NCBI RefSeq assembly: GCF_014696065.1
Contig: NZ_JACJPL010000023.1
Span: 1 to 64,000, forward strand
Source of the DNA: Leptolyngbya sp. FACHB-261
GTDB taxonomy: Bacteria; Cyanobacteriota; Cyanobacteriia; FACHB-261
Direction of reading: 5' to 3'
DNA length: 64,000 bases
Positions 1 to 64,000 of the stretch are shown piece after piece (position 1 is the stretch's first letter; every line of letters begins with the position of its first letter). The notes beneath the pieces are model-generated. The model was not told the DNA's origin and did not search any database. It was given only the letters and a program-made list of their open reading frames with translations. A program made the translations under genes and the position numbers.

Positions 1-140
1 CAGGTGGTAGCAGCTAGCAGGGTGGGGATCATCAGCACGCCGAACCAGCCAATGTAGAGGCGGTTGTTGGTGGAGGTGACCCACTCGCAGAACTGGTCCC
101 ACACGCTCACGCTGCCGCGGCGCTCAAGGGTTGCAGTCAT
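1..140 (-). CDS. psbA: photosystem II D1 protein, 5' end only
   Basis: The reverse strand from the ATG at 140 encodes an N-terminus beginning [16 protein letters not shown], followed by the [18 protein letters not shown] block that is nearly invariant in cyanobacterial D1 proteins. D1 binds the reaction-centre chlorophylls, pheophytin, QB and part of the manganese cluster in the thylakoid membrane. Only about 46 of the usual ~360 residues are inside the window; the rest lies to the left. A purine-rich AGAGGA lies about 12 bases ahead of the ATG. The gene is divergent from ycf4, so the roughly 200 bp between them carry the psbA promoter. Identification is very secure from the motif, although which D1 isoform this is cannot be told from the first 46 residues. 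Confidence 0.97.
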
Positions 141-188
141 GATTGCTTATGTCCTCTAAGGGGAAGACGAATGTTTCGTTGTTTTATA

Positions 189-217
189 TAGATAACGGAA
201 TTCTTACGAAATATCAA
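189..217 (-). promoter_or_regulatory. psbA promoter (-35/-10)
   Basis: On the reverse strand TTGATA (212-217) and TATCTA (189-194) are separated by exactly 17 bases and are followed by an AT-rich TATAAAA run. This fits a sigma70-type promoter and would give a 5' leader of roughly 40 nt, similar to known psbA leaders. The assignment is by inspection; no transcript data are available. Confidence 0.6.
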
Positions 218-345
218 GCTGTTTAACATTCTTTCTCAGCAAAAGAGACCTGACCGAGAAAGACAGAACTTAAGGGAATTCCAATTTAGACGAGCAGTGC
301 TTTACCCATATGCTTCAGAATTAAAGATGACGTGATCGAGATGTA

Positions 346-915
346 TTGCCCGTGCAAGTAGCTTCTGCGACTAGTGGCCGTCAGCTGCGCTACGCCGTGT
401 TGGGCTCGCGTCGGCCTAGCAATTACCTTTGGGCAGCGGTGATTACCCTGGGTGGTTTGGGCTTTCTGCTGTCTGGCCTGTCTAGTTATCTCCAGATCAA
501 TCTGCTACCGTTCGCCGAGCCAACCAAGCTGATTTTTATTCCGCAAGGGCTGGTGATGGGCCTGTACGGTGTAGCCGGTCTACTACTGGCCACCTATCTG
601 TGGCTGGTTGTCCTATGGGATGTAGGAGGTGGCTACAACGAGTTTGACCGGGATAAAGGAGAAGTCAAAATCTTCCGCTGGGGCTTCCCTGGCAAGGACC
701 GCCGGGTCGAGCTTACTCATCCCCTCTCAGACATTCAGTCTGTGCGAGTTGACATTCGAGAAGGTCTTAATCCACGGCGGGCTCTCTACCTAAAACTGCG
801 CGGTAAGGGTGAAATCCCCCTGACTCGCGTTGGGCAACCGCTGGCCCTTTCTGAAATTGAGGACCAAGGTGCCGATTTAGCACGCTTTTTAGGAGTGCCT
901 CTAGAAGGGCTGTAG
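346..915 (+). CDS. ycf4: photosystem I assembly protein Ycf4
   Basis: The 189-residue product matches Ycf4, a thylakoid membrane protein needed to assemble photosystem I. Visible hallmarks are LGSRRPSNYLWAA near residue 20, two membrane segments (about 27-48 and 67-90), the block LWDVGGGYNEFD at about 88-100, FRWGFPGK and DIREGLNPRRALYL. Length is typical (about 185 residues). No ATG fits at the N-terminus: TTG at 346 and GTG at 352 are both possible starts, and the ribosome-binding site does not decide between them. It is divergent from psbA, so two photosystem genes share one intergenic region. Confidence 0.95.
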   Translation: MPVQVASATSGRQLRYAVLGSRRPSNYLWAAVITLGGLGFLLSGLSSYLQINLLPFAEPTKLIFIPQGLVMGLYGVAGLLLATYLWLVVLWDVGGGYNEFDRDKGEVKIFRWGFPGKDRRVELTHPLSDIQSVRVDIREGLNPRRALYLKLRGKGEIPLTRVGQPLALSEIEDQGADLARFLGVPLEGL

Positions 916-1006
916 GATCGAGTACTGACTGTAAGCGAAAAGCGCAACCGGCTTTGGCTGAGGCTGCAAGCCGGCACATCTGCAACTGAACACAGGGACT
1001 GAACGC

Positions 1007-1828
1007 ATGCATAAACGGGTCCAATTCTGGCGACTAGCCGTTCCGCTGGTTGTCCTCCTGCTGACATTGAGTGCCTGTCAGGCCTCTCAATCGACTGCGC
1101 AGCCTGAGGCAACAGCTGGCGTAGCAGCTTCTCCCAGTGCTGCAGCAACAGGCCCCCTCTGTTCGACTCCGCCAGTCGCTCAGCATGCAAGCCTATTGCC
1201 CTGCCTCAATGGCAAGGCAACTGTCGAAATGAAAGTGAATGGCGGCACGATCACCGTTGACCTAGACGGGGCTCAAGCACCGATCACAGCTGGAAACTTT
1301 GTAGATCTAGTCAACAAGGGGTTCTACAATGGCCTGACGTTCCATCGGGTTGTGAAAGAACCTACGCCTTTTGTAGTGCAAGGCGGCGACCCAAATGGCA
1401 ATGGCACCGGCAGCTACACAGATCCCACCACTTCTCAGACTCGTTACATTCCTTTAGAAATCCGTCCAGCGGAATCCAACGCTGAGAACCAGCCTCTGCC
1501 GGTCTACAGTCAGGTATTGGATCCAGCAAGTGGTTCTGGCCCCGCCCTGCGCCATATCCGAGGCGCGATTGCCATGGCTCGCTCCCAACAACCCAACTCT
1601 GCCTCTAGCCAGTTCTACTTCACCTTGGATGACCAGGGCTTCTTAGATGGCAGTTACGCTGTCTTCGGCTTTGTAACCCAGGGAATGGAAGTTGTTGACC
1701 GCATTAAGCAGGGGGACAAGATCGAGTCGGCGCAAGTCGTCAGTGGTCTGGAAAATCTCCAGTTGCCTGGAGGCGGTGCTGCCACCCCTGGGGCTACTTC
1801 GCCAACGGCCTCACCTAGCACTCCCTAA
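1007..1828 (+). CDS. cyclophilin-type peptidyl-prolyl isomerase, lipoprotein
   Basis: This 273-residue protein has a lipoprotein signal peptide ending in the lipobox LSAC (Cys about residue 24), a low-complexity Ala/Ser linker, and a cyclophilin domain from about residue 70 to 245. Conserved active-site elements are FHRV, the [11 protein letters not shown] loop and [16 protein letters not shown], where the Arg and Gln positions of active cyclophilins are kept. The tail is rich in Pro, Thr and Ser. It should catalyse proline isomerisation outside the cytoplasm, tethered to a membrane. The ATG is preceded by CAGGGA at a good distance. It lies about 90 bp after ycf4 on the same strand, but nothing shows that they share a job. 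Confidence 0.9.
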
Positions 1829-1861
1829 GCTGAGCCTGTTGCAGCAAATGTAGAGGCAACT

Positions 1862-3037
1862 TTGGGACTCAAGTCAGGAGGGAGCCCGACAAGCTCCTGC
1901 GAAGAAATCGTCGTGACTGGCCTAGGCATCGCTTGCGCACTAGGAGATAAAACTACCTCAGTGTGGTCTCGACTGCTCCTAGGAGAGTCTGGAATTGAGA
2001 CGCAACCAGTCATAACTGGGCCAGGGCAAGCAAGAACTCTACCGCTAGCAAGTCTGATTAAACCCTCTAGTTCGGTGGCGGCTCTGGCCTTGCAGGTAGT
2101 GCAGCAAGCCCTTGCCGACGCTGAACTAGAGCCGCCCTTGGCCACCTGTGGTGTGGTTGTGGGCTCCAGTCGTGGCAATCAACGCATCTGGGAAACCCTG
2201 AGTAGCGGCCAACCACCTGACTTCACCCAGCATGCCTGGTTAGACTCTCTCCCTCACATGCCTGCCTTGAGCGTTGCAGGTTGGTTAGGTACAGGCGGGC
2301 CACTGCATGCGCCAATGGCAGCCTGTGCTACTGGCAACTGGGTGATTGCTCAAGCCGTGCAACTATTACAGACTGGACAGTGCCAACAAGTAATTGTTGC
2401 CGCCGCTGAGTTGCCTATTTCGCCGTTGACTGTGGCTGGTTTCTCGCAGATGGGAGTGCTAGCCTCGACTGGAGCCTATCCCTTTGATCAACAGCGCCAG
2501 GGCTTGGTTCTGGGCGAAGGGGCTGCAGCGTTAGTGATGGAAACGCAGGCATCTGCCCAAGCACGTCAGAAAAGAGGCTATGGCCGTGTGCTGGGCTTCG
2601 GCTTGAGTGCGGATGGCTATCACCGTAGCACCCCAAACCCCAATGGGCTGGCGGCAGCAACAGCTGTACGTCTTTGTCTCAAGACAGCCGGTTTACAGCC
2701 AGAAATGGTGAGTTATATCAATGCCCACGGCACCGGTACCTTACTGAATGACCAGACCGAAGCCCGGCTGATCGAACATCTTTTTCCTCCAGATGTCGCC
2801 GTCAGTTCAACTAAGGGGGCAACTGGACATACCTTAGGCGCATCGGGCTTAATCGAAGCAGTGTTCTGTCTGCTGGCGCTGAAAGACCAGACCTTACCTC
2901 CCTGTGTAGGTTTGCGAGAGCCTGCTTTTGACTTGAATTGGGTGAGAGTAGCAGGTTGCACTCCTGTAAAAGCTGCTCTCAGCTTCAGTTTCGGTTTTGG
3001 CGGGCAAAATGCTGTTGTGGCCTTTGGGGAGGTTTAA
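1862..3037 (+). CDS. beta-ketoacyl-ACP synthase (FabF/KAS II-like)
   Basis: The 391-residue product is a thiolase-fold ketosynthase of the KAS I/II class, which elongates acyl-ACP in fatty-acid synthesis by decarboxylative condensation with malonyl-ACP. The Cys-His-His triad is visible: the nucleophile in MAACATGN (about residue 157), His in NAHGTGT (about 290), and His in KGATGHTLGASG (about 325), followed by the FSFGFGGQNA tail. TTG at 1862 has AGAGG six bases upstream and is the likely start. It is shorter than typical FabF (about 410). Cyanobacteria usually carry a canonical fabF beside acpP; this copy is not beside acpP, so it may be a second paralogue with a specialised role. That last point is inference. 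Confidence 0.9.
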   Translation: MGLKSGGSPTSSCEEIVVTGLGIACALGDKTTSVWSRLLLGESGIETQPVITGPGQARTLPLASLIKPSSSVAALALQVVQQALADAELEPPLATCGVVVGSSRGNQRIWETLSSGQPPDFTQHAWLDSLPHMPALSVAGWLGTGGPLHAPMAACATGNWVIAQAVQLLQTGQCQQVIVAAAELPISPLTVAGFSQMGVLASTGAYPFDQQRQGLVLGEGAAALVMETQASAQARQKRGYGRVLGFGLSADGYHRSTPNPNGLAAATAVRLCLKTAGLQPEMVSYINAHGTGTLLNDQTEARLIEHLFPPDVAVSSTKGATGHTLGASGLIEAVFCLLALKDQTLPPCVGLREPAFDLNWVRVAGCTPVKAALSFSFGFGGQNAVVAFGEV

Positions 3038-3040
3038 ACC

Positions 3041-3340
3041 TTGCGGGCCCGAATCGTGGACGATGTGCTATTTCTACACCGAGAGGACGTTCCCCAATTT
3101 CAACGGGGTGGCCCAATTGTGCGCAACACCTTCTTTTGGGCACTGCGATCGATCGCAGGTCGCGCCACTACTAGTAAGGATTGGGAGTTCGAGTCAGAAG
3201 TCTGGCTAGCTTTGGCTCGAATGCTGCTTTCATTTGGCGAATCGGGCTATTTGGGCTTGAGAGAGACAACCCTAGAATTCTCAACCGAAGAAACTGGCAT
3301 GATTCCTGAGGTCTTGCGCTCCGTCTCTAGCTTTAGCTGA
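3041..3340 (+). CDS. hypothetical protein coupled to the ketosynthase gene
   Basis: A 99-residue protein begins with TTG only three bases after the ketosynthase stop. A strong Shine-Dalgarno, GGGGAGGT (about 3026-3033), overlaps the end of the upstream gene and sits seven bases before this start, which argues for translational coupling. The sequence is soluble-looking, with a helical middle (WALRSIAGRA, VWLALARMLL) and a charged N-terminus. I do not recognise a family. The tight coupling suggests that it is made together with the ketosynthase, but there is no motif to say what it does. Confidence 0.65.
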   Translation: MRARIVDDVLFLHREDVPQFQRGGPIVRNTFFWALRSIAGRATTSKDWEFESEVWLALARMLLSFGESGYLGLRETTLEFSTEETGMIPEVLRSVSSFS

Positions 3341-3398
3341 GTTGCTTTTCTGACCCACTGACTCTGGCCATTGACCTTAAGGCGCTTTATGTAACAGT

Positions 3399-4307
3399 TT
3401 AGATTTCCTCACTGGGCACCGGCGGCTGAGCCGTGACCACAATCGGCTTCAGTTGCCCCTCCCGAAGCTCAGCAATCCCTAGAAAGCTGCCGTTTGCTTC
3501 GTGGACCCGCAAAGGTGTTCCGTCTGGTACTACCTCTGCTGCAACGGTGGCTGGTGGCAAGGCAATGATTTGTCCCCAAGCCCAACGACGGGCTGCATCA
3601 AACTCCAGGCTAATCGCTGTCAGGTGGCTCAATCCCTTTTCTACTGGTAGCAGACAGTCTTCGGTCGCCGCCAGTTGCTCAAAAGTTAGGCTGGTTGCCA
3701 AAGTAAAGCCACTGCTTCGGGTCCGTTGCAAGTGAGCTAGGGTGCCACCGGTGCCTAAGCGATGACCAAGATCGCGAGCAATCGAGCGAATATAAGTCCC
3801 TGGTCCACAGTCAATATCAAGATCGAGTTCAGGCAATGGTCCCGGTCGCCAACCCAGTACAGTGAGACGTTGAACGTTCACTGTGCGCGGGCTCACTTCC
3901 ACCGTCTGCCCAGCGCGGGCAAGATCGTAGAGCCGTTTACCCTGCACTTGAATCGCACTGTATTGAGGGGGCACCTGTTGCAATGTGCCCTGAAAGGAGG
4001 GCAATACTGCCTCCACCTGAGCCAAAGTAAGGTGAGCCGCACTAGCACAGGGCAATTGGCTTCCCTCCAAATCATCTGTCGTTGTGGCTACACCCAAGCG
4101 GATTGTGGCTCGATAGGCCTTATCCGAGGGCAGAAAGCGCAACAGCCGAGTAGCCCGTCCAACAGCCAGGGGCAAAACCCCCGTAGCGGCCGGATCGAGA
4201 GTACCGGCATGACCCACCTGACGAGTCCCCAACAGACGGCGCACCCGTGCCACGCAATCGTGGGAGGTCAGCCCAGGAGGTTTATTAAGGTTTAGGAAAC
4301 CGTGCAC
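3399..4307 (-). CDS. truB: tRNA pseudouridine(55) synthase
   Basis: TruB isomerises U55 to pseudouridine in the T-arm of most tRNAs. The product starts HGFLNLNKPPGLTSHD and contains GHAGTLDPAATGVLP with the catalytic Asp, the KRLYDLAR block and GTYIRSIARDLG, and it ends with a PUA-like region. GTG at 4307 is preferred as start because AAAGGA lies at the right distance upstream and the family normally begins just before the NLNKP motif; an ATG at 4355 would add 16 residues that look unlike TruB. Length from GTG is 302 residues, normal for the family. It is convergent with the small gene that follows the ketosynthase. Confidence 0.96.
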   Translation of the reverse strand: MHGFLNLNKPPGLTSHDCVARVRRLLGTRQVGHAGTLDPAATGVLPLAVGRATRLLRFLPSDKAYRATIRLGVATTTDDLEGSQLPCASAAHLTLAQVEAVLPSFQGTLQQVPPQYSAIQVQGKRLYDLARAGQTVEVSPRTVNVQRLTVLGWRPGPLPELDLDIDCGPGTYIRSIARDLGHRLGTGGTLAHLQRTRSSGFTLATSLTFEQLAATEDCLLPVEKGLSHLTAISLEFDAARRWAWGQIIALPPATVAAEVVPDGTPLRVHEANGSFLGIAELREGQLKPIVVTAQPPVPSEEI

Positions 4308-4619
4308 GGAGACAGTCCTTTCAAGAGCTTTTACAGAGCAGTACAAATGCTGCATCGAATCATCTTGGCAAAGGACAGCTCCGTTTTTTGTCAGAGCTCA
4401 AGATTTGCCTTATTTAAATTTTTAAATTTCAACCCAATTGAAGAGCAGTAACTTCAACAACTCTGCAACTTTGTGAGGTGAGTACCCCAGAATTTTGGGG
4501 AACTCTCTCTAACAAAGGTCCTTCCAGATCAGTAGATCCTGAGCCAGGATAGATGGTTAACCACGGGGAGGTGCAGCTATCAGACCAAGCCAGGCAGTTC
4601 AGCTGGGACGAGCTAGTTT

Positions 4620-5429
4620 ATGAATTCATCTCATCAAGATTTTCCACATCAGAGCCCAGAGAGGGGCTCGCAACTCAGCAGCCCTCGCCGGTTGGTCATT
4701 GGAGATGTCCACGGTCATTATGGTGGTCTGCTTGCTCTACTCGATCTGCTACAACTGCAAGCCTCGGATCAGGTGTACTTTCTGGGAGACCTAATTGACC
4801 GAGGTCCGGCAAGTGCCCAGGTTGTAGAACTGGTGATGAGCCGAGGTTATACCTGTCTGCTAGGCAACCATGAGCAGATGTGTCTCAACGCTCTTTACGG
4901 TCGCCCGTTGTCAAACTCCTGGCAGGCCTGGTTAATGAGTGGCGGCAATGACACCCTCGATAGCTATGGTAGTAATGGCATTCCCCGGGACCATCTGGAC
5001 TGGTTGAGAAACTTACCCCTGTATCTAGACCTAGATGATGTCTGGCTAGTGCATGCGGGTTTAGACCCGACCCGAGAAATTGAAGAGCAGTCTATCCAGG
5101 AGTTCTGCTGGATCCGAGAGGCATTCCATAGTTGCACTGCCCCCTACTTTCACGACAAACTGATTATCACTGGGCATACCATTACCTTTACACTGCCTGG
5201 TGTACAACCGGGCCAAATCGCTCAGGGACAAGGTTGGCTGGACATCGACACAGGGGCCTACCACCCCCGTAGCGGTTGGATGACAGCTCTAGACTTATCA
5301 ACAGGCATCGTCTACCAAGTCAATGTCTTTCTGGAGCAACGCCGGAAACTACCGTTGAGTGAGTTGGTAGCAACCGTGGAGCCTAGCCGGATCGGTCGTC
5401 CCTTTCACCGCTCAGCTTTTAGGGGTTAA
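4620..5429 (+). CDS. serine/threonine-type metallophosphatase
   Basis: The 269-residue protein is a calcineurin-like phosphoesterase of the bacterial PrpA/PP2A-like type. Metal-binding motifs appear in order: GDVHGHYGGL (about residue 30), GDLIDRGP (about 59), LLGNHEQM (about 82), and a late GHT (about 185). Each is intact, so it should be an active di-metal phosphatase acting on phosphoproteins or small phospho-compounds in the cytoplasm. It is divergent from truB across about 310 bp, and the next gene downstream is a membrane transporter with no obvious link. Substrate cannot be read from sequence. Confidence 0.88.
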   Translation: MNSSHQDFPHQSPERGSQLSSPRRLVIGDVHGHYGGLLALLDLLQLQASDQVYFLGDLIDRGPASAQVVELVMSRGYTCLLGNHEQMCLNALYGRPLSNSWQAWLMSGGNDTLDSYGSNGIPRDHLDWLRNLPLYLDLDDVWLVHAGLDPTREIEEQSIQEFCWIREAFHSCTAPYFHDKLIITGHTITFTLPGVQPGQIAQGQGWLDIDTGAYHPRSGWMTALDLSTGIVYQVNVFLEQRRKLPLSELVATVEPSRIGRPFHRSAFRG

Positions 5430-5536
5430 TGCCCAACTGAATATAGAATTTCCCTCTCAGCACTGATAGTCAATGGAACTGGCTGTGGGAATATAAAGCG
5501 CAGTTGATCTGTGCGTATGGGAGTGTGAAGGGAATC

Positions 5537-6643
5537 ATGACGCTGGCTCGCTGGATTGGTCTGATTGCCCTACTCACATCCGTTTTCATTCTTTGGCAAA
5601 TTCGGCAAGTACTGCTGCTGCTGTTTGCAGCCGTGGTTCTAGCAACAGCGATTAACACGCTAGCAATGTGGCCGCAGAAGTGGGGCTTACCTCGTTTCCC
5701 AGCTTTGCTAGTAACGCTGGCTGGACTGGTTATTGTGGCCTTGGGCTTAGGAAATTTAGCTTTTCCACCCTTTGCTTCCCAATTGGCCGAGTTGCAAATG
5801 CTGCTGCCTTCTGGTCTGGCACGACTTGAGGGCCTAATCGAGAGAATGGAAACTCAAATTCCCTTTCTCTCCAGGGATACGCTGGACATTCAAAACTTTT
5901 TGCAGGGCGCTCAACCCATTGTGACCCGGGTTTTGGGTGGTGGGTTTACAGTCTTTTCTACTACGTTGGGAGTGTTGCTCAATGTGCTGCTGGTTCTGGT
6001 TCTAGCACTGATGCTGCTAGCCAATCCACGTTCCTATCGGCAGGCTTTTATCAGCTTATTTCCGTCGTTTTATCGACGTCGGATTGATACCATTCTTGAC
6101 CGTTGTCAGCACGCTTTGCAGGGCTGGCTCAAAGGCATCTTGTTCAACATGTTCGTGATCACCTCGCTGAGCTTGATCGGCTTGCTGTTTTTAGGGGTTC
6201 GTTTGCCGTTAGCCAATGCAATTCTGGCAGGGCTATTAACGTTTATTCCTAATATTGGCCCAACGCTGAGCGTGATTCCGCCTGCGGTAGTGGCTTTGCT
6301 AGATGAACCCTGGAAAGCTGGAGCTGTGGTCGGGCTTTATGTTCTGATTCAACAGATAGAAAGCAACTTGCTTACGCCAGTGGTGATGGCCCAGCAGGTA
6401 GAGTTGCTGCCTGCTGTCACGCTGCTGGCTCAAGTGGTTTGTGCGGTCTTTTTTGGGTTTGGGGGTTTGCTGCTGGCATTGCCAATCACGGTAGTTTCCC
6501 AAGTCTGGCTACAAGAAGTGTTAGTTCGAGACGTGCTGGACAAGTGGCAAAAAGGCGATGACCGTCCAGTAGTTGAACTGACAAATAGCAGTACCGAAGC
6601 AGATGATTTAGCAGACAAACCAGATGGCAAACAAAAGGATTAA
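5537..6643 (+). CDS. AI-2E family transporter (PerM-like membrane protein)
   Basis: This 368-residue membrane protein belongs to the AI-2E/PerM family of putative exporters. It has about seven or eight hydrophobic segments, with the family's pattern of an amphipathic extracellular region between the N-terminal and C-terminal membrane bundles. The block FIPNIGPTLSVIPP at about residue 235-250, followed by QQIESNLLTPVVM, is diagnostic. ATG at 5537 with GAAGGGA upstream is chosen over a TTG at 5504. The C-terminal 40 residues are charged and cytoplasmic. Members have been linked to export of signalling molecules or ion antiport, so the name should not be read as evidence of autoinducer transport. 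Confidence 0.9.
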   Translation: MTLARWIGLIALLTSVFILWQIRQVLLLLFAAVVLATAINTLAMWPQKWGLPRFPALLVTLAGLVIVALGLGNLAFPPFASQLAELQMLLPSGLARLEGLIERMETQIPFLSRDTLDIQNFLQGAQPIVTRVLGGGFTVFSTTLGVLLNVLLVLVLALMLLANPRSYRQAFISLFPSFYRRRIDTILDRCQHALQGWLKGILFNMFVITSLSLIGLLFLGVRLPLANAILAGLLTFIPNIGPTLSVIPPAVVALLDEPWKAGAVVGLYVLIQQIESNLLTPVVMAQQVELLPAVTLLAQVVCAVFFGFGGLLLALPITVVSQVWLQEVLVRDVLDKWQKGDDRPVVELTNSSTEADDLADKPDGKQKD

Positions 6644-6688
6644 ATGGGCAAAATTATTGAAGATTTCGAAGAGGATTTAACACCCTAA
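6644..6688 (+). CDS. possible 14-residue peptide after the transporter
   Basis: Directly after the transporter stop codon an ATG opens a 14-codon acidic frame (MGKIIEDFEEDLTP). AAAAGGAT sits at ribosome-binding distance before it, so ribosomes finishing the transporter could restart here. Such a short frame can arise by chance and there is no homology to lean on. Confidence 0.2.
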   Translation: MGKIIEDFEEDLTP

Positions 6689-6717
6689 TCACTAATCATT
6701 CTGTACTTTTCTGTACT

Positions 6718-7617
6718 TTAGGAATGGACAGTACCATCCGGCATTTGAGCACCGGTTAAATTAGCGCCCCGCAAATCTACATTGGGCATGTAGGCACCAC
6801 TGAGGTCTGCATCGGCAAGATTAGCTTCGCTGAGCATTGCCATACTGAGATGGGCGCAGCAGAGGTTAGCGCCGCTCAAGCTGGCACGGTGCAAGCTGGC
6901 CTGTCTGAGGTTGGCTTCGCTCAGGTCAGCTCCGTTGAGGTTCGCCCGCCGCAGATCTGCTTCTCGCAGAATTGCCAGACTTAGATCGGCTCGTACTAAG
7001 TCAGTTTCACTGAGATTTGCTTTTTTCAAATTAGCGTTGCTGAGATCGGCACCGCTGAGATTAGCCCGTCGCAAGTTGACCCCACTCAGATTGACGCCGC
7101 TGAGATTGGCGCCAACCAAGTTGGCACCTACCAGGTTGGCACCTACCAGGTTGGTGTGGCTGAGATCAACATCGATTAGGTTAGCCTCGCTCAAGTTAGC
7201 GCCAATCAGGTTAGCCTTTCGCAAGTCGGCTCCATTCAGGTTGGCCTGGCGCAGATCGGCACCGCTAAGGTTCGTTGCCGTGAGATTGGCACCCACTAGA
7301 CCTGCGCCGCTTAAGTTGGCACTGCTCAGATCAGCCTCACTCAGGTCGGCTTCGGTCATATCCGCTTGGCGCAAGCTTGCACGCCTCAGCAGAGCTTGTC
7401 GCAGAACTGCTCGGCGCAGGGTAGCCCGTCGCAAGCTTGCCAAACTCAAGTCGCTACCGCTGAGATCAGCGCCGTTCAGGTTCGCCTGATTCAAGTTTGC
7501 CCGGCTCAGCTTAGTGCCAATTAGGCAGACCAAACTCAGGTTCGCCCAGCTCAGAGACACTCCTGGGAAAGTGCGCTCTCCAGATGCATACCGTCTCAGT
7601 AGGTCTTCAGCTGACAT
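6718..7617 (-). CDS. pentapeptide-repeat protein
   Basis: After a roughly 35-residue N-terminal cap (MSAEDLLRRYASGERTFPGVSL), almost the whole 299-residue protein consists of A(D/N)LxX pentapeptide repeats, more than fifty of them. These fold as a right-handed quadrilateral beta-helix. It has no signal peptide or membrane segment and is probably cytoplasmic. Cyanobacterial genomes are rich in such proteins and most have no known function. A few pentapeptide proteins elsewhere mimic DNA and protect gyrase, but nothing here shows that role. A stretch near 7110-7160 contains almost identical 15-bp codon blocks, consistent with growth by slippage or duplication. Confidence 0.9.
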   Translation of the reverse strand: MSAEDLLRRYASGERTFPGVSLSWANLSLVCLIGTKLSRANLNQANLNGADLSGSDLSLASLRRATLRRAVLRQALLRRASLRQADMTEADLSEADLSSANLSGAGLVGANLTATNLSGADLRQANLNGADLRKANLIGANLSEANLIDVDLSHTNLVGANLVGANLVGANLSGVNLSGVNLRRANLSGADLSNANLKKANLSETDLVRADLSLAILREADLRRANLNGADLSEANLRQASLHRASLSGANLCCAHLSMAMLSEANLADADLSGAYMPNVDLRGANLTGAQMPDGTVHS

Positions 7618-7829
7618 TATGCTAGGGGCTAATCTTTCACAGACTTCAAGGATTTAGCCTGCGCTCAGGAGTGCTGCCCCCCAGATTTGACCGAGTCGCT
7701 TAATAACCGCTAGTTTGACCGGTCTATGAACAAAGAGATCCAGCGCCTTGAGGGTATCTGCGATACTCCAAAGAGGACAGAAGTCTTCCCGTTGCGCTGG
7801 AGCTTTTGTAGGCGAGAGGTTTAAACAAA

Positions 7830-8489
7830 ATGGTTAATCTGCCTGCTACTGCCCAAAACTTGCAAACAGATACCTGGATTAAAGCAACCTGGGAAGAGTT
7901 TCTGGCGTTGGAAAATGACCCAAGCTGGGCTGAGGGCAAATTTTACTATGACCAAGGTTATTTAAGAATCGAAACGTCACCCCTAGGCTTTGCTCATAGT
8001 CGGGATAGCTCGATCATCTCCACGGCAATCATTTTGTTCGCGGCCCTTAAGAACCTCCGCATCGTTGAACTGACCAACGCTAGTTTCAGAAAAGCAGGAG
8101 CGCAAGAGTGTCAGCCTGATACTGCTTTTTATATCGGCGCAGACTTTAGTCTGCCTCCTCGTAACAATGAACCTGTTAATCTTGACGAGTTTGACCCACC
8201 GACCCTAGTAATCGAAACAGCTGCCTCCTCTCTGAACGACGATCTTGGCCGCAAGCGCCTTCTTTACGAACGCTTGGCAGTTCAGGAATACTGGGTGGTT
8301 AATGTCAATACTGAAGAGGTGATTGCCTTCTCTATTGCTAATGGCCGGAGTGGTCAAGTTCAAGAATCTGAAGTCTTACCCGGCTTGTCAATTTCCTTGA
8401 TTGAAGAAGCCCTCAAACGTAGCCAAACCGAAGATGATGGAGCAATCACGCGTTGGTTGCTTGAAACCTTCAAGGGAGCATCTATTTGA
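7830..8489 (+). CDS. Uma2 family (DUF820) PD-(D/E)XK nuclease-like protein
   Basis: The 219-residue protein carries the Uma2 fold: an N-terminal WEEFLALEND helix, GKFYYDQGYLRIETSPLGFAHS, then the nuclease-like core with CQPDTAFYI (Asp), DPPTLVIETAASSLNDD (Glu) and KRLLYERLAVQEYWVVN (Lys/Arg region). The PD...E pattern of restriction-like folds is present. The family is greatly expanded in cyanobacteria and its biological role is unknown. It stands alone between long intergenic stretches, with no methylase or toxin-antitoxin partner. A second, different member lies at 27231-28145. Confidence 0.88.
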   Translation: MVNLPATAQNLQTDTWIKATWEEFLALENDPSWAEGKFYYDQGYLRIETSPLGFAHSRDSSIISTAIILFAALKNLRIVELTNASFRKAGAQECQPDTAFYIGADFSLPPRNNEPVNLDEFDPPTLVIETAASSLNDDLGRKRLLYERLAVQEYWVVNVNTEEVIAFSIANGRSGQVQESEVLPGLSISLIEEALKRSQTEDDGAITRWLLETFKGASI

Positions 8490-8771
8490 ATTAGAAAGCA
8501 ATACTTTCTGATGCAAAAACGATGCGCTTTATCAGATTGACCAATCTCGCTCTCTGCAATAGATGAACAGTGACTAGAGAGCTTTAGGATCAATACTCAA
8601 CTCAGATAATCTGATGGCTGACTGCTCCACTTGTTGGCACTCCTAGTCCCTGTAGCGGACTGTAGTAGGCCACGGCAAACTCCCTTCTTGCCTTGGGCGC
8701 TTATTTCCGCTATGAGGTTTGGGCTTGCGTTACGCTAGAAAAGCTGCAATTTCCCAGAGCTATCGCCTTCT

Positions 8772-10124
8772 ATGGGCACCAAACCCACCATTGCCATTTC
8801 CCACTTGGGCTGCGAGAAAAACCGCGTCGATACAGAACACATGCTCGGCTTGCTGGTGCAAGCAGGCTATCAGGTTGATAGCAACGAAGAACTCGCTGAC
8901 TACGTAGTGGTCAACACTTGCAGCTTTATCCAAGCGGCCCGGGAAGAGTCGGTGCGCACGCTGGTAGAAATGGCCGAAGCTGGCAAGAAAGTTGTAATCA
9001 CCGGCTGCTTGGCGCAGCACTTCCAAGACGAACTGCTCGAAGAACTACCAGAAGCCGTGGCTGTAGTAGGAACGGGAGATTACCACAAGATTGTAGAGGT
9101 GATCGAGCGAACGGAATTAGGTGAACGGGTCAAGGAAATCTCAGCTGAGCCGACCTACATTGCCGATGAAACCGTACCCCGTTACCGCACTACCAACGAG
9201 GCTATCGCCTATTTGCGCGTGGCTGAGGGCTGCGATTACCGCTGCGCCTTTTGCATCATTCCGCATCTGCGTGGTAACCAGCGCTCACGCACCATCGAGT
9301 CACTGGTGACTGAAGCCAAGCAACTGGCGGCAGAGGGTGTACAAGAGCTACTCCTGATCTCGCAAATCACCACCAACTACGGCCTAGACATCTACGGCAA
9401 GCCCAAACTAGCTGAGCTGTTAAGGGCGCTAGGTGAAGTAGACATTCCCTGGATTCGGATGCACTACGCCTATCCAACCGGACTGACGCCAGACGTGATT
9501 CGCGCCATCCAGGAAACGTCCAACGTGTTGCCTTATCTGGATCTGCCGCTCCAGCATTCGCACCCTGAGGTGCTGAGAGCGATGAACCGTCCCTGGCAGG
9601 GCCAAGTCAATGACAGCATTATCGAGCGCATCAAAACGGCATTGCCCAACGCCACATTGCGTACCACCTTTATCGTTGGCTTCCCTGGCGAAACAGACGA
9701 GCACTTCGAGCACCTGCTGGAATTTTTGGAACGCCATGAGTTCGATCACGTTGGCGCCTTTACCTTCTCGCCAGAAGAAGGTACACCGGCCTTCAGCTTG
9801 CCCAACCAGCTACCACAAGCCGTCATGGATGAGCGACGCGATGCGCTGATGGCGCTCCAGCAGGAAATCTCCTTGAAGAAAAACCAGCAACAGGTGGGCA
9901 GAACGGTTCAGGTCTTGATTGAGCAAGAAAATCCTGAGACTGGCGAGTTCATCGGACGCTCAGAGCGTTTTGCGCCAGACGTGGATGGACTAATCTATGT
10001 GCAATCGCAAGATGCAGAGATTCGCCTGAATAGCTTTGTGCCGGTCACCATTACCCACGCAGATGCCTACGATCTGTTTGGTCATGTAGCCACTGCAGCA
10101 TCACTGCTGCGTCCAATGGTTTAA
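8772..10124 (+). CDS. rimO: ribosomal protein S12 methylthiotransferase
   Basis: RimO is a radical-SAM enzyme with two iron-sulphur clusters that adds a methylthio group to Asp88 of ribosomal protein S12. The N-terminal UPF0004 domain shows its three cluster cysteines in [15 protein letters not shown] and ITGCLAQH. The radical-SAM motif CDYRCAFC is at about residue 154-161, and the C-terminal TRAM domain spans about 375-440. Length (450) and the [10 protein letters not shown] block fit RimO rather than MiaB. The ATG at 8772 is followed immediately by the conserved N-terminus. About 280 bp of untranslated sequence precede it. Confidence 0.96.
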
Positions 10125-10229
10125 GCTAGCGACTGAAGGCTGTAGTCAGCTTTACAGTGTGGGGACAACGACGGATGGTATGTCTCACTGCGAGCATTCA
10201 TCGCCATCATCCGGCCCTAGGATTAGCAA

Positions 10230-11483
10230 GTGAGCGAGACAACTCTCGGATTAGAGGTCAGGCCAAGGGAATCTCCGGTGAATGAACAACCCCCGGTGAG
10301 TGAGCATACCCTAACCAGCAAGCACATCGTCCTGTTAGACCAGCCGGACCCATTCCAGCAGCGTTTATGGCAGGCGGCCCTGGCAGCGCAGGAAGCGCAG
10401 GTAATCAATCGGGAGGGTCAGGAACCCGTGGAGTCGCTGCTGGTGCGTTACCGCCCACAGTTGCTGATTCTGGACATGAACTCGACCTACCGGGCTGAGT
10501 TGAATCCCTATTCCTTCTGCCGTCAGTGCCGACACCTTTATTCAGATTTGCATATTCTGCTCACGAACCATCGCAAGCCCCAGATTGAAAATGTTGAGGT
10601 GCGCTGGGCCAAGTACCAGGGTGCTGTCGGCTTACTACCTGGCTTTCGCCGGGTTAGTGATGTGATTTATGCAGCTCGCCTAGTCAATGAATTGTGCCTG
10701 GGCGGTGCGCCGCTTGATTCGACCACCTTAAAGCGCTACATCAGTCAGGCAACGCAGGAAGCGAGAAGCAGGGATCAAACGGTAGGTGAAATAGAGCCGA
10801 TTGGTCGCTCTGTCCCTAAATACCCAGAGCTGGTTGATCAACGACCGCTTCCTCAGATCTCGTTGGTCCCTAAACCAGCAGGTACTCCGGCTCCCAGGCC
10901 AATTTCTAGCTTGCGGCCTCCTCTGTTCGGCCTGAACTCGGTTGCTAAGCCACCAGAGGAACCAGAGGTTCTAAAGGACTCTTTAGCAACCGGACCTCAA
11001 GATGGCTCTGAGGATGATCCACTAGCGTCTATGGTTGAGCTGCTCAACGAAACCTATCCTAGCCAACCAGGCACTCCGCCAACTCAGTCCACTCAGGAGT
11101 CTGCCCCCAAGCTTAGCTTTGGACAAAACTCTGCCTCGAATGGTTCTGGCTCAGGCCTTAAACCAAATCCCCGTCGCTCACAATCCAGCAATGGTTCGTT
11201 GCCGGTACAACCCGATTCAGCGTTGACGGCACGTCCCCCTAGGCATGAGCCCAGTTCGCCAGCCAGCAAAACCCGCCTGATGTTCCGGGGCCGTCCGATT
11301 GAGCCCGATGAGATTGAGCCAGAGAACATCCCTGCGGCTCCAACTATCCCTCCGGCTCCGGCCCCTCCGGCTGCGGCCCTGAATAGCACCCCCATCGAAC
11401 CTGTACGGCCACCTGAGCCAAAACCAGCCCCCGAGAAGCGAAGTGTGATGCGCTTTCTCAAGCGCCTCCGTCCTAACGACTAA
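10230..11483 (+). CDS. degenerate receiver-like protein with Pro-rich tail
   Basis: This 417-residue protein has two parts. Residues about 30-155 resemble a response-regulator receiver: HIVLLDQPDP, a candidate phosphoacceptor Asp82 in RPQLLILDMN, and a Thr at about 112 (HILLTNH). The conserved Lys near the end of the domain is replaced by Leu/Pro (GAVGLLPGF), so phosphorylation-driven switching is doubtful. Residues about 190-400 are a low-complexity tail rich in Pro, Ser and Ala, ending in a basic stretch (KRSVMRFLKRLRP). GTG at 10230 has AGGA upstream. No DNA-binding or enzymatic output domain is visible. It may be a scaffold or an inhibitor; I cannot name the gene. Confidence 0.7.
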   Translation: MSETTLGLEVRPRESPVNEQPPVSEHTLTSKHIVLLDQPDPFQQRLWQAALAAQEAQVINREGQEPVESLLVRYRPQLLILDMNSTYRAELNPYSFCRQCRHLYSDLHILLTNHRKPQIENVEVRWAKYQGAVGLLPGFRRVSDVIYAARLVNELCLGGAPLDSTTLKRYISQATQEARSRDQTVGEIEPIGRSVPKYPELVDQRPLPQISLVPKPAGTPAPRPISSLRPPLFGLNSVAKPPEEPEVLKDSLATGPQDGSEDDPLASMVELLNETYPSQPGTPPTQSTQESAPKLSFGQNSASNGSGSGLKPNPRRSQSSNGSLPVQPDSALTARPPRHEPSSPASKTRLMFRGRPIEPDEIEPENIPAAPTIPPAPAPPAAALNSTPIEPVRPPEPKPAPEKRSVMRFLKRLRPND

Positions 11484-11532
11484 GCAACGGGTAAGTCGGC
11501 ATGAGAGCCCAGGCGAAAGTCAGTGAAGTCGC

Positions 11533-13035
11533 TTAGCTATCCTGCCAATGCCAGAGAGTAGTGCCGTCGGGCTGGTCAGTGAGGAGCACACCCTGAGCAG
11601 CTAGCTCCTGACGAATACGGTCAGCTTCGGCAAAGTTGCGAGCTTTACGAGCAGCGGCTCGTTGGCCAATGAGGGATTCTATCTCGGAGTTACTGAGCGG
11701 GCGCCCAGCAATGCCCGCCGTCGCTGGACCTGCAGTTGCGCTTATTTCACCAGTAGGAATTTCACTAGTAGAACGGACTTCCAGCCCCAAAGCCTTTGCT
11801 AAATCAATCAACGTGCGCCATTGTCGCCCTAGCACATCGGTTGAGGCGTCTGTTTTACCTTGATGAATCAAAAGATTGCCCTGCCGATTTAACTCCTTAG
11901 CTAACTCAAACAAGACAGAGAGAGCTATCGAGGTGTTGAAGTCATCGTCCATTGCCTCCCTGAAGCGGCTTACAGCTTCGGAGTCTAAGTCTGCTTCAAG
12001 TGCGTTCTCGGATAGGTCGAGTTGTTTTGAGAAGCGACTACCGAATAGGAGCGCTGATTCTAGAGTGCGCCAGCCACTTAAAGCAGCATCTAAACCCTCC
12101 TGGGTAAAGTCAACCGGCTTGCGGTACTGGGCTTGGCAGACGAACAGGCGGAAAGCCATCGGGTCATAAGAGGCCAGAAGATCGCGGGCGGTGCGGAAGT
12201 TGCCCAGGGATTTGGACATCTTCTCGCCATCGATATTGATGAAGCCGTTGTGCAGCCAATAGCGGGCCAAGGGCTTGCCAGTCACAGCCTCGCTTTGGGC
12301 AATCTCGTTCTCGTGGTGCGGAAATTGCAGATCGACGCCACCAGCATGGATGTCAATCGTTTCACCTAGCGTGTCGCGCACCATTGCTGAGCACTCGATG
12401 TGCCAGCCCGGTCTTCCTGGTCCCCAAGGCGACTCCCAAGCAGGCTCACCTGGCTTGGCAGACTTCCACAAAGCAAAGTCAAAGGGATCCTTCTTGCACT
12501 CGGCTTCCTCTTCGACATCGACCCGACCACTGGCACCGGCTTGCATGTCCTCAAGCTTGCGGCCTGAGAGCTTGCCGTACTCGGGAAACTGACGTACCGC
12601 ATAGTAGACATCGCCACCGGCAGGGTAGGCGTAGCCCCCTTGCTCCAACTCATGGATTAGACGTTGGATCCCATCTAGCGAGTGAGTAGCGCGGGGGTAC
12701 TCGTCAGCCCGCATGATATTCAAGCGATCGGCATCTTCAAAGTAGGCAGTGATGTAACGCTCGGCGATCTCCTGCATGGGGACCCCTTCCTCAGTAGCCC
12801 GCTTGAGGATTTTGTCGTCGATATCAGTGAAGTTCTGCACATAGTGAACGTCGTAGCCTCGCCATTTGAGATAGCGACGGATGACATCAAAGGCAACAAA
12901 GGCACGGGCGTTACCCACGTGAAAGTAGTTGTAGGCAGTAATGCCGCAGACATACATGCTCACTCGACCGGGCTTCAACGGCTCGAAAGGCTCTTTGCGG
13001 CGCGAGAGGCTGTTGTAGACAGCGAGGGACGACAT
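11533..13035 (-). CDS. cysS: cysteinyl-tRNA synthetase
   Basis: CysS charges tRNA-Cys. The 500-residue class I synthetase shows the HIGH-equivalent in [11 protein letters not shown] with the first zinc Cys in MYVCGIT, further zinc ligands in HIECSAM and FPHHENE, and the intact KMSKSLGN loop at about residue 275. The C-terminal region carries the usual anticodon-binding helical domain ending in [16 protein letters not shown]. Start and length are normal. It is divergent from the crtD-like gene with about 105 bp between them. Confidence 0.97.
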
Positions 13036-13141
13036 GGGTACTCAAGAGGGTGATTATTTCGAGGCTACCACTGGCTCCTAGTCTCAAGCTGCAATTCGCT
13101 TCTACACTAAGAAGTATTGCAAAGTGTAAAGGAATTTTCAG

Positions 13142-14650
13142 GTGGCAAAGTCGCGTGAAAAGGTAGTGGTGGTTGGCGCTGGTATCGGCGGACTCACAGC
13201 GGGAGCGCTGCTCGCTAAGCGTGGCTATGAGGTCATCATTTTTGATCAAGCGCTCGTGCCAGGCGGCTGTGCTTCTACCTTTAAGCGACGAGGCTTCACC
13301 TTCGATGTTGGGGCGACTCAGGTTGCCGGGTTGGAGCCGGGGGGCATCCACCACCGCATCTTCAGCGAACTGGGTGTAGAGCTGCCCGAAGCTACAGAGT
13401 GCGATCCAGCCTGTGCTGTGTTTCTACCCGGCGAACGGGAGCCAATTTCAGTGTGGCGCGACCCAGAGCGCTGGCGGGCCGAGCGGCAACGGCAGTTTCC
13501 TGGCAGCGAACCGTTTTGGCAACTTCTAGAGAGCCTGTTTACTCACAGCTGGGCATTCCAAGCTCGCGACCCGGTTTTACCACCTCGTAATCTGTGGGAT
13601 CTGGGGCAATTAGTGCAGGCCCTACGCCCTGACACCCTGCTGACCGTGCCCCACACCTTCTCAACCGTGGGCGATGCTTTGGCAGGCTACGGCCTACAGG
13701 ACAATCAGCGTCTGCGTACTTTTCTCGATTTACAACTAAAACTTTATTCCCAAGTTGATGCCAGTGAGACAGCTCTGCTCTACGCAGCAACAGCTTTGGG
13801 GGTTTCACAGGCACCACAGGGGTTGTATCACCTACAGGGTAGTATGCAGGTGCTCTCTGACCGTCTGGTTACAGCGCTGGAGACCTATGGTGGCAAGTTA
13901 TTGATGCGCCATAGCGTTGAGGCTATCCACACTCAGCAAGGGCAGGCGACTGGCGTTGGTGTGCGTAGCCAAAAGACGGAGGATGTCTGGACCGAGGCGG
14001 CTGACCATGTGGTTGCCAATGTCACGGTGCAGAATTTGGTAAAGCTGCTGGGCGAGCAAGCACCCCAAGGCTACACGCAGCGCGTCGAAAAGCTACCGTC
14101 AGCTAGTGGGGCCTTTGTCGTTTATCTGGGTGTGGAGGAGCGGGCGATTCCACAAGCCTGCCCGCCTCACTTGCAATTTCTCTACGACTACGAGGGACCG
14201 ATTGCGGAGAATAATTCTTTGTTTGTTTCGGTCAGTCATCCTGGCGATGGGCGAGCCCCAGCGGGCAAGGCCACCATTACGGCTTCCTCCTTTACCGATG
14301 TGGCGGCTTGGGACCGGTGCCTTGACTATGCCGCAATGAAGCAGTGCTACACCGAGAAAGCCATAGCACGCCTGGGTCAGTATTTTGACCTGAGGGAGGA
14401 AAATCTCGTGCATGTGGAGGCGGCAACACCACGCACCTTTGCTCACTACACCGCCCGTGAGCAGGGAGTCGTTGGCGGCATTGGTCAACGGGTGCCAACC
14501 TTTGGTCCTTTCGGCTTTGCGACCCGCACACCTATCAACCATCTGTGGCTGACCGGCGATAGCACTCATCCAGGAGAGGGCACCGCAGGCGTGAGCTACT
14601 CGGCGCTAACCGTGGTTCGGCAGATTGAGGCCCAGAGCACTGGGTTGTAA
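13142..14650 (+). CDS. crtD: carotenoid desaturase, probable C-3',4' desaturase
   Basis: A 502-residue FAD-dependent oxidoreductase of the phytoene desaturase/CrtI-CrtH group. The dinucleotide-binding motif VVVGAGIGGLTAGALLAKRG is at residues 8-27, followed by the family block FDQALVPGGCASTFKRRGFTFDVGATQ. The C-terminus has the FAD-binding signature LWLTGDSTHPGEGTAGVSYSA. The run GATQVAGLEPGGIHHRIFSEL is what I recall of cyanobacterial CrtD (slr1293-like), which introduces the 3',4' double bond of myxol glycosides; CrtH carotene isomerase is the main alternative. GTG at 13142 has AAAGGA at the correct distance. Convergent with the bilin lyase gene. Confidence 0.78.
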   Translation: MAKSREKVVVVGAGIGGLTAGALLAKRGYEVIIFDQALVPGGCASTFKRRGFTFDVGATQVAGLEPGGIHHRIFSELGVELPEATECDPACAVFLPGEREPISVWRDPERWRAERQRQFPGSEPFWQLLESLFTHSWAFQARDPVLPPRNLWDLGQLVQALRPDTLLTVPHTFSTVGDALAGYGLQDNQRLRTFLDLQLKLYSQVDASETALLYAATALGVSQAPQGLYHLQGSMQVLSDRLVTALETYGGKLLMRHSVEAIHTQQGQATGVGVRSQKTEDVWTEAADHVVANVTVQNLVKLLGEQAPQGYTQRVEKLPSASGAFVVYLGVEERAIPQACPPHLQFLYDYEGPIAENNSLFVSVSHPGDGRAPAGKATITASSFTDVAAWDRCLDYAAMKQCYTEKAIARLGQYFDLREENLVHVEAATPRTFAHYTAREQGVVGGIGQRVPTFGPFGFATRTPINHLWLTGDSTHPGEGTAGVSYSALTVVRQIEAQSTGL

Positions 14651-14667
14651 GGCGGCAGGCTCTTGCC

Positions 14668-15270
14668 CTAGAGGGGTAACTCGCCAGCGAAGTCTTGGCG
14701 CTTTACAAACTCATAGGGTCCCATCATGGCTCCCCACAGTACCTTGCCAGTTTCCGGGTCCACTCCTCGGTCATAGCTACGAAATTGCTGGACACTGGCT
14801 TCAAAACCGAGGATGACCTGACGCTGTTCCCCCTGGTATTCGAAGTAGCACTTGGTTTCGGAGGGGGACTCAGCGTAAAAAACTCCGTTACGCTCAGCCA
14901 CAGTGAGCACACAGCCGGGTAGCAGTTGCAGTTCGCTGAGGTTGACCTGCGCCAAGCGATCTAAATCGGCTCCTGCTCCCTGAACGGCGTCTGGCTCTTT
15001 AAAGGCGAAATACTGTACTTGAATTGAGCCTTGCTGTTCCTGCAGGGTCAATATGCGTTGGCGGTAAGGGTTTTGTAAGTAGAGCGCATTGGCCTGCTCA
15101 GCAAACAGGGCTAGATTCCCGTTCAATAATTGCGGCAAGGGGCGTTGCCATAGGCGCAGATGTACAAACCAGGTTGGGGCATCCAAAGCCTGAACCGAGT
15201 TTTCAAACTCCCCCGCCAAGCAGCGAGCCAAAATCGAGAGCGATTCGGAATTTTGGGTGAAGCCAGTCAC
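14668..15270 (-). CDS. CpcT/CpeT family phycobiliprotein lyase
   Basis: The 200-residue product aligns with CpcT/CpeT chromophore lyases, which attach a bilin to a specific cysteine of phycobiliprotein beta subunits. Family marks are LARCLAGEFENSVQAL near the N-terminus, LRLWQRPLPQLLNG, QNPYRQRILTL, QLLPGCVLTV and the late SYDRGVDPETGKVLWG...GPYEFVK block. The start is GTG at 15270. Length is standard. No phycobiliprotein structural genes are in the window, so which subunit it serves is unknown; divergent spelling at many positions suggests a paralogue rather than the best-studied CpcT itself. Confidence 0.85.
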   Translation of the reverse strand: MTGFTQNSESLSILARCLAGEFENSVQALDAPTWFVHLRLWQRPLPQLLNGNLALFAEQANALYLQNPYRQRILTLQEQQGSIQVQYFAFKEPDAVQGAGADLDRLAQVNLSELQLLPGCVLTVAERNGVFYAESPSETKCYFEYQGEQRQVILGFEASVQQFRSYDRGVDPETGKVLWGAMMGPYEFVKRQDFAGELPL

Positions 15271-15545
15271 GCTATTAGTAAAAGTTCTATAAAGGAACAG
15301 CCTAAGTCTATAGCTTTAAGTTTCCAGTGTATGTATTGGCAAGGCAGAAACTCAAGGCGACAACGAGTAGCAATAAAAAGTAGTAATAAAAAGATTACAG
15401 CAGAATTTTGGAAAACCAGCGATTGAGCGGATCGCAAGTCGTGGTGTTGGATTTTAAGCTAATAGAAGATTTGGCACCATCTCCTGGTTTCACTGCTGTG
15501 AACGTGCAGGCAGGGCGGTCTCGTTATCTGAATTTGGATTAAATC

Positions 15546-18041
15546 ATGTTGAATCAGGAATATACGTATGCGTCTATGGACACAATCGTCGGTGGTGAGC
15601 AACAAGTTCGCCATTTATTAGTTATTGAATACAGTCAGGGCAAGCAAATTATTTCTCTTGAGGAATCCACCTATTCTATTGGCCGCGATCCTAGTAATTC
15701 TATTGTCCTACATTCAAAGGAAGTATCACGCCAACACGCGACTCTTCTCCGGTTGACCAATCCTAAGACGACTCACTATTCATTCCGGATTATTGATAGC
15801 AATTTACAGGGCAAGCGCAGCACTAATGGCTTATTCGTCAATGGCCAGCGCTGCTTTTCTCACAGCTTAAAACATGGAGATGTCGTCGTCTTTGGAGGTG
15901 CGATTAGGGCTAAGTATTACATTGCCCAAAATTTGTCTAATGAAGAAATCTTACAGAACTGTGGGCCTGAAGATATTTCTGGGTTTTTGGGCACCTTCAG
16001 CGATTCTTCTCAAATGCTAGGACTTTCGAACGCTGAGCTAGACAACTTCGATGAGGCAGCTCTGCTGCGCCTAGCCTCTTTTCCAGAACTCATTCCCAAT
16101 CCGATCTTTGAGATTCTTCCAAGTGGCGAGCTTACCTACCTCAATCCAGCAACCAATCGGCAATTTCCAGATCTAAGACGGATGGGATTAAAGCATCCCA
16201 TTCTCACAGGCTTGTTGCCAATTTTCGAGAGCAGGAAGGGCAAGTATTTTGTTCGAGAGGTTGAAGTTGGCAATCAAGTCTTTAAGCAGTTTGTTCATTG
16301 CATCTACGAAAGTGACTTAATCCGTAGCTGTGTGATTAACATAACCAAGCAAAAGCGAACTGAGGAAGCCTTATACAGAAGTGAAACCAAGAACCGAGCG
16401 ATTTTGAATGCCATCCCTGATTTAATGCTTCAGCTCAGTAAAGATGGAACTATTTTAGAGTTTAAACCAGCTAAAGACTATAACTTATCTGTCCCATCCA
16501 GCGAACGGGTCGGCAAAAATCTCCGCGATATTCTGCCCTTGGACGTGGCGGAGCAAGCTATCCACTATATTAAGCAAGCACTACACACCCACGAAACTCA
16601 GGTTTTTGAGTACCAACTAGCGCTTTTAGATGAGTTACGCCACTATGAGGTGCGCATTGTCGTAAGCTCTGACCATGAAGTGTTAGCCATCGTGCGTAAC
16701 ATTACCGAGCGCAAGCAATTTGAGGAGAGATTGCTCTACGATGCCCTCCACGATACACTAACAGGCCTTCCTAACCGTACTCTGTTGATGCAGAGGCTAG
16801 CTCAGGTCATCGAGCAAACGAAAGAATTTAAAAATCAACGCTTTGCTGTGCTATTTGTCGACCTAGATCGCTTCAAGTTTGTGAACGACAGCTTGGGGCA
16901 TATCTTGGGCGATCAACTTTTAATTGCAATCTCTCGTCGTTTCGAAACTTGCTTACGAGCTGGAGATACTGTCGCTCGGCTAGGTGGCGATGAGTTTGCA
17001 ATTCTGCTGGAAAATATTAACGGGTCAAACGACGCGACCTGTGTTGCCGAGCGGATCCAAGAAGAACTGGCCTTGCCATTCAACTTGAACAACCATGAGG
17101 TCTTCATCACAGCTAGCGTTGGCATTGTTTTGGAAACAACTAATTACGAAAAGCCTGAAGAGTTGCTGCGTGATGCGGATACAGCCATGTATCACGCTAA
17201 ATCTTTGGGCAAGGCACGTTACAACATTTTTGACCAAGCTATGCATGCTCGAGTTCTAGCACTCCTTCAGCTCGACAATGACTTGCGGCGCGCCGTTGAA
17301 CGCCAAGAATTCCAGGTTTATTATCAACCCATTGTTTCTTTAACAACTGGTCGGATTACAGGTTTTGAAGCCTTGGCTCGCTGGCAGCATCCTAGTAAAG
17401 GTATGATTCTGCCCAGTGAATTTATCCAATTGGCAGAAGAAACAGGATTGATCGTACCGATCGGTGAGTGGGTACTTCATGAAGCCTGTTATCAGGCTAG
17501 TCTGTGGCAAGCCCGTTTTCCATCTCCCTTAACGATTAGCGTTAATTTGTCAGGTCGGCAACTCACACAACCGGATCTCGCTAGCAAGATTAGCCAAATT
17601 CTCCAGCGGACAAATCTCGCTCCCTCTAACTTGAGATTAGAGATGACCGAGAGCGTGATCATGGAGAATACACAGCTTGCAACTGACGTGCTACTGCAAT
17701 TGAAGGCACTGGATGTTCAGTTGTGCATTGATGATTTCGGAACGGGCTATTCGTCTCTTAGCTATTTACATCGTTTCCCGGTCAATTCTCTCAAAGTGGA
17801 CCGTTCTTTTGTCAACGACATAGATACTGATGCAGAAAATTGCGGCATTGAGATCACCCGAACAATTATGATGTTAGCTCACAAGCTCAACATTGATGTG
17901 GTCGCCGAAGGCATCGAAACAGCTGAGCAGTTAGCCCATCTCAGATCGCTCAATTGTCAATACGGACAGGGTTACTTTTTTGCCAAACCCTTGAATATCC
18001 AGGCAGCTGAGGCTCTACTCATAGACCAACCCAGTTGGTAG
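15546..18041 (+). CDS. FHA-PAS-GGDEF-EAL cyclic-di-GMP signalling enzyme
   Basis: The 831-residue protein combines an N-terminal FHA domain (about 22-125; IGRDPSNSIVLHSKEVSRQHA), two PAS-like sensor regions (about 175-395, separated by KQKRTEEALYRSE), a GGDEF cyclase domain (RLGGDEFAILLEN, motif at residue 480) and an EAL phosphodiesterase domain (about 575-825). An RAGD inhibitory-site motif lies five residues before GGDEF. EAL catalytic elements are intact: EALARW (608), VNLSGRQL, EMTESV, DDFGTGYSSLSYL, KVDRSFV and VAEGIET. Both activities therefore look possible. The FHA domain implies recognition of a phosphothreonine partner. It is cytoplasmic, with no membrane segment, and stands alone. 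Confidence 0.93.
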   Translation: MLNQEYTYASMDTIVGGEQQVRHLLVIEYSQGKQIISLEESTYSIGRDPSNSIVLHSKEVSRQHATLLRLTNPKTTHYSFRIIDSNLQGKRSTNGLFVNGQRCFSHSLKHGDVVVFGGAIRAKYYIAQNLSNEEILQNCGPEDISGFLGTFSDSSQMLGLSNAELDNFDEAALLRLASFPELIPNPIFEILPSGELTYLNPATNRQFPDLRRMGLKHPILTGLLPIFESRKGKYFVREVEVGNQVFKQFVHCIYESDLIRSCVINITKQKRTEEALYRSETKNRAILNAIPDLMLQLSKDGTILEFKPAKDYNLSVPSSERVGKNLRDILPLDVAEQAIHYIKQALHTHETQVFEYQLALLDELRHYEVRIVVSSDHEVLAIVRNITERKQFEERLLYDALHDTLTGLPNRTLLMQRLAQVIEQTKEFKNQRFAVLFVDLDRFKFVNDSLGHILGDQLLIAISRRFETCLRAGDTVARLGGDEFAILLENINGSNDATCVAERIQEELALPFNLNNHEVFITASVGIVLETTNYEKPEELLRDADTAMYHAKSLGKARYNIFDQAMHARVLALLQLDNDLRRAVERQEFQVYYQPIVSLTTGRITGFEALARWQHPSKGMILPSEFIQLAEETGLIVPIGEWVLHEACYQASLWQARFPSPLTISVNLSGRQLTQPDLASKISQILQRTNLAPSNLRLEMTESVIMENTQLATDVLLQLKALDVQLCIDDFGTGYSSLSYLHRFPVNSLKVDRSFVNDIDTDAENCGIEITRTIMMLAHKLNIDVVAEGIETAEQLAHLRSLNCQYGQGYFFAKPLNIQAAEALLIDQPSW

Positions 18042-18111
18042 CTCACGGCCAAAGGTGAAATAGGGCAGTCAGTTGCAAGGAACAGATTCATTCAGCCAAG
18101 GCATTGGTTGC

Positions 18112-19188
18112 TTAAGGTGTTGGGATATTCACCGGTGTAGCTTCGGTAGGCGCAGTTGACTCCAGCAGCGCAGTCGTGGCATTGATCACCAGTTGTGCAG
18201 CCCCGGCAAGAAATTTAGAGTCCAAAGTTCCGATGGTGTCACTGGGCTGATGGTAATGGGGGCTACGCAGGTTGGCGGTGTCGCTGACGAGGAGCGCCCC
18301 GATACCTTTCAACCAAAAAGGCGCATGATCACTACGCAAAGTATCAGGCAGCAAAGCCCCACGCAGGGGAACCGGCAGAGTCAGAACTGGTGGTAGGTCT
18401 GGTGGCATTGAGGCTGCTTGAAACGGCTTTAGCAGAGGCGAGTGTTCTAGGTCTCCAAGCACGGCCAGAAAATCGCCTTGGTCGCGCAGAGGTAGCGGCG
18501 GTAGCCCGTCTGGATAGCGCTGGCAACCGGGGCTACGACAGGCAAAGCCAATCATGTCCAGGACAATGACCCCACGCAGATCTTCTAGGAGCGAACGGTT
18601 GCCAACAAAGGCTCGGCTACCGAGCAGTCCTGCCTCTTCGCGATCAAAGAATGCCACTTGCAAACTACGGGCTGTGGGCCGGGAACGAAGCAAACGAGCT
18701 ACCTCCAGCACTACAGCCAGTCCGCTAGCATTGTCATCTGCACCCGGTGAGCCAGGAACTGTGTCGTAGTGGGCTGCAACCAAAATCGCCCCGGCGGTAG
18801 GGTCAGTACCAACCCGTTGAGCCAAGAGATTAACACCCGTCTCAAAAGGCAATGACAACGGCGACCAACCCAACTGCTGCAAGGTCCGAACCAGGTAAGC
18901 GCGGGCTTGTTCACGCTCAGCCTGTGTGTAACGCTCTGAGGCTAGGGCAGTAATATGGCCAAAGAGGCTGTCAGCATCCACTAGGGGAGGGTTGGTGATG
19001 GGATACCTGACCTCATCTGAGGGGGGAGACAAAGGTGTCGTTTGGCTTGAAGGGGCCGGAACTGAAGCCTGAGGATCTGAGCTGCCTTGTAGAAGGTGAG
19101 GTCTGTACGTCGCTAAACCAATTGCCAAACCAAGAGCCATAGTTGCTAACACCCCCCAAAGCCAGCGCTTCACCCACCTGTCCCCCAC
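18112..19188 (-). CDS. M28 family zinc aminopeptidase, membrane-anchored
   Basis: The 358-residue protein begins with a basic stretch and one hydrophobic segment (about 8-27) that would act as signal anchor, then a Pro/Ser linker, then an M28 peptidase domain. Zinc ligands and catalytic residues are in order: AAHYDTVPGSPGADDNASG (His, Asp), FDREEAGLLGS (Glu pair), VIVLDMIGF (Asp) and LRSDHAPFW (His). It should cleave N-terminal residues from peptides outside the cytoplasm. The start is GTG at 19188; a GTG five codons later is equally possible. Convergent with the c-di-GMP enzyme. Confidence 0.9.
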   Translation of the reverse strand: MGDRWVKRWLWGVLATMALGLAIGLATYRPHLLQGSSDPQASVPAPSSQTTPLSPPSDEVRYPITNPPLVDADSLFGHITALASERYTQAEREQARAYLVRTLQQLGWSPLSLPFETGVNLLAQRVGTDPTAGAILVAAHYDTVPGSPGADDNASGLAVVLEVARLLRSRPTARSLQVAFFDREEAGLLGSRAFVGNRSLLEDLRGVIVLDMIGFACRSPGCQRYPDGLPPLPLRDQGDFLAVLGDLEHSPLLKPFQAASMPPDLPPVLTLPVPLRGALLPDTLRSDHAPFWLKGIGALLVSDTANLRSPHYHQPSDTIGTLDSKFLAGAAQLVINATTALLESTAPTEATPVNIPTP

Positions 19189-19312
19189 AGCTTTTTTGTC
19201 CTCTTTCCCAAGCGCACCACAAAAGCCCTCAGACTAGCAACCATCCGGAAGTTGAAACAAGGCGGATGAAAGCATGGAGTGACCTTCTCAACTTGTAGGA
19301 TCGGTCAGAGAC

Positions 19313-19468
19313 ATGGGAGCTAAAAACAAGCATCGCCAGAAGATCGATACCTTACAAACCGTAGTATCCAGTTTGCAACTGAAGATTGCGACTCTAGAAG
19401 GCCAGTTGATGGCAACCCTAGAGCGACTCAAGCAGGTCGAAAATCAGCAGGAAACGTCTGAGCTATGA
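19313..19468 (+). CDS. small coiled-coil protein (51 residues)
   Basis: An ATG at 19313 opens a 51-residue frame ending at the TGA at 19466-19468. The N-terminus is basic (MGAKNKHRQK) and the rest is a regular heptad pattern of Leu/Ile/Val with Gln, Lys and Glu (IDTLQTVVSSLQLKIATLEG, then LMATLERLKQVENQQ), typical of a short dimeric coiled coil. Composition and reading-frame regularity make it likely to be a genuine gene in spite of its size. The ribosome-binding site is weak (TCAGAGAC). It precedes the DUF1643 gene on the same strand by 73 bp. No family is recognised. Confidence 0.55.
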   Translation: MGAKNKHRQKIDTLQTVVSSLQLKIATLEGQLMATLERLKQVENQQETSEL

Positions 19469-19541
19469 CAGCATAATCGAGATTAAATCAGCAGCTAAAT
19501 CTAGCTTAATCAGCTGTCACTCATCGCCGAAACCGAGAGCT

Positions 19542-20060
19542 GTGAACACAGGCGCTACTTTCGATTCGACTGGACATTATCGCTATAACCTATGGCGAGA
19601 GTGGAATGAAGGCCCTCGTCTAGTGTTTGTGATGCTGAACCCCAGCACAGCTAACGAAACCAAGAACGATCCCACGATTCGTCGCTGTATTGGCTTTGCC
19701 CAGGCTTGGGGATATGGGGCTGTCGAGGTCGTAAACTTGTTTGCCTATCGCTCAACCCGACCCGAGCAATTGAGCCGCGTTGCGGATCCGATTGGGCCAG
19801 AAAATGATCGCTATTTGTTAGCCGCTCAAGAACGAGCCCAAATGCTTTTGTTTGCTTGGGGAAATCAAGGAGTCTTACAACAACGCCATCAGGCAGTTTT
19901 GAAGTTGCTCCGACCCAGATTTCAATCCTGCAAGCCGTCCTACGAGTTGGGTTACTGCTTGGGCATGACACAAGTAGGCCAGCCTCGCCACCCTCTTTAT
20001 GTGAGAAGCGAGACTGCCCCCATTCCTTACCAATGGGCTCAAGCCAAAACGGGCTCTTGA
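19542..20060 (+). CDS. DUF1643 domain protein
   Basis: The 172-residue protein matches DUF1643: YRYNLWREWNEGPRLVFVMLNPSTANETKNDPTIRRCIGFAQAWGYGAVEVVNLFAYRS is split across the conserved core, with the invariant MLNPSTA and NDPT segments at about residues 32-45. The family is widespread in bacteria, cytoplasmic, and has no established activity. GTG at 19542 has GAGAG before it. The 3' end overlaps the convergent QueD-like gene by 22 bp. Confidence 0.85.
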   Translation: MNTGATFDSTGHYRYNLWREWNEGPRLVFVMLNPSTANETKNDPTIRRCIGFAQAWGYGAVEVVNLFAYRSTRPEQLSRVADPIGPENDRYLLAAQERAQMLLFAWGNQGVLQQRHQAVLKLLRPRFQSCKPSYELGYCLGMTQVGQPRHPLYVRSETAPIPYQWAQAKTGS

Positions 20061-20905
20061 GCTGCTAATTCTGGCTTGAGAACGCTAGGGCTGGGGCCAT
20101 AGACTTCAGCAGAATTGTTGGGGCTTTCAATCAGTTTGATGCAGTGTAGTTCTGCGCCCAGTTCCCGAATTGGGACAGTCAACAAATCCCGAATGTGCAC
20201 AGCAATATTCTCAGCCGTTGGCACAACCTCAGCAAAGTAGGGAATATCTTTGTTGAGAAAAGTGTGGTCGAAGGGCTCCACAACATAGTCCTCAACCGCT
20301 TTTTGCAAGGCAACCAAATCAGCAACCATGCCCGTACGCGGATCTAAGTTGCCTTTGATCGTCACTTCCAAATGGTAATTGTGGCCGTGGCCGTGAGGAC
20401 GAGCACACTTGCCGTAGATCTCACAGTTTTCTTCATAGCTCAAATGGGGCAGAGCTAAACGATGGGCGGCACTGAAGTGAGTGCTGATGCTCAGAAAAGC
20501 TTCCATGTTATTTCCTCGGTATTCAGCCCAAAGTTCGGGATGCTCAAATACTTGAACGCGGACGATCGGCAGGTGGGGAGCTAAGCGTTGCCAAATTACG
20601 CGAGCGATATTTTCGGTGGTGGGCAATGTTTGCTCAAACTCAGGCCAAACCTCATTCAAATACGAGAAGTTGAGAGGCTTAGTCACTTCCCGCTTGATCA
20701 CCTGCTTGACATCCGACAGGTTCAAAACCATGCCGTACTCGTCCAGGTCGCCTTCCATCGCCACATAGAGCACGTAATTATGGCCGTGGCCAGGAAAGCG
20801 TCCGACTGGGCCAAAACGCTTCTGGTTCTCCTCATCGCCTAGTTCGGGTAACCAGTAGCGGTGGCTCGCCGAGAACTCAGCACGGCGGTTGATAATACAC
20901 TTCAT
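20039..20905 (-). CDS. tandem 6-pyruvoyl-tetrahydropterin synthase / QueD-like protein
   Basis: The 288-residue protein contains two PTPS/QueD domains in tandem, where QueD itself is about 120-150 residues. QueD makes 6-carboxy-tetrahydropterin from dihydroneopterin triphosphate for queuosine. The C-terminal copy is complete: zinc His148, His173 and His175, catalytic Cys167 in GKCARPHGHGHN, Asp213-His214 in FDHTFLN, and Glu260. The N-terminal copy keeps the zinc histidines (15, 40, 42) but lacks the catalytic Cys (Val34 at that position) and Asp-His (Asn79-Phe80), so it is probably inactive and structural. Related two-domain proteins occur in other cyanobacteria. queF of the same pathway is at 53399. 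Confidence 0.88.
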   Translation of the reverse strand: MKCIINRRAEFSASHRYWLPELGDEENQKRFGPVGRFPGHGHNYVLYVAMEGDLDEYGMVLNLSDVKQVIKREVTKPLNFSYLNEVWPEFEQTLPTTENIARVIWQRLAPHLPIVRVQVFEHPELWAEYRGNNMEAFLSISTHFSAAHRLALPHLSYEENCEIYGKCARPHGHGHNYHLEVTIKGNLDPRTGMVADLVALQKAVEDYVVEPFDHTFLNKDIPYFAEVVPTAENIAVHIRDLLTVPIRELGAELHCIKLIESPNNSAEVYGPSPSVLKPELAAQEPVLA

Positions 20906-20971
20906 GCAGCACCGGGTTAGGGCATTTTGTAAAGTTCTGCAACCATTCTGGCTCAGAATTACCTATTCTGC

Positions 20972-22435
20972 TCAGCCAGAAGCCTCCTGACATTCAGTTT
21001 GATTGAGACACTCACGCACCAACCAGTCTTTCACCACGTAGGTTGCGCGACAATCGTCCTCGTTATAGCGCACAATCGCATCTAAATAAGTGTGGTCTCC
21101 CGTTTCGCGCCAACGGTTATACCAAATAATGGCCTGGGCACCATCCACGCCCTGATCGCGCCAGCGGAAGCCCAACCAGCGGGCGATGAGCTTAAGCGCG
21201 TAGCTCTCAACAGGCAGCGTTACCGAATTAGTAACTAGATCGTGTAAATCTACAAAGCGGGCAACTAAAGCCTCAATAACAGGCGGTGGCGTGCCATAGC
21301 GCTGACCTAAGCGATGAGCAGTCTGCACCTCATAGGCACAAAAATGAAAAATGGGACTCTGGGGATAGCGGTGTACTAAGTCTAAAAATTGCTGCCAAAT
21401 TATTGCCTCCTGATCCGGTTGCTCTGCCAGCAGCGGATAAAACGTCTCTTCGCCAGTAACCCGATTGACGACTAACACCCCATGCAAAAAGGCCAACTCT
21501 AGATCGGGCTCGGCCTCAATATCAAAGTAAAGCTCAACCGGAGCAGTCGGAACCTGTGCTGGTGTAATCGTTTGATAGGGGATAGCCTGCCCTAAAACCG
21601 TGGCGCGGGCTTGGCGAATCAGGCGATGGGCATTCATCTCACCGAAGCCAGGAATGCCTTCGAGACTCTTGGGCGTGGCGGTGGCTAGAGACTCTACACT
21701 GGTGAGGCCCAGTTCTTGCAGAGCGGCATAGCGGGTTGGGGTGACCCCTGGCAATAAAGAAAGGTGATTGGTTTCGTGTGCCACTTCATAGCAATGGCCA
21801 TACCAGTGGCACAAGCTACATCGGCTACGCGAAATGAAAACCTCTGGCACCTCAGACGCTCGCAGCGTTTCTTGCAAACCTGCCAATACTGTTTGCATCT
21901 GGGGAACGCGCTGCCAGAGATCGACTTCGTACAGCCCCGCCTCACGCAGTACTAACCAGGCCTCCTCCGGCCAAGCGCCCTGAAAGCCCGCTAGCAACTG
22001 AGTGTAAAAAGCGGCAACGATCTGGTATTCCAGTTTGGGACGCTTGCCCAGCTTAACTTCGATGGGGACATAGACCCAATCACCAAAGTCCGAGCGTCCA
22101 GGTCGCTTCTCCAGCAGATCAACAATACCTGCTAGAGCCATATCTTCTGGTTCTTCTGGCGGTACAATCAGCACGCCCTGGAAGATGCGCTCAACGCCCT
22201 GCCCCATGAGAGCTTGGGTTGCAGCTGCTCCCGCTTGCCAATCGCCCTTGGCATAGACTGGGCTCTGCCAGGTCAAGTCGCTTAATTTTTCCCGTCGGTG
22301 CAGCGCGCTGTCTTCCAGTAACTTGCGCAAAAAATCACTGGGTGGAGAGCGAAATGCTAGGTCGCCGCGCTGGTCCAGAAAGGCCCGCCGCTGACAGCGC
22401 TGGTAGTTCAGCAGGTGCTCAGCTGTTAGCAGCAT
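20972..22435 (-). CDS. TM0106-type RecB-like nuclease with RNase H-like domain
   Basis: The 487-residue protein has a Cas4/AddB-like N-terminal nuclease: a first Cys in NYQRCQRRAFLD, the PD-(D/E)XK core with ALAGIVDLLEKR and VPIEVKLGK, then three cysteines in SRCSLCHWYGHC, which together could hold a 4Fe-4S cluster. A helix-hairpin-helix segment follows (GLTSVESLATATPKSLEGIPGFGE, in two pieces, about 240-275). The C-terminal half is a predicted 3'-5' exonuclease of the RNase_H_2 type (ELYFDIEAEPD, then YNEDDCRATYVVKDWL). It should act on DNA ends. ATG at 22435 is preferred over TTG at 22441. It stands alone and has no Cas or Add partner nearby. Confidence 0.85.
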   Translation of the reverse strand: MLLTAEHLLNYQRCQRRAFLDQRGDLAFRSPPSDFLRKLLEDSALHRREKLSDLTWQSPVYAKGDWQAGAAATQALMGQGVERIFQGVLIVPPEEPEDMALAGIVDLLEKRPGRSDFGDWVYVPIEVKLGKRPKLEYQIVAAFYTQLLAGFQGAWPEEAWLVLREAGLYEVDLWQRVPQMQTVLAGLQETLRASEVPEVFISRSRCSLCHWYGHCYEVAHETNHLSLLPGVTPTRYAALQELGLTSVESLATATPKSLEGIPGFGEMNAHRLIRQARATVLGQAIPYQTITPAQVPTAPVELYFDIEAEPDLELAFLHGVLVVNRVTGEETFYPLLAEQPDQEAIIWQQFLDLVHRYPQSPIFHFCAYEVQTAHRLGQRYGTPPPVIEALVARFVDLHDLVTNSVTLPVESYALKLIARWLGFRWRDQGVDGAQAIIWYNRWRETGDHTYLDAIVRYNEDDCRATYVVKDWLVRECLNQTECQEASG

Positions 22436-22577
22436 GGGCAATCAGTTGCAGTGCTGGCATGGAGAGGGGAGCCGGTATTAGTTTGTCAAGCTCTATCTTC
22501 AAGCTAACAGAAAAACAGCAAACCGCTGACTTCAATCCGGCATAGCTCGTCCCCAGGACAGGTTCCCTACTTGTAAA

Positions 22578-24719
22578 TCAGAAGTAAATAAACAGATTTA
22601 AGCCCGGAATCGTGCGCGACAGGGTCCACAGCAGCAGAACAGCATAGGCCAGTCCCAGGAGCCACTGATACCAAACCAAAAGGGCAACAAGTGGGGGAAG
22701 CTGCTCGTCGCGGAGGCGTAGGTCATTGAAGCTGATCTTGAAGAAGTTATCTAGACTCAGATCAAAATAATTCAGCCAGTTCCAGGAGTTGCGCAACTGT
22801 AGGGGCAGATAACGGTCGCGAAACCAGGGAAAGCGAGGACGAATGGGTAAGCGGCCAATTTGCAGATGCAATTCTCGCTGGCTGCCGTCTTCAACAAAGT
22901 AGCTAGCTTCTGGCAAAGCAGTCGGCGGTGGTCGCCGCAGCGTTCCCAGTAAAGCCCACAGCGGTAGGGGCAACGTCAAAAGACCGCAGAAGTCTAGCAT
23001 CCAGCCTGGCGTTGCAGAACGGCTGAAGATGATGATCAGGGCAATCGTGCTCAACGTCGAGGCCAAACTCACAACTCCAATACATTCGCTAGCAGGGGGC
23101 AGGGAAGCTCGTAGCCGTAGCCGGTCAATCGCCCAAAAGACCAACGCGAAGTAGGCCAGGCCCAATAGTCCTAAACCAAAGGCCAGCCAGAAGTCGGTGC
23201 CATATTCACTCAGGAGCAGCAAGGCTTGCAGCCACAGCCAATAGAGGGCCAGAATTAGCTTTTGGCTCCAGCTGAGCGGTTCACCAACAGCCAGACGATT
23301 ACGCAGCCGAGCAATCACAGCCAGGTCAATCTCCCGGACGTTAAGTAGATCGGTAGTCTTGCGGAAGGGAGCCTGGCGTCGAGACTGCATAATCGCCTCG
23401 ACTTGCACGGGGTTGAAGCCCAGAGATACAAGCTGCTGAGGTGTGGCAGCGTTGATGTTGACATCTACGAGCTGATGCCAAAGTTTTGCGGCCCGCAGTC
23501 GCTCGCTGGTGTACTCGATTTGGTTAGCATCCGCAATTTGTTCTAGGTCGCGGAAGTTGCGCACTAAACCGCGCAGAACTTCATCATTGCCAACCAGGGT
23601 AGGGACCTGGAGGTGCCGTCCGATCTCCCCAGGATTGCCAAAGATGCGGGCCTGCTCAGGATCGAAACGCAAGCTAGAAACGTTTAGGTAAGCGCCGGGG
23701 GCGAATAGCGCATAACTGAAATCAGCCCGACTGCGAATGGCAGCCCCGCGCAGATTCACAGGCTGGGCAAATTGGCTCTCTCGAAAGCTGACCAAGTTCG
23801 CAAAGCTGGCATCCGAGAAAAAGGCACCTTGACCAAATTGACTGGCCTCAAAGTCTGCTGGTCCCAGCCATTGCGCCCCTGCGAAATCAGCATTGCCCTG
23901 CCAACGTACCCGTCGCCAATCGGTTGCCTGTTGGAAATAGCAACGAGCAAAACTGGTGCTTTGCTGAAACTCTGCACCTTGAAAGCTCACACTGCCTGCG
24001 AACCGAGCCCCCGCCCAGTTGGCTGAGGCGAAGAACAGGGCCGACCGGAAACTAAGGTCAGAACTGAATATTGCTCCGGCAAAGCTGACTGGCTTGCTGA
24101 ACCGAGCCTCTGACCAATCCACGCCGCCTTCGAAGCGCGCCCGGGTGGCATCCAATTTCTCTAAGAAGAAGGTGTTGACAAAACGCGTGCGACCAGTAAT
24201 GCGAGCCCGTTGCAGCCGTAGAGGGCCTCGAATCAGGGTCAAATCAAGTTGTGGCAGCCGATCAGGGTCATTCAGGAGCGTGCGAGACAAGCGGCTGAGC
24301 TGACTCAGGCGGCGGCGGTCTCGCGCCAACTGCTCCTGCTCCTGAGCGCTGAGGGTTGCCAAATCAGGTTGGCTGAAGACCGGAATGCGAATGCCCAATC
24401 GGTCCTGCTCCAAGTCACCCCGAATAATCGAATCACTCAGATCTAGCCCCATCAAAGCGCCATCAGCTTTTAGCAGACGTGCCCGTAGTTGCGTATAAAA
24501 CTGCTCCTGTAGGGTGCGGTTGGTGTCTCGAAGGTCAATCTCTAGCTGCCGCAGGTCAATCCAAGGCGTGCCATCACGCAGCAGTGGATGACGCACCCGA
24601 TCACGCAGCAGTTCTGGAGTCAGGGACAGACGGGTTAAGGAAGGCTGGGCCAAGGCCGGGCTTTCAGGACTCCAGAAAACCAGCAGCATCAAGATCAGAA
24701 AACACCAAAACCAACGCAC
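22578..24719 (-). CDS. membrane pentapeptide-repeat protein with helix-hairpin-helix
   Basis: The 713-residue protein has a cleavable-looking signal peptide (MRWFWCFLILMLLVF...PALAQ), a long pentapeptide-type beta-helix region (about 90-370; repeats such as ADFEASQFGQGAFFSDASF), a helix-hairpin-helix segment resembling ComEA (VNINAATPQQLVSLGFNP, about 425-490), and four or five transmembrane helices in the C-terminal 220 residues. It ends LSRTIPGLNLFIYF. Start is GTG at 24719. This order (secreted solenoid, HhH, membrane bundle) is unusual, though similar proteins may be widespread in cyanobacteria. No function is known. Confidence 0.85.
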   Translation of the reverse strand: MRWFWCFLILMLLVFWSPESPALAQPSLTRLSLTPELLRDRVRHPLLRDGTPWIDLRQLEIDLRDTNRTLQEQFYTQLRARLLKADGALMGLDLSDSIIRGDLEQDRLGIRIPVFSQPDLATLSAQEQEQLARDRRRLSQLSRLSRTLLNDPDRLPQLDLTLIRGPLRLQRARITGRTRFVNTFFLEKLDATRARFEGGVDWSEARFSKPVSFAGAIFSSDLSFRSALFFASANWAGARFAGSVSFQGAEFQQSTSFARCYFQQATDWRRVRWQGNADFAGAQWLGPADFEASQFGQGAFFSDASFANLVSFRESQFAQPVNLRGAAIRSRADFSYALFAPGAYLNVSSLRFDPEQARIFGNPGEIGRHLQVPTLVGNDEVLRGLVRNFRDLEQIADANQIEYTSERLRAAKLWHQLVDVNINAATPQQLVSLGFNPVQVEAIMQSRRQAPFRKTTDLLNVREIDLAVIARLRNRLAVGEPLSWSQKLILALYWLWLQALLLLSEYGTDFWLAFGLGLLGLAYFALVFWAIDRLRLRASLPPASECIGVVSLASTLSTIALIIIFSRSATPGWMLDFCGLLTLPLPLWALLGTLRRPPPTALPEASYFVEDGSQRELHLQIGRLPIRPRFPWFRDRYLPLQLRNSWNWLNYFDLSLDNFFKISFNDLRLRDEQLPPLVALLVWYQWLLGLAYAVLLLWTLSRTIPGLNLFIYF

Positions 24720-24825
24720 GCTACACCAAGGGAGTGAGGCTCTCGATTGTCGCTCGCTTGCTACAGCCTCGACAACGTTAGCCTCGCATAGTTAGGCCCA
24801 TAGTTTAGGCGCTCAGGCGATTTCT

Positions 24826-26022
24826 CTAGGCGCTGATCAGATCACCTTCAGGCTGCTCCATCATCTGTTTCATAGCTTTGGCCGCTAAGGTATAACCCCC
24901 ATCAGCACCATCGACAAAATGCACTTGCCGACCATTGCGCTCGAAGACAAGGCAGGTCATGAGAGCCCGGTTAGAAACATGTAAACCGTAGACGAGCTTA
25001 CCCGCTCGACGCTGTTGTTCGAAATAAGCCGTTAGGATTTTGCGTTGGGTGGCGTTACCAGCAATGACCATGCGTAGCATGTCATCAAATTTTTTGTAAT
25101 CCGCTGTGGCTGTTACGATTTTTTTATACAGTCCCCAGTTGATATCGCCGAATTTAGCTTTGGATTGCATGAGCAGAGAGCCCAGTGCATTCTCTAGCCT
25201 AATTTTTGATAGATAACTCTGGCAATGTAAAAAACTACTAGACCCAGAACGAACTCTAGTTTCCTGAGAAAGATTCTGGCTTGAGAATGTCAAATTGAGA
25301 TTATCAACAGAGATCGGATTAAGAGACTCTTCATTGCCATAAATCTGCTGAATTTTACCAATAACAGCTTTATAAATAGAGTCGGCTTGCTCGACTTCAG
25401 GTGTTGTTGCCATGACCAGCAAGCTGACAGTCTCGCCCCGTTTGCTGGTGATATCTTGCCAACGGCATTCTAAACCACCGAAGTCAGCTTTGGGTGTCAC
25501 AAATTTAGAATTGAGTTTGTATAAACCAGTGGTATTTGGATCTTTGACCAGATTGGTTGCCTGGGTTAAGCCACCACCAGTAAAAATTGCTTGGTGATAG
25601 TGCTCAGAAATTTTGAGTTTGGCAATCTCAACAGTGTGAGGCGTTTCTGCCAGGTGCCAAATGGGCACGATGCCTACGCGCAATTCCATACCGAACTGCT
25701 TTATTGCCAATTCTTGAGTTGCTAGCAAAGCCTGTTGGGCTTTATCTAACAAAACCGGCGGAACCAGAAGGGTAGCGCCATCCCCACCAAACACAAACGG
25801 GATCTCAATTTCCTCGGCAATGTTCAGTACAGCAACAACAGAACAAGCGCCTAACAAATTAACTTCTTTGTAACGACCTGACTCAATCGCCTGGGTAGAT
25901 TTACAAATATCGGTAACAATAATGTGCCAATCATTGGGCACAGACACAAAATTTGTGGAATCGGTTATATCAATAAAATGCTCTAACGTAGGCAACTCGG
26001 AGTAGAAATTATGCGTGGCCAT
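24826..26022 (-). CDS. DUF3095 protein, nucleotide-cyclase-like
   Basis: The 398-residue product fits the DUF3095 family. The N-terminal half resembles a nucleotidyl cyclase core: DWHIIVTDICKSTQAIESGRYKEVN carries a metal-binding Asp pattern (VTDICKST), and FVFGGDGATLLVPP resembles a GGD loop. The middle has a second conserved portion and the C-terminus contains KMQLVYGLHVSNRALMTCLVF-like beta strands. It is cytoplasmic and has no membrane or sensor domain. The family has not been characterised biochemically as far as I know, so cyclase activity is inference from motif resemblance. Confidence 0.8.
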   Translation of the reverse strand: MATHNFYSELPTLEHFIDITDSTNFVSVPNDWHIIVTDICKSTQAIESGRYKEVNLLGACSVVAVLNIAEEIEIPFVFGGDGATLLVPPVLLDKAQQALLATQELAIKQFGMELRVGIVPIWHLAETPHTVEIAKLKISEHYHQAIFTGGGLTQATNLVKDPNTTGLYKLNSKFVTPKADFGGLECRWQDITSKRGETVSLLVMATTPEVEQADSIYKAVIGKIQQIYGNEESLNPISVDNLNLTFSSQNLSQETRVRSGSSSFLHCQSYLSKIRLENALGSLLMQSKAKFGDINWGLYKKIVTATADYKKFDDMLRMVIAGNATQRKILTAYFEQQRRAGKLVYGLHVSNRALMTCLVFERNGRQVHFVDGADGGYTLAAKAMKQMMEQPEGDLISA

Positions 26023-26173
26023 GCTGCTATTGCTACTTGGCTTGTCTTAATAAAAAGATCCTAGCACTCCAGCCTGTTCCACAGATCGCTAAAAACACGC
26101 ACAAAGGTACGTGCATCCCCTCAATCTATCAACTGGTTGTCACTGGCAAGAAATACATTTAGTCAAACAATCG

Positions 26174-26200
26174 AACTGCTGTAGTGGGCCTACAGCAGTT
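26174..26200 (-). terminator. hairpin after the 26214 gene
   Basis: A perfect 11-bp inverted repeat (AACTGCTGTAG / CTACAGCAGTT) with a five-base loop lies just beyond the stop of the reverse-strand gene ending at 26214. On that strand it is followed by GATTGTTTG, moderately U-rich, as expected for intrinsic termination. Confidence 0.65.
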
Positions 26201-26213
26201 GCAGCAAGTCTTC

Positions 26214-27125
26214 TTAGCTACACACCGCATTTACAAAACGATGCATGGCTTTTTGCATATCGACTAATTGTCGTACACGCTCTCTGGCAATAACTTTAAA
26301 AAACTGGAGAAAGACCTCTTCTTTTTGAGCTGCAAATCGGCTCAGCCAACGCAAAGTTCGCTCTAGTTCGACCCGCTGAAGCACATCAGGCAACATTGCC
26401 TCTGTAGCCCCTTCTCCTTTTATCTGAGTCAGCCACCCCTGATCCGGCCATTCCCAGGCGTGGGACAAAAAGCGGTCGCTCACGGCTTCCTCAATGAACG
26501 CCAGCAGGGGTGCAGGCAGCTTGCTGCCGGGCTTAGCAGGATAGGCACCGGCTGCGTTTTTCACTTCTTGTCTCAGAACTAGGTACAAGCCTCGCAGTTC
26601 AGGTGGTAACTGGGCAGGTAGTTGAGCGTACTCCTGCTGCAACGCTTCTGAAAATTGAAACTGTTCTGAAGACTCCCGAGTCCAGACATGAAAACTGGGC
26701 ATGGGATGAAGCATGGCATTGACATAGGCTGTCCCTGCCGCTTGCAAGGCTGGTGGCACTGCTACCCAGTCATCTGTAGACAACAGAATCTTGAGCCCAG
26801 GTCTAGTCAGCCTGCTGATACTGCCATCTTCTAAGGTGAGGGAGCCACCGTAGGGAGCAAAGTAGTTCCAAAAGCCAAAGCGCTCGCGATAGGTTTTGGT
26901 CGTTTGCCAGGTGTAATGGCCACGACTGTTGGCTTCGAGGTTCTCCCCTGCATGAGGGTCCAGGTAGAACACAAAGGGAACTTTGGGATAGAGCGGCAAG
27001 TGCTTGTACCAACTGTGAGCGTCAGAAACGAACCGAGCAAACCGCTCGCTCTGCTGCCAAGTGGGCAAGGGGAGTTGCTGCACAATCTGGGCATAGGTGC
27101 TGTCGCCTGCATCCCTGCTGGACAT
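26214..27125 (-). CDS. hypothetical protein, cyanobacterial type
   Basis: A 303-residue soluble protein with no signal peptide or membrane segment. Aromatic-rich motifs stand out near the N-terminus: FVSDAHSWYKHLPLYPKVPF, FVFYLDPHAG and RERFGFWNYFAPYGGS. The C-terminal third is helical and charged (RVELERTLRWLSRFAAQKEE). I do not recognise a named domain. The ATG at 27125 follows AGAGG at about 12 bases; a TTG at 27146 would add seven residues. It precedes the DUF3095 gene on the same strand with about 190 bp between and its own terminator-like hairpin, so the two are probably separate units. Confidence 0.75.
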   Translation of the reverse strand: MSSRDAGDSTYAQIVQQLPLPTWQQSERFARFVSDAHSWYKHLPLYPKVPFVFYLDPHAGENLEANSRGHYTWQTTKTYRERFGFWNYFAPYGGSLTLEDGSISRLTRPGLKILLSTDDWVAVPPALQAAGTAYVNAMLHPMPSFHVWTRESSEQFQFSEALQQEYAQLPAQLPPELRGLYLVLRQEVKNAAGAYPAKPGSKLPAPLLAFIEEAVSDRFLSHAWEWPDQGWLTQIKGEGATEAMLPDVLQRVELERTLRWLSRFAAQKEEVFLQFFKVIARERVRQLVDMQKAMHRFVNAVCS

Positions 27126-27230
27126 GCTTAATTTGCCTCTGGGCAATCTGCTGCCATTATCGCCAACTCTTCCAGTTGACCGTGGGGGTTAACTGAGGGC
27201 CACTCAATTGTTCGTTCAAATCGGATTGAG

Positions 27231-28145
27231 TCAGGAGGTTACAGGATTTCCATCACTTTCACCCATTGACGCCATCCGCTCGACTTCTGCTACAGGTAAC
27301 TCCAGGGCCTGTGCAATCTGCTCTACGTTCAGACCCATGGCCCGCAGTCTGGGAACTGCTGCGCGTCGGGCTTGGGCTTCTGACTGGAGGGCCTGTTCAG
27401 CCTGGATCTGGGCTTGTTCGGCTTGCGCTTGGGCTTGTTCGGCTTGCGCTTGGGCTTGTTCAGCCAGTTGCCGAGCCTGTTCAGATTCTCGATGGCTTAA
27501 GAGCTTTTCATTGGTCTGTGGGTCGTAGAAGCGCAGTTCTCTTGGCATCTCAGCGATAGCCTGAGCGGAGCCGATAGCAACAGCAAAGCCGGGCTCCTCC
27601 AGCCGTAAATCCAGCCCTAGCACCTGGCTATGCAGCGAAATAACCTCTGACATTCCCATTCTGGGAGGGGACAGTGTTTGCGTCTCAATGGCTTGATATT
27701 GCCCATCTATTAAGCGCGAGCCTTTTAACTGAGGCTGCAAATAATCGCCGACTGGATCGTATTGGAAGTACTCCTGCACGCCTAACTGAGCGTAGAGCTT
27801 GGGCTTCTCTTCCTCATCCTGTTTACGAGTCGTCCTCGATGTAACTTCCAGGACAAAGGCTGGAGCCTTGTTGCCCTCGCGCCAGAGTTGATAGCTGCGA
27901 CGTTTGCGTTTACTTACGCCAAATACCACAAACACATCGGGAGACACGACCGCAGAGGGATCGCCCTGTTGGTAGTAGATAAACAGATTGCCAGACACGT
28001 AGACGTTTCTGCGGCTCTGAAAATAGATGTCTAGAGCCTCAACGCCATAAATCAGGTAATCGCGAGCCGGATCGCTCTCCGCCATAGGTTCACCGTCAGC
28101 TTCGGGATATTCAATTTGGAAGGATTGACCTGTTAGCGTTGTCAT
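27231..28145 (-). CDS. Uma2 family protein with coiled-coil tail
   Basis: Residues about 1-190 form a Uma2/DUF820 domain: VVSPDVFVVFGV (Asp), PAFVLEVTSRTTRKQDEEEK (Glu...Lys) and YAQLGVQEYFQYDP are the core nuclease-like motifs. Residues about 215-275 are an Ala/Gln/Glu heptad stretch (QLAEQAQAQAEQAQAQAEQA), a strong predicted coiled coil encoded by near-identical 21-bp units. The C-terminal segment (AVPRLRAMGLNVEQIAQALELPVAEVERM) looks like a small helix-turn-helix-like module, as in other long Uma2 proteins. Function is unknown, but the tail suggests oligomerisation. Confidence 0.88.
   Translation of the reverse strand: MTTLTGQSFQIEYPEADGEPMAESDPARDYLIYGVEALDIYFQSRRNVYVSGNLFIYYQQGDPSAVVSPDVFVVFGVSKRKRRSYQLWREGNKAPAFVLEVTSRTTRKQDEEEKPKLYAQLGVQEYFQYDPVGDYLQPQLKGSRLIDGQYQAIETQTLSPPRMGMSEVISLHSQVLGLDLRLEEPGFAVAIGSAQAIAEMPRELRFYDPQTNEKLLSHRESEQARQLAEQAQAQAEQAQAQAEQAQIQAEQALQSEAQARRAAVPRLRAMGLNVEQIAQALELPVAEVERMASMGESDGNPVTS
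27395..27475. repeat. 21-bp tandem repeats inside the Uma2 gene
   Basis: Near-identical 21-base units (GCTTGTTCGGCTTGCGCTTGG and variants) encode the heptads AEQAQAQ of the coiled-coil tail. Such units are prone to length change by slippage. Confidence 0.75.
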
Positions 28146-28273
28146 CAGTTCTTGACCCTCCCAATCACCCAGATCAAAGGTCTTCTAGCTTCTTAGCGCC
28201 CGGTCTTCTAGCATCTAGTCTCCTAGCATCTGGTCTGACTAGCCATGCTGCCTAAGATCAGGCTGCAACAAAC

Positions 28274-28316
28274 AGACAGGCTTGGCGATTGCTTTTAGCT
28301 TATGCCAAGCCTGTCT
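28274..28316 (-). terminator. hairpin after the PDH E2 gene
   Basis: A perfect 13-bp inverted repeat (AGACAGGCTTGGC / GCCAAGCCTGTCT) with a 17-base loop lies about 40 bases past the E2 stop. On the reverse strand it is followed by TGTTTGTTGC, U-rich, so an intrinsic terminator for the E2 transcript is likely. Confidence 0.75.
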
Positions 28317-28358
28317 ATATCATCGGTTGTTTGTCGAGTCTGTCACTTCAGAAGCAGG

Positions 28359-29705
28359 TTACAGCGTTAACGACTGTGGATTGGTTTCGATCAGAGCCGC
28401 TAGGTCCTTGAGGAAAGCAGCTGCGTGGGCCCCATAGATGATGCGGTGGTCTGCGGTAAGGTTCACCTGCATCTGGGACCGTACCCGCATTGCCCCATCG
28501 CTGTCAGCCACGACTTGCGGCCGCGAAGCACCAACCGCTAGGATGCCGCCTTGGTTTGGTGGCAGAATCGCATCAAACCGATCAACGCCGAACATCCCCA
28601 GGTTTGAGAGCGTAAAGCTGCCGGAGCTGTATTCCTCTGGCTGCAGTTGCTTGAGGCGAGCACGCTCTACCAAATTCTTCCAGTTGCGAGAGAGCTGATA
28701 CAGGTCGGTTTGGTCGGCGTCTTGAAGCACAGGGGTAATCAAGCCACCATCGTCCATAGCCACTGCCACCGCTACATTGATGCGCGAGCGGTACTGAATC
28801 GCGTTCTCGGCATAGCTGGCATTGAGCAAAGGATGCTTGACCAGGGTGACAGCGACGGCTTTGGCCAACAGGGCTGTCATCGTTACGCCCTTGGACTTCA
28901 CCTGCTTGTAGAGTGCATCCAAGCCGTTGGTAGTGATCGTGTAGCCGACCCGGTAGGTAGGCACTTGCAAGCTCGCCATCATGCTGCGCACCACTGCCGC
29001 TTGCAAGGTGGTCAGCGCCACCTTCTCGACCGTTGCTGTCTCGCTGCTGTGGGAAGGGGCTGGAGCTGCTTGGAACTGAGGAATGGCAGCGGGGGGCGGT
29101 ACCAAAACTTTGGTGGTCGCAGGAGCTGGGACTGAAGCTGAAGGCTTCGCAGAGGGCTTGTTGGCAGCCGCTTCCACATCTTCGGCCACGATACGACCGT
29201 TGGGGCCGCTGCCTTTGAGTGTCTTGAGATCAACCTTCAGTTCAGTAGCTAGCTTGCGGGCCCGTGGGGAGACAATCAGGCGCCCGTTAGTCGCACCATT
29301 GGTCGCGCCGGTGTTGCCATTGGTTGTGCTGACCGAACTGCCTTGTGTTGATGCTGCGGCCGATTCAGCCGGGACCGAACCGACAACAGCCACGGGCTGG
29401 GGCGTTGGTTCGGGGGCTGGGCTGACTGCATCTGTGCCCCGTTGCTTCGCCTCTTCGATTTCCGCTTCGGTTTCAGCAATCAGGGCCACCGTAGCGCCGA
29501 CTGGGGCAGTTTCCCCGGCCTGAACGATGATGACCCCTACATAACCTTCATAGAAGGACTCCACATCCATGTCGGCTTTGTCAGATTCCACGACAACGAT
29601 GGTTTCACCCTTCTCAACCCGCTCCCCCTCTGACTTATTCCAGGAGACAATTTTCCCCTCGGTCATCGTAGAACTCAGGGCGGGCATGAAGACTTCGTAG
29701 ATCAT
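28359..29705 (-). CDS. pyruvate dehydrogenase E2 (dihydrolipoamide acetyltransferase)
   Basis: E2 of the pyruvate dehydrogenase complex transfers the acetyl group from lipoyl-lysine to CoA. The 448-residue protein has an N-terminal lipoyl domain with the lipoylation Lys in VVESDKADMDVESF (about residue 44), an Ala/Pro/Thr linker, a peripheral-subunit-binding domain (IVSPRARKLATELKVDLKTLKGSGPNGRI in two parts, about 145-175), a second linker, and a catalytic domain ending with the active-site His-Asp block DHRIIYGAHAAAFL. All parts are intact and length is usual for cyanobacteria. It follows aas and ylqD on the same strand. Confidence 0.95.
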   Translation of the reverse strand: MIYEVFMPALSSTMTEGKIVSWNKSEGERVEKGETIVVVESDKADMDVESFYEGYVGVIIVQAGETAPVGATVALIAETEAEIEEAKQRGTDAVSPAPEPTPQPVAVVGSVPAESAAASTQGSSVSTTNGNTGATNGATNGRLIVSPRARKLATELKVDLKTLKGSGPNGRIVAEDVEAAANKPSAKPSASVPAPATTKVLVPPPAAIPQFQAAPAPSHSSETATVEKVALTTLQAAVVRSMMASLQVPTYRVGYTITTNGLDALYKQVKSKGVTMTALLAKAVAVTLVKHPLLNASYAENAIQYRSRINVAVAVAMDDGGLITPVLQDADQTDLYQLSRNWKNLVERARLKQLQPEEYSSGSFTLSNLGMFGVDRFDAILPPNQGGILAVGASRPQVVADSDGAMRVRSQMQVNLTADHRIIYGAHAAAFLKDLAALIETNPQSLTL

Positions 29706-29804
29706 GATGAGCGTCTCGGCTGGCGTGCAGATTGCTAATTATTGCAGCCTCTCATTCTACAGTGCACCTGATCCCCCTTCAGTTGGTTTCGGCACTGCTT
29801 AGGC

Positions 29805-30260
29805 TCAAATCTCGCCGCGAATTGCCTCAATAATGCCATCACGCAGCAGAATCTCTACTTGCATTTTGCCAACGAGATTATCGCCCTTGTTGACCTGAAA
29901 GTAGCTATCGAGCTGTCCTTGCACCACTTCCTGCCCCATCTCCAGAATCTGCACCTGGTTGAGTTGCTGCAATACCTGGTTTTTCTGGTTGAGCAACTCC
30001 GCCTTGCGGTTGTTGAATTGCAACTGCAGGTCATCAAGTTGCTGCTTGCTAGCGCCACTAGGCCCTGTAGGCAACTGGATGCTTTGTTTTTGGATTTCGG
30101 AAAGCATACGTGAGTACTGCTGCTCGACTCGCTGAATTTCACCGTCGAGCTGGTTCAACTGAGCTTGCAGTTGCTGCTGGGCTTCGTCGCGCCAGCGAGG
30201 GGTAACTACAGCTTTGATCGTGACGTTGCGCTTGAGCAGCAGAGAGGAGGCAAGATCCAT
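29805..30260 (-). CDS. YlqD family protein
   Basis: The 151-residue protein matches the YlqD family: MDLASSLLLKRNVTIKAVVTPRWRDEAQQQ at the N-terminus (in two parts), a long central coiled coil (residues about 28-105) and a C-terminal beta segment (VNKGDNLVGKMQVEILLRDGIIEAIRGEI). It is cytoplasmic. In Bacillus ylqD is a gene of unknown function; no role is established in cyanobacteria. Here it lies between aas and the E2 gene with about 100 bp on each side. Confidence 0.85.
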   Translation of the reverse strand: MDLASSLLLKRNVTIKAVVTPRWRDEAQQQLQAQLNQLDGEIQRVEQQYSRMLSEIQKQSIQLPTGPSGASKQQLDDLQLQFNNRKAELLNQKNQVLQQLNQVQILEMGQEVVQGQLDSYFQVNKGDNLVGKMQVEILLRDGIIEAIRGEI

Positions 30261-30373
30261 GTGTGGGGCAACTAGAGTGACTAAACTAACGTGAACTGAA
30301 AGCGAACTGGACCAGAGCTTGAGCTAAATTGAGCGACTGGTTGAACGAACGAGAACCCGTCGAACAGCAGGCG

Positions 30374-32251
30374 CTAATCGAACATCTCGCTAATCATATC
30401 CCGGTAACGCTGGGCGACAACCGGACGACGGACCTTGAGGGTTTGCGTCAACATGCCATTTTCTTGAGTGAAAGCTTCGCTTAAGAAGCGCACTGGCCCA
30501 ATCCGGTCATCGGCACGGTAGCCTGGTCGGTTCTTGACTTCTCGCTTGAGTTCTGACTGGATCAGCTCGTAAAACGGCTTCTTGCTAAGGTCAAGCTGCT
30601 CTGGCTCAGCAGGGGTAATGCCCTGAGTAATAGCCCACTGTGCTAGCGCTTCTCGGTTAGGAACGATCAAGGCACCCAGCATTTTTTGGTCCTGTCCCAC
30701 CAGCATGATCTGCTCAATGTACGGGCTGCGCAGGCAAGCGTCTTCAATCGGCTGTGGCTCGATATTCTCGCCATTGGTCAGCACAATCGTGTCTTTGGCC
30801 CTGCCAGTGAGCACCAGATCGCCATCGGGACTAAGCCAGCCCAAATCGCCCGTATCGAACCAGCCTTGAGGGTCAATGGCTTTGTTAGTGGCTTCCGGAT
30901 CCCGGTAGTAGCCCTGCATCACCTGCGGTCCTCGGGCCAAGACCAAACCTTGCTGCTCGGCAGGCAGAGGCTGGCGACTGTCGAGATCGACAATCTTGAT
31001 TTCAGTTTTGGGTAGCGGTCGTCCTGCCGAGCCTCGTAGATTGTGATCGGGCCGACGCACAGTCAGCACTGGCGAGGTTTCGGTCAGACCGTATCCCACC
31101 AAGATTTCAATTCCCACCTGCTCAAAAAACAGATCCAGGTGGGGAGCCAGTGAGCCGCCGCCACTGATCACCCAATCCAGATTGCCCCCGGTGGCCTCGC
31201 GGATTTTGCCATAGACCAGGCGCTCCCCCAAAGCATATAAAGGCCACAAACTAGCAGCCCGAAGACCAGCCAGGGCACGGGTTGCAGCCGAAGCGTTTAG
31301 ATGCTCCAAGCTCATGTTGTCGGCAATGCGACGGTTGAGGAGGTAGTTTTGACCAGCCTGCAACAATGTCTGGACTAGCCTGCCTTTAGCCCCAGTTTGC
31401 TCGCGTAGATTCTTCTGAGCACCTTCGTAGATGGTTTCCCAGATGCGCGGTACAGCAACCATGTAGTTGGGCTTGTACTGCTTTAGGTCAGCTTTGATGT
31501 GGCGGATCGACGTGTAGATCTGCGTGCAGCCACAGGACAGCAAAAAGTATTCACAGGCGCGCTCGTAGGAGTGCCAGGTGGGCAAAATGCTCAGTATATT
31601 AGCGCCGACTTCGGGCCGTAACACGGTACCAAAGGTCGTGACCTGATGCAGCAGATTCCCGTGGCTGAGCATGACCCCCTTCGGCTTACCAGTCGTGCCC
31701 GAAGTGTAGATTAGGGTTGCCAAGGTGTCAGGAGTGATTTCAACTGCGCCAATATCGCGGTTGTCTCCTTTTTCCAGAACTTGTTTAAAGTTCAAGATGC
31801 CCTCAGGCGGGGTCTCATCCGAGAGCAGAATTGTGCGCTCAATCGGCAGTTTACCGACCTCCGGCTGGAGTTTTTTCAGGGCAGCTAGAGTTTCAATCAC
31901 TAGAGTGTTACTGCCGCTGTGCTCCAGAATGTACAGCAGTTCTTCACGGTCGGCTTGGGGGCTGCGGGTAGCATCAGCCGCTCCTAGGGCCAAAATGCCC
32001 TGGTCTGCAATCATCCAGCGCGGGCAATTATCTGAGATCAGGGCAACGCGGTCACCAGGTTGCACGCCCAAACTGCGCAAGCCAGCCCCGAAGCGTAACA
32101 ACTGATCGTAGAACTGGTCGAAGGTCAGGCTGACTTCTGGTTTGCTGTGGGGATCCCTGAGCGCAACCCGGCTTCCATAGAGCTGGGCTGCTTGTTGCCA
32201 AATCTCACGGAGGCTACGGGCGTTAGAAAAATCAGTAGGCGTCTTGCTCAT
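30374..32251 (-). CDS. aas: long-chain acyl-ACP/acyl-CoA synthetase
   Basis: The 625-residue protein is an AMP-forming ligase of the ANL superfamily, closest by memory to cyanobacterial acyl-ACP synthetase (slr1609 type), which re-activates free fatty acids released from membranes. Motifs: the P-loop-like YTSGTTGKPKGVMLSHGN (about 200), GYGLTETSPV, DTGDLGWLSPDGDL and GRAKDTIVLTNGENIEPQPIE (the last split over about 500-525). ATG at 32251 has AGGA eight bases upstream and is preferred; upstream in-frame ATGs at 32287 and 32335 lack a ribosome-binding site. ACP rather than CoA as acceptor is inferred from the lineage. Confidence 0.88.
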   Translation of the reverse strand: MSKTPTDFSNARSLREIWQQAAQLYGSRVALRDPHSKPEVSLTFDQFYDQLLRFGAGLRSLGVQPGDRVALISDNCPRWMIADQGILALGAADATRSPQADREELLYILEHSGSNTLVIETLAALKKLQPEVGKLPIERTILLSDETPPEGILNFKQVLEKGDNRDIGAVEITPDTLATLIYTSGTTGKPKGVMLSHGNLLHQVTTFGTVLRPEVGANILSILPTWHSYERACEYFLLSCGCTQIYTSIRHIKADLKQYKPNYMVAVPRIWETIYEGAQKNLREQTGAKGRLVQTLLQAGQNYLLNRRIADNMSLEHLNASAATRALAGLRAASLWPLYALGERLVYGKIREATGGNLDWVISGGGSLAPHLDLFFEQVGIEILVGYGLTETSPVLTVRRPDHNLRGSAGRPLPKTEIKIVDLDSRQPLPAEQQGLVLARGPQVMQGYYRDPEATNKAIDPQGWFDTGDLGWLSPDGDLVLTGRAKDTIVLTNGENIEPQPIEDACLRSPYIEQIMLVGQDQKMLGALIVPNREALAQWAITQGITPAEPEQLDLSKKPFYELIQSELKREVKNRPGYRADDRIGPVRFLSEAFTQENGMLTQTLKVRRPVVAQRYRDMISEMFD

Positions 32252-32390
32252 GGGACTATCCTGACAGGCTACAGATTGCTGAACCATTTCAATAGTGGTC
32301 GCTAAAGGGCAGGGTTTTAGCTGACTTTGTGCCACGACTATAGTTGGCCTGACAAGTGGACAACAAAGCCACTGGCATTATGGTTGAACT

Positions 32391-34076
32391 ATGCCAGAGC
32401 CTCTCCCACCGTCAAGACTGCATCGGGTTCTCATTCGCCTGTTCGGCGTCGGCGCGGGGGTGTTGCTAGCTCTCGTCTTATTGGCGGCGGCCCTGCCGGT
32501 CTTAGTTGACCCGAGCCCCTATCGATTGCCCTTGGAACAGGCACTCTCGCAGGCCACGGGGATGGTGGCTAGTTTAGAGCAATTAGAGGTTCGCAGTCCC
32601 CTTCGGCATTGGGGACAACCGGCCTTGGTCGCTCGTCTCCGTCTGGTGGAGCCGAGCTCTACCGAAGTAGCGCTGGCAGCACCTCAGTTGGCGGTTCGGC
32701 TAGCCTTACGGCCACTTCTGCGAGGACAACTCCAACCCAGTCAGATCACGATTGAGGGAGCTAACTTGCTGCTGCATCGCCACGTTGATGGCCTCTGGAA
32801 CTGGCAGCCCCTTCTCAACCATCTAAACGAAACGCCGGGACAACCCACTGCGCTGGAATGCCTGAATACAACGCTCACGTTGGTTGACGACACAACAATT
32901 ACAGCAAACCGTCGCACACCAGCCACCTATCGCCTTACCCAGACTCACCTGCACCTAGCTAAGCTCGGTGCTAGCGGTAGCCCACTCAAGCTTGATGCTC
33001 AGTTTCTGGGGGAGCAGGAGCCTGTGCCCCTGCACTTGCAGGGCAAGGTGGCCTGGAATGGGGAAGTAGATGTGCAGTTGCGAGCCACAGGACTCCGGCC
33101 CCAACGCTTTCGTCCCTATTGGCAGCCTTGGTTGGGCTTAAGAGAACTCGATGCAGCGTCTGACCTCAACTGGCATCTGAGTGGACGCTGGCCTGAGGGT
33201 TTGAGCATTGTGGGCAGCACGCAGTTGCAAGACTTGAACTGGCAGTGGTCAACTATTTGGGGGCCTGATCCCTTTCATCTAGACGAACTCAAGCTAGATG
33301 TGAATGGGCTGTTTGGACCTGACCAAGTTCAATTGCAACGGCTGACCTTAACGGCAACTGATTGGGCAGCGCTAGCCACAGGTAGGATCCAGACTTTAGA
33401 GCCAAACCGGAACCCTCAAGTTGCTCTAGAGATTGTCACTAGCTGGCTCGATCCCTACCGCGCCCGTCATAGCCTGCCGCTGGCTGCCGTACCGGAGCCC
33501 TACAGGGGTTTGTTGCAAACTGCTTCTGGCCAGGGTGACATGCGATCTGAACTGACCCTACAAGGTCACCTCAGTAAGCCTCAAATCGAGGGGATTGTCG
33601 AGTTCAATCACTTGGCAATAGCGTCACCAGAACTGGCTCGGCCCATCGATGCAGTCGATGGCCAAGTGCTTTTGAAGGATGGCCAACTCAAGTTTCGAGA
33701 TTTGCGTTTGCGGCTGAGCGATAGCGCACTGGTGCTGAGTGGTCAGTTAAATTCTGAGCGAGTTCAGGTGCAGGTACAAGGGCAGGGCGTTCAGTTAGTG
33801 CAACTTCAGGCTTTGCTTGCGTCCAAAAGTTTGCAAGCACTGCGCAACCAATTGCCAATTCAACCTTCGCTCGAGGGGCTAGCGGATCTGAACTTGCAGG
33901 TGCAGGGAACGCTAGCGGCTCTAGAGATCAAGGGGGAAGTAGCTCTAATTGAGGCAATGCTCCATCCAGGAGCGCTTCAGGGAGAGGTTCAAGGTGAAGC
34001 TCAGACCGTCGAATTCAGCCCCCCGGTAGCTGAGCCTAGCTCGTTATTTTCCCCCAGGCCGCCGCTGTTGCAATAG
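32391..34076 (+). CDS. AsmA-like envelope protein
   Basis: The 561-residue protein has one N-terminal membrane anchor (about residues 12-35) followed by a long periplasmic region with AsmA/DUF748-type repeated beta strands (PYRLPLEQALSQATGMVASL, then blocks such as QITIEGANLLLHRHVDGLWNWQPLL and VDGQVLLKDGQLKFRDLRLRLSD, each read in parts). AsmA-like proteins are now linked to lipid transport between inner and outer membranes. The end (SLFSPRPPLLQ) is Pro-rich and the protein is shorter than many family members (600-1000), so a C-terminal portion may be reduced. It is divergent from aas across about 140 bp. Confidence 0.8.
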   Translation: MPEPLPPSRLHRVLIRLFGVGAGVLLALVLLAAALPVLVDPSPYRLPLEQALSQATGMVASLEQLEVRSPLRHWGQPALVARLRLVEPSSTEVALAAPQLAVRLALRPLLRGQLQPSQITIEGANLLLHRHVDGLWNWQPLLNHLNETPGQPTALECLNTTLTLVDDTTITANRRTPATYRLTQTHLHLAKLGASGSPLKLDAQFLGEQEPVPLHLQGKVAWNGEVDVQLRATGLRPQRFRPYWQPWLGLRELDAASDLNWHLSGRWPEGLSIVGSTQLQDLNWQWSTIWGPDPFHLDELKLDVNGLFGPDQVQLQRLTLTATDWAALATGRIQTLEPNRNPQVALEIVTSWLDPYRARHSLPLAAVPEPYRGLLQTASGQGDMRSELTLQGHLSKPQIEGIVEFNHLAIASPELARPIDAVDGQVLLKDGQLKFRDLRLRLSDSALVLSGQLNSERVQVQVQGQGVQLVQLQALLASKSLQALRNQLPIQPSLEGLADLNLQVQGTLAALEIKGEVALIEAMLHPGALQGEVQGEAQTVEFSPPVAEPSSLFSPRPPLLQ

Positions 34077-34139
34077 ACTCTATATAAAGAGCCTCATCAA
34101 TAGGTACAGATATTTCCATTTGCGGTAGGTAAGCTGGAC

Positions 34140-34817
34140 GTGGCAAAGGTTTCTTCTGTTTGGCAGCAGGTACAGGTGTCAGCCCGTCGATTGAATCTGA
34201 GTGTCTTACAGAGTGGATTAGCGACTTGGGCATTGGTGCTTCTGACCAGTGCTGCGTTGCTGCTATGGAATTGGAAGCTAGTTTTAGCAACCGGGGTTGG
34301 TGTGACGATGATGGCGCTGGTGTATGTGCTCCAGTCTTGGGACTGGCGGCTGCACTGGTCTGATATCCGCCGCTTCTTGAGTGGTCCCAATCGCCAACTG
34401 GTGCTGTCGGTGGGCACAGGGGCCATGGCGACCCTGACCACTTACATTGCCGTCTCGATCTGGACCGATGCTCAGAGCCGTTGGTTAGCCTCTGGCGCAA
34501 TTCTGCAAGGTCTGGCAACCCTGGCGGTACTGCTATTGCTGGTGTGGGAGATTATCAATCGCCACGCCCAGCAAGATGACGAGGAAATCAGCCGTCTGCT
34601 CAGCGACCTGACCGAAACCGATCCGCTCAAACGCCTGATCGCAGTGCGTCAGCTGCATCGCTTTGTCCGTCGCATTCCTCTCAACGCAGACCAGCGTCAG
34701 ACTCTCTCGGATTCTTTTCGGATGCTATTAGGGCGCGAAAGCGAAGAAACAGTGCGCGAAGCTGTTTTCGAGAGCTTGGAAGTGATGGAAACCCAGTCCT
34801 TAGGACGGGGGCGTTAG
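34140..34817 (+). CDS. membrane protein with C-terminal armadillo-like region
   Basis: A 225-residue protein with four predicted membrane helices in the first ~145 residues (for example VLLTSAALLLWNWKLVLATG and LATLAVLLLLVWEII), then a cytoplasmic helical domain (SRLLSDLTETDPLKRLIAVR onward) of armadillo/HEAT type. I recognise this architecture from other cyanobacterial genomes as armadillo-type-fold proteins of unknown role. Start is GTG at 34140 with AGG upstream. It follows the AsmA-like gene by 63 bp and may be co-transcribed. Confidence 0.75.
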   Translation: MAKVSSVWQQVQVSARRLNLSVLQSGLATWALVLLTSAALLLWNWKLVLATGVGVTMMALVYVLQSWDWRLHWSDIRRFLSGPNRQLVLSVGTGAMATLTTYIAVSIWTDAQSRWLASGAILQGLATLAVLLLLVWEIINRHAQQDDEEISRLLSDLTETDPLKRLIAVRQLHRFVRRIPLNADQRQTLSDSFRMLLGRESEETVREAVFESLEVMETQSLGRGR

Positions 34818-34866
34818 GCGCGAGCGCTAAATTACGGTTAATGAACCACGTATAGAAGCCAATAGA

Positions 34867-34905
34867 AGTCAGAAGAGAGGCAACAATTCTGTCTCTCTTC
34901 TGACT
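34867..34905. terminator. 13-bp stem-loop after the armadillo gene
   Basis: A perfect 13-bp inverted repeat (AGTCAGAAGAGAG / CTCTCTTCTGACT) with a 13-base loop lies about 50 bases past the stop. There is no strong T run after it, as is common for cyanobacterial terminators, so the call is moderate. Confidence 0.55.
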
Positions 34906-35095
34906 CCTGTTGGTCATTAGAGGCTTGCTCTTCAGCTCAAGCCCTAAGCACAAGCTTTACTCAATGAAGAATGGTGTGGTTCTGTTCCTAAGCTCAGAGC
35001 AGATTTTATGATGGAACTAAAGGCAGAGCGAGGGAGTTCAACGCCCGCTGGTGGAGTCAGAGCTTCAAGCTTTGCACCGTAGCGAGGATGGGTTT

Positions 35096-35254
35096 ATGAA
35101 TTTCTCCCGATCGTTTCAAGCGCTCTTGCAGTATCTTTCCGAAGCAGTCGCCCGCATTTTTAGTCCTAGAGATGACGACTACCCAGCTACCGGCATGCAG
35201 CCCTATACGGGTGACCCCTATCGTGATGGTTATTGGCGGGATGGCGAGTTTTAG
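35096..35254 (+). CDS. small conserved hypothetical protein (52 residues)
   Basis: From ATG 35096, preceded by GAGG at about nine bases, comes a 52-residue protein with an amphipathic N-terminal helix (FSRSFQALLQYLSEAVARIF) and a charged tail with DDDYPATGMQPYTGDPYRDG. The pattern of helix, then SP(R/S)DD(D/E)YPATGxQPxxGDP, is one I recall from small proteins in many cyanobacteria, with no known function. An upstream in-frame GTG/ATG at 35051 would add 15 residues. A strong stem-loop follows the gene. Confidence 0.65.
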   Translation: MNFSRSFQALLQYLSEAVARIFSPRDDDYPATGMQPYTGDPYRDGYWRDGEF

Positions 35255-35302
35255 TTCTGTTCTCTTTAAGCCTTCTGACTCAAATTGTAAGAGTCATATT
35301 GT

Positions 35303-35349
35303 GACCAGAAAGAACCCCTGAGTGCAGGCATCACGGGTTCTTTCTGGTC
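35303..35349. terminator. 15-bp stem-loop after the 52-residue gene
   Basis: A perfect 15-bp inverted repeat (GACCAGAAAGAACCC / GGGTTCTTTCTGGTC) with a 17-base loop lies 49 bases beyond the stop at 35254. No run of T follows, but this is the most stable short hairpin in the region and the likely 3' end of the small gene's transcript. Confidence 0.65.
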
Positions 35350-35444
35350 TAGAGCTTGGGTTTCCAAGACTTGCCTCCAAGTCAGCGTCCTTTCGCGGCC
35401 TATGCTAGCTTCTAGTTAGCAATGTAACTTTCTGTAACCAGATA

Positions 35445-35651
35445 ATGGACAGCGCAGAACTGGCTCGCTACTTAGAACAGACGAATAGTATTAGCAAGCC
35501 TTGGCTCTTGGTGCAGTTGCGGTTGCAGAAATTACAGGAAGAGCGGGCTCAGCTATCAGAGGCCGAGTACGTTCAACGCCTCAGTGACATTCACTCAGAC
35601 TTGATGAGCCTGGGCGAATGGTGGGTGGGCATTGAAGATGAGGTGTTTTAA
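35445..35651 (+). CDS. small hypothetical protein (68 residues)
   Basis: The 68-residue protein is helical and charged (DSAELARYLEQTNSISKPWL, then LQKLQEERAQLSEAEYVQRL) with a Trp-containing end (MSLGEWWVGIEDEVF). No domain is recognised. ATG 35445 has no strong ribosome-binding site. The stop TAA (35649-35651) overlaps the stop of the convergent HEAT-repeat gene, a compact arrangement that supports this as a true gene. Confidence 0.6.
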   Translation: MDSAELARYLEQTNSISKPWLLVQLRLQKLQEERAQLSEAEYVQRLSDIHSDLMSLGEWWVGIEDEVF

Positions 35652-36640
35652 GCCGCGCCACCGCTCTGCTCAGCAGGATCGGGTAGCCATTCTTTCTGAC
35701 GCAAAACCTCTGCTGCCGCTGTGCGCAACTCCTCGGAACGGGCTGTTGCTAGCGTTTGTTCTAAAGCCAAACGCACGCGCTCATCATCGTGATTGCTCAA
35801 TGCCCGGACAGCCTGCCACTGTACCCGGCTATCAGTGTCCTCTGCTAGAACTTTCAGTAAAAACTGCAAGATGTCAGGTGCCGGAATCTGCCCCAGCGCT
35901 CGCACTGACTGCTTGCGGACCTGCCATTCCGAGTCACTGAGAGCCTGCACTAGCGCCGGGATTGTGCTGCTATCCACAATCTGTCCGAGCGCGCTGACGG
36001 CCTGCCAGCGCACTTGCCAGTCTGGATTGGCCAGCAATTTTTCTAGCGCCGGCACGGTTTGAGGGTCGCCAATCTGACCGAGAACCTGGGCTGCCTGACC
36101 CTGAACCAAAGGACTGCCGTTTTCCAAGGCCGTCATCAAGGCTGGGGTGACTTGAGGATCGGCAATTTGCCCCAAGGCGCGAAAGGCATGTTCCCGTACT
36201 TCGCTACTCTCATCTTCAAGCGCACAGGCGAGTAGGGCAGGGATTGCATCGGGAGCGCCAATTCGACCCAGCGCCCAAGCCACTCGACAACGGACCCGCC
36301 AGTAACTATCCCGTAAGGACTGAATCAAATCGGGCACAGCGGCCGCGTCGCCAATTTGGCCTAGGGCCTCGGCCGCTTCAACTTGGTGTCCACTGCGGCT
36401 ATCTTGCAAAACGCGCACTAGCGACGGGATAACGCTAGGGTCGGCAATGTATCCTAGCGTCCAAATGGCTTGGGTACAGACATCCCAGTTAGAGTCCTCC
36501 AAGGCTCGCACCACCGCAGCCACTGCCTGGGGATCTTGGATCTCTTGAAGCGCACCCATGATCTGAAGTTCGCTGATTCCTTGAAGCCGGACGGTAGGCT
36601 CAGGGCTGGTTAGGGCAGTCAGCGCCTCACTCAGATTCAT
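35648..36640 (-). CDS. HEAT-repeat protein
   Basis: The 330-residue protein is built of about ten HEAT-like repeats of roughly 31 residues (pattern V(P/R)xLIQSLxDSYWRVRCRVAWALGRIG). These are the PBS-lyase-type HEAT repeats seen in CpcE/CpcF bilin lyases and NblB, but also in many scaffolding proteins. There are no extra domains, no signal peptide and no catalytic motif. The repeat pattern is too general to say whether it handles phycobilisomes. The small gene at 35445 ends against it tail to tail. Confidence 0.85.
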   Translation of the reverse strand: MNLSEALTALTSPEPTVRLQGISELQIMGALQEIQDPQAVAAVVRALEDSNWDVCTQAIWTLGYIADPSVIPSLVRVLQDSRSGHQVEAAEALGQIGDAAAVPDLIQSLRDSYWRVRCRVAWALGRIGAPDAIPALLACALEDESSEVREHAFRALGQIADPQVTPALMTALENGSPLVQGQAAQVLGQIGDPQTVPALEKLLANPDWQVRWQAVSALGQIVDSSTIPALVQALSDSEWQVRKQSVRALGQIPAPDILQFLLKVLAEDTDSRVQWQAVRALSNHDDERVRLALEQTLATARSEELRTAAAEVLRQKEWLPDPAEQSGGAA

Positions 36641-36998
36641 GATTCACCTGCGAATGTTTGCCTTCTGTGTCTAACATAGCGGTCCTGTTCAGAACCAACA
36701 TTTATCGCATGGTAAGACCTGGAAGAGACGGGCGGGCTAGCGTTCCAAACCTTCAGGAACGGCATTGCTTAATCCGGACACTCACCTGCAACTTGGGACT
36801 AGCGCTCAGCTCCTCGGAGGGACAATCCAAGGCAGAAAGCTGGTACCACAATTCTTTGTAATCCCCTGGCACAAAATCAAGACGTTTGGCCGGTTATTTT
36901 GTTGCCGAGCAGACTGAGAATCTGCCGTTTGAGTTCCAGTCACAGTGTCAAGATAAATGTAGGTCCCTTCCCTCACCCCCCGTCTCTCATTACCGCTT
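36641..36998. other. intergenic region without convincing genes
   Basis: About 360 bp between the divergent HEAT-repeat and cofH genes. One weak hairpin (CGTTCC / GGAACG, 36741-36761) is visible. A 67-codon frame on the plus strand has no ribosome-binding site and unlikely composition. The promoters of both neighbours must lie here, but I cannot place them with confidence. Confidence 0.5.
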
Positions 36999-38159
36999 AT
37001 GACTGCGCTGCTGACTATTCTGGACCGGGCTCTCTCAGGTCATGATCTACTACCTCAAGAGGGATTGCAGCTGCTTACTCAGATTGAGCCAGAGGCCATT
37101 GCCGCCATTGGCGCAGCTGCAAACCAGCTGCGGCTTGAGCAGGTAGGTGAGACGGTCACTTACGTTGTCAACCGCAATATCAACTTCACTAATATTTGCG
37201 AACAACACTGCAATTTCTGTGCCTTCCGCCGCGATGAAGGGCAACCAGGAGCCTACTGGCTATCACCAGAGCAGATCCGCGCCAAGGCAGCCGAGGCTGT
37301 GCAGCAAGGGGCAACAGAAATTTGCATGCAAGGGGGGCTGCACGTGGGCGCCAAGCTCAACGGGCGCTCTTTAGACTATTACCGGCAGCTAGTACACACA
37401 CTCAAAGAAACATTCCCACAGCTGCATTTGCATGCCTTTTCACCGCAAGAGGTTCAATTCATTGCCCGTGAAGACGGCTTGAGTTTTGCTGAGGTGATCA
37501 CAGCTCTGCATGAAGCAGGCGTGGATTCGATGCCAGGAACGGCAGCTGAAGTGCTGCACGACAGTGTGCGCAAGATTTTATGCCCAGAAAAAATTGACTC
37601 CGCAACCTGGCTAGAAATTGTCGGGACTGGACACCGGCTAGGCCTACCCAGCACTAGCACCCTACTCTCTGGGCATATCGAAACGCCGGAGCATCAGATT
37701 CATCACTTGGAAGCCCTGCGTCAGTTGCAGCAGCAATCACTGCGCCATAGCGAGACAGCGATTACCGAGTTCATTCTGCTGCCCTACATCGGTCAGGATG
37801 CCCCTCCAGCTTTACGCAAGCGGGTAGGACGGGACCAGCCAGTGCTCAAGGATGCGCTACTCCTGACTGCCGTAGCGCGGCTCTATCTAGGTCGTTGGAT
37901 TGTTAATCATCAACCTAGCTGGGTCAAGCTGGGCCTGACTGGGGCGACAGAAGCGCTGCGTTGGGGCTGCAACGATATTGGCGGCACCTTGATGGAGGAG
38001 CATATCACGAGCATGGCAGGGGCACAGGGGGGAACTTGTCAGTCAGCGGCACAGTTGCAGGCGGCCATTCATTCCTTGGGACGGCCTGCGGTCCAACGCG
38101 ATACTCTGTATCGTCGGCTCTCAACACCTACTGTGGCTCCCCTTTCTGTGGCCGTATGA
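36999..38159 (+). CDS. cofH: FO synthase subunit CofH
   Basis: CofH is a radical-SAM enzyme that joins 5-amino-6-ribitylaminouracil to tyrosine; with CofG it makes the deazaflavin FO (8-HDF), an antenna chromophore of cyanobacterial photolyases. The 386-residue sequence has the cluster motif CEQHCNFC at about residue 67-74 in [19 protein letters not shown], followed by [18 protein letters not shown] and the late [18 protein letters not shown] block typical of CofH. cofG is not in the window. Thioredoxin follows 42 bp downstream on the same strand. Confidence 0.93.
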
Positions 38160-38201
38160 CATCTTGGAGGAAAGGGTTTCTTTTAAGGTGGTCACCGCAA
38201 T

Positions 38202-38522
38202 ATGAGCGTCAAAAAACAGTTTTCTAGCTTTGAAGACATGCTTCAAGAGTCTTCGACCCCGGTTCTGGTTGACTTCTACGCGCCTTGGTGTGGCCCCTGC
38301 CAGATGATGGGACCTATTCTGGACGAGGTAAACCGTCGGCTCGACGGTCAGGTGAAGGTGGTGAAGATTAATACAGATAAATATCCTGAGCTAGCCTCCC
38401 GCTACCAAATTGGGGCGTTGCCAACCTTAGCCCTGTTCCAGGGCGGTGAGGTGCGGGAGCGCTTAGAGGGGGTAGTGCCCGCTGAGCAACTAGTTGCCCG
38501 CATCCAGCAGGTGCTCGCGTAA
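38202..38522 (+). CDS. thioredoxin
   Basis: A 106-residue classical thioredoxin with VDFYAPWCGPCQMMGPIL containing the WCGPC redox pair, the cis-Pro in IGALPTLALFQGGE and the usual end. It reduces protein disulphides in the cytoplasm. AAGGTGGT upstream of the ATG is a good ribosome-binding site. Whether it is an m, x or y type cannot be settled by eye. It probably shares a transcript with cofH. Confidence 0.95.
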   Translation: MSVKKQFSSFEDMLQESSTPVLVDFYAPWCGPCQMMGPILDEVNRRLDGQVKVVKINTDKYPELASRYQIGALPTLALFQGGEVRERLEGVVPAEQLVARIQQVLA

Positions 38523-38549
38523 GGGTATTCCGCTAGAGGCAAATTGATG

Positions 38550-38670
38550 GCGCGTTGGGGTTTCGAGTTGTAACGTTTTGCAAAAGAGCGTAGAATATGC
38601 TTGGTAAAGAAAAATCAAGCAATGTTTAAAGTAAACACAGCCGACTACGACTTCGCAAACCCCAACGCGC
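38550..38670 (+). promoter_or_regulatory. 14-bp inverted repeat spanning the leader and start of the 38622 gene
   Basis: GCGCGTTGGGGTTT at 38550-38563 is the exact reverse complement of AAACCCCAACGCGC at 38657-38670. The first arm is in the untranslated leader and the second covers about codons 12-17 of the small gene, so pairing would enclose the start codon in a loop. A regulatory RNA fold is possible. An exact 14-bp match at this spacing is unlikely by chance but not proof. Confidence 0.35.
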
Positions 38671-38822
38671 TCTACGTCGCCAAGCAGAATCTGGAGTACT
38701 GGGTAGTCCAGTACATGTCTGAGGATTCGGCTGGGGTTGGTTACGGCAGTGACCTGCGCACCGCCATGATCAACGCTGAGTGCGACGCCTTTGTCCAGTA
38801 CCTGGCGACTGTCAATTTCTAG
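38622..38822 (+). CDS. small hypothetical protein (66 residues)
   Basis: From ATG 38622 the frame gives a 66-residue protein with an orderly, acidic sequence (FKVNTADYDFANPNALYVAK, YWVVQYMSEDSAGVGYGSD, then AECDAFVQYLATVNF). A TTG at 38601 would add seven residues. No domain or signal peptide is visible. Composition and codon use look like the neighbouring genes. It follows thioredoxin by about 100 bp, and a long-range inverted repeat joins its leader to its 5' coding region. Confidence 0.65.
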   Translation: MFKVNTADYDFANPNALYVAKQNLEYWVVQYMSEDSAGVGYGSDLRTAMINAECDAFVQYLATVNF

Positions 38823-38901
38823 GCCGCTTTACTCAAAGTTCATGCCGGCTTCCTGCAAATTCACCGATATGATCTGGCTTGGGTAGCGAGCGCACCAGAG
38901 A

Positions 38902-41193
38902 ATGGGCGTGTTGCCACGTAAAGACAGTATGTCGCTTGATAGTGCAGGGAATACACGCGGGACAGCCAGAGAGCTAACGCTCACAGCTAACCCGCAGATC
39001 ATCTCAGAGTCGATTAGCCCCCGCGATGCTAATGACTACTACAGCTTTAGCGTCAATAGTCGCAGTAGCTTTAGACTAGCTGCTGATGGCTTTGGTTCAA
39101 ATGTGAATGCTCAACTGCTCAACGCCAAGGGAGCAGTCATTCAGAACTCGTTGAACCCTGGCACCGCACCTGAAATTATTACCAGGCTGCTCAATGCAGG
39201 CAACTACTTTATTCGGATCTTCCGAGCTGGAGCTGCCACAAATTATCGGTTAAACGTTTTTGCTGACCTAGCTGGCAACGACATTCCCAATGCTCAGGGT
39301 TTGGGACGGTTGACCGGCCCTCGGAGCTATACAAACTTTGTCGGCAATCCCGATTCTGTCGATTACTACCGATTTAATGTCGGCGTTCGCAGTACCTTTA
39401 ACCTAACGCTCAACGGGTTGAGGAATAACGCCAACGTACAGCTTCTTAGTGGTCAGGGTAACGTGCTACAGGCATCTAATCGCCCTGGCGCCAACCCTGA
39501 AATCATTAATAGAACCTTGAACGCGGGGCTCTACTATATCCGCGTTTCTCAAGGGGTGCGCAACACAGCCTACGGCCTTAACTTAAATGCCTCGCCAGAT
39601 CCAGGCAACAATTTACCAGCAGCTCGCCCCTTAGGGGTTAGTTCTACACCCACGTCCTATGCGGATTTTGTCGGTGTAACGGACCCCAACGACTACTATC
39701 GCTTTAGCCTAGCAGAGACAAGTGATTGTGCTCTAACGCTTAGTAGCATGGGGGCGAATGCCAATCTGCAGCTCCTCAACGGTAGCGGGGCTGTGCTGCA
39801 AAGCTCTAATAACTTAGGTCGTGCCACTGAGTCGATTAGTCGTAATCTAGGCGCGGGCGATTACTATATTCGGGTGTTTTCGGGCGGTGTCGGCGTGAAC
39901 ACCCGCTACACCCTCGGTGCTACAGCTATCCCGACGGCTATTACTCCCAATCCAAACCCTAATCCAAACCTCAATCCCACATTGCAATGGGTAAGACAGC
40001 TAGGTAGCGCAGCCAATGACTACTCCTATGGAGTTGCCGCCGATAAAATAGGCAATGTCTATATTGCAGGTGCAACCGAAGGCAATTTAGGCGGTGCTTT
40101 TGTTGGCGGTAGTTCTGATTCTTTCCTAGCGCAATACAACAGCAGTGATGTTGCTGCCGCTAACAGTCCTCGTAAACCGAATGGTGCCAATAGTGCTAAC
40201 CGGGACGGCTTCTCGAGCGTTGTTGTAGATGGTTCCAATAACTACTACGTTGCGGGTGCTAGAAACGTCACGGCTCCGTCACCCCCTTCCTTCACCGGTT
40301 CGGGAGATGCCTATATCGCTAAGTACAACAGCGATGGCAGTCAAGTGTGGGAGAAAAACTTGAATATTGCTGGCATCGAGTTAGCAACTGGTTTAGCTGT
40401 AGATAGTAGCGGCAATGTCTATCTGTCGGGCGTTACTGCTTCGCTAGGAACACCTGGTCTAGCCGACGCCTTCGTTGCTAAATACAACAGTAGCGGCGAT
40501 CTAAGCTGGAGCCGACAGCTAAATTTGAATAATGCCGATGCTGCCTACGGTGTGGCGGTTAATAGCACAACTGGCGATGTCTACATCACTGGTATTAGCA
40601 ATGCCACGATTAACTTGAGCAGTAGTACGCCCTCTTTTAGTGGTGGAGATGCCTTTATTGCTAAGTACAACAGTGGCGGTACTTTCCAATGGTCCCAAAC
40701 TCTGGCTAGTGCAGCTAGTGACTATGCTCGGGGCATTGCAGTAGATAGTTCGGGCGGCATTTACATCACAGGTGAAACCGCAGGCGCTCTGCCTGGGCAA
40801 ACCTTTGCTGGCGCGACGGATGTCTTCGTTGCCAAATACGACAATACTGGCAGCCGAATTTGGCTACAACAGGCCGGTACCGCAGGCGATGACCAAGGCC
40901 AAAGCATTGCCACCGATAGTGCAGGCAACGTCTACGTCGCTGGTGAAACCAAAGGAGCCCTGCTGGGCAGCACGCCGATTGGCGGCTCTGATGCGTTCAT
41001 TAGCCGATTCAGTGGGGACGGAGCGCTGCAATGGATTCAGCAACTGGGCACCGCAGGCGACGACGAAGCCTACGGCATCACCGTGGATAATCTGGGCAGT
41101 GTCTATGTAACTGGTCAAACTTTCAGCGCCTTCGCCGGAGCCTCGAATGCAGGCGCTTATGATGCCTGGGTTGCTCGCTATAGCCTTAGCTGA
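38902..41193 (+). CDS. PPC-domain and SBBP beta-propeller repeat protein
   Basis: The 763-residue protein begins with three bacterial pre-peptidase C-terminal (PPC) domains of about 110 residues (for example DANDYYSFSVNSRSSFRLAA, NPDSVDYYRFNVGVRSTFNL, DPNDYYRFSLAETSDCALTL), a Asn/Pro linker near 350-360, and then about seven SBBP-type propeller repeats (pattern GVAVDSSGNVYISGxT...DAFVAKYNSSG). These are extracellular modules, but no Sec signal peptide is seen, which points to a non-classical or type I route. No catalytic domain is present. ATG 38902 is used; ATG 38929 is also possible. Confidence 0.85.
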   Translation: MGVLPRKDSMSLDSAGNTRGTARELTLTANPQIISESISPRDANDYYSFSVNSRSSFRLAADGFGSNVNAQLLNAKGAVIQNSLNPGTAPEIITRLLNAGNYFIRIFRAGAATNYRLNVFADLAGNDIPNAQGLGRLTGPRSYTNFVGNPDSVDYYRFNVGVRSTFNLTLNGLRNNANVQLLSGQGNVLQASNRPGANPEIINRTLNAGLYYIRVSQGVRNTAYGLNLNASPDPGNNLPAARPLGVSSTPTSYADFVGVTDPNDYYRFSLAETSDCALTLSSMGANANLQLLNGSGAVLQSSNNLGRATESISRNLGAGDYYIRVFSGGVGVNTRYTLGATAIPTAITPNPNPNPNLNPTLQWVRQLGSAANDYSYGVAADKIGNVYIAGATEGNLGGAFVGGSSDSFLAQYNSSDVAAANSPRKPNGANSANRDGFSSVVVDGSNNYYVAGARNVTAPSPPSFTGSGDAYIAKYNSDGSQVWEKNLNIAGIELATGLAVDSSGNVYLSGVTASLGTPGLADAFVAKYNSSGDLSWSRQLNLNNADAAYGVAVNSTTGDVYITGISNATINLSSSTPSFSGGDAFIAKYNSGGTFQWSQTLASAASDYARGIAVDSSGGIYITGETAGALPGQTFAGATDVFVAKYDNTGSRIWLQQAGTAGDDQGQSIATDSAGNVYVAGETKGALLGSTPIGGSDAFISRFSGDGALQWIQQLGTAGDDEAYGITVDNLGSVYVTGQTFSAFAGASNAGAYDAWVARYSLS

Positions 41194-41227
41194 GATTACT
41201 AGTCCCAACTCGTTGAGTTGAGATTAC

Positions 41228-41253
41228 TGAGCCCAGTTCAGAGATTGGGCTCA
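41228..41253. terminator. hairpin between convergent genes
   Basis: TGAGCCCA / TGGGCTCA form an 8-bp stem with a ten-base loop between the convergent stops at 41193 and 41251; the right arm overlaps the stop codon of the reverse-strand gene. It could terminate the plus-strand transcript. Confidence 0.45.
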
Positions 41254-42936
41254 ATCCTCAACCACCCTAAAGCCCTGGTTTCTCGCCAGGGCTGTCGTAC
41301 CTCGCTGGTCCTTACTGTGGACTGGCTGACCGATTAAACGGATTTTGCCGGTGCCGTTGGGGCGGGTATTGCCGCTAATTTCGTTATCTTTGGACTCAGG
41401 TTGGCTGCCGCTGAGGGTAATATTGCCCGCCACCGTGTTGTTGGTAATGCGGTTGTTACGAGCTAACCCAGGCGAACCATTGCGGTCAGCTGCTAGCAGA
41501 ATATCTGCGCCATCAGTGAGCGTATTGCCCTCAATTCTTAAGTCTGTAGCAACACCAGTTTTGTAGATGCCGATATAGGCATTGCCCCGGTTACGACGAA
41601 TGCTGCCGCCCCGAGCTTCCGTCCCGCTCGATTCCTGGTGCAGAATACCTTCGCCATCGGTGAGGTTATAACGTCCTCCCTCTAGCTTGCTGCGAAAATC
41701 GTAGAACTCGTTGTCCTCAATGCGGTAATTCCAGCCAGCAATATCAATGGCGCGGTGCTCGTTGGTATCGTGACCTTTGGCTAAACGCATGCCAGTGACC
41801 GTATTGCGCTCGGCCCGCTGCCCTTGAATGAAATTGCGCAGCACTTGAGCCCCGTCCCCACCAACATGAATGCCAACTCGACCGCTCACAAAAACATAGT
41901 TATCGGCAACAATAACGCCCTTGCGAAACAGATGGGGATCGCTTTCCGGTGTCGCCGGTTTGGCTTGAGTGGCCTCACGATTAACCCGAATGCCATAGCG
42001 GTTGTCGTAGTCGAAGACAACATCCCGCTCGGTTGTCACTCTGGGAGTGCCGCCCCGTTCTTGCAGCACATAACCTCGCTGCACAAAGTTATCAGTTGCA
42101 CGGGCTAGCCGATTGTTGGCTACTAAAACGTTCTCACAAACTGACACTTCAATGGCGCTGGAATGACGGTCCGTCCAACGTTGCTCCGGTTTCTGCCAAT
42201 CCTGTGGCACCCGCTTTTCTTGCCCTACAGCATGAGTGATGCGATTGCCATAGACCAAGCAATTGCTCAAGCGTGGAGCTTTGAGGGCAATACGAGCATG
42301 ATTGAGCGTCAAGTTGACAACGCCAATCTTGCTAGCCGTCTCAGCCTGACCTAAATTAATCGATTTGAAGCCCCGGGCAGGGAACTCAAACCGCGTAGGT
42401 GGCATGTATTGATCATCGCGGGCATGAGTGATGCCCTTCGGGTCTGCCCCTCGCAGAATAACGCCGCTCTTGAGTTCTAAACTGTCTTCAAAGCGATAGG
42501 TGCCTGCTGGAAAGAAGAGCACGCCGCCACCTGCGGTCACGATGGCAGACTGGGCCGCATTGACTCGGTCAAGCAGGGTTGCTCCCTCAAACTCCTCAAT
42601 GCTGCGTACCGTGCTCCAGTTGAGTTGATCAGTCCAGCCAGGGCGGGAAGCAGCACCCAACGCGGGTTGCGCCTGTCTTGTTTGGTTAGAGGACTGACTG
42701 ATAGCCTCAGCTGAGACTCTTGAGTTAGATTCAGCCCCAGGCTCAGTTGGCACCTCAGCTTTAGGCTCAACCTCACTAACGGGGGACAAAGCTTGTGAAG
42801 GTATCGAAGGTGCTGGGGTACAGGCTGCAAGTACCAGACTGAGCATCAAGCTCAGCCCCAAACTCAGCACAATTCCCAAACCAACGCTTAAACCAAGCCG
42901 GACAAGCCAGAGAAGGGATCGCAGCATGGGCACCAC
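41251..42936 (-). CDS. right-handed beta-helix lipoprotein
   Basis: The 561-residue protein has a long hydrophobic leader and the lipobox VLAAC (Cys about residue 38), a Ser/Glu/Pro linker, and a parallel beta-helix region of the pectate-lyase-like type from about 105 onward. Typical turns are GVILRGADPKG, IRRNRGNAYIGIYKTGVATD and ARNNRITNNTVAGNITLSGS. A PFAGTYRF-type N-terminal block (GGVLFFPAGTYRFEDSLELKSGV, in parts) resembles pectate lyase superfamily proteins. Catalytic residues for a particular sugar are not evident. It is an envelope lipoprotein, possibly polysaccharide-binding. Confidence 0.82.
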   Translation of the reverse strand: MVPMLRSLLWLVRLGLSVGLGIVLSLGLSLMLSLVLAACTPAPSIPSQALSPVSEVEPKAEVPTEPGAESNSRVSAEAISQSSNQTRQAQPALGAASRPGWTDQLNWSTVRSIEEFEGATLLDRVNAAQSAIVTAGGGVLFFPAGTYRFEDSLELKSGVILRGADPKGITHARDDQYMPPTRFEFPARGFKSINLGQAETASKIGVVNLTLNHARIALKAPRLSNCLVYGNRITHAVGQEKRVPQDWQKPEQRWTDRHSSAIEVSVCENVLVANNRLARATDNFVQRGYVLQERGGTPRVTTERDVVFDYDNRYGIRVNREATQAKPATPESDPHLFRKGVIVADNYVFVSGRVGIHVGGDGAQVLRNFIQGQRAERNTVTGMRLAKGHDTNEHRAIDIAGWNYRIEDNEFYDFRSKLEGGRYNLTDGEGILHQESSGTEARGGSIRRNRGNAYIGIYKTGVATDLRIEGNTLTDGADILLAADRNGSPGLARNNRITNNTVAGNITLSGSQPESKDNEISGNTRPNGTGKIRLIGQPVHSKDQRGTTALARNQGFRVVED

Positions 42937-43055
42937 GTTAGCAGGCTGACTATGAAGTTTCCGTGAAAGTCCTGAGACGATTTATAAAACCTTCCCTGTC
43001 AACGTATAGATGCGGAGAAAGCTGTTTAGACAACTTTACTAAGCTTGCTGTGTGG

Positions 43056-43095
43056 CAGAATTGGGGACGGTGAATTGAAGTAGCCCCCAATTCTG
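43056..43095. promoter_or_regulatory. inverted repeat in the divergent region before the M23 peptidase
   Basis: CAGAATTGGGG (43056-43066) and CCCCAATTCTG (43085-43095) are exact reverse complements, 18 bases apart, between the divergent lipoprotein and peptidase genes. It may form a hairpin in the peptidase leader or be one of the CCCCAATTCTGGGG-like repeats that are scattered in cyanobacterial intergenic DNA. Confidence 0.35.
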
Positions 43096-43167
43096 GGGAG
43101 ATCACCTCCTGTCAACTCTCCTCTGATCGACTTTTGAGTGTGGTGTAGCCGTTTCACCGAATCCTTC

Positions 43168-43791
43168 ATGCTGAATTTGTTTCATTTGCGACGGTGTGCT
43201 AACCGTCGATATTGGTCTACCTTAGCCCTCACTGGAATTGTCACTAGCTCAATCGCTGCTCTCGTTAGCCCGCTCCCGGCTCAATCGCAGCGTGTTCCTG
43301 CCTCTACCTGGCGACATGCCTCGTTTCCAGTGGATAACTTCCGGGGCTATAGCTCGCTGTTCGGGCATCGTTCTTCGCCATTCCATGCCGATAGCGGTGG
43401 TCCTGTCAATTCTGAGTTTCACAGTGGCCTGGATATTGCAGCACCACGCGGCAGCTACGTACGGAGTTGGTGGGGCGGCCAAGTTGAATCTGTGATTAGC
43501 GATAACCGTTGCGGTACAGGTCTGGTAGTCCGCTCGGGGGGCTGGAAGCATACATATTGCCATATGGAAGGCACAGTCTTAACCGCGAACGGTCGGGCCT
43601 ATTTAGAAGATCCCGAAGGGCGAGTGCGAACCTGGGACGGCCAAGTCGTTCAAACAGGTCAACCGATTGGACGGGTTGGCATGAGTGGGCGGACGACAGG
43701 TCCCCACCTGCACTGGGGGCTTAGTTATAATGGTCGCCGCATTGACCCAGCCGTGGTCTTGCGAGCCATGTACGGACAGCGACGGCGTTAG
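43168..43791 (+). CDS. M23 family metallopeptidase, secreted
   Basis: From ATG 43168 the 207-residue protein has a basic N-terminus, a hydrophobic signal segment (WSTLALTGIVTSSIAALVSP) and a peptidase M23/LytM domain. Zinc ligands are in HSGLDIAAPRG and HLHWGLSYNG, and the intervening HTYCHME and GMSGRTTGPHLHWG blocks are conserved. All ligands are present, so it is likely an active peptidoglycan endopeptidase involved in wall remodelling. A GTG at 43138 would add ten residues before the signal peptide and is less likely. Confidence 0.9.
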   Translation: MLNLFHLRRCANRRYWSTLALTGIVTSSIAALVSPLPAQSQRVPASTWRHASFPVDNFRGYSSLFGHRSSPFHADSGGPVNSEFHSGLDIAAPRGSYVRSWWGGQVESVISDNRCGTGLVVRSGGWKHTYCHMEGTVLTANGRAYLEDPEGRVRTWDGQVVQTGQPIGRVGMSGRTTGPHLHWGLSYNGRRIDPAVVLRAMYGQRRR

Positions 43792-43857
43792 AGTTGAGCC
43801 GCTGGTTGAGTGCCTGGGTGACCTCAGATTGATGACCTCATTGATAACCTCAGCGTC

Positions 43858-44763
43858 TCAAACCTGACTGCTCCCCAAGGCACTCCCGTAAACACTTCCT
43901 AAGGGCCCACCAAAAGACAAGGTGACTCGGTCCTTGGCCCGGTGAAGATTGAAGTCCAGGTTGGCTGTGATCTGTCGGCCTTGCTGCGTCAAGGCTAGAT
44001 AGTCTAGAGCGTCCCGGAGGTAAGGATATGCTTTGGCTCGATAGAAGTTTGGGTAGCCCTGCCGCAGTTCATCTGGATTACGGTAGCCCTGCTCCTGATT
44101 GACGCCAATCTCTTCAAATTCATAAAAGAGAGCATTAATCTTAGTCAGATAACGAGGATCGCTGAGCTGGCCAATGAGATCAGCAGCTCGGACTAAACCT
44201 GGGTAACTGCAAGTGTCTTGGTGGTCTTCGGCACTAGGAACCGGGAAGCGAGTTAGTTCAATGTTGGTCTTGATGGCGTCCACGTTGATCACGCCCTCCT
44301 TGACCAAGAGGTGACTACCAAATCGCTCTTCAACAAACAACTTACCTCGGTCGACATGCACCGGTTGCAGCGCTGCGTCTGATGCACCAGGAGGCAGTTT
44401 GAGCTGGTCGCCATTTAGTCCAGTCACGTACTCATTCTCGGTATCTCCCCGACAAACGCCTTTGACGTAACCGATGTCGTGACAGATGAGAGAAACAATA
44501 AAATTGAGCCAGTCTTCGCAAGAAACTTGACCATCTCGAATATGCTTGCCCCGCAGAATTTCTTGCCCTACTAAGGTGACAAGAATTGTGTGGTCAACAT
44601 TGTGATAGAGCGCATCGCTGTTGGCAATGTATTCTAAGGCCATTACCCCCACCCACCCGATAATGTCCTCATAGTCACGCTTCAAGTTGCCGTAGTTGCG
44701 CCGATAACCGTCTTTAAGTTGATCCACAAAATTGTGAATCAAAACTTCAGTTGTGTTCAGCAT
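43858..44763 (-). CDS. HD-domain phosphohydrolase
   Basis: The 301-residue protein contains an HD domain: YHNVDHTILVTLVGQ, then ICHDIGYVKGVCRGD with the HD dyad, and further conserved histidines and aspartates downstream. These coordinate metal for phosphate ester hydrolysis, often of nucleotides or cyclic nucleotides. It is cytoplasmic. ATG 44763 has GGTGA upstream and is chosen over TTG at 44772. The C-terminal ~60 residues (NLHRAKDRVTLSFGGPLGSVYG) are variable. The substrate is not evident. Confidence 0.85.
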   Translation of the reverse strand: MLNTTEVLIHNFVDQLKDGYRRNYGNLKRDYEDIIGWVGVMALEYIANSDALYHNVDHTILVTLVGQEILRGKHIRDGQVSCEDWLNFIVSLICHDIGYVKGVCRGDTENEYVTGLNGDQLKLPPGASDAALQPVHVDRGKLFVEERFGSHLLVKEGVINVDAIKTNIELTRFPVPSAEDHQDTCSYPGLVRAADLIGQLSDPRYLTKINALFYEFEEIGVNQEQGYRNPDELRQGYPNFYRAKAYPYLRDALDYLALTQQGRQITANLDFNLHRAKDRVTLSFGGPLGSVYGSALGSSQV

Positions 44764-45309
44764 GCTCACCAAATCTTGTGGTAGAGGGCAAGAAACAAGA
44801 CCATTAGCCGCCTAATCCAATCGAGATTTATAAACGACAGCATCAGCTAGCATCAGCTCTAACATTGCTGTCGCTAGCCCTTGAGAATTGTGTCAGAGCA
44901 GGTCAATATCTTGACGCCTTGAGATTAGGAAAGATAAGGCCTAGCTTTACTCTCTCTTGCTCTTCCATCCTATGCTGTGTTAACGCCAGCCTCGTGATCT
45001 GGCGCACTGGATTGCGGTGATACTGGCTCAATTTTCACCCAGATTCGAATAAAGCTTCTTGCAGGCATTGAATATAACTGGTCTTTTCCTTGTAAATTAG
45101 AGCTAGTTTCAATACTTACCTCAGTAGACAGAGGTAGAACTGTTGCAGGTTTCTCTGGTGAAAACTTGGAGCTGTTGGTGAAGTCTGAACCACCTGTCTA
45201 GTTTACTGATAGCCCAAGCGAAGAGTTATGCCACAAGAAAGAGGATCAGCTAGCAATTAAAGCTGTAAGGTTAGCCTAAAAACTAAATCGAACGAGATTA
45301 ATACCCAAT
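44764..45309. other. intergenic region, 546 bp, no gene seen
   Basis: Between the divergent HD-domain and endonuclease III genes. I see only small hairpins (CGCCAG / CTGGCG near 44990, ACCTC / GAGGT near 45120) and a short direct repeat (CATCAGCT, near 44840). Neither strand has a coding-like frame, and there is no tRNA fold. Confidence 0.5.
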
Positions 45310-46065
45310 TTGAGTAATACTAAAAGATCTAAGACTCTGAGTCCGACAGTGGTTGTGTCACCAGAGCTAATGCAAAAGGCAATGCTGATCCATGAGCGGC
45401 TTTGCCAAGCTTATGGTTGCCCTGTACCTTTTTTTCGGGATTTAGACCCCATCAGTGAACTGGTTTGGTCGTTACTATCGCATCGCACCTATAACGCTGA
45501 CTCAGACCGTGCCTTCAAAAGCCTAACGGCTCGCTTTCCAACCTGGCCTGCCGTTCGTGATGCCCCTTTAGAGGAAGTCGAGGCTGCAATTGCCGCTTGT
45601 ACCTGGCCTGAACAGAAAGCGCCTCGGATACAACGGGTGCTCCAGCTGATCAGTGAGCACTGTGGCGAATTATCTCTAGATTTTCTGGGCGAGCTGGAGG
45701 TGCCAGCAGCCCGAGCTTGGTTGGAATCGTTGCCCGGTGTTGGCCCCAAGACCAGTGCTGCCGTGTTGATCTTCAGCCGTCTGCACCGTCCAGCACTGCC
45801 GGTCGATAGCCACCACCATCGAGTTGCTCAGCGCTTGCAGCTTATCCCGGCTGGAGTAGCAGTTGGTCCTGCCCATGTCCTATTAGAGGCCCAATTGCCG
45901 CCCGATTGGAATGCTCAACAGGTCTACGACAACCACGAGGTCTTAATGATGCATGGACAGCGCTGCTGTTTTTACTACAATCCAGATTGCAAGCGCTGTC
46001 CTGTTCTGGACCTTTGTCCTTCCGGCCAAGAGCGTTTAGGCTTGCTCAGTCAGGAAAAAAATTAG
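45310..46065 (+). CDS. endonuclease III-like DNA glycosylase/lyase
   Basis: The 251-residue HhH-GPD protein has LPGVGPKTSAAVL with the catalytic Lys, VDSHHHRVAQRL with the catalytic Asp, and a C-terminal cluster Cys-X6-Cys-X2-Cys-X5-Cys (CFYYNPDCKRCPVLDLC) that exactly matches the endonuclease III 4Fe-4S loop. It should excise oxidised pyrimidines. The VDSHHHR spelling and the extended N-terminus (about 20 residues) differ from canonical Nth (VDTHVFR), so it is probably a paralogue rather than the main Nth. The start is TTG 45310; its ribosome-binding site is weak. Confidence 0.88.
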   Translation: MSNTKRSKTLSPTVVVSPELMQKAMLIHERLCQAYGCPVPFFRDLDPISELVWSLLSHRTYNADSDRAFKSLTARFPTWPAVRDAPLEEVEAAIAACTWPEQKAPRIQRVLQLISEHCGELSLDFLGELEVPAARAWLESLPGVGPKTSAAVLIFSRLHRPALPVDSHHHRVAQRLQLIPAGVAVGPAHVLLEAQLPPDWNAQQVYDNHEVLMMHGQRCCFYYNPDCKRCPVLDLCPSGQERLGLLSQEKN

Positions 46066-46140
46066 CTTCCTGCTGCCTAGCTGAAATCTACAGGGTGCAA
46101 AAAAGATTGCAATCTTAGTGTCTGAATTCATCTGATCGAT

Positions 46141-46164
46141 TCATCTATAGACTCATCTATAGAC
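46141..46164. repeat. 12-bp perfect tandem duplication
   Basis: TCATCTATAGAC occurs twice without gap in the region after the endonuclease III gene; a partial third copy lies just before it (TTCATCTGATCGAT). No function is evident. Confidence 0.6.
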
Positions 46165-46303
46165 ACTGCAACACAATAAACTGGCTAGACCCATTCGGTT
46201 CAATGAATCGAGCCTAACCAGACTGTCTAGTAGAAAAGCAAGTAGGGAAAAGTAAGTAGAAAAGGCAATTGCTCTGTCAGGTATAACCCTCTAGGAAAAC
46301 GCC

Positions 46304-46558
46304 TTAGGGAGTTGTTGGTGTACCAGGAGTTGCAGCGCCTGGGCTTGTTGTGTCACCTGTTATACCACCTGTACCCGTACCATCAACACCTACACCTGGG
46401 CTTGTTGTAGTGCCACCTGTTGTGCCGCCAGTACCATCGGTACCCGTACCTCCACCTGTACCGCTCTGCCCGCAGCCAGACAAAGCCAAGGGCAAAATCG
46501 TTAAAATCAGGGCAAAAACACCAGTCCAAACAGTTTTGGACAAATCAGAAGCCTTCAT
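46304..46558 (-). CDS. Gly/Thr-rich small lipoprotein
   Basis: From ATG 46558 (with AGAGGA eight bases upstream) comes an 84-residue protein: MKASDLSKTVWTGVFALILT, the lipobox LALSGC, and then a tail almost entirely of Gly, Thr, Ser, Asp and Pro (GTGGGTGTDGTGGTTGG and similar). The leader resembles those of small cyanobacterial WGxxGxxG-type proteins, but that motif is absent here. It would be lipid-anchored with a disordered tail. An upstream ATG at 46618 would spoil the signal peptide. Function is unknown. Confidence 0.65.
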   Translation of the reverse strand: MKASDLSKTVWTGVFALILTILPLALSGCGQSGTGGGTGTDGTGGTTGGTTTSPGVGVDGTGTGGITGDTTSPGAATPGTPTTP

Positions 46559-46873
46559 GGCTGTAGTTCCTCTAAAAATTATGGACTCTAGCAGGCTCTG
46601 AACATTTAAGAACATCAAGCCTTTAATTCCCTCTTTCCAAAAGCTACTTGTTACCGATCTAGCGCCCCACCAAAAGCTAGGGTTCTGATTAAGCCCGATT
46701 GTGCCCGCGAAGACAAAAACTTCTATTGCTATTTACAAAACTCTGCTCTACAAAGCATATTGCCCTGTACACTACCTATTAAATTACTAATAACTTGCAA
46801 TCGCCTTTGGCAGCTTACAAGTAAGCTGCCAAAAACATTAACCTGATCAACGAGATCAGGCTAACCCGAGCAT
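46559..46873. other. intergenic region with two hairpins, no gene
   Basis: This stretch separates two reverse-strand genes. It holds the terminator at 46842-46860 and a second inverted repeat, TTTGGCAGCTTA / TAAGCTGCCAAA (46806-46833, four-base loop), about ten bases beyond it. AT-rich sequence closer to the lipoprotein gene probably includes its promoter, which I could not place. Confidence 0.5.
46842..46860 (-). terminator. terminator after the 46874 gene
   Basis: On the reverse strand CCTGATC / GATCAGG form a 7-bp stem with a five-base loop, followed by TTAATGTTTTT. It lies about 14 bases beyond the stop of the gene ending at 46874, a good intrinsic terminator. A second 12-bp hairpin follows at 46806-46833. 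Confidence 0.7.
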
Positions 46874-47395
46874 CTAGGGCTGAGTCGTCGTTCTAGGCTG
46901 ACTGGACGACGATTGTGAATTAGCCGGTCGGTTGGAATTGGAGCGGGCTTGTTGATAGTAGCTGAGCACTTGTTGAGTGTAAGTTGCGGTCTGAGCGCTG
47001 TTATAGCGATCTGAATCCCCAGTCATCCACCAAGCGGCAGCTCGACGTACCGCGACAGACTCATTGCCGCTGACCCGATACTCGTCCTGCAAAACATCGC
47101 GCATAACGCAGGTCAAGACATTGCGGGCCGTCGCTGGACTGGCTTCAAACTGCGCGGGGGTTAACTCGCGACCGATACAAGATCTCGACCAGCGCGGAAT
47201 GTTACCTGGCATCACTTGCCATTCGCTGTAAAGCCCATCATTCGCAATGCCAGTTTTGGGGGCAGCTTGACGCAGAGCTTCTACTAGAGCTGCCACCTGA
47301 ACAGTTGAGACTCGTGCTGGAGCAGTTTGCGCCTGTACGGGCAGGGTTGTGCAAAGGGTGGCACCGACTAGCAGGCTGCCAAATAGTCTGTGCAT
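46874..47395 (-). CDS. secreted hypothetical protein
   Basis: The 173-residue protein has a signal peptide ending in PVQAQ (residue about 23), a helical domain with a pair of cysteines (SRSCIGRELTPAQ and VLTCVMRDVL) that could form a disulphide, AWWMTGDSDRYNSAQTATYTQQVLSYY, and a Ser/Asn/Gln-rich tail. ATG 47395 has GAGGAGG eight bases upstream. I do not recognise a named family. It precedes the lipoprotein gene on the same strand but has its own terminator. Confidence 0.7.
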   Translation of the reverse strand: MHRLFGSLLVGATLCTTLPVQAQTAPARVSTVQVAALVEALRQAAPKTGIANDGLYSEWQVMPGNIPRWSRSCIGRELTPAQFEASPATARNVLTCVMRDVLQDEYRVSGNESVAVRRAAAWWMTGDSDRYNSAQTATYTQQVLSYYQQARSNSNRPANSQSSSSQPRTTTQP

Positions 47396-47594
47396 CGTTC
47401 AGTTCCTCCTCAGATTGAGTCCATTGTTGGAGAGCACTTGTCCAGGATGAATATGCCTGAAGACAGATCCGGCTGTGTAGGTGGCAGAAAGCACTACCCT
47501 GTAAGACTGGCTAGAACTGACCCAGTGAACGGCATGGTCACGGGCATTGGCAGGACGTAATGAAGACAGCAGCAACGCTTTCAGGGTTTATCAG

Positions 47595-48083
47595 ATGGCT
47601 TACCTGATTCAAATCAATGTCAACCCTAAAGGCGGCGTGCCCAAACATCCTGTACCGCAAACTCAGGTACAAATTCAGGGCGTGGTAGGGGACAAGCAGC
47701 GCTATCGACGCTTCCACGGAGGACCGACACGGGCAGTTTCGCTCTATTCCTACGAACATCTGCAAGCTCTGCAAGCCGAAGGACATCCAATCACGCCAGG
47801 AGCAACGGGCGAGAACTTAACGATTCAGGGTCTAGATTGGCCAGAATTGCAGGTTGGCGACCAGCTGCAGGTTGGCGAGCAAGTCTGTTTGGAGATCACC
47901 AGCTATGCCGTCCCCTGTAAACAGATCACTTCCTGCTTTATCGACGGCGACTTCAGTCGGATCTCGCAGAAACGGCACCCTGGGTGGAGTCGGCTTTATG
48001 CGCGGGTGATTCGGGAAGGACTCGTTGCCCAAGGTGATCTAGTTCAGCGGATCAGGGTTAAGGGCTGCACAGTACAAGGGTAA
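47595..48083 (+). CDS. MOSC domain protein
   Basis: From ATG 47595 the 162-residue protein is a MOSC domain: LIQINVNPKGGVPKHPV, RFHGGPTRAVSLYSYEHL, GATGENLTIQGLDWPELQVGD (split), and ITSYAVPCKQI with the conserved Cys that takes part in molybdenum cofactor chemistry in related proteins. This is the small YiiM-like type, thought to handle sulphur or N-hydroxylated substrates through Moco. An in-frame ATG/GTG at 47547 would add 16 unlikely residues. The amidotransferase gene follows by 27 bp and may be co-transcribed. Confidence 0.88.
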   Translation: MAYLIQINVNPKGGVPKHPVPQTQVQIQGVVGDKQRYRRFHGGPTRAVSLYSYEHLQALQAEGHPITPGATGENLTIQGLDWPELQVGDQLQVGEQVCLEITSYAVPCKQITSCFIDGDFSRISQKRHPGWSRLYARVIREGLVAQGDLVQRIRVKGCTVQG

Positions 48084-48110
48084 TAACTGTACCCTTTCAG
48101 CTCTACCCCT

Positions 48111-48836
48111 GTGACCCCACAAAAAATTTTGCTAGTCGTGCATCAACAGACTTCTGAGTCTGGCAGTGTTGGGCAGCTTCTTCAACAGCAAGGCTATGAA
48201 CTGGACATGCGCTGCCCCGGTTTGCAGCCATTGCCAGCACATCTAGAGAACCATGCAGCAGTCGTGGTCTTTGGTGGGCCGATGAGCGCTAATGACAGCG
48301 AAACTCTGCCTTCTATTCGCACAGAGCTCGATTGGCTACCGATGGTCTTAGCTTCTGGCAAACCTTACCTGGGCATTTGCTTAGGAGCACAGTTGCTGGC
48401 CCGGGCTCTGGGAGCCCGAGTCGCACCCCATCCTGAGGGTCTGCGGGAGATTGGTTACTTTCGGATCCAGCCCACCCCTGAGGGGCGAGCGCAAATCCCT
48501 TTGCCCATGCAGGTCTACCACTGGCACCAGGAAGGATTTGAGCTGCCTACGGGAGCGGTGCTGCTAGCAACTGGGGAAACGTTCGCTAATCAAGCCTTTC
48601 GTTATGGCCAAAATGCCTACGGCCTCCAGTTTCACCCAGAGATGACCCAGACGATTATGGAACGATGGACCGCCACTGCGCCTGAACAGCTCAGTCTGCC
48701 AGGCGCACAGTCTCGCACTGAGCAACTTCAAAAGCATGCTCTCTACGGTCCTCTACTCAAGACCTGGCTGCAAGGTTTTCTGGAGCACTGGCTGCATCAG
48801 AGGGCAGAACCGCAGCTAGTAATCGAGAGCAACTAG
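48111..48836 (+). CDS. class I glutamine amidotransferase
   Basis: The 241-residue protein is a free-standing class I amidotransferase. The nucleophile elbow KPYLGICLGAQLLARALG includes the catalytic Cys, and YGLQFHPEMT includes the catalytic His and Glu. VVVFGGPMSANDSE is the conserved N-terminal loop. It resembles GMP-synthase-like amidotransferases of the YfeJ/GuaA-1-like type, which release ammonia from glutamine for an unknown partner. The start is GTG 48111, without a clear ribosome-binding site, after the MOSC gene. Confidence 0.88.
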   Translation: MTPQKILLVVHQQTSESGSVGQLLQQQGYELDMRCPGLQPLPAHLENHAAVVVFGGPMSANDSETLPSIRTELDWLPMVLASGKPYLGICLGAQLLARALGARVAPHPEGLREIGYFRIQPTPEGRAQIPLPMQVYHWHQEGFELPTGAVLLATGETFANQAFRYGQNAYGLQFHPEMTQTIMERWTATAPEQLSLPGAQSRTEQLQKHALYGPLLKTWLQGFLEHWLHQRAEPQLVIESN

Positions 48837-48860
48837 TTGCGTCACTGAGAACCACTGCTT

Positions 48861-48905
48861 TTCTCCAGTTCTGACCGCACTTGCAGGCTCTCTAGTACTG
48901 GAGAA
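48861..48905. terminator. hairpin after the amidotransferase gene
   Basis: TTCTCCAGT and ACTGGAGAA are exact reverse complements, 27 bases apart, shortly after the stop at 48836. The long loop makes this a modest terminator candidate. Confidence 0.35.
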
Positions 48906-49000
48906 GAAATCTCACGGCCAGATTGTTGACACTCAAACAATACTGGTGGTAACTTAAGAGTTGAGGAAGGTTCCTCAGCAAATAGTTTGAGGTAAAAGAT

Positions 49001-49327
49001 ATGAACACTGTACTTAAAACCGCTGCTCTTGCCGCTGTCGTCACGATTTCTGTTGCGACCACAGCTGATTGGGTAACCGCTAGCCGCAGTCCTTCAGTTG
49101 AGCATATGCTCACAGCTACGCTGCCCAAGGATGTTGTAGACCACATGCTGACGGCTGAAGTACCAAGTCAGGTCCGCAACCACATGCTGACGGCTGAAAT
49201 CCCAGCTAAAATTCGTGAGCGTATGTTGACGGCTGAAATACCAAGTCAGGTCCGCGATCACATGCTGACCGCTTCAGCCTCTCCTAGGGACAATGGCTAC
49301 TACATCGATCTGATTCAAAGAGCCTAG
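49001..49327 (+). CDS. secreted protein of five 13-residue repeats
   Basis: The 108-residue protein has an N-terminal signal-like segment (MNTVLKTAALAAVVTISVAT, about 1-28), followed by five tandem 13-residue units (residues 35-99) of consensus HMLTAEIPSQVRD: HMLTATLPKDVVD, HMLTAEVPSQVRN, HMLTAEIPAKIRE, RMLTAEIPSQVRD and a diverged last unit HMLTASASPRDNG. It ends YYIDLIQRA. At DNA level the units are 39 bp and nearly identical in places. The start has a GAGG-type site upstream and a good terminator follows. I know no family with this repeat. Each unit could form a short amphipathic helix with a Pro break; function is unknown. Confidence 0.7.
   Translation: MNTVLKTAALAAVVTISVATTADWVTASRSPSVEHMLTATLPKDVVDHMLTAEVPSQVRNHMLTAEIPAKIRERMLTAEIPSQVRDHMLTASASPRDNGYYIDLIQRA
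49103..49297 (+). repeat. five 39-bp tandem coding repeats
   Basis: Units start at 49103, 49142, 49181, 49220 and 49259. Units 2 and 4 share the stretch ACGGCTGAA and CCAAGTCAGGTCCGC almost base for base, which suggests recent duplication; the first and last units have drifted. Confidence 0.8.
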
Positions 49328-49398
49328 TTTGGTTTAATAGCTACAGTAGGTTGCTAGTTTGCTGTAGCTTAAATTAGGTTTTGTATTTGAATTGATTG

Positions 49399-49431
49399 GC
49401 AGAGCCCTACTGTTTTCGGCTAGGGCTTTGC
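49399..49431 (+). terminator. terminator after the repeat-protein gene
   Basis: GCAGAGCCCTA and TAGGGCTTTGC pair over 11 bp (one G-U) around an 11-base loop and are followed by TAATTTAAATTTG. It is a convincing intrinsic terminator about 70 bases past the stop. Confidence 0.7.
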
Positions 49432-49566
49432 TAATTTAAATTTGTCCGTTTCCCTTAAAATCTTCGAGTTGCCAGTGCCAAAACTGCCACTTTAGAGCAC
49501 TGTTCTGAGATATCTGCAATCGAGTGCCTGAGTTGGGCTCAGGTGCCTGACTTGAAGAACCTTAAA

Positions 49567-49794
49567 CTAAATGCTTTCTCCGCAAACCAGCTCAATTCTA
49601 ATTAGAGGTTGAGTATTGAAGCGGAACTCGGCTGAGCCATAGACATAGTCAAGCATATTGGCAACAGTGCCCATGGGCGAAAGCTCAGTGAGGACTTCTA
49701 GAAGGGCGAGGCTGACTAGTTTTAGCATGGCGGTGAAGAACTCTTTGAGAGGAGTATCAAACTGAACGAGGGTCAAATCCCTCAGGGTATGCAC
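49567..49794 (-). CDS. possible hypothetical protein (75 residues)
   Basis: A GTG-started frame of 75 residues with hydrophobic helical content (FFTAMLKLVSLALLEVLTEL) and a more polar end (FRFNTQPLIRIELVCGESI). Its start overlaps the end of another small frame (49782-49967) on the same strand by 13 bases. Neither has a clear ribosome-binding site or recognised family. It may be a pair of coupled small genes or chance frames. Confidence 0.3.
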   Translation of the reverse strand: MHTLRDLTLVQFDTPLKEFFTAMLKLVSLALLEVLTELSPMGTVANMLDYVYGSAEFRFNTQPLIRIELVCGESI

Positions 49795-49967
49795 CTAACT
49801 TTTAAATTGGGTTCCAGCAAGCAGGCTTCAACGTCGGTATTTGTGAGGAAAAGATCGGAATATACGTAGAGATCAGTGGCAACAGACAAGTTTAAAAGTT
49901 TAGATTCTGATCGAAGCAGGTTCTTGCGTTCTTCTAGTCTTTGGAGTCGCGCAACAAACTGCATCAA
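49782..49967 (-). CDS. possible hypothetical protein (61 residues)
   Basis: This frame begins MMQFVARLQRLEERKNLLRS, basic and helical, and ends in NLKVRCIP. It sits directly upstream of and overlaps the 75-residue frame. There is no homology to support it and it may not be expressed. Confidence 0.25.
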   Translation of the reverse strand: MMQFVARLQRLEERKNLLRSESKLLNLSVATDLYVYSDLFLTNTDVEACLLEPNLKVRCIP

Positions 49968-50207
49968 TCACGTCAAGCTCTGTTGATTTAGAGCTTAAGA
50001 GAAAAGCTAAGACCTGTCATGCCGCCTTCCTACCAATCTGTTGGCAGAAAACTGTCAGCGATTGTCAGCCCAGTTTGAATCTGGAACTCTTCTTTGCCAT
50101 TTTCGGCAATGCTAGTGGCCTAACCTGGCAAGCAAACTCGCCTAAATTGGGAATGCAGATTGCTAGCAGTCGTCCTACAGTGAGAGTCATCTCACCAGGG
50201 CACTTCG

Positions 50208-50420
50208 ATGATGACTGTTGCCAACGCCACTTCCCAGCCCCGTCCTGCCATCGCCCAGCTCGTCGCCAGGATTCTAGAAACAGGTCAAATCACCCGTTCT
50301 GAACAACATCTTCTGCTATCCGATCTGATCCCTCTGCTGGTGTGCAATTTAGCTGAGCAACAACTCATTGCTCAAGTCTTAGAAGTTCTGCAAGCCGGTC
50401 GATTGAGCGTTATTGATTAG
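50208..50420 (+). CDS. small conserved hypothetical protein (70 residues)
   Basis: The 70-residue helical protein (IAQLVARILETGQITRSEQH, then LLLSDLIPLLVCNLAEQQLI, AQVLEVLQAGRLSVID) resembles a class of small cyanobacterial proteins with the pattern IxxTGxITRxEQxLL. Two adjacent ATGs (50208 and 50211) start it. I cannot name the family, but the pattern seems familiar enough to support a true gene. No signal peptide or membrane helix. Confidence 0.6.
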   Translation: MMTVANATSQPRPAIAQLVARILETGQITRSEQHLLLSDLIPLLVCNLAEQQLIAQVLEVLQAGRLSVID

Positions 50421-50567
50421 AGGTTGCACCAGTTCTACCTGTGCAGCTCAGTTTCACCCTCAGTTCCCAAAGCTTTTAGGTTCATCTGATCGGGCGAGTC
50501 AACTGGATGATGCGTCAGAGCCACCGCCAGTCGTATTCTGAATTTCCCAAGGTTGAGGGAGGCTAAT

Positions 50568-50780
50568 ATGCTTGAAAAACTACTCTTAGCAATCGCTGTT
50601 ACGCTCTCGCTCAACTTGTCTTTTGGGCTGCGCTCCAGTGTAATTACCCCTGAGACTGAGTCCGCCCAGCAGAATTTTAAAGGCTCATCTCTGTTGTTGA
50701 GCCTGAGAGCAGCTTCTGCAAAATCTGTATTGCCAGGTGCATTGCCAGGACAGATAGAAGAACCAGTAGTGAATGACTAA
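50568..50780 (+). CDS. small secreted hypothetical protein (70 residues)
   Basis: From ATG 50568, eight bases after GGAGG, comes a 70-residue protein with a hydrophobic leader (MLEKLLLAIAVTLSLNLSFG) and a polar remainder ending LPGALPGQIEEPVVND. The strong ribosome-binding site and signal-like leader support a real gene. No family is recognised. Confidence 0.5.
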   Translation: MLEKLLLAIAVTLSLNLSFGLRSSVITPETESAQQNFKGSSLLLSLRAASAKSVLPGALPGQIEEPVVND

Positions 50781-51371
50781 TAGAGCTTTGTCTGTATGAC
50801 TGAAACCTGCAAGTTATTCTGTTACAGGCTGAGAGCTTAATCCCATCTTAATGCTTAATGTTGTAGCAACGCACATAACGCTAATACCAACGTTAAGACT
50901 AAGGCGGGATCAAAACAATCACAACATCATCACACCATCAGTAGAGAACTACTGGCGTAGTTGAAACGGTCTACCAAGGCGCAAATTCTAGGGTCTCGGT
51001 TTGAACGCTCTGATAGCGCTTAGTCACTCGTCCTACTTGGCTGGCGCCAATTAGCTTGGGTCCGCTAGGAGCTATTCACTAGAGCTCAATAGAAGGCTAA
51101 GCCATACTTTGCCCGTCCCAACATGCAGGGGAACTGGGGGCGACCAAGCCTCTACTGGTGTGTAGCTCGGCACGTCTGCCCGAATTGCTAGCCCTGCCAA
51201 CGCCGCCGGCCGTACAGTTCCTAGGCATTCTCTACCTGTCTCAGGGGTGGAGAGAACGGGAGCAAACAAAATACGAGTGCTGCTTTTAGGCTCAAGTTGC
51301 ATCTCTCTATTGGCAGATCTCCCAAGCGCATGGAACACTTGAGGGAATAGATTACTCGCCTGCCGAGGTTT
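50781..51371. other. intergenic region of about 590 bp
   Basis: Mostly non-coding by inspection. On the reverse strand a 76-codon frame (51072-51302) starts at an ATG after AGAGAG and reads LEPKSSTRILFAPVLSTPET, which is protein-like but unsupported; it might be a remnant of a larger gene. No tRNA or repeats are seen. Confidence 0.4.
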
Positions 51372-51713
51372 ATGGAATCTCACCGTTCGCCTGACCACCT
51401 TCGTTGCCCTATCGCCGCAGCCTTGGTTCTGGAATTGCAAGAGCGCAAAGCTGCTGCTGTCAGCACCCAACACCTGGCTGACCAATTTCAGTATTGGCTA
51501 GTTGAGCAGCAGCACTGGCCCCTCACACGTTTGCTCCGCCGTTGCTGGTGGCACTTGCAGATGGGTACCAATGGCGAATTGATGTTTAGTGTGATTGCCC
51601 CCAATCATCAAGTGCTGTGCGAGCTTCAGAGCTTTGAAGCCTGCTTTACAGCCTGGGCAACTGAGTGCAACAACCGCAGCAGCAGGCTCAAGGTTTTTTG
51701 TCTGCGAGGTTAG
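51372..51713 (+). CDS. hypothetical protein (113 residues)
   Basis: An ATG at 51372 opens a 113-residue frame with helical, Trp- and Cys-containing sequence (CPIAAALVLELQERKAAAVS, TRLLRRCWWHLQMG, FEACFTAWATECNNRSSR). No signal peptide or known domain. Support comes from regular composition and from a run of hairpins directly after the stop, which looks like a transcription end. A competing reverse-strand frame overlaps its 5' part. Confidence 0.5.
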   Translation: MESHRSPDHLRCPIAAALVLELQERKAAAVSTQHLADQFQYWLVEQQHWPLTRLLRRCWWHLQMGTNGELMFSVIAPNHQVLCELQSFEACFTAWATECNNRSSRLKVFCLRG

Positions 51714-51718
51714 GAAAG

Positions 51719-51837
51719 CTTCTACTCGGGTAGAAGGCGCCAAATTGCCTTGTCTGGCTCGGCCTCGTCACCCAGGCCGAGAATTCACTTTTGTCCTTGG
51801 GTAAGCTCAACTCCGGACTCAACTGAAAAAGTTGAGT
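51719..51837 (+). terminator. three consecutive stem-loops after the 51372 gene
   Basis: Three hairpins follow each other: CTTCTAC / GTAGAAG (51719-51736, loop TCGG), CTCGGCCT / AGGCCGAG (51758-51781), followed by ACTTTTGTCC, and ACTCAACT / AGTTGAGT (51817-51837, loop GAAAA). The middle one looks like an intrinsic terminator. Three in 120 bases is more than termination needs, so a structured RNA is possible. Confidence 0.5.
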
Positions 51838-52000
51838 ACTACTTGCCTGCCGTGGCGTTGTGCAGAATAGGACACTCGCATAGGTGAACTATAGAGTTAC
51901 TGCCCTGCTTCAAATAGCTCTCCTCAGTTAACTTAATAGCGGTACTTTGAAGTGGCAGGTGTGCTTCAATAAGTTTACGTACTCCTGACTAAAGCCCTCC

Positions 52001-52603
52001 GTGATTCAGAGTAACCCACTACTTAAGCAATCGACATTTGACGAAACGTTGCAGGGTCTAGAAGGATTCCACCTAAGGGAAAACGTAGTTTCTTTATGTG
52101 AAAAACTAGCTAAAAATCTTCAAGAAACAACTCGTTTATATAAGGAATTGACTCAGAAATATGAGGCGTTGCTAATTACCCGTACGGCGTTCACAGCTCT
52201 TAGTAAAGATCTACAAGAGAACCGCCAGCAGCTCCGCGGAGCCTGTAGAGCCGCAGCTTTAGCGCGCCAAGAGTCAAGCCAAAGCCCGAGAGCAGTTTTC
52301 CATCTAAGGGATACTCTTACCGCTCACGCAAACTCTGAGCAGCAGGTTGAGTTTTCGTATCGCTCTTACACGATTCGAGTCACTAATACCCGAGATGGCT
52401 GGCAACCCCAGATTTCCGCGCTGTTGTTACATCCCCATGACACGTTAGGACAGGCATTGCGCTCAGTCTGTAATTTTATTGACTACGCTTCTGTTTTTAC
52501 TTCAATGTCCAAACTCCTGGTAACGCTGTATCAATCAGAGAGCATTACCAAATCCGAACTCCTCAGTCTTCTGAGTTCAGTTCATAAAAGCGGAGCCTGG
52601 TGA
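52001..52603 (+). CDS. hypothetical protein (200 residues)
   Basis: The 200-residue protein starts with GTG 52001. It has a coiled-coil-like first half (ENVVSLCEKLAKNLQETTRL, YKELTQKYEALLITRTAFTA) and a mixed alpha/beta second half (QQVEFSYRSYTIRVTNTRDG, TLGQALRSVCNFIDYASVFT). No known domain, signal peptide or membrane segment. It stands alone. Coding character is good although the ribosome-binding site is weak. Confidence 0.6.
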   Translation: MIQSNPLLKQSTFDETLQGLEGFHLRENVVSLCEKLAKNLQETTRLYKELTQKYEALLITRTAFTALSKDLQENRQQLRGACRAAALARQESSQSPRAVFHLRDTLTAHANSEQQVEFSYRSYTIRVTNTRDGWQPQISALLLHPHDTLGQALRSVCNFIDYASVFTSMSKLLVTLYQSESITKSELLSLLSSVHKSGAW

Positions 52604-52794
52604 CTGCCTGAATCACTTTTTAAGCTGATTAATGGGCGGTTAATAGCTGGCCTAGCAAGTCTCCCGATGTCCTCGGTCCAGGAATAGAAGTACTCGAACC
52701 CCTACTCATCGACTCCCAAAACCAATTGAATGGAAAGAGTGAACTGCAAAAGAGCATGTACTCGTTATGAACTATCTAATCCTGAGGTACAGGA

Positions 52795-53373
52795 ATGAGC
52801 CAGGAAAACACTAAGGCCATCACCCAAGAGTTGAAAGTTCAAGCCCTGATTCTGGGCAGTTCCGTCGCCATCTTCTGGCTCCTAGAGCTGGCGGATCTGT
52901 TTGTCTTTGGCGGTTCGCTCGACCTTTATGGCATTCGTCCCCACAGCTTGCTTGGTTTGCGGGGCATCCTGTTTGCGCCTTTTCTGCATGGGGGCATGGG
53001 GCATCTAATTGCCAATACGGTTCCTTTCGTGGTCCTGGGCTGGCTCACGATGCTGCACCGCACCCGAGACTTTTTTGTGGTGACGGTGGTGACTCAGTTG
53101 GTCAGTGGCTTTGGGGTTTGGCTCTTCGGCTCGCCCAACTCTATTCACATTGGAGCCAGTGGCCTGATTTTCGGCTACCTCGGCTTTTTGCTGCTGCGCG
53201 GCTATTTCGAGCGACGACTAGGCTCGATCCTGGTGTCGCTGGTAGTTGGTATTCTCTATGGCAGCCTGGTTTGGGGTGTCCTGCCCTCAAGTTTTGGTAT
53301 TTCCTGGCAGGGGCACCTGTTTGGCTTTTTAGGGGGGGTATTGGCGGCTCGCCTACTGGCTCGCCGCTCCTAA
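52795..53373 (+). CDS. rhomboid family intramembrane serine protease
   Basis: The 192-residue protein has six predicted membrane helices. Active-site elements are intact: HGGMGHLIANTVPFVVLGW (oxyanion His/Asn region), GASGLIFGYLGFL with the catalytic Ser, and WQGHLFGFLGG with the catalytic His. Rhomboids cut membrane proteins within the bilayer. The ATG follows a short AGG motif. It is convergent with queF, with only 25 bp between the stops. Confidence 0.93.
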   Translation: MSQENTKAITQELKVQALILGSSVAIFWLLELADLFVFGGSLDLYGIRPHSLLGLRGILFAPFLHGGMGHLIANTVPFVVLGWLTMLHRTRDFFVVTVVTQLVSGFGVWLFGSPNSIHIGASGLIFGYLGFLLLRGYFERRLGSILVSLVVGILYGSLVWGVLPSSFGISWQGHLFGFLGGVLAARLLARRS

Positions 53374-53398
53374 CCTAAATTTGCTCAGGGGAAATCAG

Positions 53399-53860
53399 CT
53401 AATTTCTAACTCCAAACCCCTTCTGTCGGTCGTAATGCACCTCAACCACGGTGTGCACATTGCCGCGCGGGTTGTAGTCACCCTTGAGATGCACCCGCCA
53501 AGGATCACAAGCGGCAACAAAGTCATCCAAAATCTGATTAATCGCTTCTTCGTGGGAGATATAGCGATCGCGATAGCTATTGATGTAAAGCTTGATCGTT
53601 TTGAGTTCTACCACCCGCTCATTGGGCGTGTAAGTGAGATAGATGGTTGCAAAATCCGGGTAGCCCGAAAACGGACATTTGCAGGTAAACTCTGGCAACG
53701 TCATTTGGATGTCGTAATCCCGTCCCGGTCGAGGGTTAGGGAAGGTGATCAACCCTCCCTCTTCGATCAGGCGTTCACCATATTTGGGCTCTTTTTCTGA
53801 AGTAGCCGGAGAGATTTCAAGCGAAGCAGAACTGGTTTGGGGATTGGTCAGATCAGCCAT
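53399..53860 (-). CDS. queF: NADPH-dependent 7-cyano-7-deazaguanine reductase
   Basis: QueF reduces preQ0 to preQ1, the base inserted into tRNA for queuosine. The 153-residue protein is the short, T-fold form. FTCKCPFSGYPDFATIYLTY includes the catalytic Cys and following Asp; YRDRYISHEEAINQILDDF and GDYNPRGNVHTVVEV are conserved. Length is typical of the single-domain class. A QueD-like gene lies 33 kb away in the same window, but queC and queE are not seen. Confidence 0.96.
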   Translation of the reverse strand: MADLTNPQTSSASLEISPATSEKEPKYGERLIEEGGLITFPNPRPGRDYDIQMTLPEFTCKCPFSGYPDFATIYLTYTPNERVVELKTIKLYINSYRDRYISHEEAINQILDDFVAACDPWRVHLKGDYNPRGNVHTVVEVHYDRQKGFGVRN

Positions 53861-53962
53861 GGCAAATACACAGTATCAGGAATATCAAGACTAACGTTTG
53901 GGGTTTCAAAGACAGGCCAGTACCAGACAAGAACAACTTCTAGAGCCTGGTCCTAGTAGATC

Positions 53963-54883
53963 CTAGTTCTGGATCTTAAACAGAGGAGCAATGCCTGCTA
54001 AATCGAGAATCTGAGGAATCAAATTCTCTTTCTTGACCGCCATCAAATGAACGCCCTGGCAGAGATCGCGTGCAGCACGGACCTGCTCAGCCGCGATCTG
54101 CACACCCTCGGCTAAAGGATCAGGTGCCTGAGCTAAGCGTTCAATAATCGAGTCTGGAATATTGACACCTGGTACGCAGCGATTAACAAACTGAGCGTTT
54201 TTAGCCGACTTCAGTAAAAAGATGCCAGCCAACACGGGCTTACCGCTAGGGTTACCCACCTGGTCCATAAATTTCGACAGACGATCGAAGTCAGTAATCA
54301 TCTGGCTCTGAAAAAATTGGGCTCCAGCGGCTAACTTACGCTCAAACCGTCGCTGCAATCCCGACCAACTTCCCGATTGCGGATCTACCGCAGCACCCGC
54401 AAACAGTTCAGTTGGCCCATCACAGAGCGGCTGATCGCGGCAGTCAAGGCCAGCATTGAGCTTACTGATCAATTGCAGTAGTCGCACTGACTCCAGATCG
54501 AAGACACTTTTCGCTTCTGGGTGATTGCCGGCTTTGACCGGATCGCCCGTGAGTGCCAAAACATTCCAAACCCCCAGCGCCGAGGCCCCCATCAGATCGG
54601 CCATCAAAGCCAGACGATTACGGTCGCGGCAGGCTAGCTGGCACACTGGCTCGATACCCTCACGCAACAGTAGCGCTGATGAAACCAGAGCACTCATGCG
54701 CAACACAGCCCGACTACAGTCGGTAATGTTGACCGCATGGACTCGGTCTTTGAGCAGGCGAGCGTGACTGAGCATCAAAGACGGGTCACTGCCGCAGGGC
54801 GGCGCCACCTCTGCAGTAATCAAAAACTCACCCCGTGCTGCGGCTTGGGCTAGCGCTGAGCGACGGGGAATAGGAGCAGTCAT
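53963..54883 (-). CDS. methylenetetrahydrofolate reductase family protein
   Basis: The 306-residue protein belongs to the MetF/MTHFR family. The N-terminal ITAEVAPPCGSDPSLML block, VHAVNITDCSRAVLRMSAL, and VLALTGDPVKAGNHPEAKSV match the flavin and folate-binding regions. The family converts 5,10-methylene-THF to 5-methyl-THF for methionine synthesis. ATG 54883 is preferred over GTG 54898. It differs from classic E. coli MetF in several positions, so a family rather than gene name is given. Confidence 0.85.
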   Translation of the reverse strand: MTAPIPRRSALAQAAARGEFLITAEVAPPCGSDPSLMLSHARLLKDRVHAVNITDCSRAVLRMSALVSSALLLREGIEPVCQLACRDRNRLALMADLMGASALGVWNVLALTGDPVKAGNHPEAKSVFDLESVRLLQLISKLNAGLDCRDQPLCDGPTELFAGAAVDPQSGSWSGLQRRFERKLAAGAQFFQSQMITDFDRLSKFMDQVGNPSGKPVLAGIFLLKSAKNAQFVNRCVPGVNIPDSIIERLAQAPDPLAEGVQIAAEQVRAARDLCQGVHLMAVKKENLIPQILDLAGIAPLFKIQN

Positions 54884-54933
54884 GGGCACATCACTCACCG
54901 GGTCGGGCGCATCAAATTACGTGTTCTCAGTTC

Positions 54934-54967
54934 TTAGACCTTGGACCTTGGACCTTAGACCTTGGGC
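54934..54967. repeat. heptanucleotide tandem repeat (STRR-like)
   Basis: Four perfect seven-base units TTAGACC, TTGGACC, TTGGACC, TTAGACC and a partial fifth lie between the metF-like and trpS genes. Short tandemly repeated repetitive sequences of seven bases are a known feature of some cyanobacterial genomes. Confidence 0.8.
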
Positions 54968-55023
54968 ATTCTATTCTTCCATCTGGTTGATTTCTAGGGT
55001 CAGGGTAGGGTTCACAGACCAGG

Positions 55024-56031
55024 CTAGGGCATTAGGAGCCCCATCGCAGCCTTAGCTTGATGCAGGGTTGCATTGGCTGCCTCGGCAGCGCGTTCGCTGC
55101 CCTGTTGCAGCACAGTATCGAGATAACCGGGAGTGTCTACCACCTCAGCGTAGCGCTCTCGAATCGGCTTCAGTCCCTCAATCAGAGTTTCGGTCAGCAA
55201 AGGCTTGAACTGCCCCCAACCCATGTCTGCACATTCAGTAGCTACCGCTTGCTTGGTTTTGCCAGAGAAAATCTGGTAAAGCCCCAACAGGTTATTGCAC
55301 TCTGGCCGTTCCAAGTTGTCAAACTCTAGGCCTCGGATTGGGTCAGTTTTGCAGCGTTTGATCTTCTTGGTAATTTCCTCCGGCGAGTCGAGCAGATTGA
55401 TCCGGCTCAGCTCTGACGGGTCCGACTTAGACATTTTCTTAGTGCCATCGGTCAAACTCATCACCCGCTTGCCCTCAGCCCGAATCAAGGGTTCTGGCAG
55501 CTTAAACACGGGCTGCTCCTGGCTTCCGAAAAGGTGATTAAAGCGATTGGCAATGTCGCGGGTCAGCTCTAGATGTTGCTTCTGGTCTTCACCAACCGGT
55601 ACCACATCAGTCTGGTACAGCAAGATATCTGCCGCCATGAGCACGGGGTAATCGAGCAAGCCTGTACCAACATTCTCGCCCTGCCGTTCCGCCTTTTCCT
55701 TGTACTGAATCATGTCAGTCAGCCAGTTAATCGGCGTGATGCAGTTGAACAGCCAGGTCATTTCAGCGTGAGCACTGACCTGAGACTGCACAAAGATGGT
55801 AGAGCGTTCTGGGTCAATGCCACTGGCAATATAAAGCGCTGCCAACCTGCGGGTATTACTCCTCAATTCCTGCGGGTCGTGAGGCACGGTCATCGCGTGC
55901 AGATCGACCACACAGAAATAATTTTCGTAGGCTTCCTGTTGCTCCACCCAGTTGCGGAACGCGCCCAGATAATTGCCCAGATGCGGATTGCCAGTGGGCT
56001 GGGCACCGGAGAAAATGCGGGGCTTACTCAT
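55024..56031 (-). CDS. trpS: tryptophanyl-tRNA synthetase
   Basis: TrpS charges tRNA-Trp. The 335-residue class I enzyme has the HIGH-equivalent in PTGNPHLGNYLGA, the substrate blocks YFCVVDLHAMT and LLYQTDVVPVGEDQKQHLEL, and the KMSKS loop in GTKKMSKSDPSE. Length is normal. ATG 56031 is chosen over TTG 56034. Confidence 0.97.
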   Translation of the reverse strand: MSKPRIFSGAQPTGNPHLGNYLGAFRNWVEQQEAYENYFCVVDLHAMTVPHDPQELRSNTRRLAALYIASGIDPERSTIFVQSQVSAHAEMTWLFNCITPINWLTDMIQYKEKAERQGENVGTGLLDYPVLMAADILLYQTDVVPVGEDQKQHLELTRDIANRFNHLFGSQEQPVFKLPEPLIRAEGKRVMSLTDGTKKMSKSDPSELSRINLLDSPEEITKKIKRCKTDPIRGLEFDNLERPECNNLLGLYQIFSGKTKQAVATECADMGWGQFKPLLTETLIEGLKPIRERYAEVVDTPGYLDTVLQQGSERAAEAANATLHQAKAAMGLLMP

Positions 56032-56103
56032 CAACCTGCATGACTTAAAAGGGTGGACGGGTGAACGATCTCACCATTTTAACGGTCGGGCTAACCGAGC
56101 AGA

Positions 56104-56904
56104 TTACTGAACGGGCAAAGTCTGCGCTGAGATAAGCAAGCGGCATTGGGTCGGTGGGTTAGCAATTGCAGTGCCCGGTTGAAAGTCGACCCGACAAAAG
56201 GGCTGGGAGCCACTCCGCCCGAGGTCGCCCTGAAAACTAGCTGGGAGTTGGCCGATTAGCGCTTCCTGCACCTGCAAGTCCTGGCTATCGGGCGCGAGTT
56301 GGTAATAAACCGTCAGAGCGTTATCTGGAAACCAGGCTTGCACCAACGTCATCAGTTGCGATAGTACAAAACCCTCTTCTTGAGGGTCGGGCACCAAACG
56401 CAGCCCCACTAGGCGGTCATCAACAAAATACGCATAGCTCAGAAAGCCTCTGGCATACACCAGTTGCAGATCAGGCGGCGGGGTGTATAGTCCTTCGCCT
56501 CCCGGCTGCATATAGTGCCGCACCGCCTGACCCCCGTTTCCGCGTCGGGCGATCGCTAACCCCTCCCAGTTGGCATCACTGGTATAGCGACGGAACTGCT
56601 GCGAGTTCATGCCTATATACAGACTGCCGGACCAAGGACCAGAACGGGCACGAGTCTGCGGAGAGGACCAACCGGAGATTTGGCCGAGTTTACGGCTGTC
56701 TTTACGGTTCAATCCGCTGAGGCGGGGGGTTGCAGGCGCTAGTGCTTGAGCACCTTGCCAATGGACCGGCAGCAGCCGTCCCTCCCGCCCTCGCCTAAGT
56801 TTGGGCAGCGCTTGCAACGGTAGCCCAACCAAACTGAGCAACAGAGCAGCCCCCAGCACTCGTTGCAACCTCGGTCCAGGTAAGCGCTGTTTGCGGTTCA
56901 CCAT
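56104..56904 (-). CDS. exported hypothetical protein
   Basis: The 266-residue protein has an N-terminal basic stretch and signal-like hydrophobic segment (VLGAALLLSLVGLPLQAL, residues about 16-33), a basic linker and a C-terminal domain of mixed structure (SGSLYIGMNSQQFRRYTSDA, DLQLVYARGFLSYAYFVDDR, RLVPDPQEEGFVLSQLM). One or two cysteines near the end. Not recognised as a named family. It lies 73 bp downstream of the gene at 57119 on the same strand with no other link. Confidence 0.65.
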   Translation of the reverse strand: MVNRKQRLPGPRLQRVLGAALLLSLVGLPLQALPKLRRGREGRLLPVHWQGAQALAPATPRLSGLNRKDSRKLGQISGWSSPQTRARSGPWSGSLYIGMNSQQFRRYTSDANWEGLAIARRGNGGQAVRHYMQPGGEGLYTPPPDLQLVYARGFLSYAYFVDDRLVGLRLVPDPQEEGFVLSQLMTLVQAWFPDNALTVYYQLAPDSQDLQVQEALIGQLPASFQGDLGRSGSQPFCRVDFQPGTAIANPPTQCRLLISAQTLPVQ

Positions 56905-57118
56905 ACTGTTGTGAGGTTAAGACTCTATGTAATACATCAAGATGAGTTGTGAACCAGCTCTCAATCACAGCGCTTAAGAACAGGCATCAAAGGCTCAAAC
57001 AGTTGATCGGGTGTCGGATCTCTATTGTCACTCGCTTTGGCAAATGCCGTCATCCCAATTCTGTAGAGTCTTGAGTATTTATGCATACCTGGTATGCGGA
57101 GCTGGGCCAACAGCAGGG

Positions 57119-57655
57119 CTAAGCCAGTCGAGGTAGGCTCCAGACCCAATTGATAAATCGGCTCACCTTACCAGGTCCAGCCACACGCAAGACTGGGATG
57201 CTGTAATTCTGAACAGTCCTGTTGATATTAATGCTTGTCGCTTCTGGTGGTAACAAGCCATACGCCTGGCTCAAATCGTTGACGACGCTACAAGATAGGC
57301 GAAAGCGACCGATCAGGCTGCGGTTACTGGCTCGGTAAGTCCAGTCGACGCCAGGTCCCGGCAGTGGCGCTGGTCCTTGGGGCTCGCATAGGAAGCGCGT
57401 TGTTTCTACCATCTTGGAAACCTGAATCTCGTAGAGCCGCAATCGCGTTTCAGCATCAGCCGCAACTGTCACATCGGCGTCGAGGGCAACCAGTTCGGCA
57501 GTCGAGAAGCGATTGCGATCCAGTGAAGGCGTGTAGGTAATGCTGGCTACCCGTGAAGGCGTTACCTGAGCCAGAACGCTAGAGGTGCTGGCCCACCCCA
57601 GAGCGAGCAGCATACCCAGCTTGCAGCCATCCCAATACCACCCACGTCCTGTCAC
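57119..57655 (-). CDS. secreted hypothetical protein (178 residues)
   Basis: GTG 57655 follows GAGGAG at nine bases. The 178-residue product has a signal peptide ending SSVLAQ (about residue 30) and a mature domain with two cysteines (TTRFLCEPQG and FRLSCSVVND) that may pair, YTPSLDRNRFSTAELVALDA and TRLRLYEIQVSKMVETTRF. No domain is recognised. A 62-codon frame at 56961-57149 that overlaps its end is not supported. Confidence 0.65.
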   Translation of the reverse strand: MTGRGWYWDGCKLGMLLALGWASTSSVLAQVTPSRVASITYTPSLDRNRFSTAELVALDADVTVAADAETRLRLYEIQVSKMVETTRFLCEPQGPAPLPGPGVDWTYRASNRSLIGRFRLSCSVVNDLSQAYGLLPPEATSININRTVQNYSIPVLRVAGPGKVSRFINWVWSLPRLA

Positions 57656-57794
57656 GTTTGTTACTCCTCAGTCTTGCTCACTCAGTCTTGCTTACGGTTG
57701 CCCTAGCCAGGGAGTATCGAGGTTTGCAAGAATTCCGTCAAGCCGAACTTAGCTACGGAGTTTCGCGTCAAGATGGAGAGACTGCCCTGAACCA

Positions 57795-58109
57795 TTGGCC
57801 AAGATGCGAACTCTGACTGTTCTCTCCCGTTGGTTCCGCAACCCAGCCACTCGCCCCTGGGTTTTGTTAGGGGTGCTCATCTATCTTCTTAGCCCAATTG
57901 ACCTGCTGCCCGATGTGTTTCCAGGATTGGGGAAATTAGATGATCTAGCTGCCATAGGTTTTGTCGTAGTACAAGTTCTGGGCTTACTGCTGAGTCCTCC
58001 CAAGCCTGAACCGCTCGAAACCACGACCAACACAGCCGTCAACAGCAGCAGCAATACAGACGTCAATACTGTTAATACTATCGACGTCAAGGCAACTGAA
58101 ATTCAGTGA
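57795..58109 (+). CDS. YkvA/DUF1232 family membrane protein
   Basis: The 104-residue protein carries the DUF1232 core: WVLLGVLIYLLSPIDLLPDV followed by FPGLGKLDDLAAIGFVVVQVL, with two membrane segments. The tail is Thr/Asn/Val-rich (TTNTAVNSSSNTDVNTVNT). The family's role is unknown. TTG 57795 and ATG 57804 are both possible starts. It is convergent with the large TpsA-like gene. Confidence 0.9.
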   Translation: MAKMRTLTVLSRWFRNPATRPWVLLGVLIYLLSPIDLLPDVFPGLGKLDDLAAIGFVVVQVLGLLLSPPKPEPLETTTNTAVNSSSNTDVNTVNTIDVKATEIQ

Positions 58110-58198
58110 GCAAAACCCATCGAATTTGCTCCCTCCAACTTTCAAATCTCCCCTGCTGAACTTAGCTCTATCTCAGTTTCGTTTTGGAGAATTTCTCT

Positions 58199-61063
58199 CT
58201 AAGGCACACGACAGGCAGTAGAGGATATCCAAGGACTGTGTGAGTTCGGCGTAGGAGCCTGAGCCGTTAGGATCACTTCCCCGTTAGCCCCCTTGACCCA
58301 ACCTTGGGCTTCTACAATCGGGGCTGGCGGTGAACTAGTGGGTTGAGCCGAGACAGCAGCACTGGAGGGATTTCCCGTTTGGGGCGCAGGTGTCCCTAGG
58401 TCTGCCAGGACAGAGCTGCTCCTGAGCGCCTCTCTTGGTGTAGGAGGCAACCCACCACGTCCTGTAACAGTGAAGGCATTGGCAACTTGCCCGCTAGGAA
58501 CTGAACAGCCTTGTGCAATTAGTCCTGTAGCGTCCAGTACATCTGTTGGTAGATTGAGTAATCCTTGGTTGGGGTCAACAGCATCGGGTGCGTTAACAAT
58601 TACTTGGCCGTTCAAGGCAGAATTAGTTTGCGAAATAGCGGTGACATCGTTAGTTTGCAAGCGATCAGGATCCAGTTGGCTCGGCTCCTCAGTTGCCAAC
58701 ACAGTTCTGAGATCTTCTAAGGTTCGTGGCACTAATCCCAAAATGCCTTGTGCTGTGATTTGAACCCTTCCTCCCCCACCCTCAAAAGCATTAGCCGTGA
58801 TATCACTGTTGTCTAAAGGAGCGGCAAGAATAAAGGCACCTGGAGCATCAATTGTGATGTTCCCGCCATTGCCACCAGCACCCACCTTACCCGCAGAGGT
58901 AGATATCTCACTATTACGCCGCAAAGATAACAAGTCCTGAATTCTTAATTCAATATTCCCCCCATTACCAGAGGTAGTTATAGCCCTGATTGCTCCTCTA
59001 TCTAGCTGAACAGAGCGGGCTTCAATATCTAGAATACCTGCATCACTCTCTATTTCATTGCTTACTCTTTCAATACTCACATTCAATTGAGCGCCATCTG
59101 AAACTAGTAGCTCGCCGGTTTTAATCGTTAAGCTTCCAGCAGCTCCAGTACCTTGAGTGCGAGTAAACACACCGCTAGCAAGGCCATCCGGATTGAGTAG
59201 ATCTGAATCAAATTGGCCTTGCCGAGCAGTGAAGATTGGATCACTCCCAGAGAGGATAATATTATCAGTGGCATTAAGCGTAATATTTCCCGCCGATCCA
59301 CTACTATTAGTAGTAGTGAGGATTTGTCCACCGTTGAGTGCTTCAATTACACTTGCGTTAACAGTGATGTTGCCTCCATTCCCAGCACCAAGGGTACGAG
59401 CTGAAACCAAAGCTCCATCCTGGACAAGAAGTCGTCCTGTTCTAATCGTTAAGTCCCCACCAGCTCCACTACCGGATGTTCCCGAAAATAAGCCACTGGG
59501 AAATCTGTTACCAAGCTGCTCGTTGAAAGCTGAGGTACCGCTCAGTTCTACCGAGTCATAGGCATCTATAGTTAAGTTTGCTGCTCGACCTGAACCATTT
59601 GTGCGAGCTGATATCGATGCTCCATCTCGAACGATTAAACGACCAGTTGTAATGCTTATGCCTCCAGCATTTCTATTATCTTGGGTTTCAGACAATAAGC
59701 TGGTGCGATCATTTTCATATTTCGCAAGGTTATTTTCTGCTGAAGTACCAATTAATTCTAAAAGATTAGAGGCATACACAGATACTTGTCTTCCCCGAAC
59801 CTTCGAGCCATCCTGAATAGTTAAGCTTCCGGTCTCGATAATTAAGCTTCCGCCGCTGCTATTAGGGCTGTCCATGCTGTATTCAAGAGGATATGCACTA
59901 ATCTGGCTACTCCCCCTTACTCTTATTGAATCTGTTGCACGTATTGTAATATTCCCAGGGCTGCCTATAGTAGAAGGTCGCGTATTGGCTTCAATCACTG
60001 CCCTATCTGAAACGCTTAACCTTCCAGTTTCAATAGAGATAACTCCCCCATCTCCTTTACCAGAAAATCTATCTACAGATAATATAGGACCAAAGAGTTC
60101 AACAGAATTGCTAGCAGAAATTGTAATATTACCTGCATTTAGATTTTCTAAGCCTAAAGCAGAAATCTGAGTAGGAAAGGAATCCAAAGTAAAAGAGCGA
60201 GCTTGGATGTTAATGGCACCACTATCAACACTAATTCTCGCACTATTTCTAAGCCGTATATCTGCTCGTTCTACGTTGGCAGGAAGGGCATCCAAGTAAA
60301 TATCACTATCCCTCAAGCTGAACTTTATCGTTTCTAGTCCTGCTACTCCCCCCAATTCAACTCGGCCATTTGAAGCTGTTATCAATCCCCCCTCTAGTCT
60401 TACATTTCCTCCCACTAACGCTAGAGTTCTTGCTGGCTGAACTTGTAGACCTATGTCATTGGTTGAAGAACGATTGACAATATCCTTTGGAGAATCGCCA
60501 AATTGCAAACCGATTGGAACATCTATAACCAGCAGAGGTACAGGCTGAGGGTTTGTAGTGCTAAATTCCCAATGATTGAATCGCAAGCTGCTTGCTGTAC
60601 TAGCTAGGAATGAACCTCCAAGCTCCAATCTAGAATTTGGCCCAAAAATAATGCCATTTGGGTTAATTAAAAATAGATTAGCCGCCCCTATAGCACCAGG
60701 TGCCCCAACACCTAATACTCCGGCAATATTGGAGGAATTAGCACCTGTCACTCGACTAAGGATATTAGTGACTCCGGTAGGGTTCTCAAAATATACACTT
60801 CTTCCTTCAGGCACATTAAATTCCGAGAAGCTATGAAAGAGGTTAGTGCCCCGCTGAGTTCCACCTTGGATTTGCTGGGTGCGTCCGTTGATAGGTTGGA
60901 CCCTAGTGCCTAAATTACGAGGTGCGAGGGTATCAGGCCTGAGGTCTGTGGATTGAGCGAGGGCGCTCAATCCACAAGTAGACAGCCAGAACAGCGCTAC
61001 TGAACCTACTAGTTTCAACCTTCTCAGTTCCAAAGTCCACTTTTGTTTCACTGTACAACCCAC
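58199..61063 (-). CDS. TpsA-like filamentous haemagglutinin family exoprotein
   Basis: The 954-residue protein has a signal peptide (LKLVGSVALFWLSTCGLSAL AQ, in parts), then a two-partner-secretion N-domain: GTNLFHSFSEFNVPEGRSVYF, the NLFLINPNGIIFGPNSRLEL motif and STASSLRFN. The long remainder is beta-helical repeats (NITINASxSVELSG, GGDLTIRTGRLLVQDGALV). The C-terminal region has GRGGLPPTPREALRSS, common in cyanobacterial exoproteins of this kind, which often sit near CHAT-domain genes; none is here, nor a TpsB pore. Start is GTG 61063; a GTG four codons later is also possible. Confidence 0.9.
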   Translation of the reverse strand: MGCTVKQKWTLELRRLKLVGSVALFWLSTCGLSALAQSTDLRPDTLAPRNLGTRVQPINGRTQQIQGGTQRGTNLFHSFSEFNVPEGRSVYFENPTGVTNILSRVTGANSSNIAGVLGVGAPGAIGAANLFLINPNGIIFGPNSRLELGGSFLASTASSLRFNHWEFSTTNPQPVPLLVIDVPIGLQFGDSPKDIVNRSSTNDIGLQVQPARTLALVGGNVRLEGGLITASNGRVELGGVAGLETIKFSLRDSDIYLDALPANVERADIRLRNSARISVDSGAINIQARSFTLDSFPTQISALGLENLNAGNITISASNSVELFGPILSVDRFSGKGDGGVISIETGRLSVSDRAVIEANTRPSTIGSPGNITIRATDSIRVRGSSQISAYPLEYSMDSPNSSGGSLIIETGSLTIQDGSKVRGRQVSVYASNLLELIGTSAENNLAKYENDRTSLLSETQDNRNAGGISITTGRLIVRDGASISARTNGSGRAANLTIDAYDSVELSGTSAFNEQLGNRFPSGLFSGTSGSGAGGDLTIRTGRLLVQDGALVSARTLGAGNGGNITVNASVIEALNGGQILTTTNSSGSAGNITLNATDNIILSGSDPIFTARQGQFDSDLLNPDGLASGVFTRTQGTGAAGSLTIKTGELLVSDGAQLNVSIERVSNEIESDAGILDIEARSVQLDRGAIRAITTSGNGGNIELRIQDLLSLRRNSEISTSAGKVGAGGNGGNITIDAPGAFILAAPLDNSDITANAFEGGGGRVQITAQGILGLVPRTLEDLRTVLATEEPSQLDPDRLQTNDVTAISQTNSALNGQVIVNAPDAVDPNQGLLNLPTDVLDATGLIAQGCSVPSGQVANAFTVTGRGGLPPTPREALRSSSVLADLGTPAPQTGNPSSAAVSAQPTSSPPAPIVEAQGWVKGANGEVILTAQAPTPNSHSPWISSTACRVP

Positions 61064-61596
61064 TTACTAAAAAAGAAGACATTCAAAAAGTTCTGCTAGC
61101 ATAAGCAATTTGAGCCATTGAGCTCGTTGACTAAAGCAAATTTTTGTTTCGAATTCATAACAGGTAGCCCTACCCTGAGAGGCTTCGTCTTGAGCATAAA
61201 CCTGCAGCTTTTGTCTAGCTTTACAGAAATTTATGATTCTACAGTTTCTGCGAGTGAAAACCGGTTTCGAGGTAAAAATTAGCACGACTAGGAATAGCTA
61301 GATGCTGAATTTTAACTTCTGAAGAATTCATGTATGAGAGACGCCTACGCAAATGAGGGCAACATCCATCTAAATCATATATTTTTTAAGTAAATATTAA
61401 GTAAAGCAATTGTATAGACATTTAAAAGCTGACCATATCTAACTACCATTTCAGTCAGTTACAGACAGGAATTCAGACCAGTTCAGTGCATTCTCTAGGG
61501 CAGACGACTTGACGCTCTGCTGAGCAAGTCTGAGATCGATAATCTGAATTCTCTCGGTCCATCAACATCTGAGTATTGAGAACAACCAAGGAATCC
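61064..61596. other. divergent intergenic region, about 530 bp
   Basis: AT-rich region between the TpsA-like and PEP-CTERM genes. Stretches such as TAAGTAAATATTAAGTAAA (near 61390) are promoter-like but I cannot assign -35 and -10 boxes. A 72-codon reverse-strand frame (61067-61285) is cysteine-rich and unsupported. Both neighbours encode surface proteins, so shared regulation is possible. Confidence 0.45.
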
Positions 61597-62343
61597 ATGA
61601 ACTCAAGAAGACCGTTGCTCTACCTCAGCCTTATTGTGATCAGCAGTTTGGCTTTTCCCACTACAGCCCAGGCATTTTCTTTCATAAAGCCACGTGCAGA
61701 CAATTATGAAAGCCTTGCTCCTACTGATCCTGAGTACAAGCTATATCGTGGAGACTGTAATCCTCTTTTAGGAAGAGCGCTCTCTAGTTGTGAGACTGCT
61801 GATGGCTTCAAGATCACAGCCGGATTTGCAGGAGAACCACCACGCAATCCGATATTAAGAGCAGCAGTTGGAAGGGGAATAGGTGTAGGTGCAGGTACAG
61901 GGTCAGCTTTTAATGTCAGTGGTCGAGAGTTTATAAAATTAGAAATTCCTAATAATAACCTTCTCTACCTAGGACTAGACCTCTCACCCAGCGGTTCGCG
62001 TGAGGCTTTCAGGATTAAGACTCAATACGAGACAGCAACCTTGATACTGAATACTGACAGGAGTTTGAGATGGAAAGAAGAACGGTACTTAAGAAGAGGT
62101 AGCTTTACACCTATAAATGAAAACTTATTTCGAATTGGCCTACCTTTTTTGAACAACCCTCGTTCCTTAGAGTTGAGCTCAGGGGAAAGAAGCACCTTTA
62201 GCCTAGTTGAGGCGGAGGTTCAGTCACCCGAGCCTTCAACAGCTTTGAGTATGCTAGCACTCAGCGCTTTCGGGGCAGGAACCCTAGTTAAACGCAAGTT
62301 GAAGCGCAAGCAGCAGAAGTCGCAGGCCATTGACCTCAGCTGA
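61597..62343 (+). CDS. PEP-CTERM sorting domain protein
   Basis: From ATG 61597 (AAGGA at about six bases) the 248-residue protein has a signal peptide (SLIVISSLAFPTTAQA), a beta-rich extracellular domain and a C-terminal PEP-CTERM signal: SPEPSTALSMLALSAFGAGT followed by a basic KRKLKRKQQ cluster. Such proteins are processed by exosortase and sent to the surface or matrix. A TTG at 61576 would add seven residues and is less likely. No exosortase gene is in the window. Confidence 0.85.
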   Translation: MNSRRPLLYLSLIVISSLAFPTTAQAFSFIKPRADNYESLAPTDPEYKLYRGDCNPLLGRALSSCETADGFKITAGFAGEPPRNPILRAAVGRGIGVGAGTGSAFNVSGREFIKLEIPNNNLLYLGLDLSPSGSREAFRIKTQYETATLILNTDRSLRWKEERYLRRGSFTPINENLFRIGLPFLNNPRSLELSSGERSTFSLVEAEVQSPEPSTALSMLALSAFGAGTLVKRKLKRKQQKSQAIDLS

Positions 62344-62403
62344 TATCCTCTGACAAGGATTGGGACTGACCTCAGCCGCTTGCTTATTGCTTATACTTTG
62401 AGG

Positions 62404-62443
62404 CTCTAGCCAGTTTCAGGTCGAACCGACTTACTGGCTAGAG
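62404..62443. terminator. bidirectional terminator between convergent genes
   Basis: CTCTAGCCAGT and ACTGGCTAGAG are exact reverse complements (11 bp) around an 18-base loop that contains a nested GTCG / CGAC. It lies between stops at 62343 and 62454 and is followed on the plus strand by CAGTTTTAG. Confidence 0.7.
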
Positions 62444-62453
62444 TCCTTCAGTT

Positions 62454-63206
62454 TTAGAGAAAAGCATTAGAAGTAGAGTGAGACTGCTGTTCAACGAACT
62501 GCTGCTGCATTTGCTTTTGGAGCCAGTTTTCGAAGAGTTCATTCAAGAGACGGCAGCGCATTGCTTCATCGAACTGGGCAGAGAGCCATTTCTCTAGCCT
62601 GACAACCACGAACCATTCCCCTAAATGAATCGGCATCCAAAGATGACCGGGCTGGCTCAACGAGAGTATGCGGGCTAGGGTTGGATGGAGCTTACCCAGC
62701 TCTACGGGGCCAACTAAGCCATCAGTTTGCGCTTCTGGTCCCTGGGCATACTCGCGGGTTAACTCAGAAAAGGTTTGCTCTCCTTCGCCAATTCGAAAGT
62801 AAAGTTCCTGAGCAATTCCCATATCGTGAGTTCGAATTAGGGAATATATGACCTTATCTAACTGCTCTTTGCGGTTCAGGAAATAGCTTTGCAGCTTGTG
62901 CCCCCAAGTTGCCTGCTTAAATTTCTCAATTCGCAAGTCTCGGGTGGCTAGAGCTTGCAACTGTTCTAAGGTCAAGTCGTGACATTGTAGCCAAGCTTGC
63001 CGTGCTGCTTCTGAGGTGAGCTGGCGTCTCTCATAAAACTGTTCACAAGCACTTGTAGTTTCTTCCTCAGTGCAAGCTATATCAGCGATCGCTTGATCAA
63101 TCAGGCTCTCACGGACCAACTGAGGCAACATCTGATAACTGGTTAGTAAGGGAATAATCTCTTCGGCAGTAATCACTCGCTTACCGATTTGTAAGGCTGT
63201 GGTCAT
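62454..63206 (-). CDS. peptidylprolyl isomerase, PpiC/SurA-like
   Basis: The 250-residue protein has the architecture of a parvulin-type foldase: an N-terminal helical region (EEIIPLLTSYQMLPQLVRES and so on) resembling SurA/PrsA, then a parvulin-like domain (about 125-205) with YFRIGEGEQTFSELTREYAQ, GLVGPVELGKLHPTLARIL and GEWFVVVRLEKWL. There is no signal peptide, which is usual for cyanobacterial members. In other cyanobacteria I recall such genes near HlyD/HlyB-type export systems. The next gene upstream encodes a PPC-repeat exoprotein. Confidence 0.85.
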   Translation of the reverse strand: MTTALQIGKRVITAEEIIPLLTSYQMLPQLVRESLIDQAIADIACTEEETTSACEQFYERRQLTSEAARQAWLQCHDLTLEQLQALATRDLRIEKFKQATWGHKLQSYFLNRKEQLDKVIYSLIRTHDMGIAQELYFRIGEGEQTFSELTREYAQGPEAQTDGLVGPVELGKLHPTLARILSLSQPGHLWMPIHLGEWFVVVRLEKWLSAQFDEAMRCRLLNELFENWLQKQMQQQFVEQQSHSTSNAFL

Positions 63207-63323
63207 TTCTAAGGGGCTCCTTTGTGCGCATTTTCCTGAACAGCTGATGTTTGAGCAATCCCCTCAGAAGCAGTGGCACCTGAGGGGACTGCATAGTCTA
63301 GCAGCAACTTAACTGGGGCATCT

Positions 63324-64000
63324 TCAGCTCACGGTGAGGCCGAGATTGTAAGAGGTGTCTCCTGAGAACTGATAGACCTGGACAAAGTAATTGCCTGCGT
63401 CTAGAAGACTGTTGACAGTATCTGTGGTTGTACCTCCAAAAGTTGAATCGATAATGAGGTCAGTTGAATCGATAATATCGTTGCTATCCAGGTCTTGGAT
63501 CAGGCGGAGATCGGCATCACTGGAGAGGCCACTGATTGAGGCAGTGAAGCTGCGGGATTCGCTCAGGCTGAAGTTGTACAAATCAGAAGTGTCAAAGCTA
63601 GACACAGAGTCACTGAAGTTACGGGCTCCATTGTCCAAAGTTCCTAGGTCATTCTCAGGAACTAACAAATCGCTCGGTCCAGAAGTGGATATGCCTAGGC
63701 TGTAGTTGCTGTTATCAGTATCAGAAACCTGGACATAGAAAGTACCTGGGCTAAGATTGTTGGTTGACAAGGAGCTTAAGTTTGCTGCAATAACCCCTTC
63801 ACGGGCTGTAGGGCTAAAGAATTCGCCAGACTCTACAAGACCATTGCTATTGACATCCTGAATGAAGCGTACAGAGGCGGTACTGCTCAGCCCTTTAGCT
63901 GTGATATTGAGAGGGCTGTCAAAATCAACACTGAAGCGATACAAGTCCGACGTGTCGGTGCTGCCAACAGAGTCTCTGAAGACCTGAGGACCAGTCACAG
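63324..64000 (-). CDS. PPC-domain exoprotein, 3' end only
   Basis: A reverse-strand frame is open from the right edge of the window to the stop at 63324. About 224 codons are visible and contain two PPC-type domains (DSVGSTDTSDLYRFSVDFDS, DSVSSFDTSDLYNFSLSESR), each with an Asp-rich, possibly Ca-binding loop (DVNSNGLVESGEF, DLDSNDIIDSTDL). It ends SGDTSYNLGLTVS. The N-terminus is to the right. These are extracellular modules, and the foldase gene directly downstream suggests a common export route. Confidence 0.85.
   Translation of the reverse strand, partial: VTGPQVFRDSVGSTDTSDLYRFSVDFDSPLNITAKGLSSTASVRFIQDVNSNGLVESGEFFSPTAREGVIAANLSSLSTNNLSPGTFYVQVSDTDNSNYSLGISTSGPSDLLVPENDLGTLDNGARNFSDSVSSFDTSDLYNFSLSESRSFTASISGLSSDADLRLIQDLDSNDIIDSTDLIIDSTFGGTTTDTVNSLLDAGNYFVQVYQFSGDTSYNLGLTVS

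Follow-up and report, generated by a model that had tools for sequence, protein, structure and literature searches.

An exported-looking protein built from 13-residue units

Does the repetitive open reading frame at 49001-49327 (+) encode a genuine exported protein, and what might such a protein do? The window analyzed here is a 64,000-nucleotide stretch of Leptolyngbya sp. FACHB-261 (contig NZ_JACJPL010000023.1). Direct reading gave a 108-residue protein whose frame, start and stop agree with those of an earlier sequence-only reading, and the signal-like leader claimed there is present at residues 1 to ca. 27. In the alignment of the relatives described below, this type of leader has a hydrophobic core and an AQA end, and no GG. 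The gene and its product contain the following features:

49001-49327 (+): exported-looking repeat protein of 108 amino acids (ORF reading; alignment with 11 relatives)
49001-49081 (+): signal-like leader, residues 1 to ca. 27, ending in AQA in most paralogues; cleavage site approximate
49103-49297 (+): five 13-residue units in the HMLTA register of the earlier reading, residues 35-99 (translation and lag analysis)
49121-49276 (+): four full units in the IP register, LPKDVVDHMLTAE, VPSQVRNHMLTAE, IPAKIRERMLTAE and IPSQVRDHMLTAS (unit parsing)
49277-49324 (+): C-terminal tail ASPRDNGYYIDLIQRA, common to most paralogues as ASPExNGYYTGLIQQA
49395-49440 (+): stem-loop, likely the transcription terminator proposed earlier; plausible from its folding energy of -25.5 kcal/mol but absent from the list of a simple scanner

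The protein shows a 13-residue periodicity far beyond chance. At lag 13, 28 of 53 positions are identical, compared with a best value of 13 over 25 lags across 5000 shuffles. In the HMLTA register the units read, in order, HMLTATLPKDVVD, HMLTAEVPSQVRN, HMLTAEIPAKIRE, RMLTAEIPSQVRD and HMLTASASPRDNG, and Tandem Repeats Finder reports a 39-bp array of 3.5 copies at 49139-49273 (score 158). Units 2-4 had been described as nearly identical in protein and partly identical in DNA. Pairwise differences at 3-5 of 13 residues make the first wording somewhat strong, and the closest pair in DNA, 49145-49195 and 49223-49273 (51 bp at 90%), is not one of adjacent units. The mature protein is acidic, with a net charge of -1.9, and the gene encodes four HM pairs. 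A single-sequence AlphaFold model places one helix in each unit at low confidence; with a mean pLDDT of 42.8 the model is too unreliable to support either a fold or multivalency. Elsewhere in the window, 46304-46618 (-) encodes an exported-looking 104-residue protein that combines a lipobox-like LSGCG with a low-complexity tail rich in Gly and Thr and matches LptM only below threshold, and tandem repeats of 15 bp and 30 bp at 7076-7253 possibly belong to a pentapeptide-repeat gene.

Thirteen paralogues share one plan

The window gene belongs to a paralogue family scattered over many contigs of its own genome, which the earlier reading missed, as it did the common leader and the DUF305-edge module described below. 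Searches of this genome (6.95 Mb, 36 contigs) returned about a dozen further loci, mostly at E values of 1e-18 to 1e-9, and genes with the same plan number 13 including the window gene. All frames are intact, with one copy truncated by a contig end. The shared plan comprises a signal-like leader usually ending in AQA, the 13-residue units, often a spacer (SAGVIGPSDSQYDVRNLQAA) and a tail (SASPEDNGYYTGLIQQA). Between 1 and 7 units are found per gene and occur in two flavours, IPxQVRDHMLTAx, which is also the consensus, and IPEKIRERFETAx. Three paralogues terminate at ...VETHMLTA, which replaces the tail. Of 12 members, 11 have a mature protein of net negative charge, and Cys is absent from the mature proteins. 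The tail was also considered as a copy of the GPSD spacer, which is not claimed at a shuffle p of 0.06.

Several more distant genes retain parts of this plan. A relative on contig C31, which does not carry the common upstream region, contains six HMLTA motifs in a serine/asparagine-rich chain with spacers and no regular 13-mer; the motif rather than a rigid solenoid therefore looks conserved. Looser exported relatives on contigs C1, C13 and C20 have the leader type and the GPSD spacer in common with the family. In addition, a 45-residue exported ORF on C1 (locus L122, 1310-1549; ca. 181.8-182.0 kb) lies behind a decayed family leader and is perhaps a dying fourteenth member.

The 13-residue unit is under purifying selection

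Substitution ratios indicate that the 13-mer is a selected protein element under strong purifying selection. Pairwise dN/dS values (Nei-Gojobori, own script) have a median of 0.14 for the genes (31 pairs) and, by part in eight genes, amount to 0.03-0.07 for the units, 0.12 for the spacer and 0.20 for the signal peptide. Gene conversion could reduce divergence, but synonymous change would then fall too. Among 48 parsed units, A12 is present in all, T11 in 47, P2 in 45 and R6 in 43. The residue following T11-A12 is variable, Arg occupies residue 8 in 16/48 units, and Leu, Phe or Ile is found at residue 9 in 33/48. The low ratios bear out the suggestion that the unit is duplicated and under selection. 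Loss of the frame in relatives, with no conservation at the protein level, is contradicted at the level of paralogues, where the frame is kept at a dN/dS of ca. 0.14.

A common promoter-like leader precedes all family members

Approximately 90 nt preceding the start codon are conserved in 13/13 genes with a mean column identity of 83%; DNA upstream of this leader is not conserved between paralogues. The leader contains TTGACA and TAnnTT separated by 17-18 bp, a GAGG ribosome-binding site and inverted boxes (CAGACTGTT and AACAGTCTG). In the window, these elements are located as follows:

48919-48927 (+): 5' arm of the inverted box, CAGATTGTT, family consensus CAGACTGTT (alignment of 13 paralogues)
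48926-48931 (+): -35-like TTGACA, 18 bp ahead of the -10-like element (consensus match only)
48950-48955 (+): -10-like TAACTT (consensus match only); TACATT in 11/13 paralogues
48981-48989 (+): 3' arm of the inverted box, AATAGTTTG, family consensus AACAGTCTG, running up to the ribosome-binding site (alignment)
48989-48992 (+): ribosome-binding site GAGG, 8 nt ahead of the ATG and conserved in nearly all leaders

TTGACA is present in 10 of the 13 leaders and the other three differ by one or two changes. The boxes form a 9-bp inverted repeat that is longer in some copies and could act as a DNA operator or as an RNA hairpin, two roles that are not separated because a search for compensatory double changes across the nine pairs of the boxes in 13 leaders found none. 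Applied to the 6.95-Mb genome, a sequence-only model of the leader recovered exactly the 13 family loci on the sense strand and no other convincing match, and a pattern search of the genome agreed. Viral contigs contain three 18-mers that resemble the leader; these lack HxLTA repeats in their vicinity and were set aside. Each of the 13 genes stands on its own behind this one promoter/leader, so they are probably switched on together, and a single regulator is predicted from the leader they share.

No particular neighbour accompanies the genes. Genes for a MOSC-domain protein and a class-I glutamine amidotransferase precede the window gene, whose leader begins ca. 80 bp past the stop of the amidotransferase gene. 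In an ORF survey of the 13 loci, with part of the neighbours profile-searched, no neighbouring gene family was common to all copies and no constant receptor, protease or transporter gene adjoined them, as would be expected of a structural or binding protein that works alone. Close to the copies on contigs C33, C16 and C30 is a large gene with relatives among the hypothetical proteins of many cyanobacterial plasmids. A plasmid location is therefore probable for several copies; the contigs are not closed. A Rhomboid-family protein (PF01694), an intramembrane protease candidate, is encoded at 52795-53373 (+) of the window, 3.5 kb from the gene, and a link between the two is unsupported. On contig C36, a long CRISPR-like direct-repeat array with a period of ca. 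70 bp (locus L038, 12376-15964) is found ca. 4 kb from one paralogue.

Distribution and relation to described families

A profile search of 387 other genomes of the class, a sequence search of 95 other genomes and a search of all 36 genomes of one order yielded no convincing relative. The same holds for phages and for plasmids searched by protein and by DNA; weak matches on E. coli plasmids (E 0.1, ca. 46 unannotated residues) were taken as chance. Peptide-pattern scans of GTDB contigs, carried out twice, and of IMG/VR, both insensitive as exact short peptides are needed, also returned no relative. Among the relatives searched, the closest TrpS shares only 73% identity, and the genomes searched include no other member of the host's order. 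As the lineage is isolated, the family may be absent elsewhere because close relatives are missing from the searches and not because it arose recently.

Database searches agree with the earlier view that no known family is involved, and the match to a described family that would have spoken against it did not appear. For the family, no match was accepted in Pfam, NCBIfam or PHROGs, with none in Pfam for the window protein, a PDB sequence search returned nothing and the motif was not found in the literature. DUF6374 (PF19901) reaches 26.3 bits (cut-off 25) in one paralogue through summed 13-residue matches, no single stretch of which passes, and does not match the window protein; a DUF7750 signal came from one short stretch counted repeatedly. 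Judged by sequence, this is an undescribed, lineage-restricted family of small, predicted secreted repeat proteins, whose unusual feature is a promoter signature exclusive to its 13 scattered members.

A fragment of a DUF305-type gene probably went into the making of part of the family. Within this genome, the start of DUF305 domains can be aligned with the GPSD spacer at a shuffle p of 0.0005-0.0015, for example GDLGPANAQYDLR in a protein on contig C26, and the edge motif GPSDxQYDxRxL occurs in 8 of 12 members tallied. A bridging protein on C20 gives a near-threshold DUF305 match (25.1 bits, cut-off 27). The 13-mers show no resemblance to DUF305 (shuffle p 0.60-0.996), and DUF305 (PF03713) is not among the Pfam matches of the 12 aligned members. 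Because the spacer is absent from the window gene, we do not file it as DUF305. A separate, lipoprotein-like gene (locus L148, contig C26:853439-853888) encodes two tandem DUF305 domains joined by a His/Met-rich linker, and its product is likely a copper-binding protein.

Possible functions of the repeat proteins

We tentatively interpret the genes as a lineage-restricted, co-expressed secreted family whose product would be an intact, multivalent and flexible protein of the periplasm, envelope or matrix. The leader peptide and the repeat argue for work outside the cytoplasm. Small Sec-type exported proteins would be made from genes sharing one promoter/leader and likely switched on together, and the mature chain, mostly hydrophilic and acidic, would stay intact in the periplasm, envelope or sheath/matrix. 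There, an HxLTA-centred motif displayed several times could bind one partner multivalently, and duplication, by altering gene and unit number, would tune dose and valency. Such an intact protein is slightly favoured over a precursor cut into peptides, mainly because constraint spans the whole 13-mer and the spacer, not the core alone, and no processing or receptor partner lies beside the genes. In a multi-copy precursor, cleavage at or close to the invariant Thr-Ala of every unit would release several copies of a short signalling peptide. A protease site is an equally possible reading of the nearly invariant T11-A12 and the variable residue after it, the C31 relative keeps the motif at variable spacing, and exported single- or multi-copy peptide precursors have precedents in PatX of Nostoc (PMC12756182) and the tandem Phr of Bacillus phages (PMC11343458). 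Three paralogues also end exactly at HMLTA, but these genes are closely related and may reflect one event. Overall, the precursor retains genuine support, but we regard cleavage into peptides as rather unlikely. It is distinctly unlikely that the genes, at least 13 in number and under one dedicated regulator, constitute a lineage-specific secreted signalling system in which an HxLTA-type peptide is released in several copies at a dose set by gene and unit number.

The intact envelope or matrix protein also has to be weighed against readings that start from composition or genomic context. Extracytoplasmic binding of copper or silver by the His and Met of the repeat, in a derivative of DUF305/CopM, would fit the GPSDxQYDVRNL spacer of several paralogues, which matches the DUF305 edge (shuffle p <=0.0015), the near-threshold C20 protein and the HM pairs of the window gene, and has a precedent in CopM, an exported Cu(I)-binding DUF305 protein (PMC4335983). 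It appears very doubtful, however, as the window gene has no such spacer, the units are unlike DUF305 (p at least 0.60) and the family does not conserve the His and Met of the unit, as seen at residues 8 and 9. A membrane-active or antimicrobial amphipathic peptide, a role suggested by the sequence-only reading together with a check of helix amphipathicity, would agree with export, short repeats and the modelled helix of each unit. The helical hydrophobic moment of the units is nevertheless not above that of shuffles (p 0.41-0.75) and the mature proteins are mostly acidic, that of the window gene included, and free of Cys, which makes this role most improbable. Dispersed copies, some adjoining plasmid-type genes, with upstream DNA in common could also point to a selfish or non-coding repeat element whose frame is open by chance. 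Low dN/dS, intact frames and in-frame repeat changes contradict this, the homology of most pairs stops at the promoter and near the terminator, and no common element ends or transposase were seen, leaving such an element barely credible.

Comparison with known systems

The 13 genes represent a protein family that is so far undescribed. Its internal evidence of function is good, namely many copies, a unique promoter signature and a strongly selected short unit, and it offers a compact setting in which to study how new secreted proteins are assembled from short modules and amplified in bacteria. DUF305/CopM proteins (PF03713) are likewise exported and their 13-residue edge motif, GPSDxQYDVRxL, is also found in several paralogues. 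The window gene differs from them in lacking the edge motif, the DUF305 core and the conserved His/Met set, and its 13-mer is unrelated. PatX of filamentous cyanobacteria is similarly a small Sec-exported cyanobacterial protein with a short motif. In contrast to PatX, which has HRGTGR and acts on HetR, the family carries HxLTA, repeated and present in 13 paralogues, and an HRGTGR-type motif is absent from all members. Tandem Phr propeptides of RRNPPA quorum sensing are also Sec-exported and contain a short sequence in several copies, but Phr genes adjoin their own receptor gene while no such partner was seen in the ORF survey of the 13 loci. EbfG1-4, which function in Synechococcus elongatus biofilm, are several small secreted cyanobacterial proteins acting together (PMC4997328). 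EbfG proteins use PteB and a double-glycine leader of the kind cleaved by a peptidase transporter, whereas the leader of the family is signal-peptidase-like (AQA) and its proteins are repeat-built.
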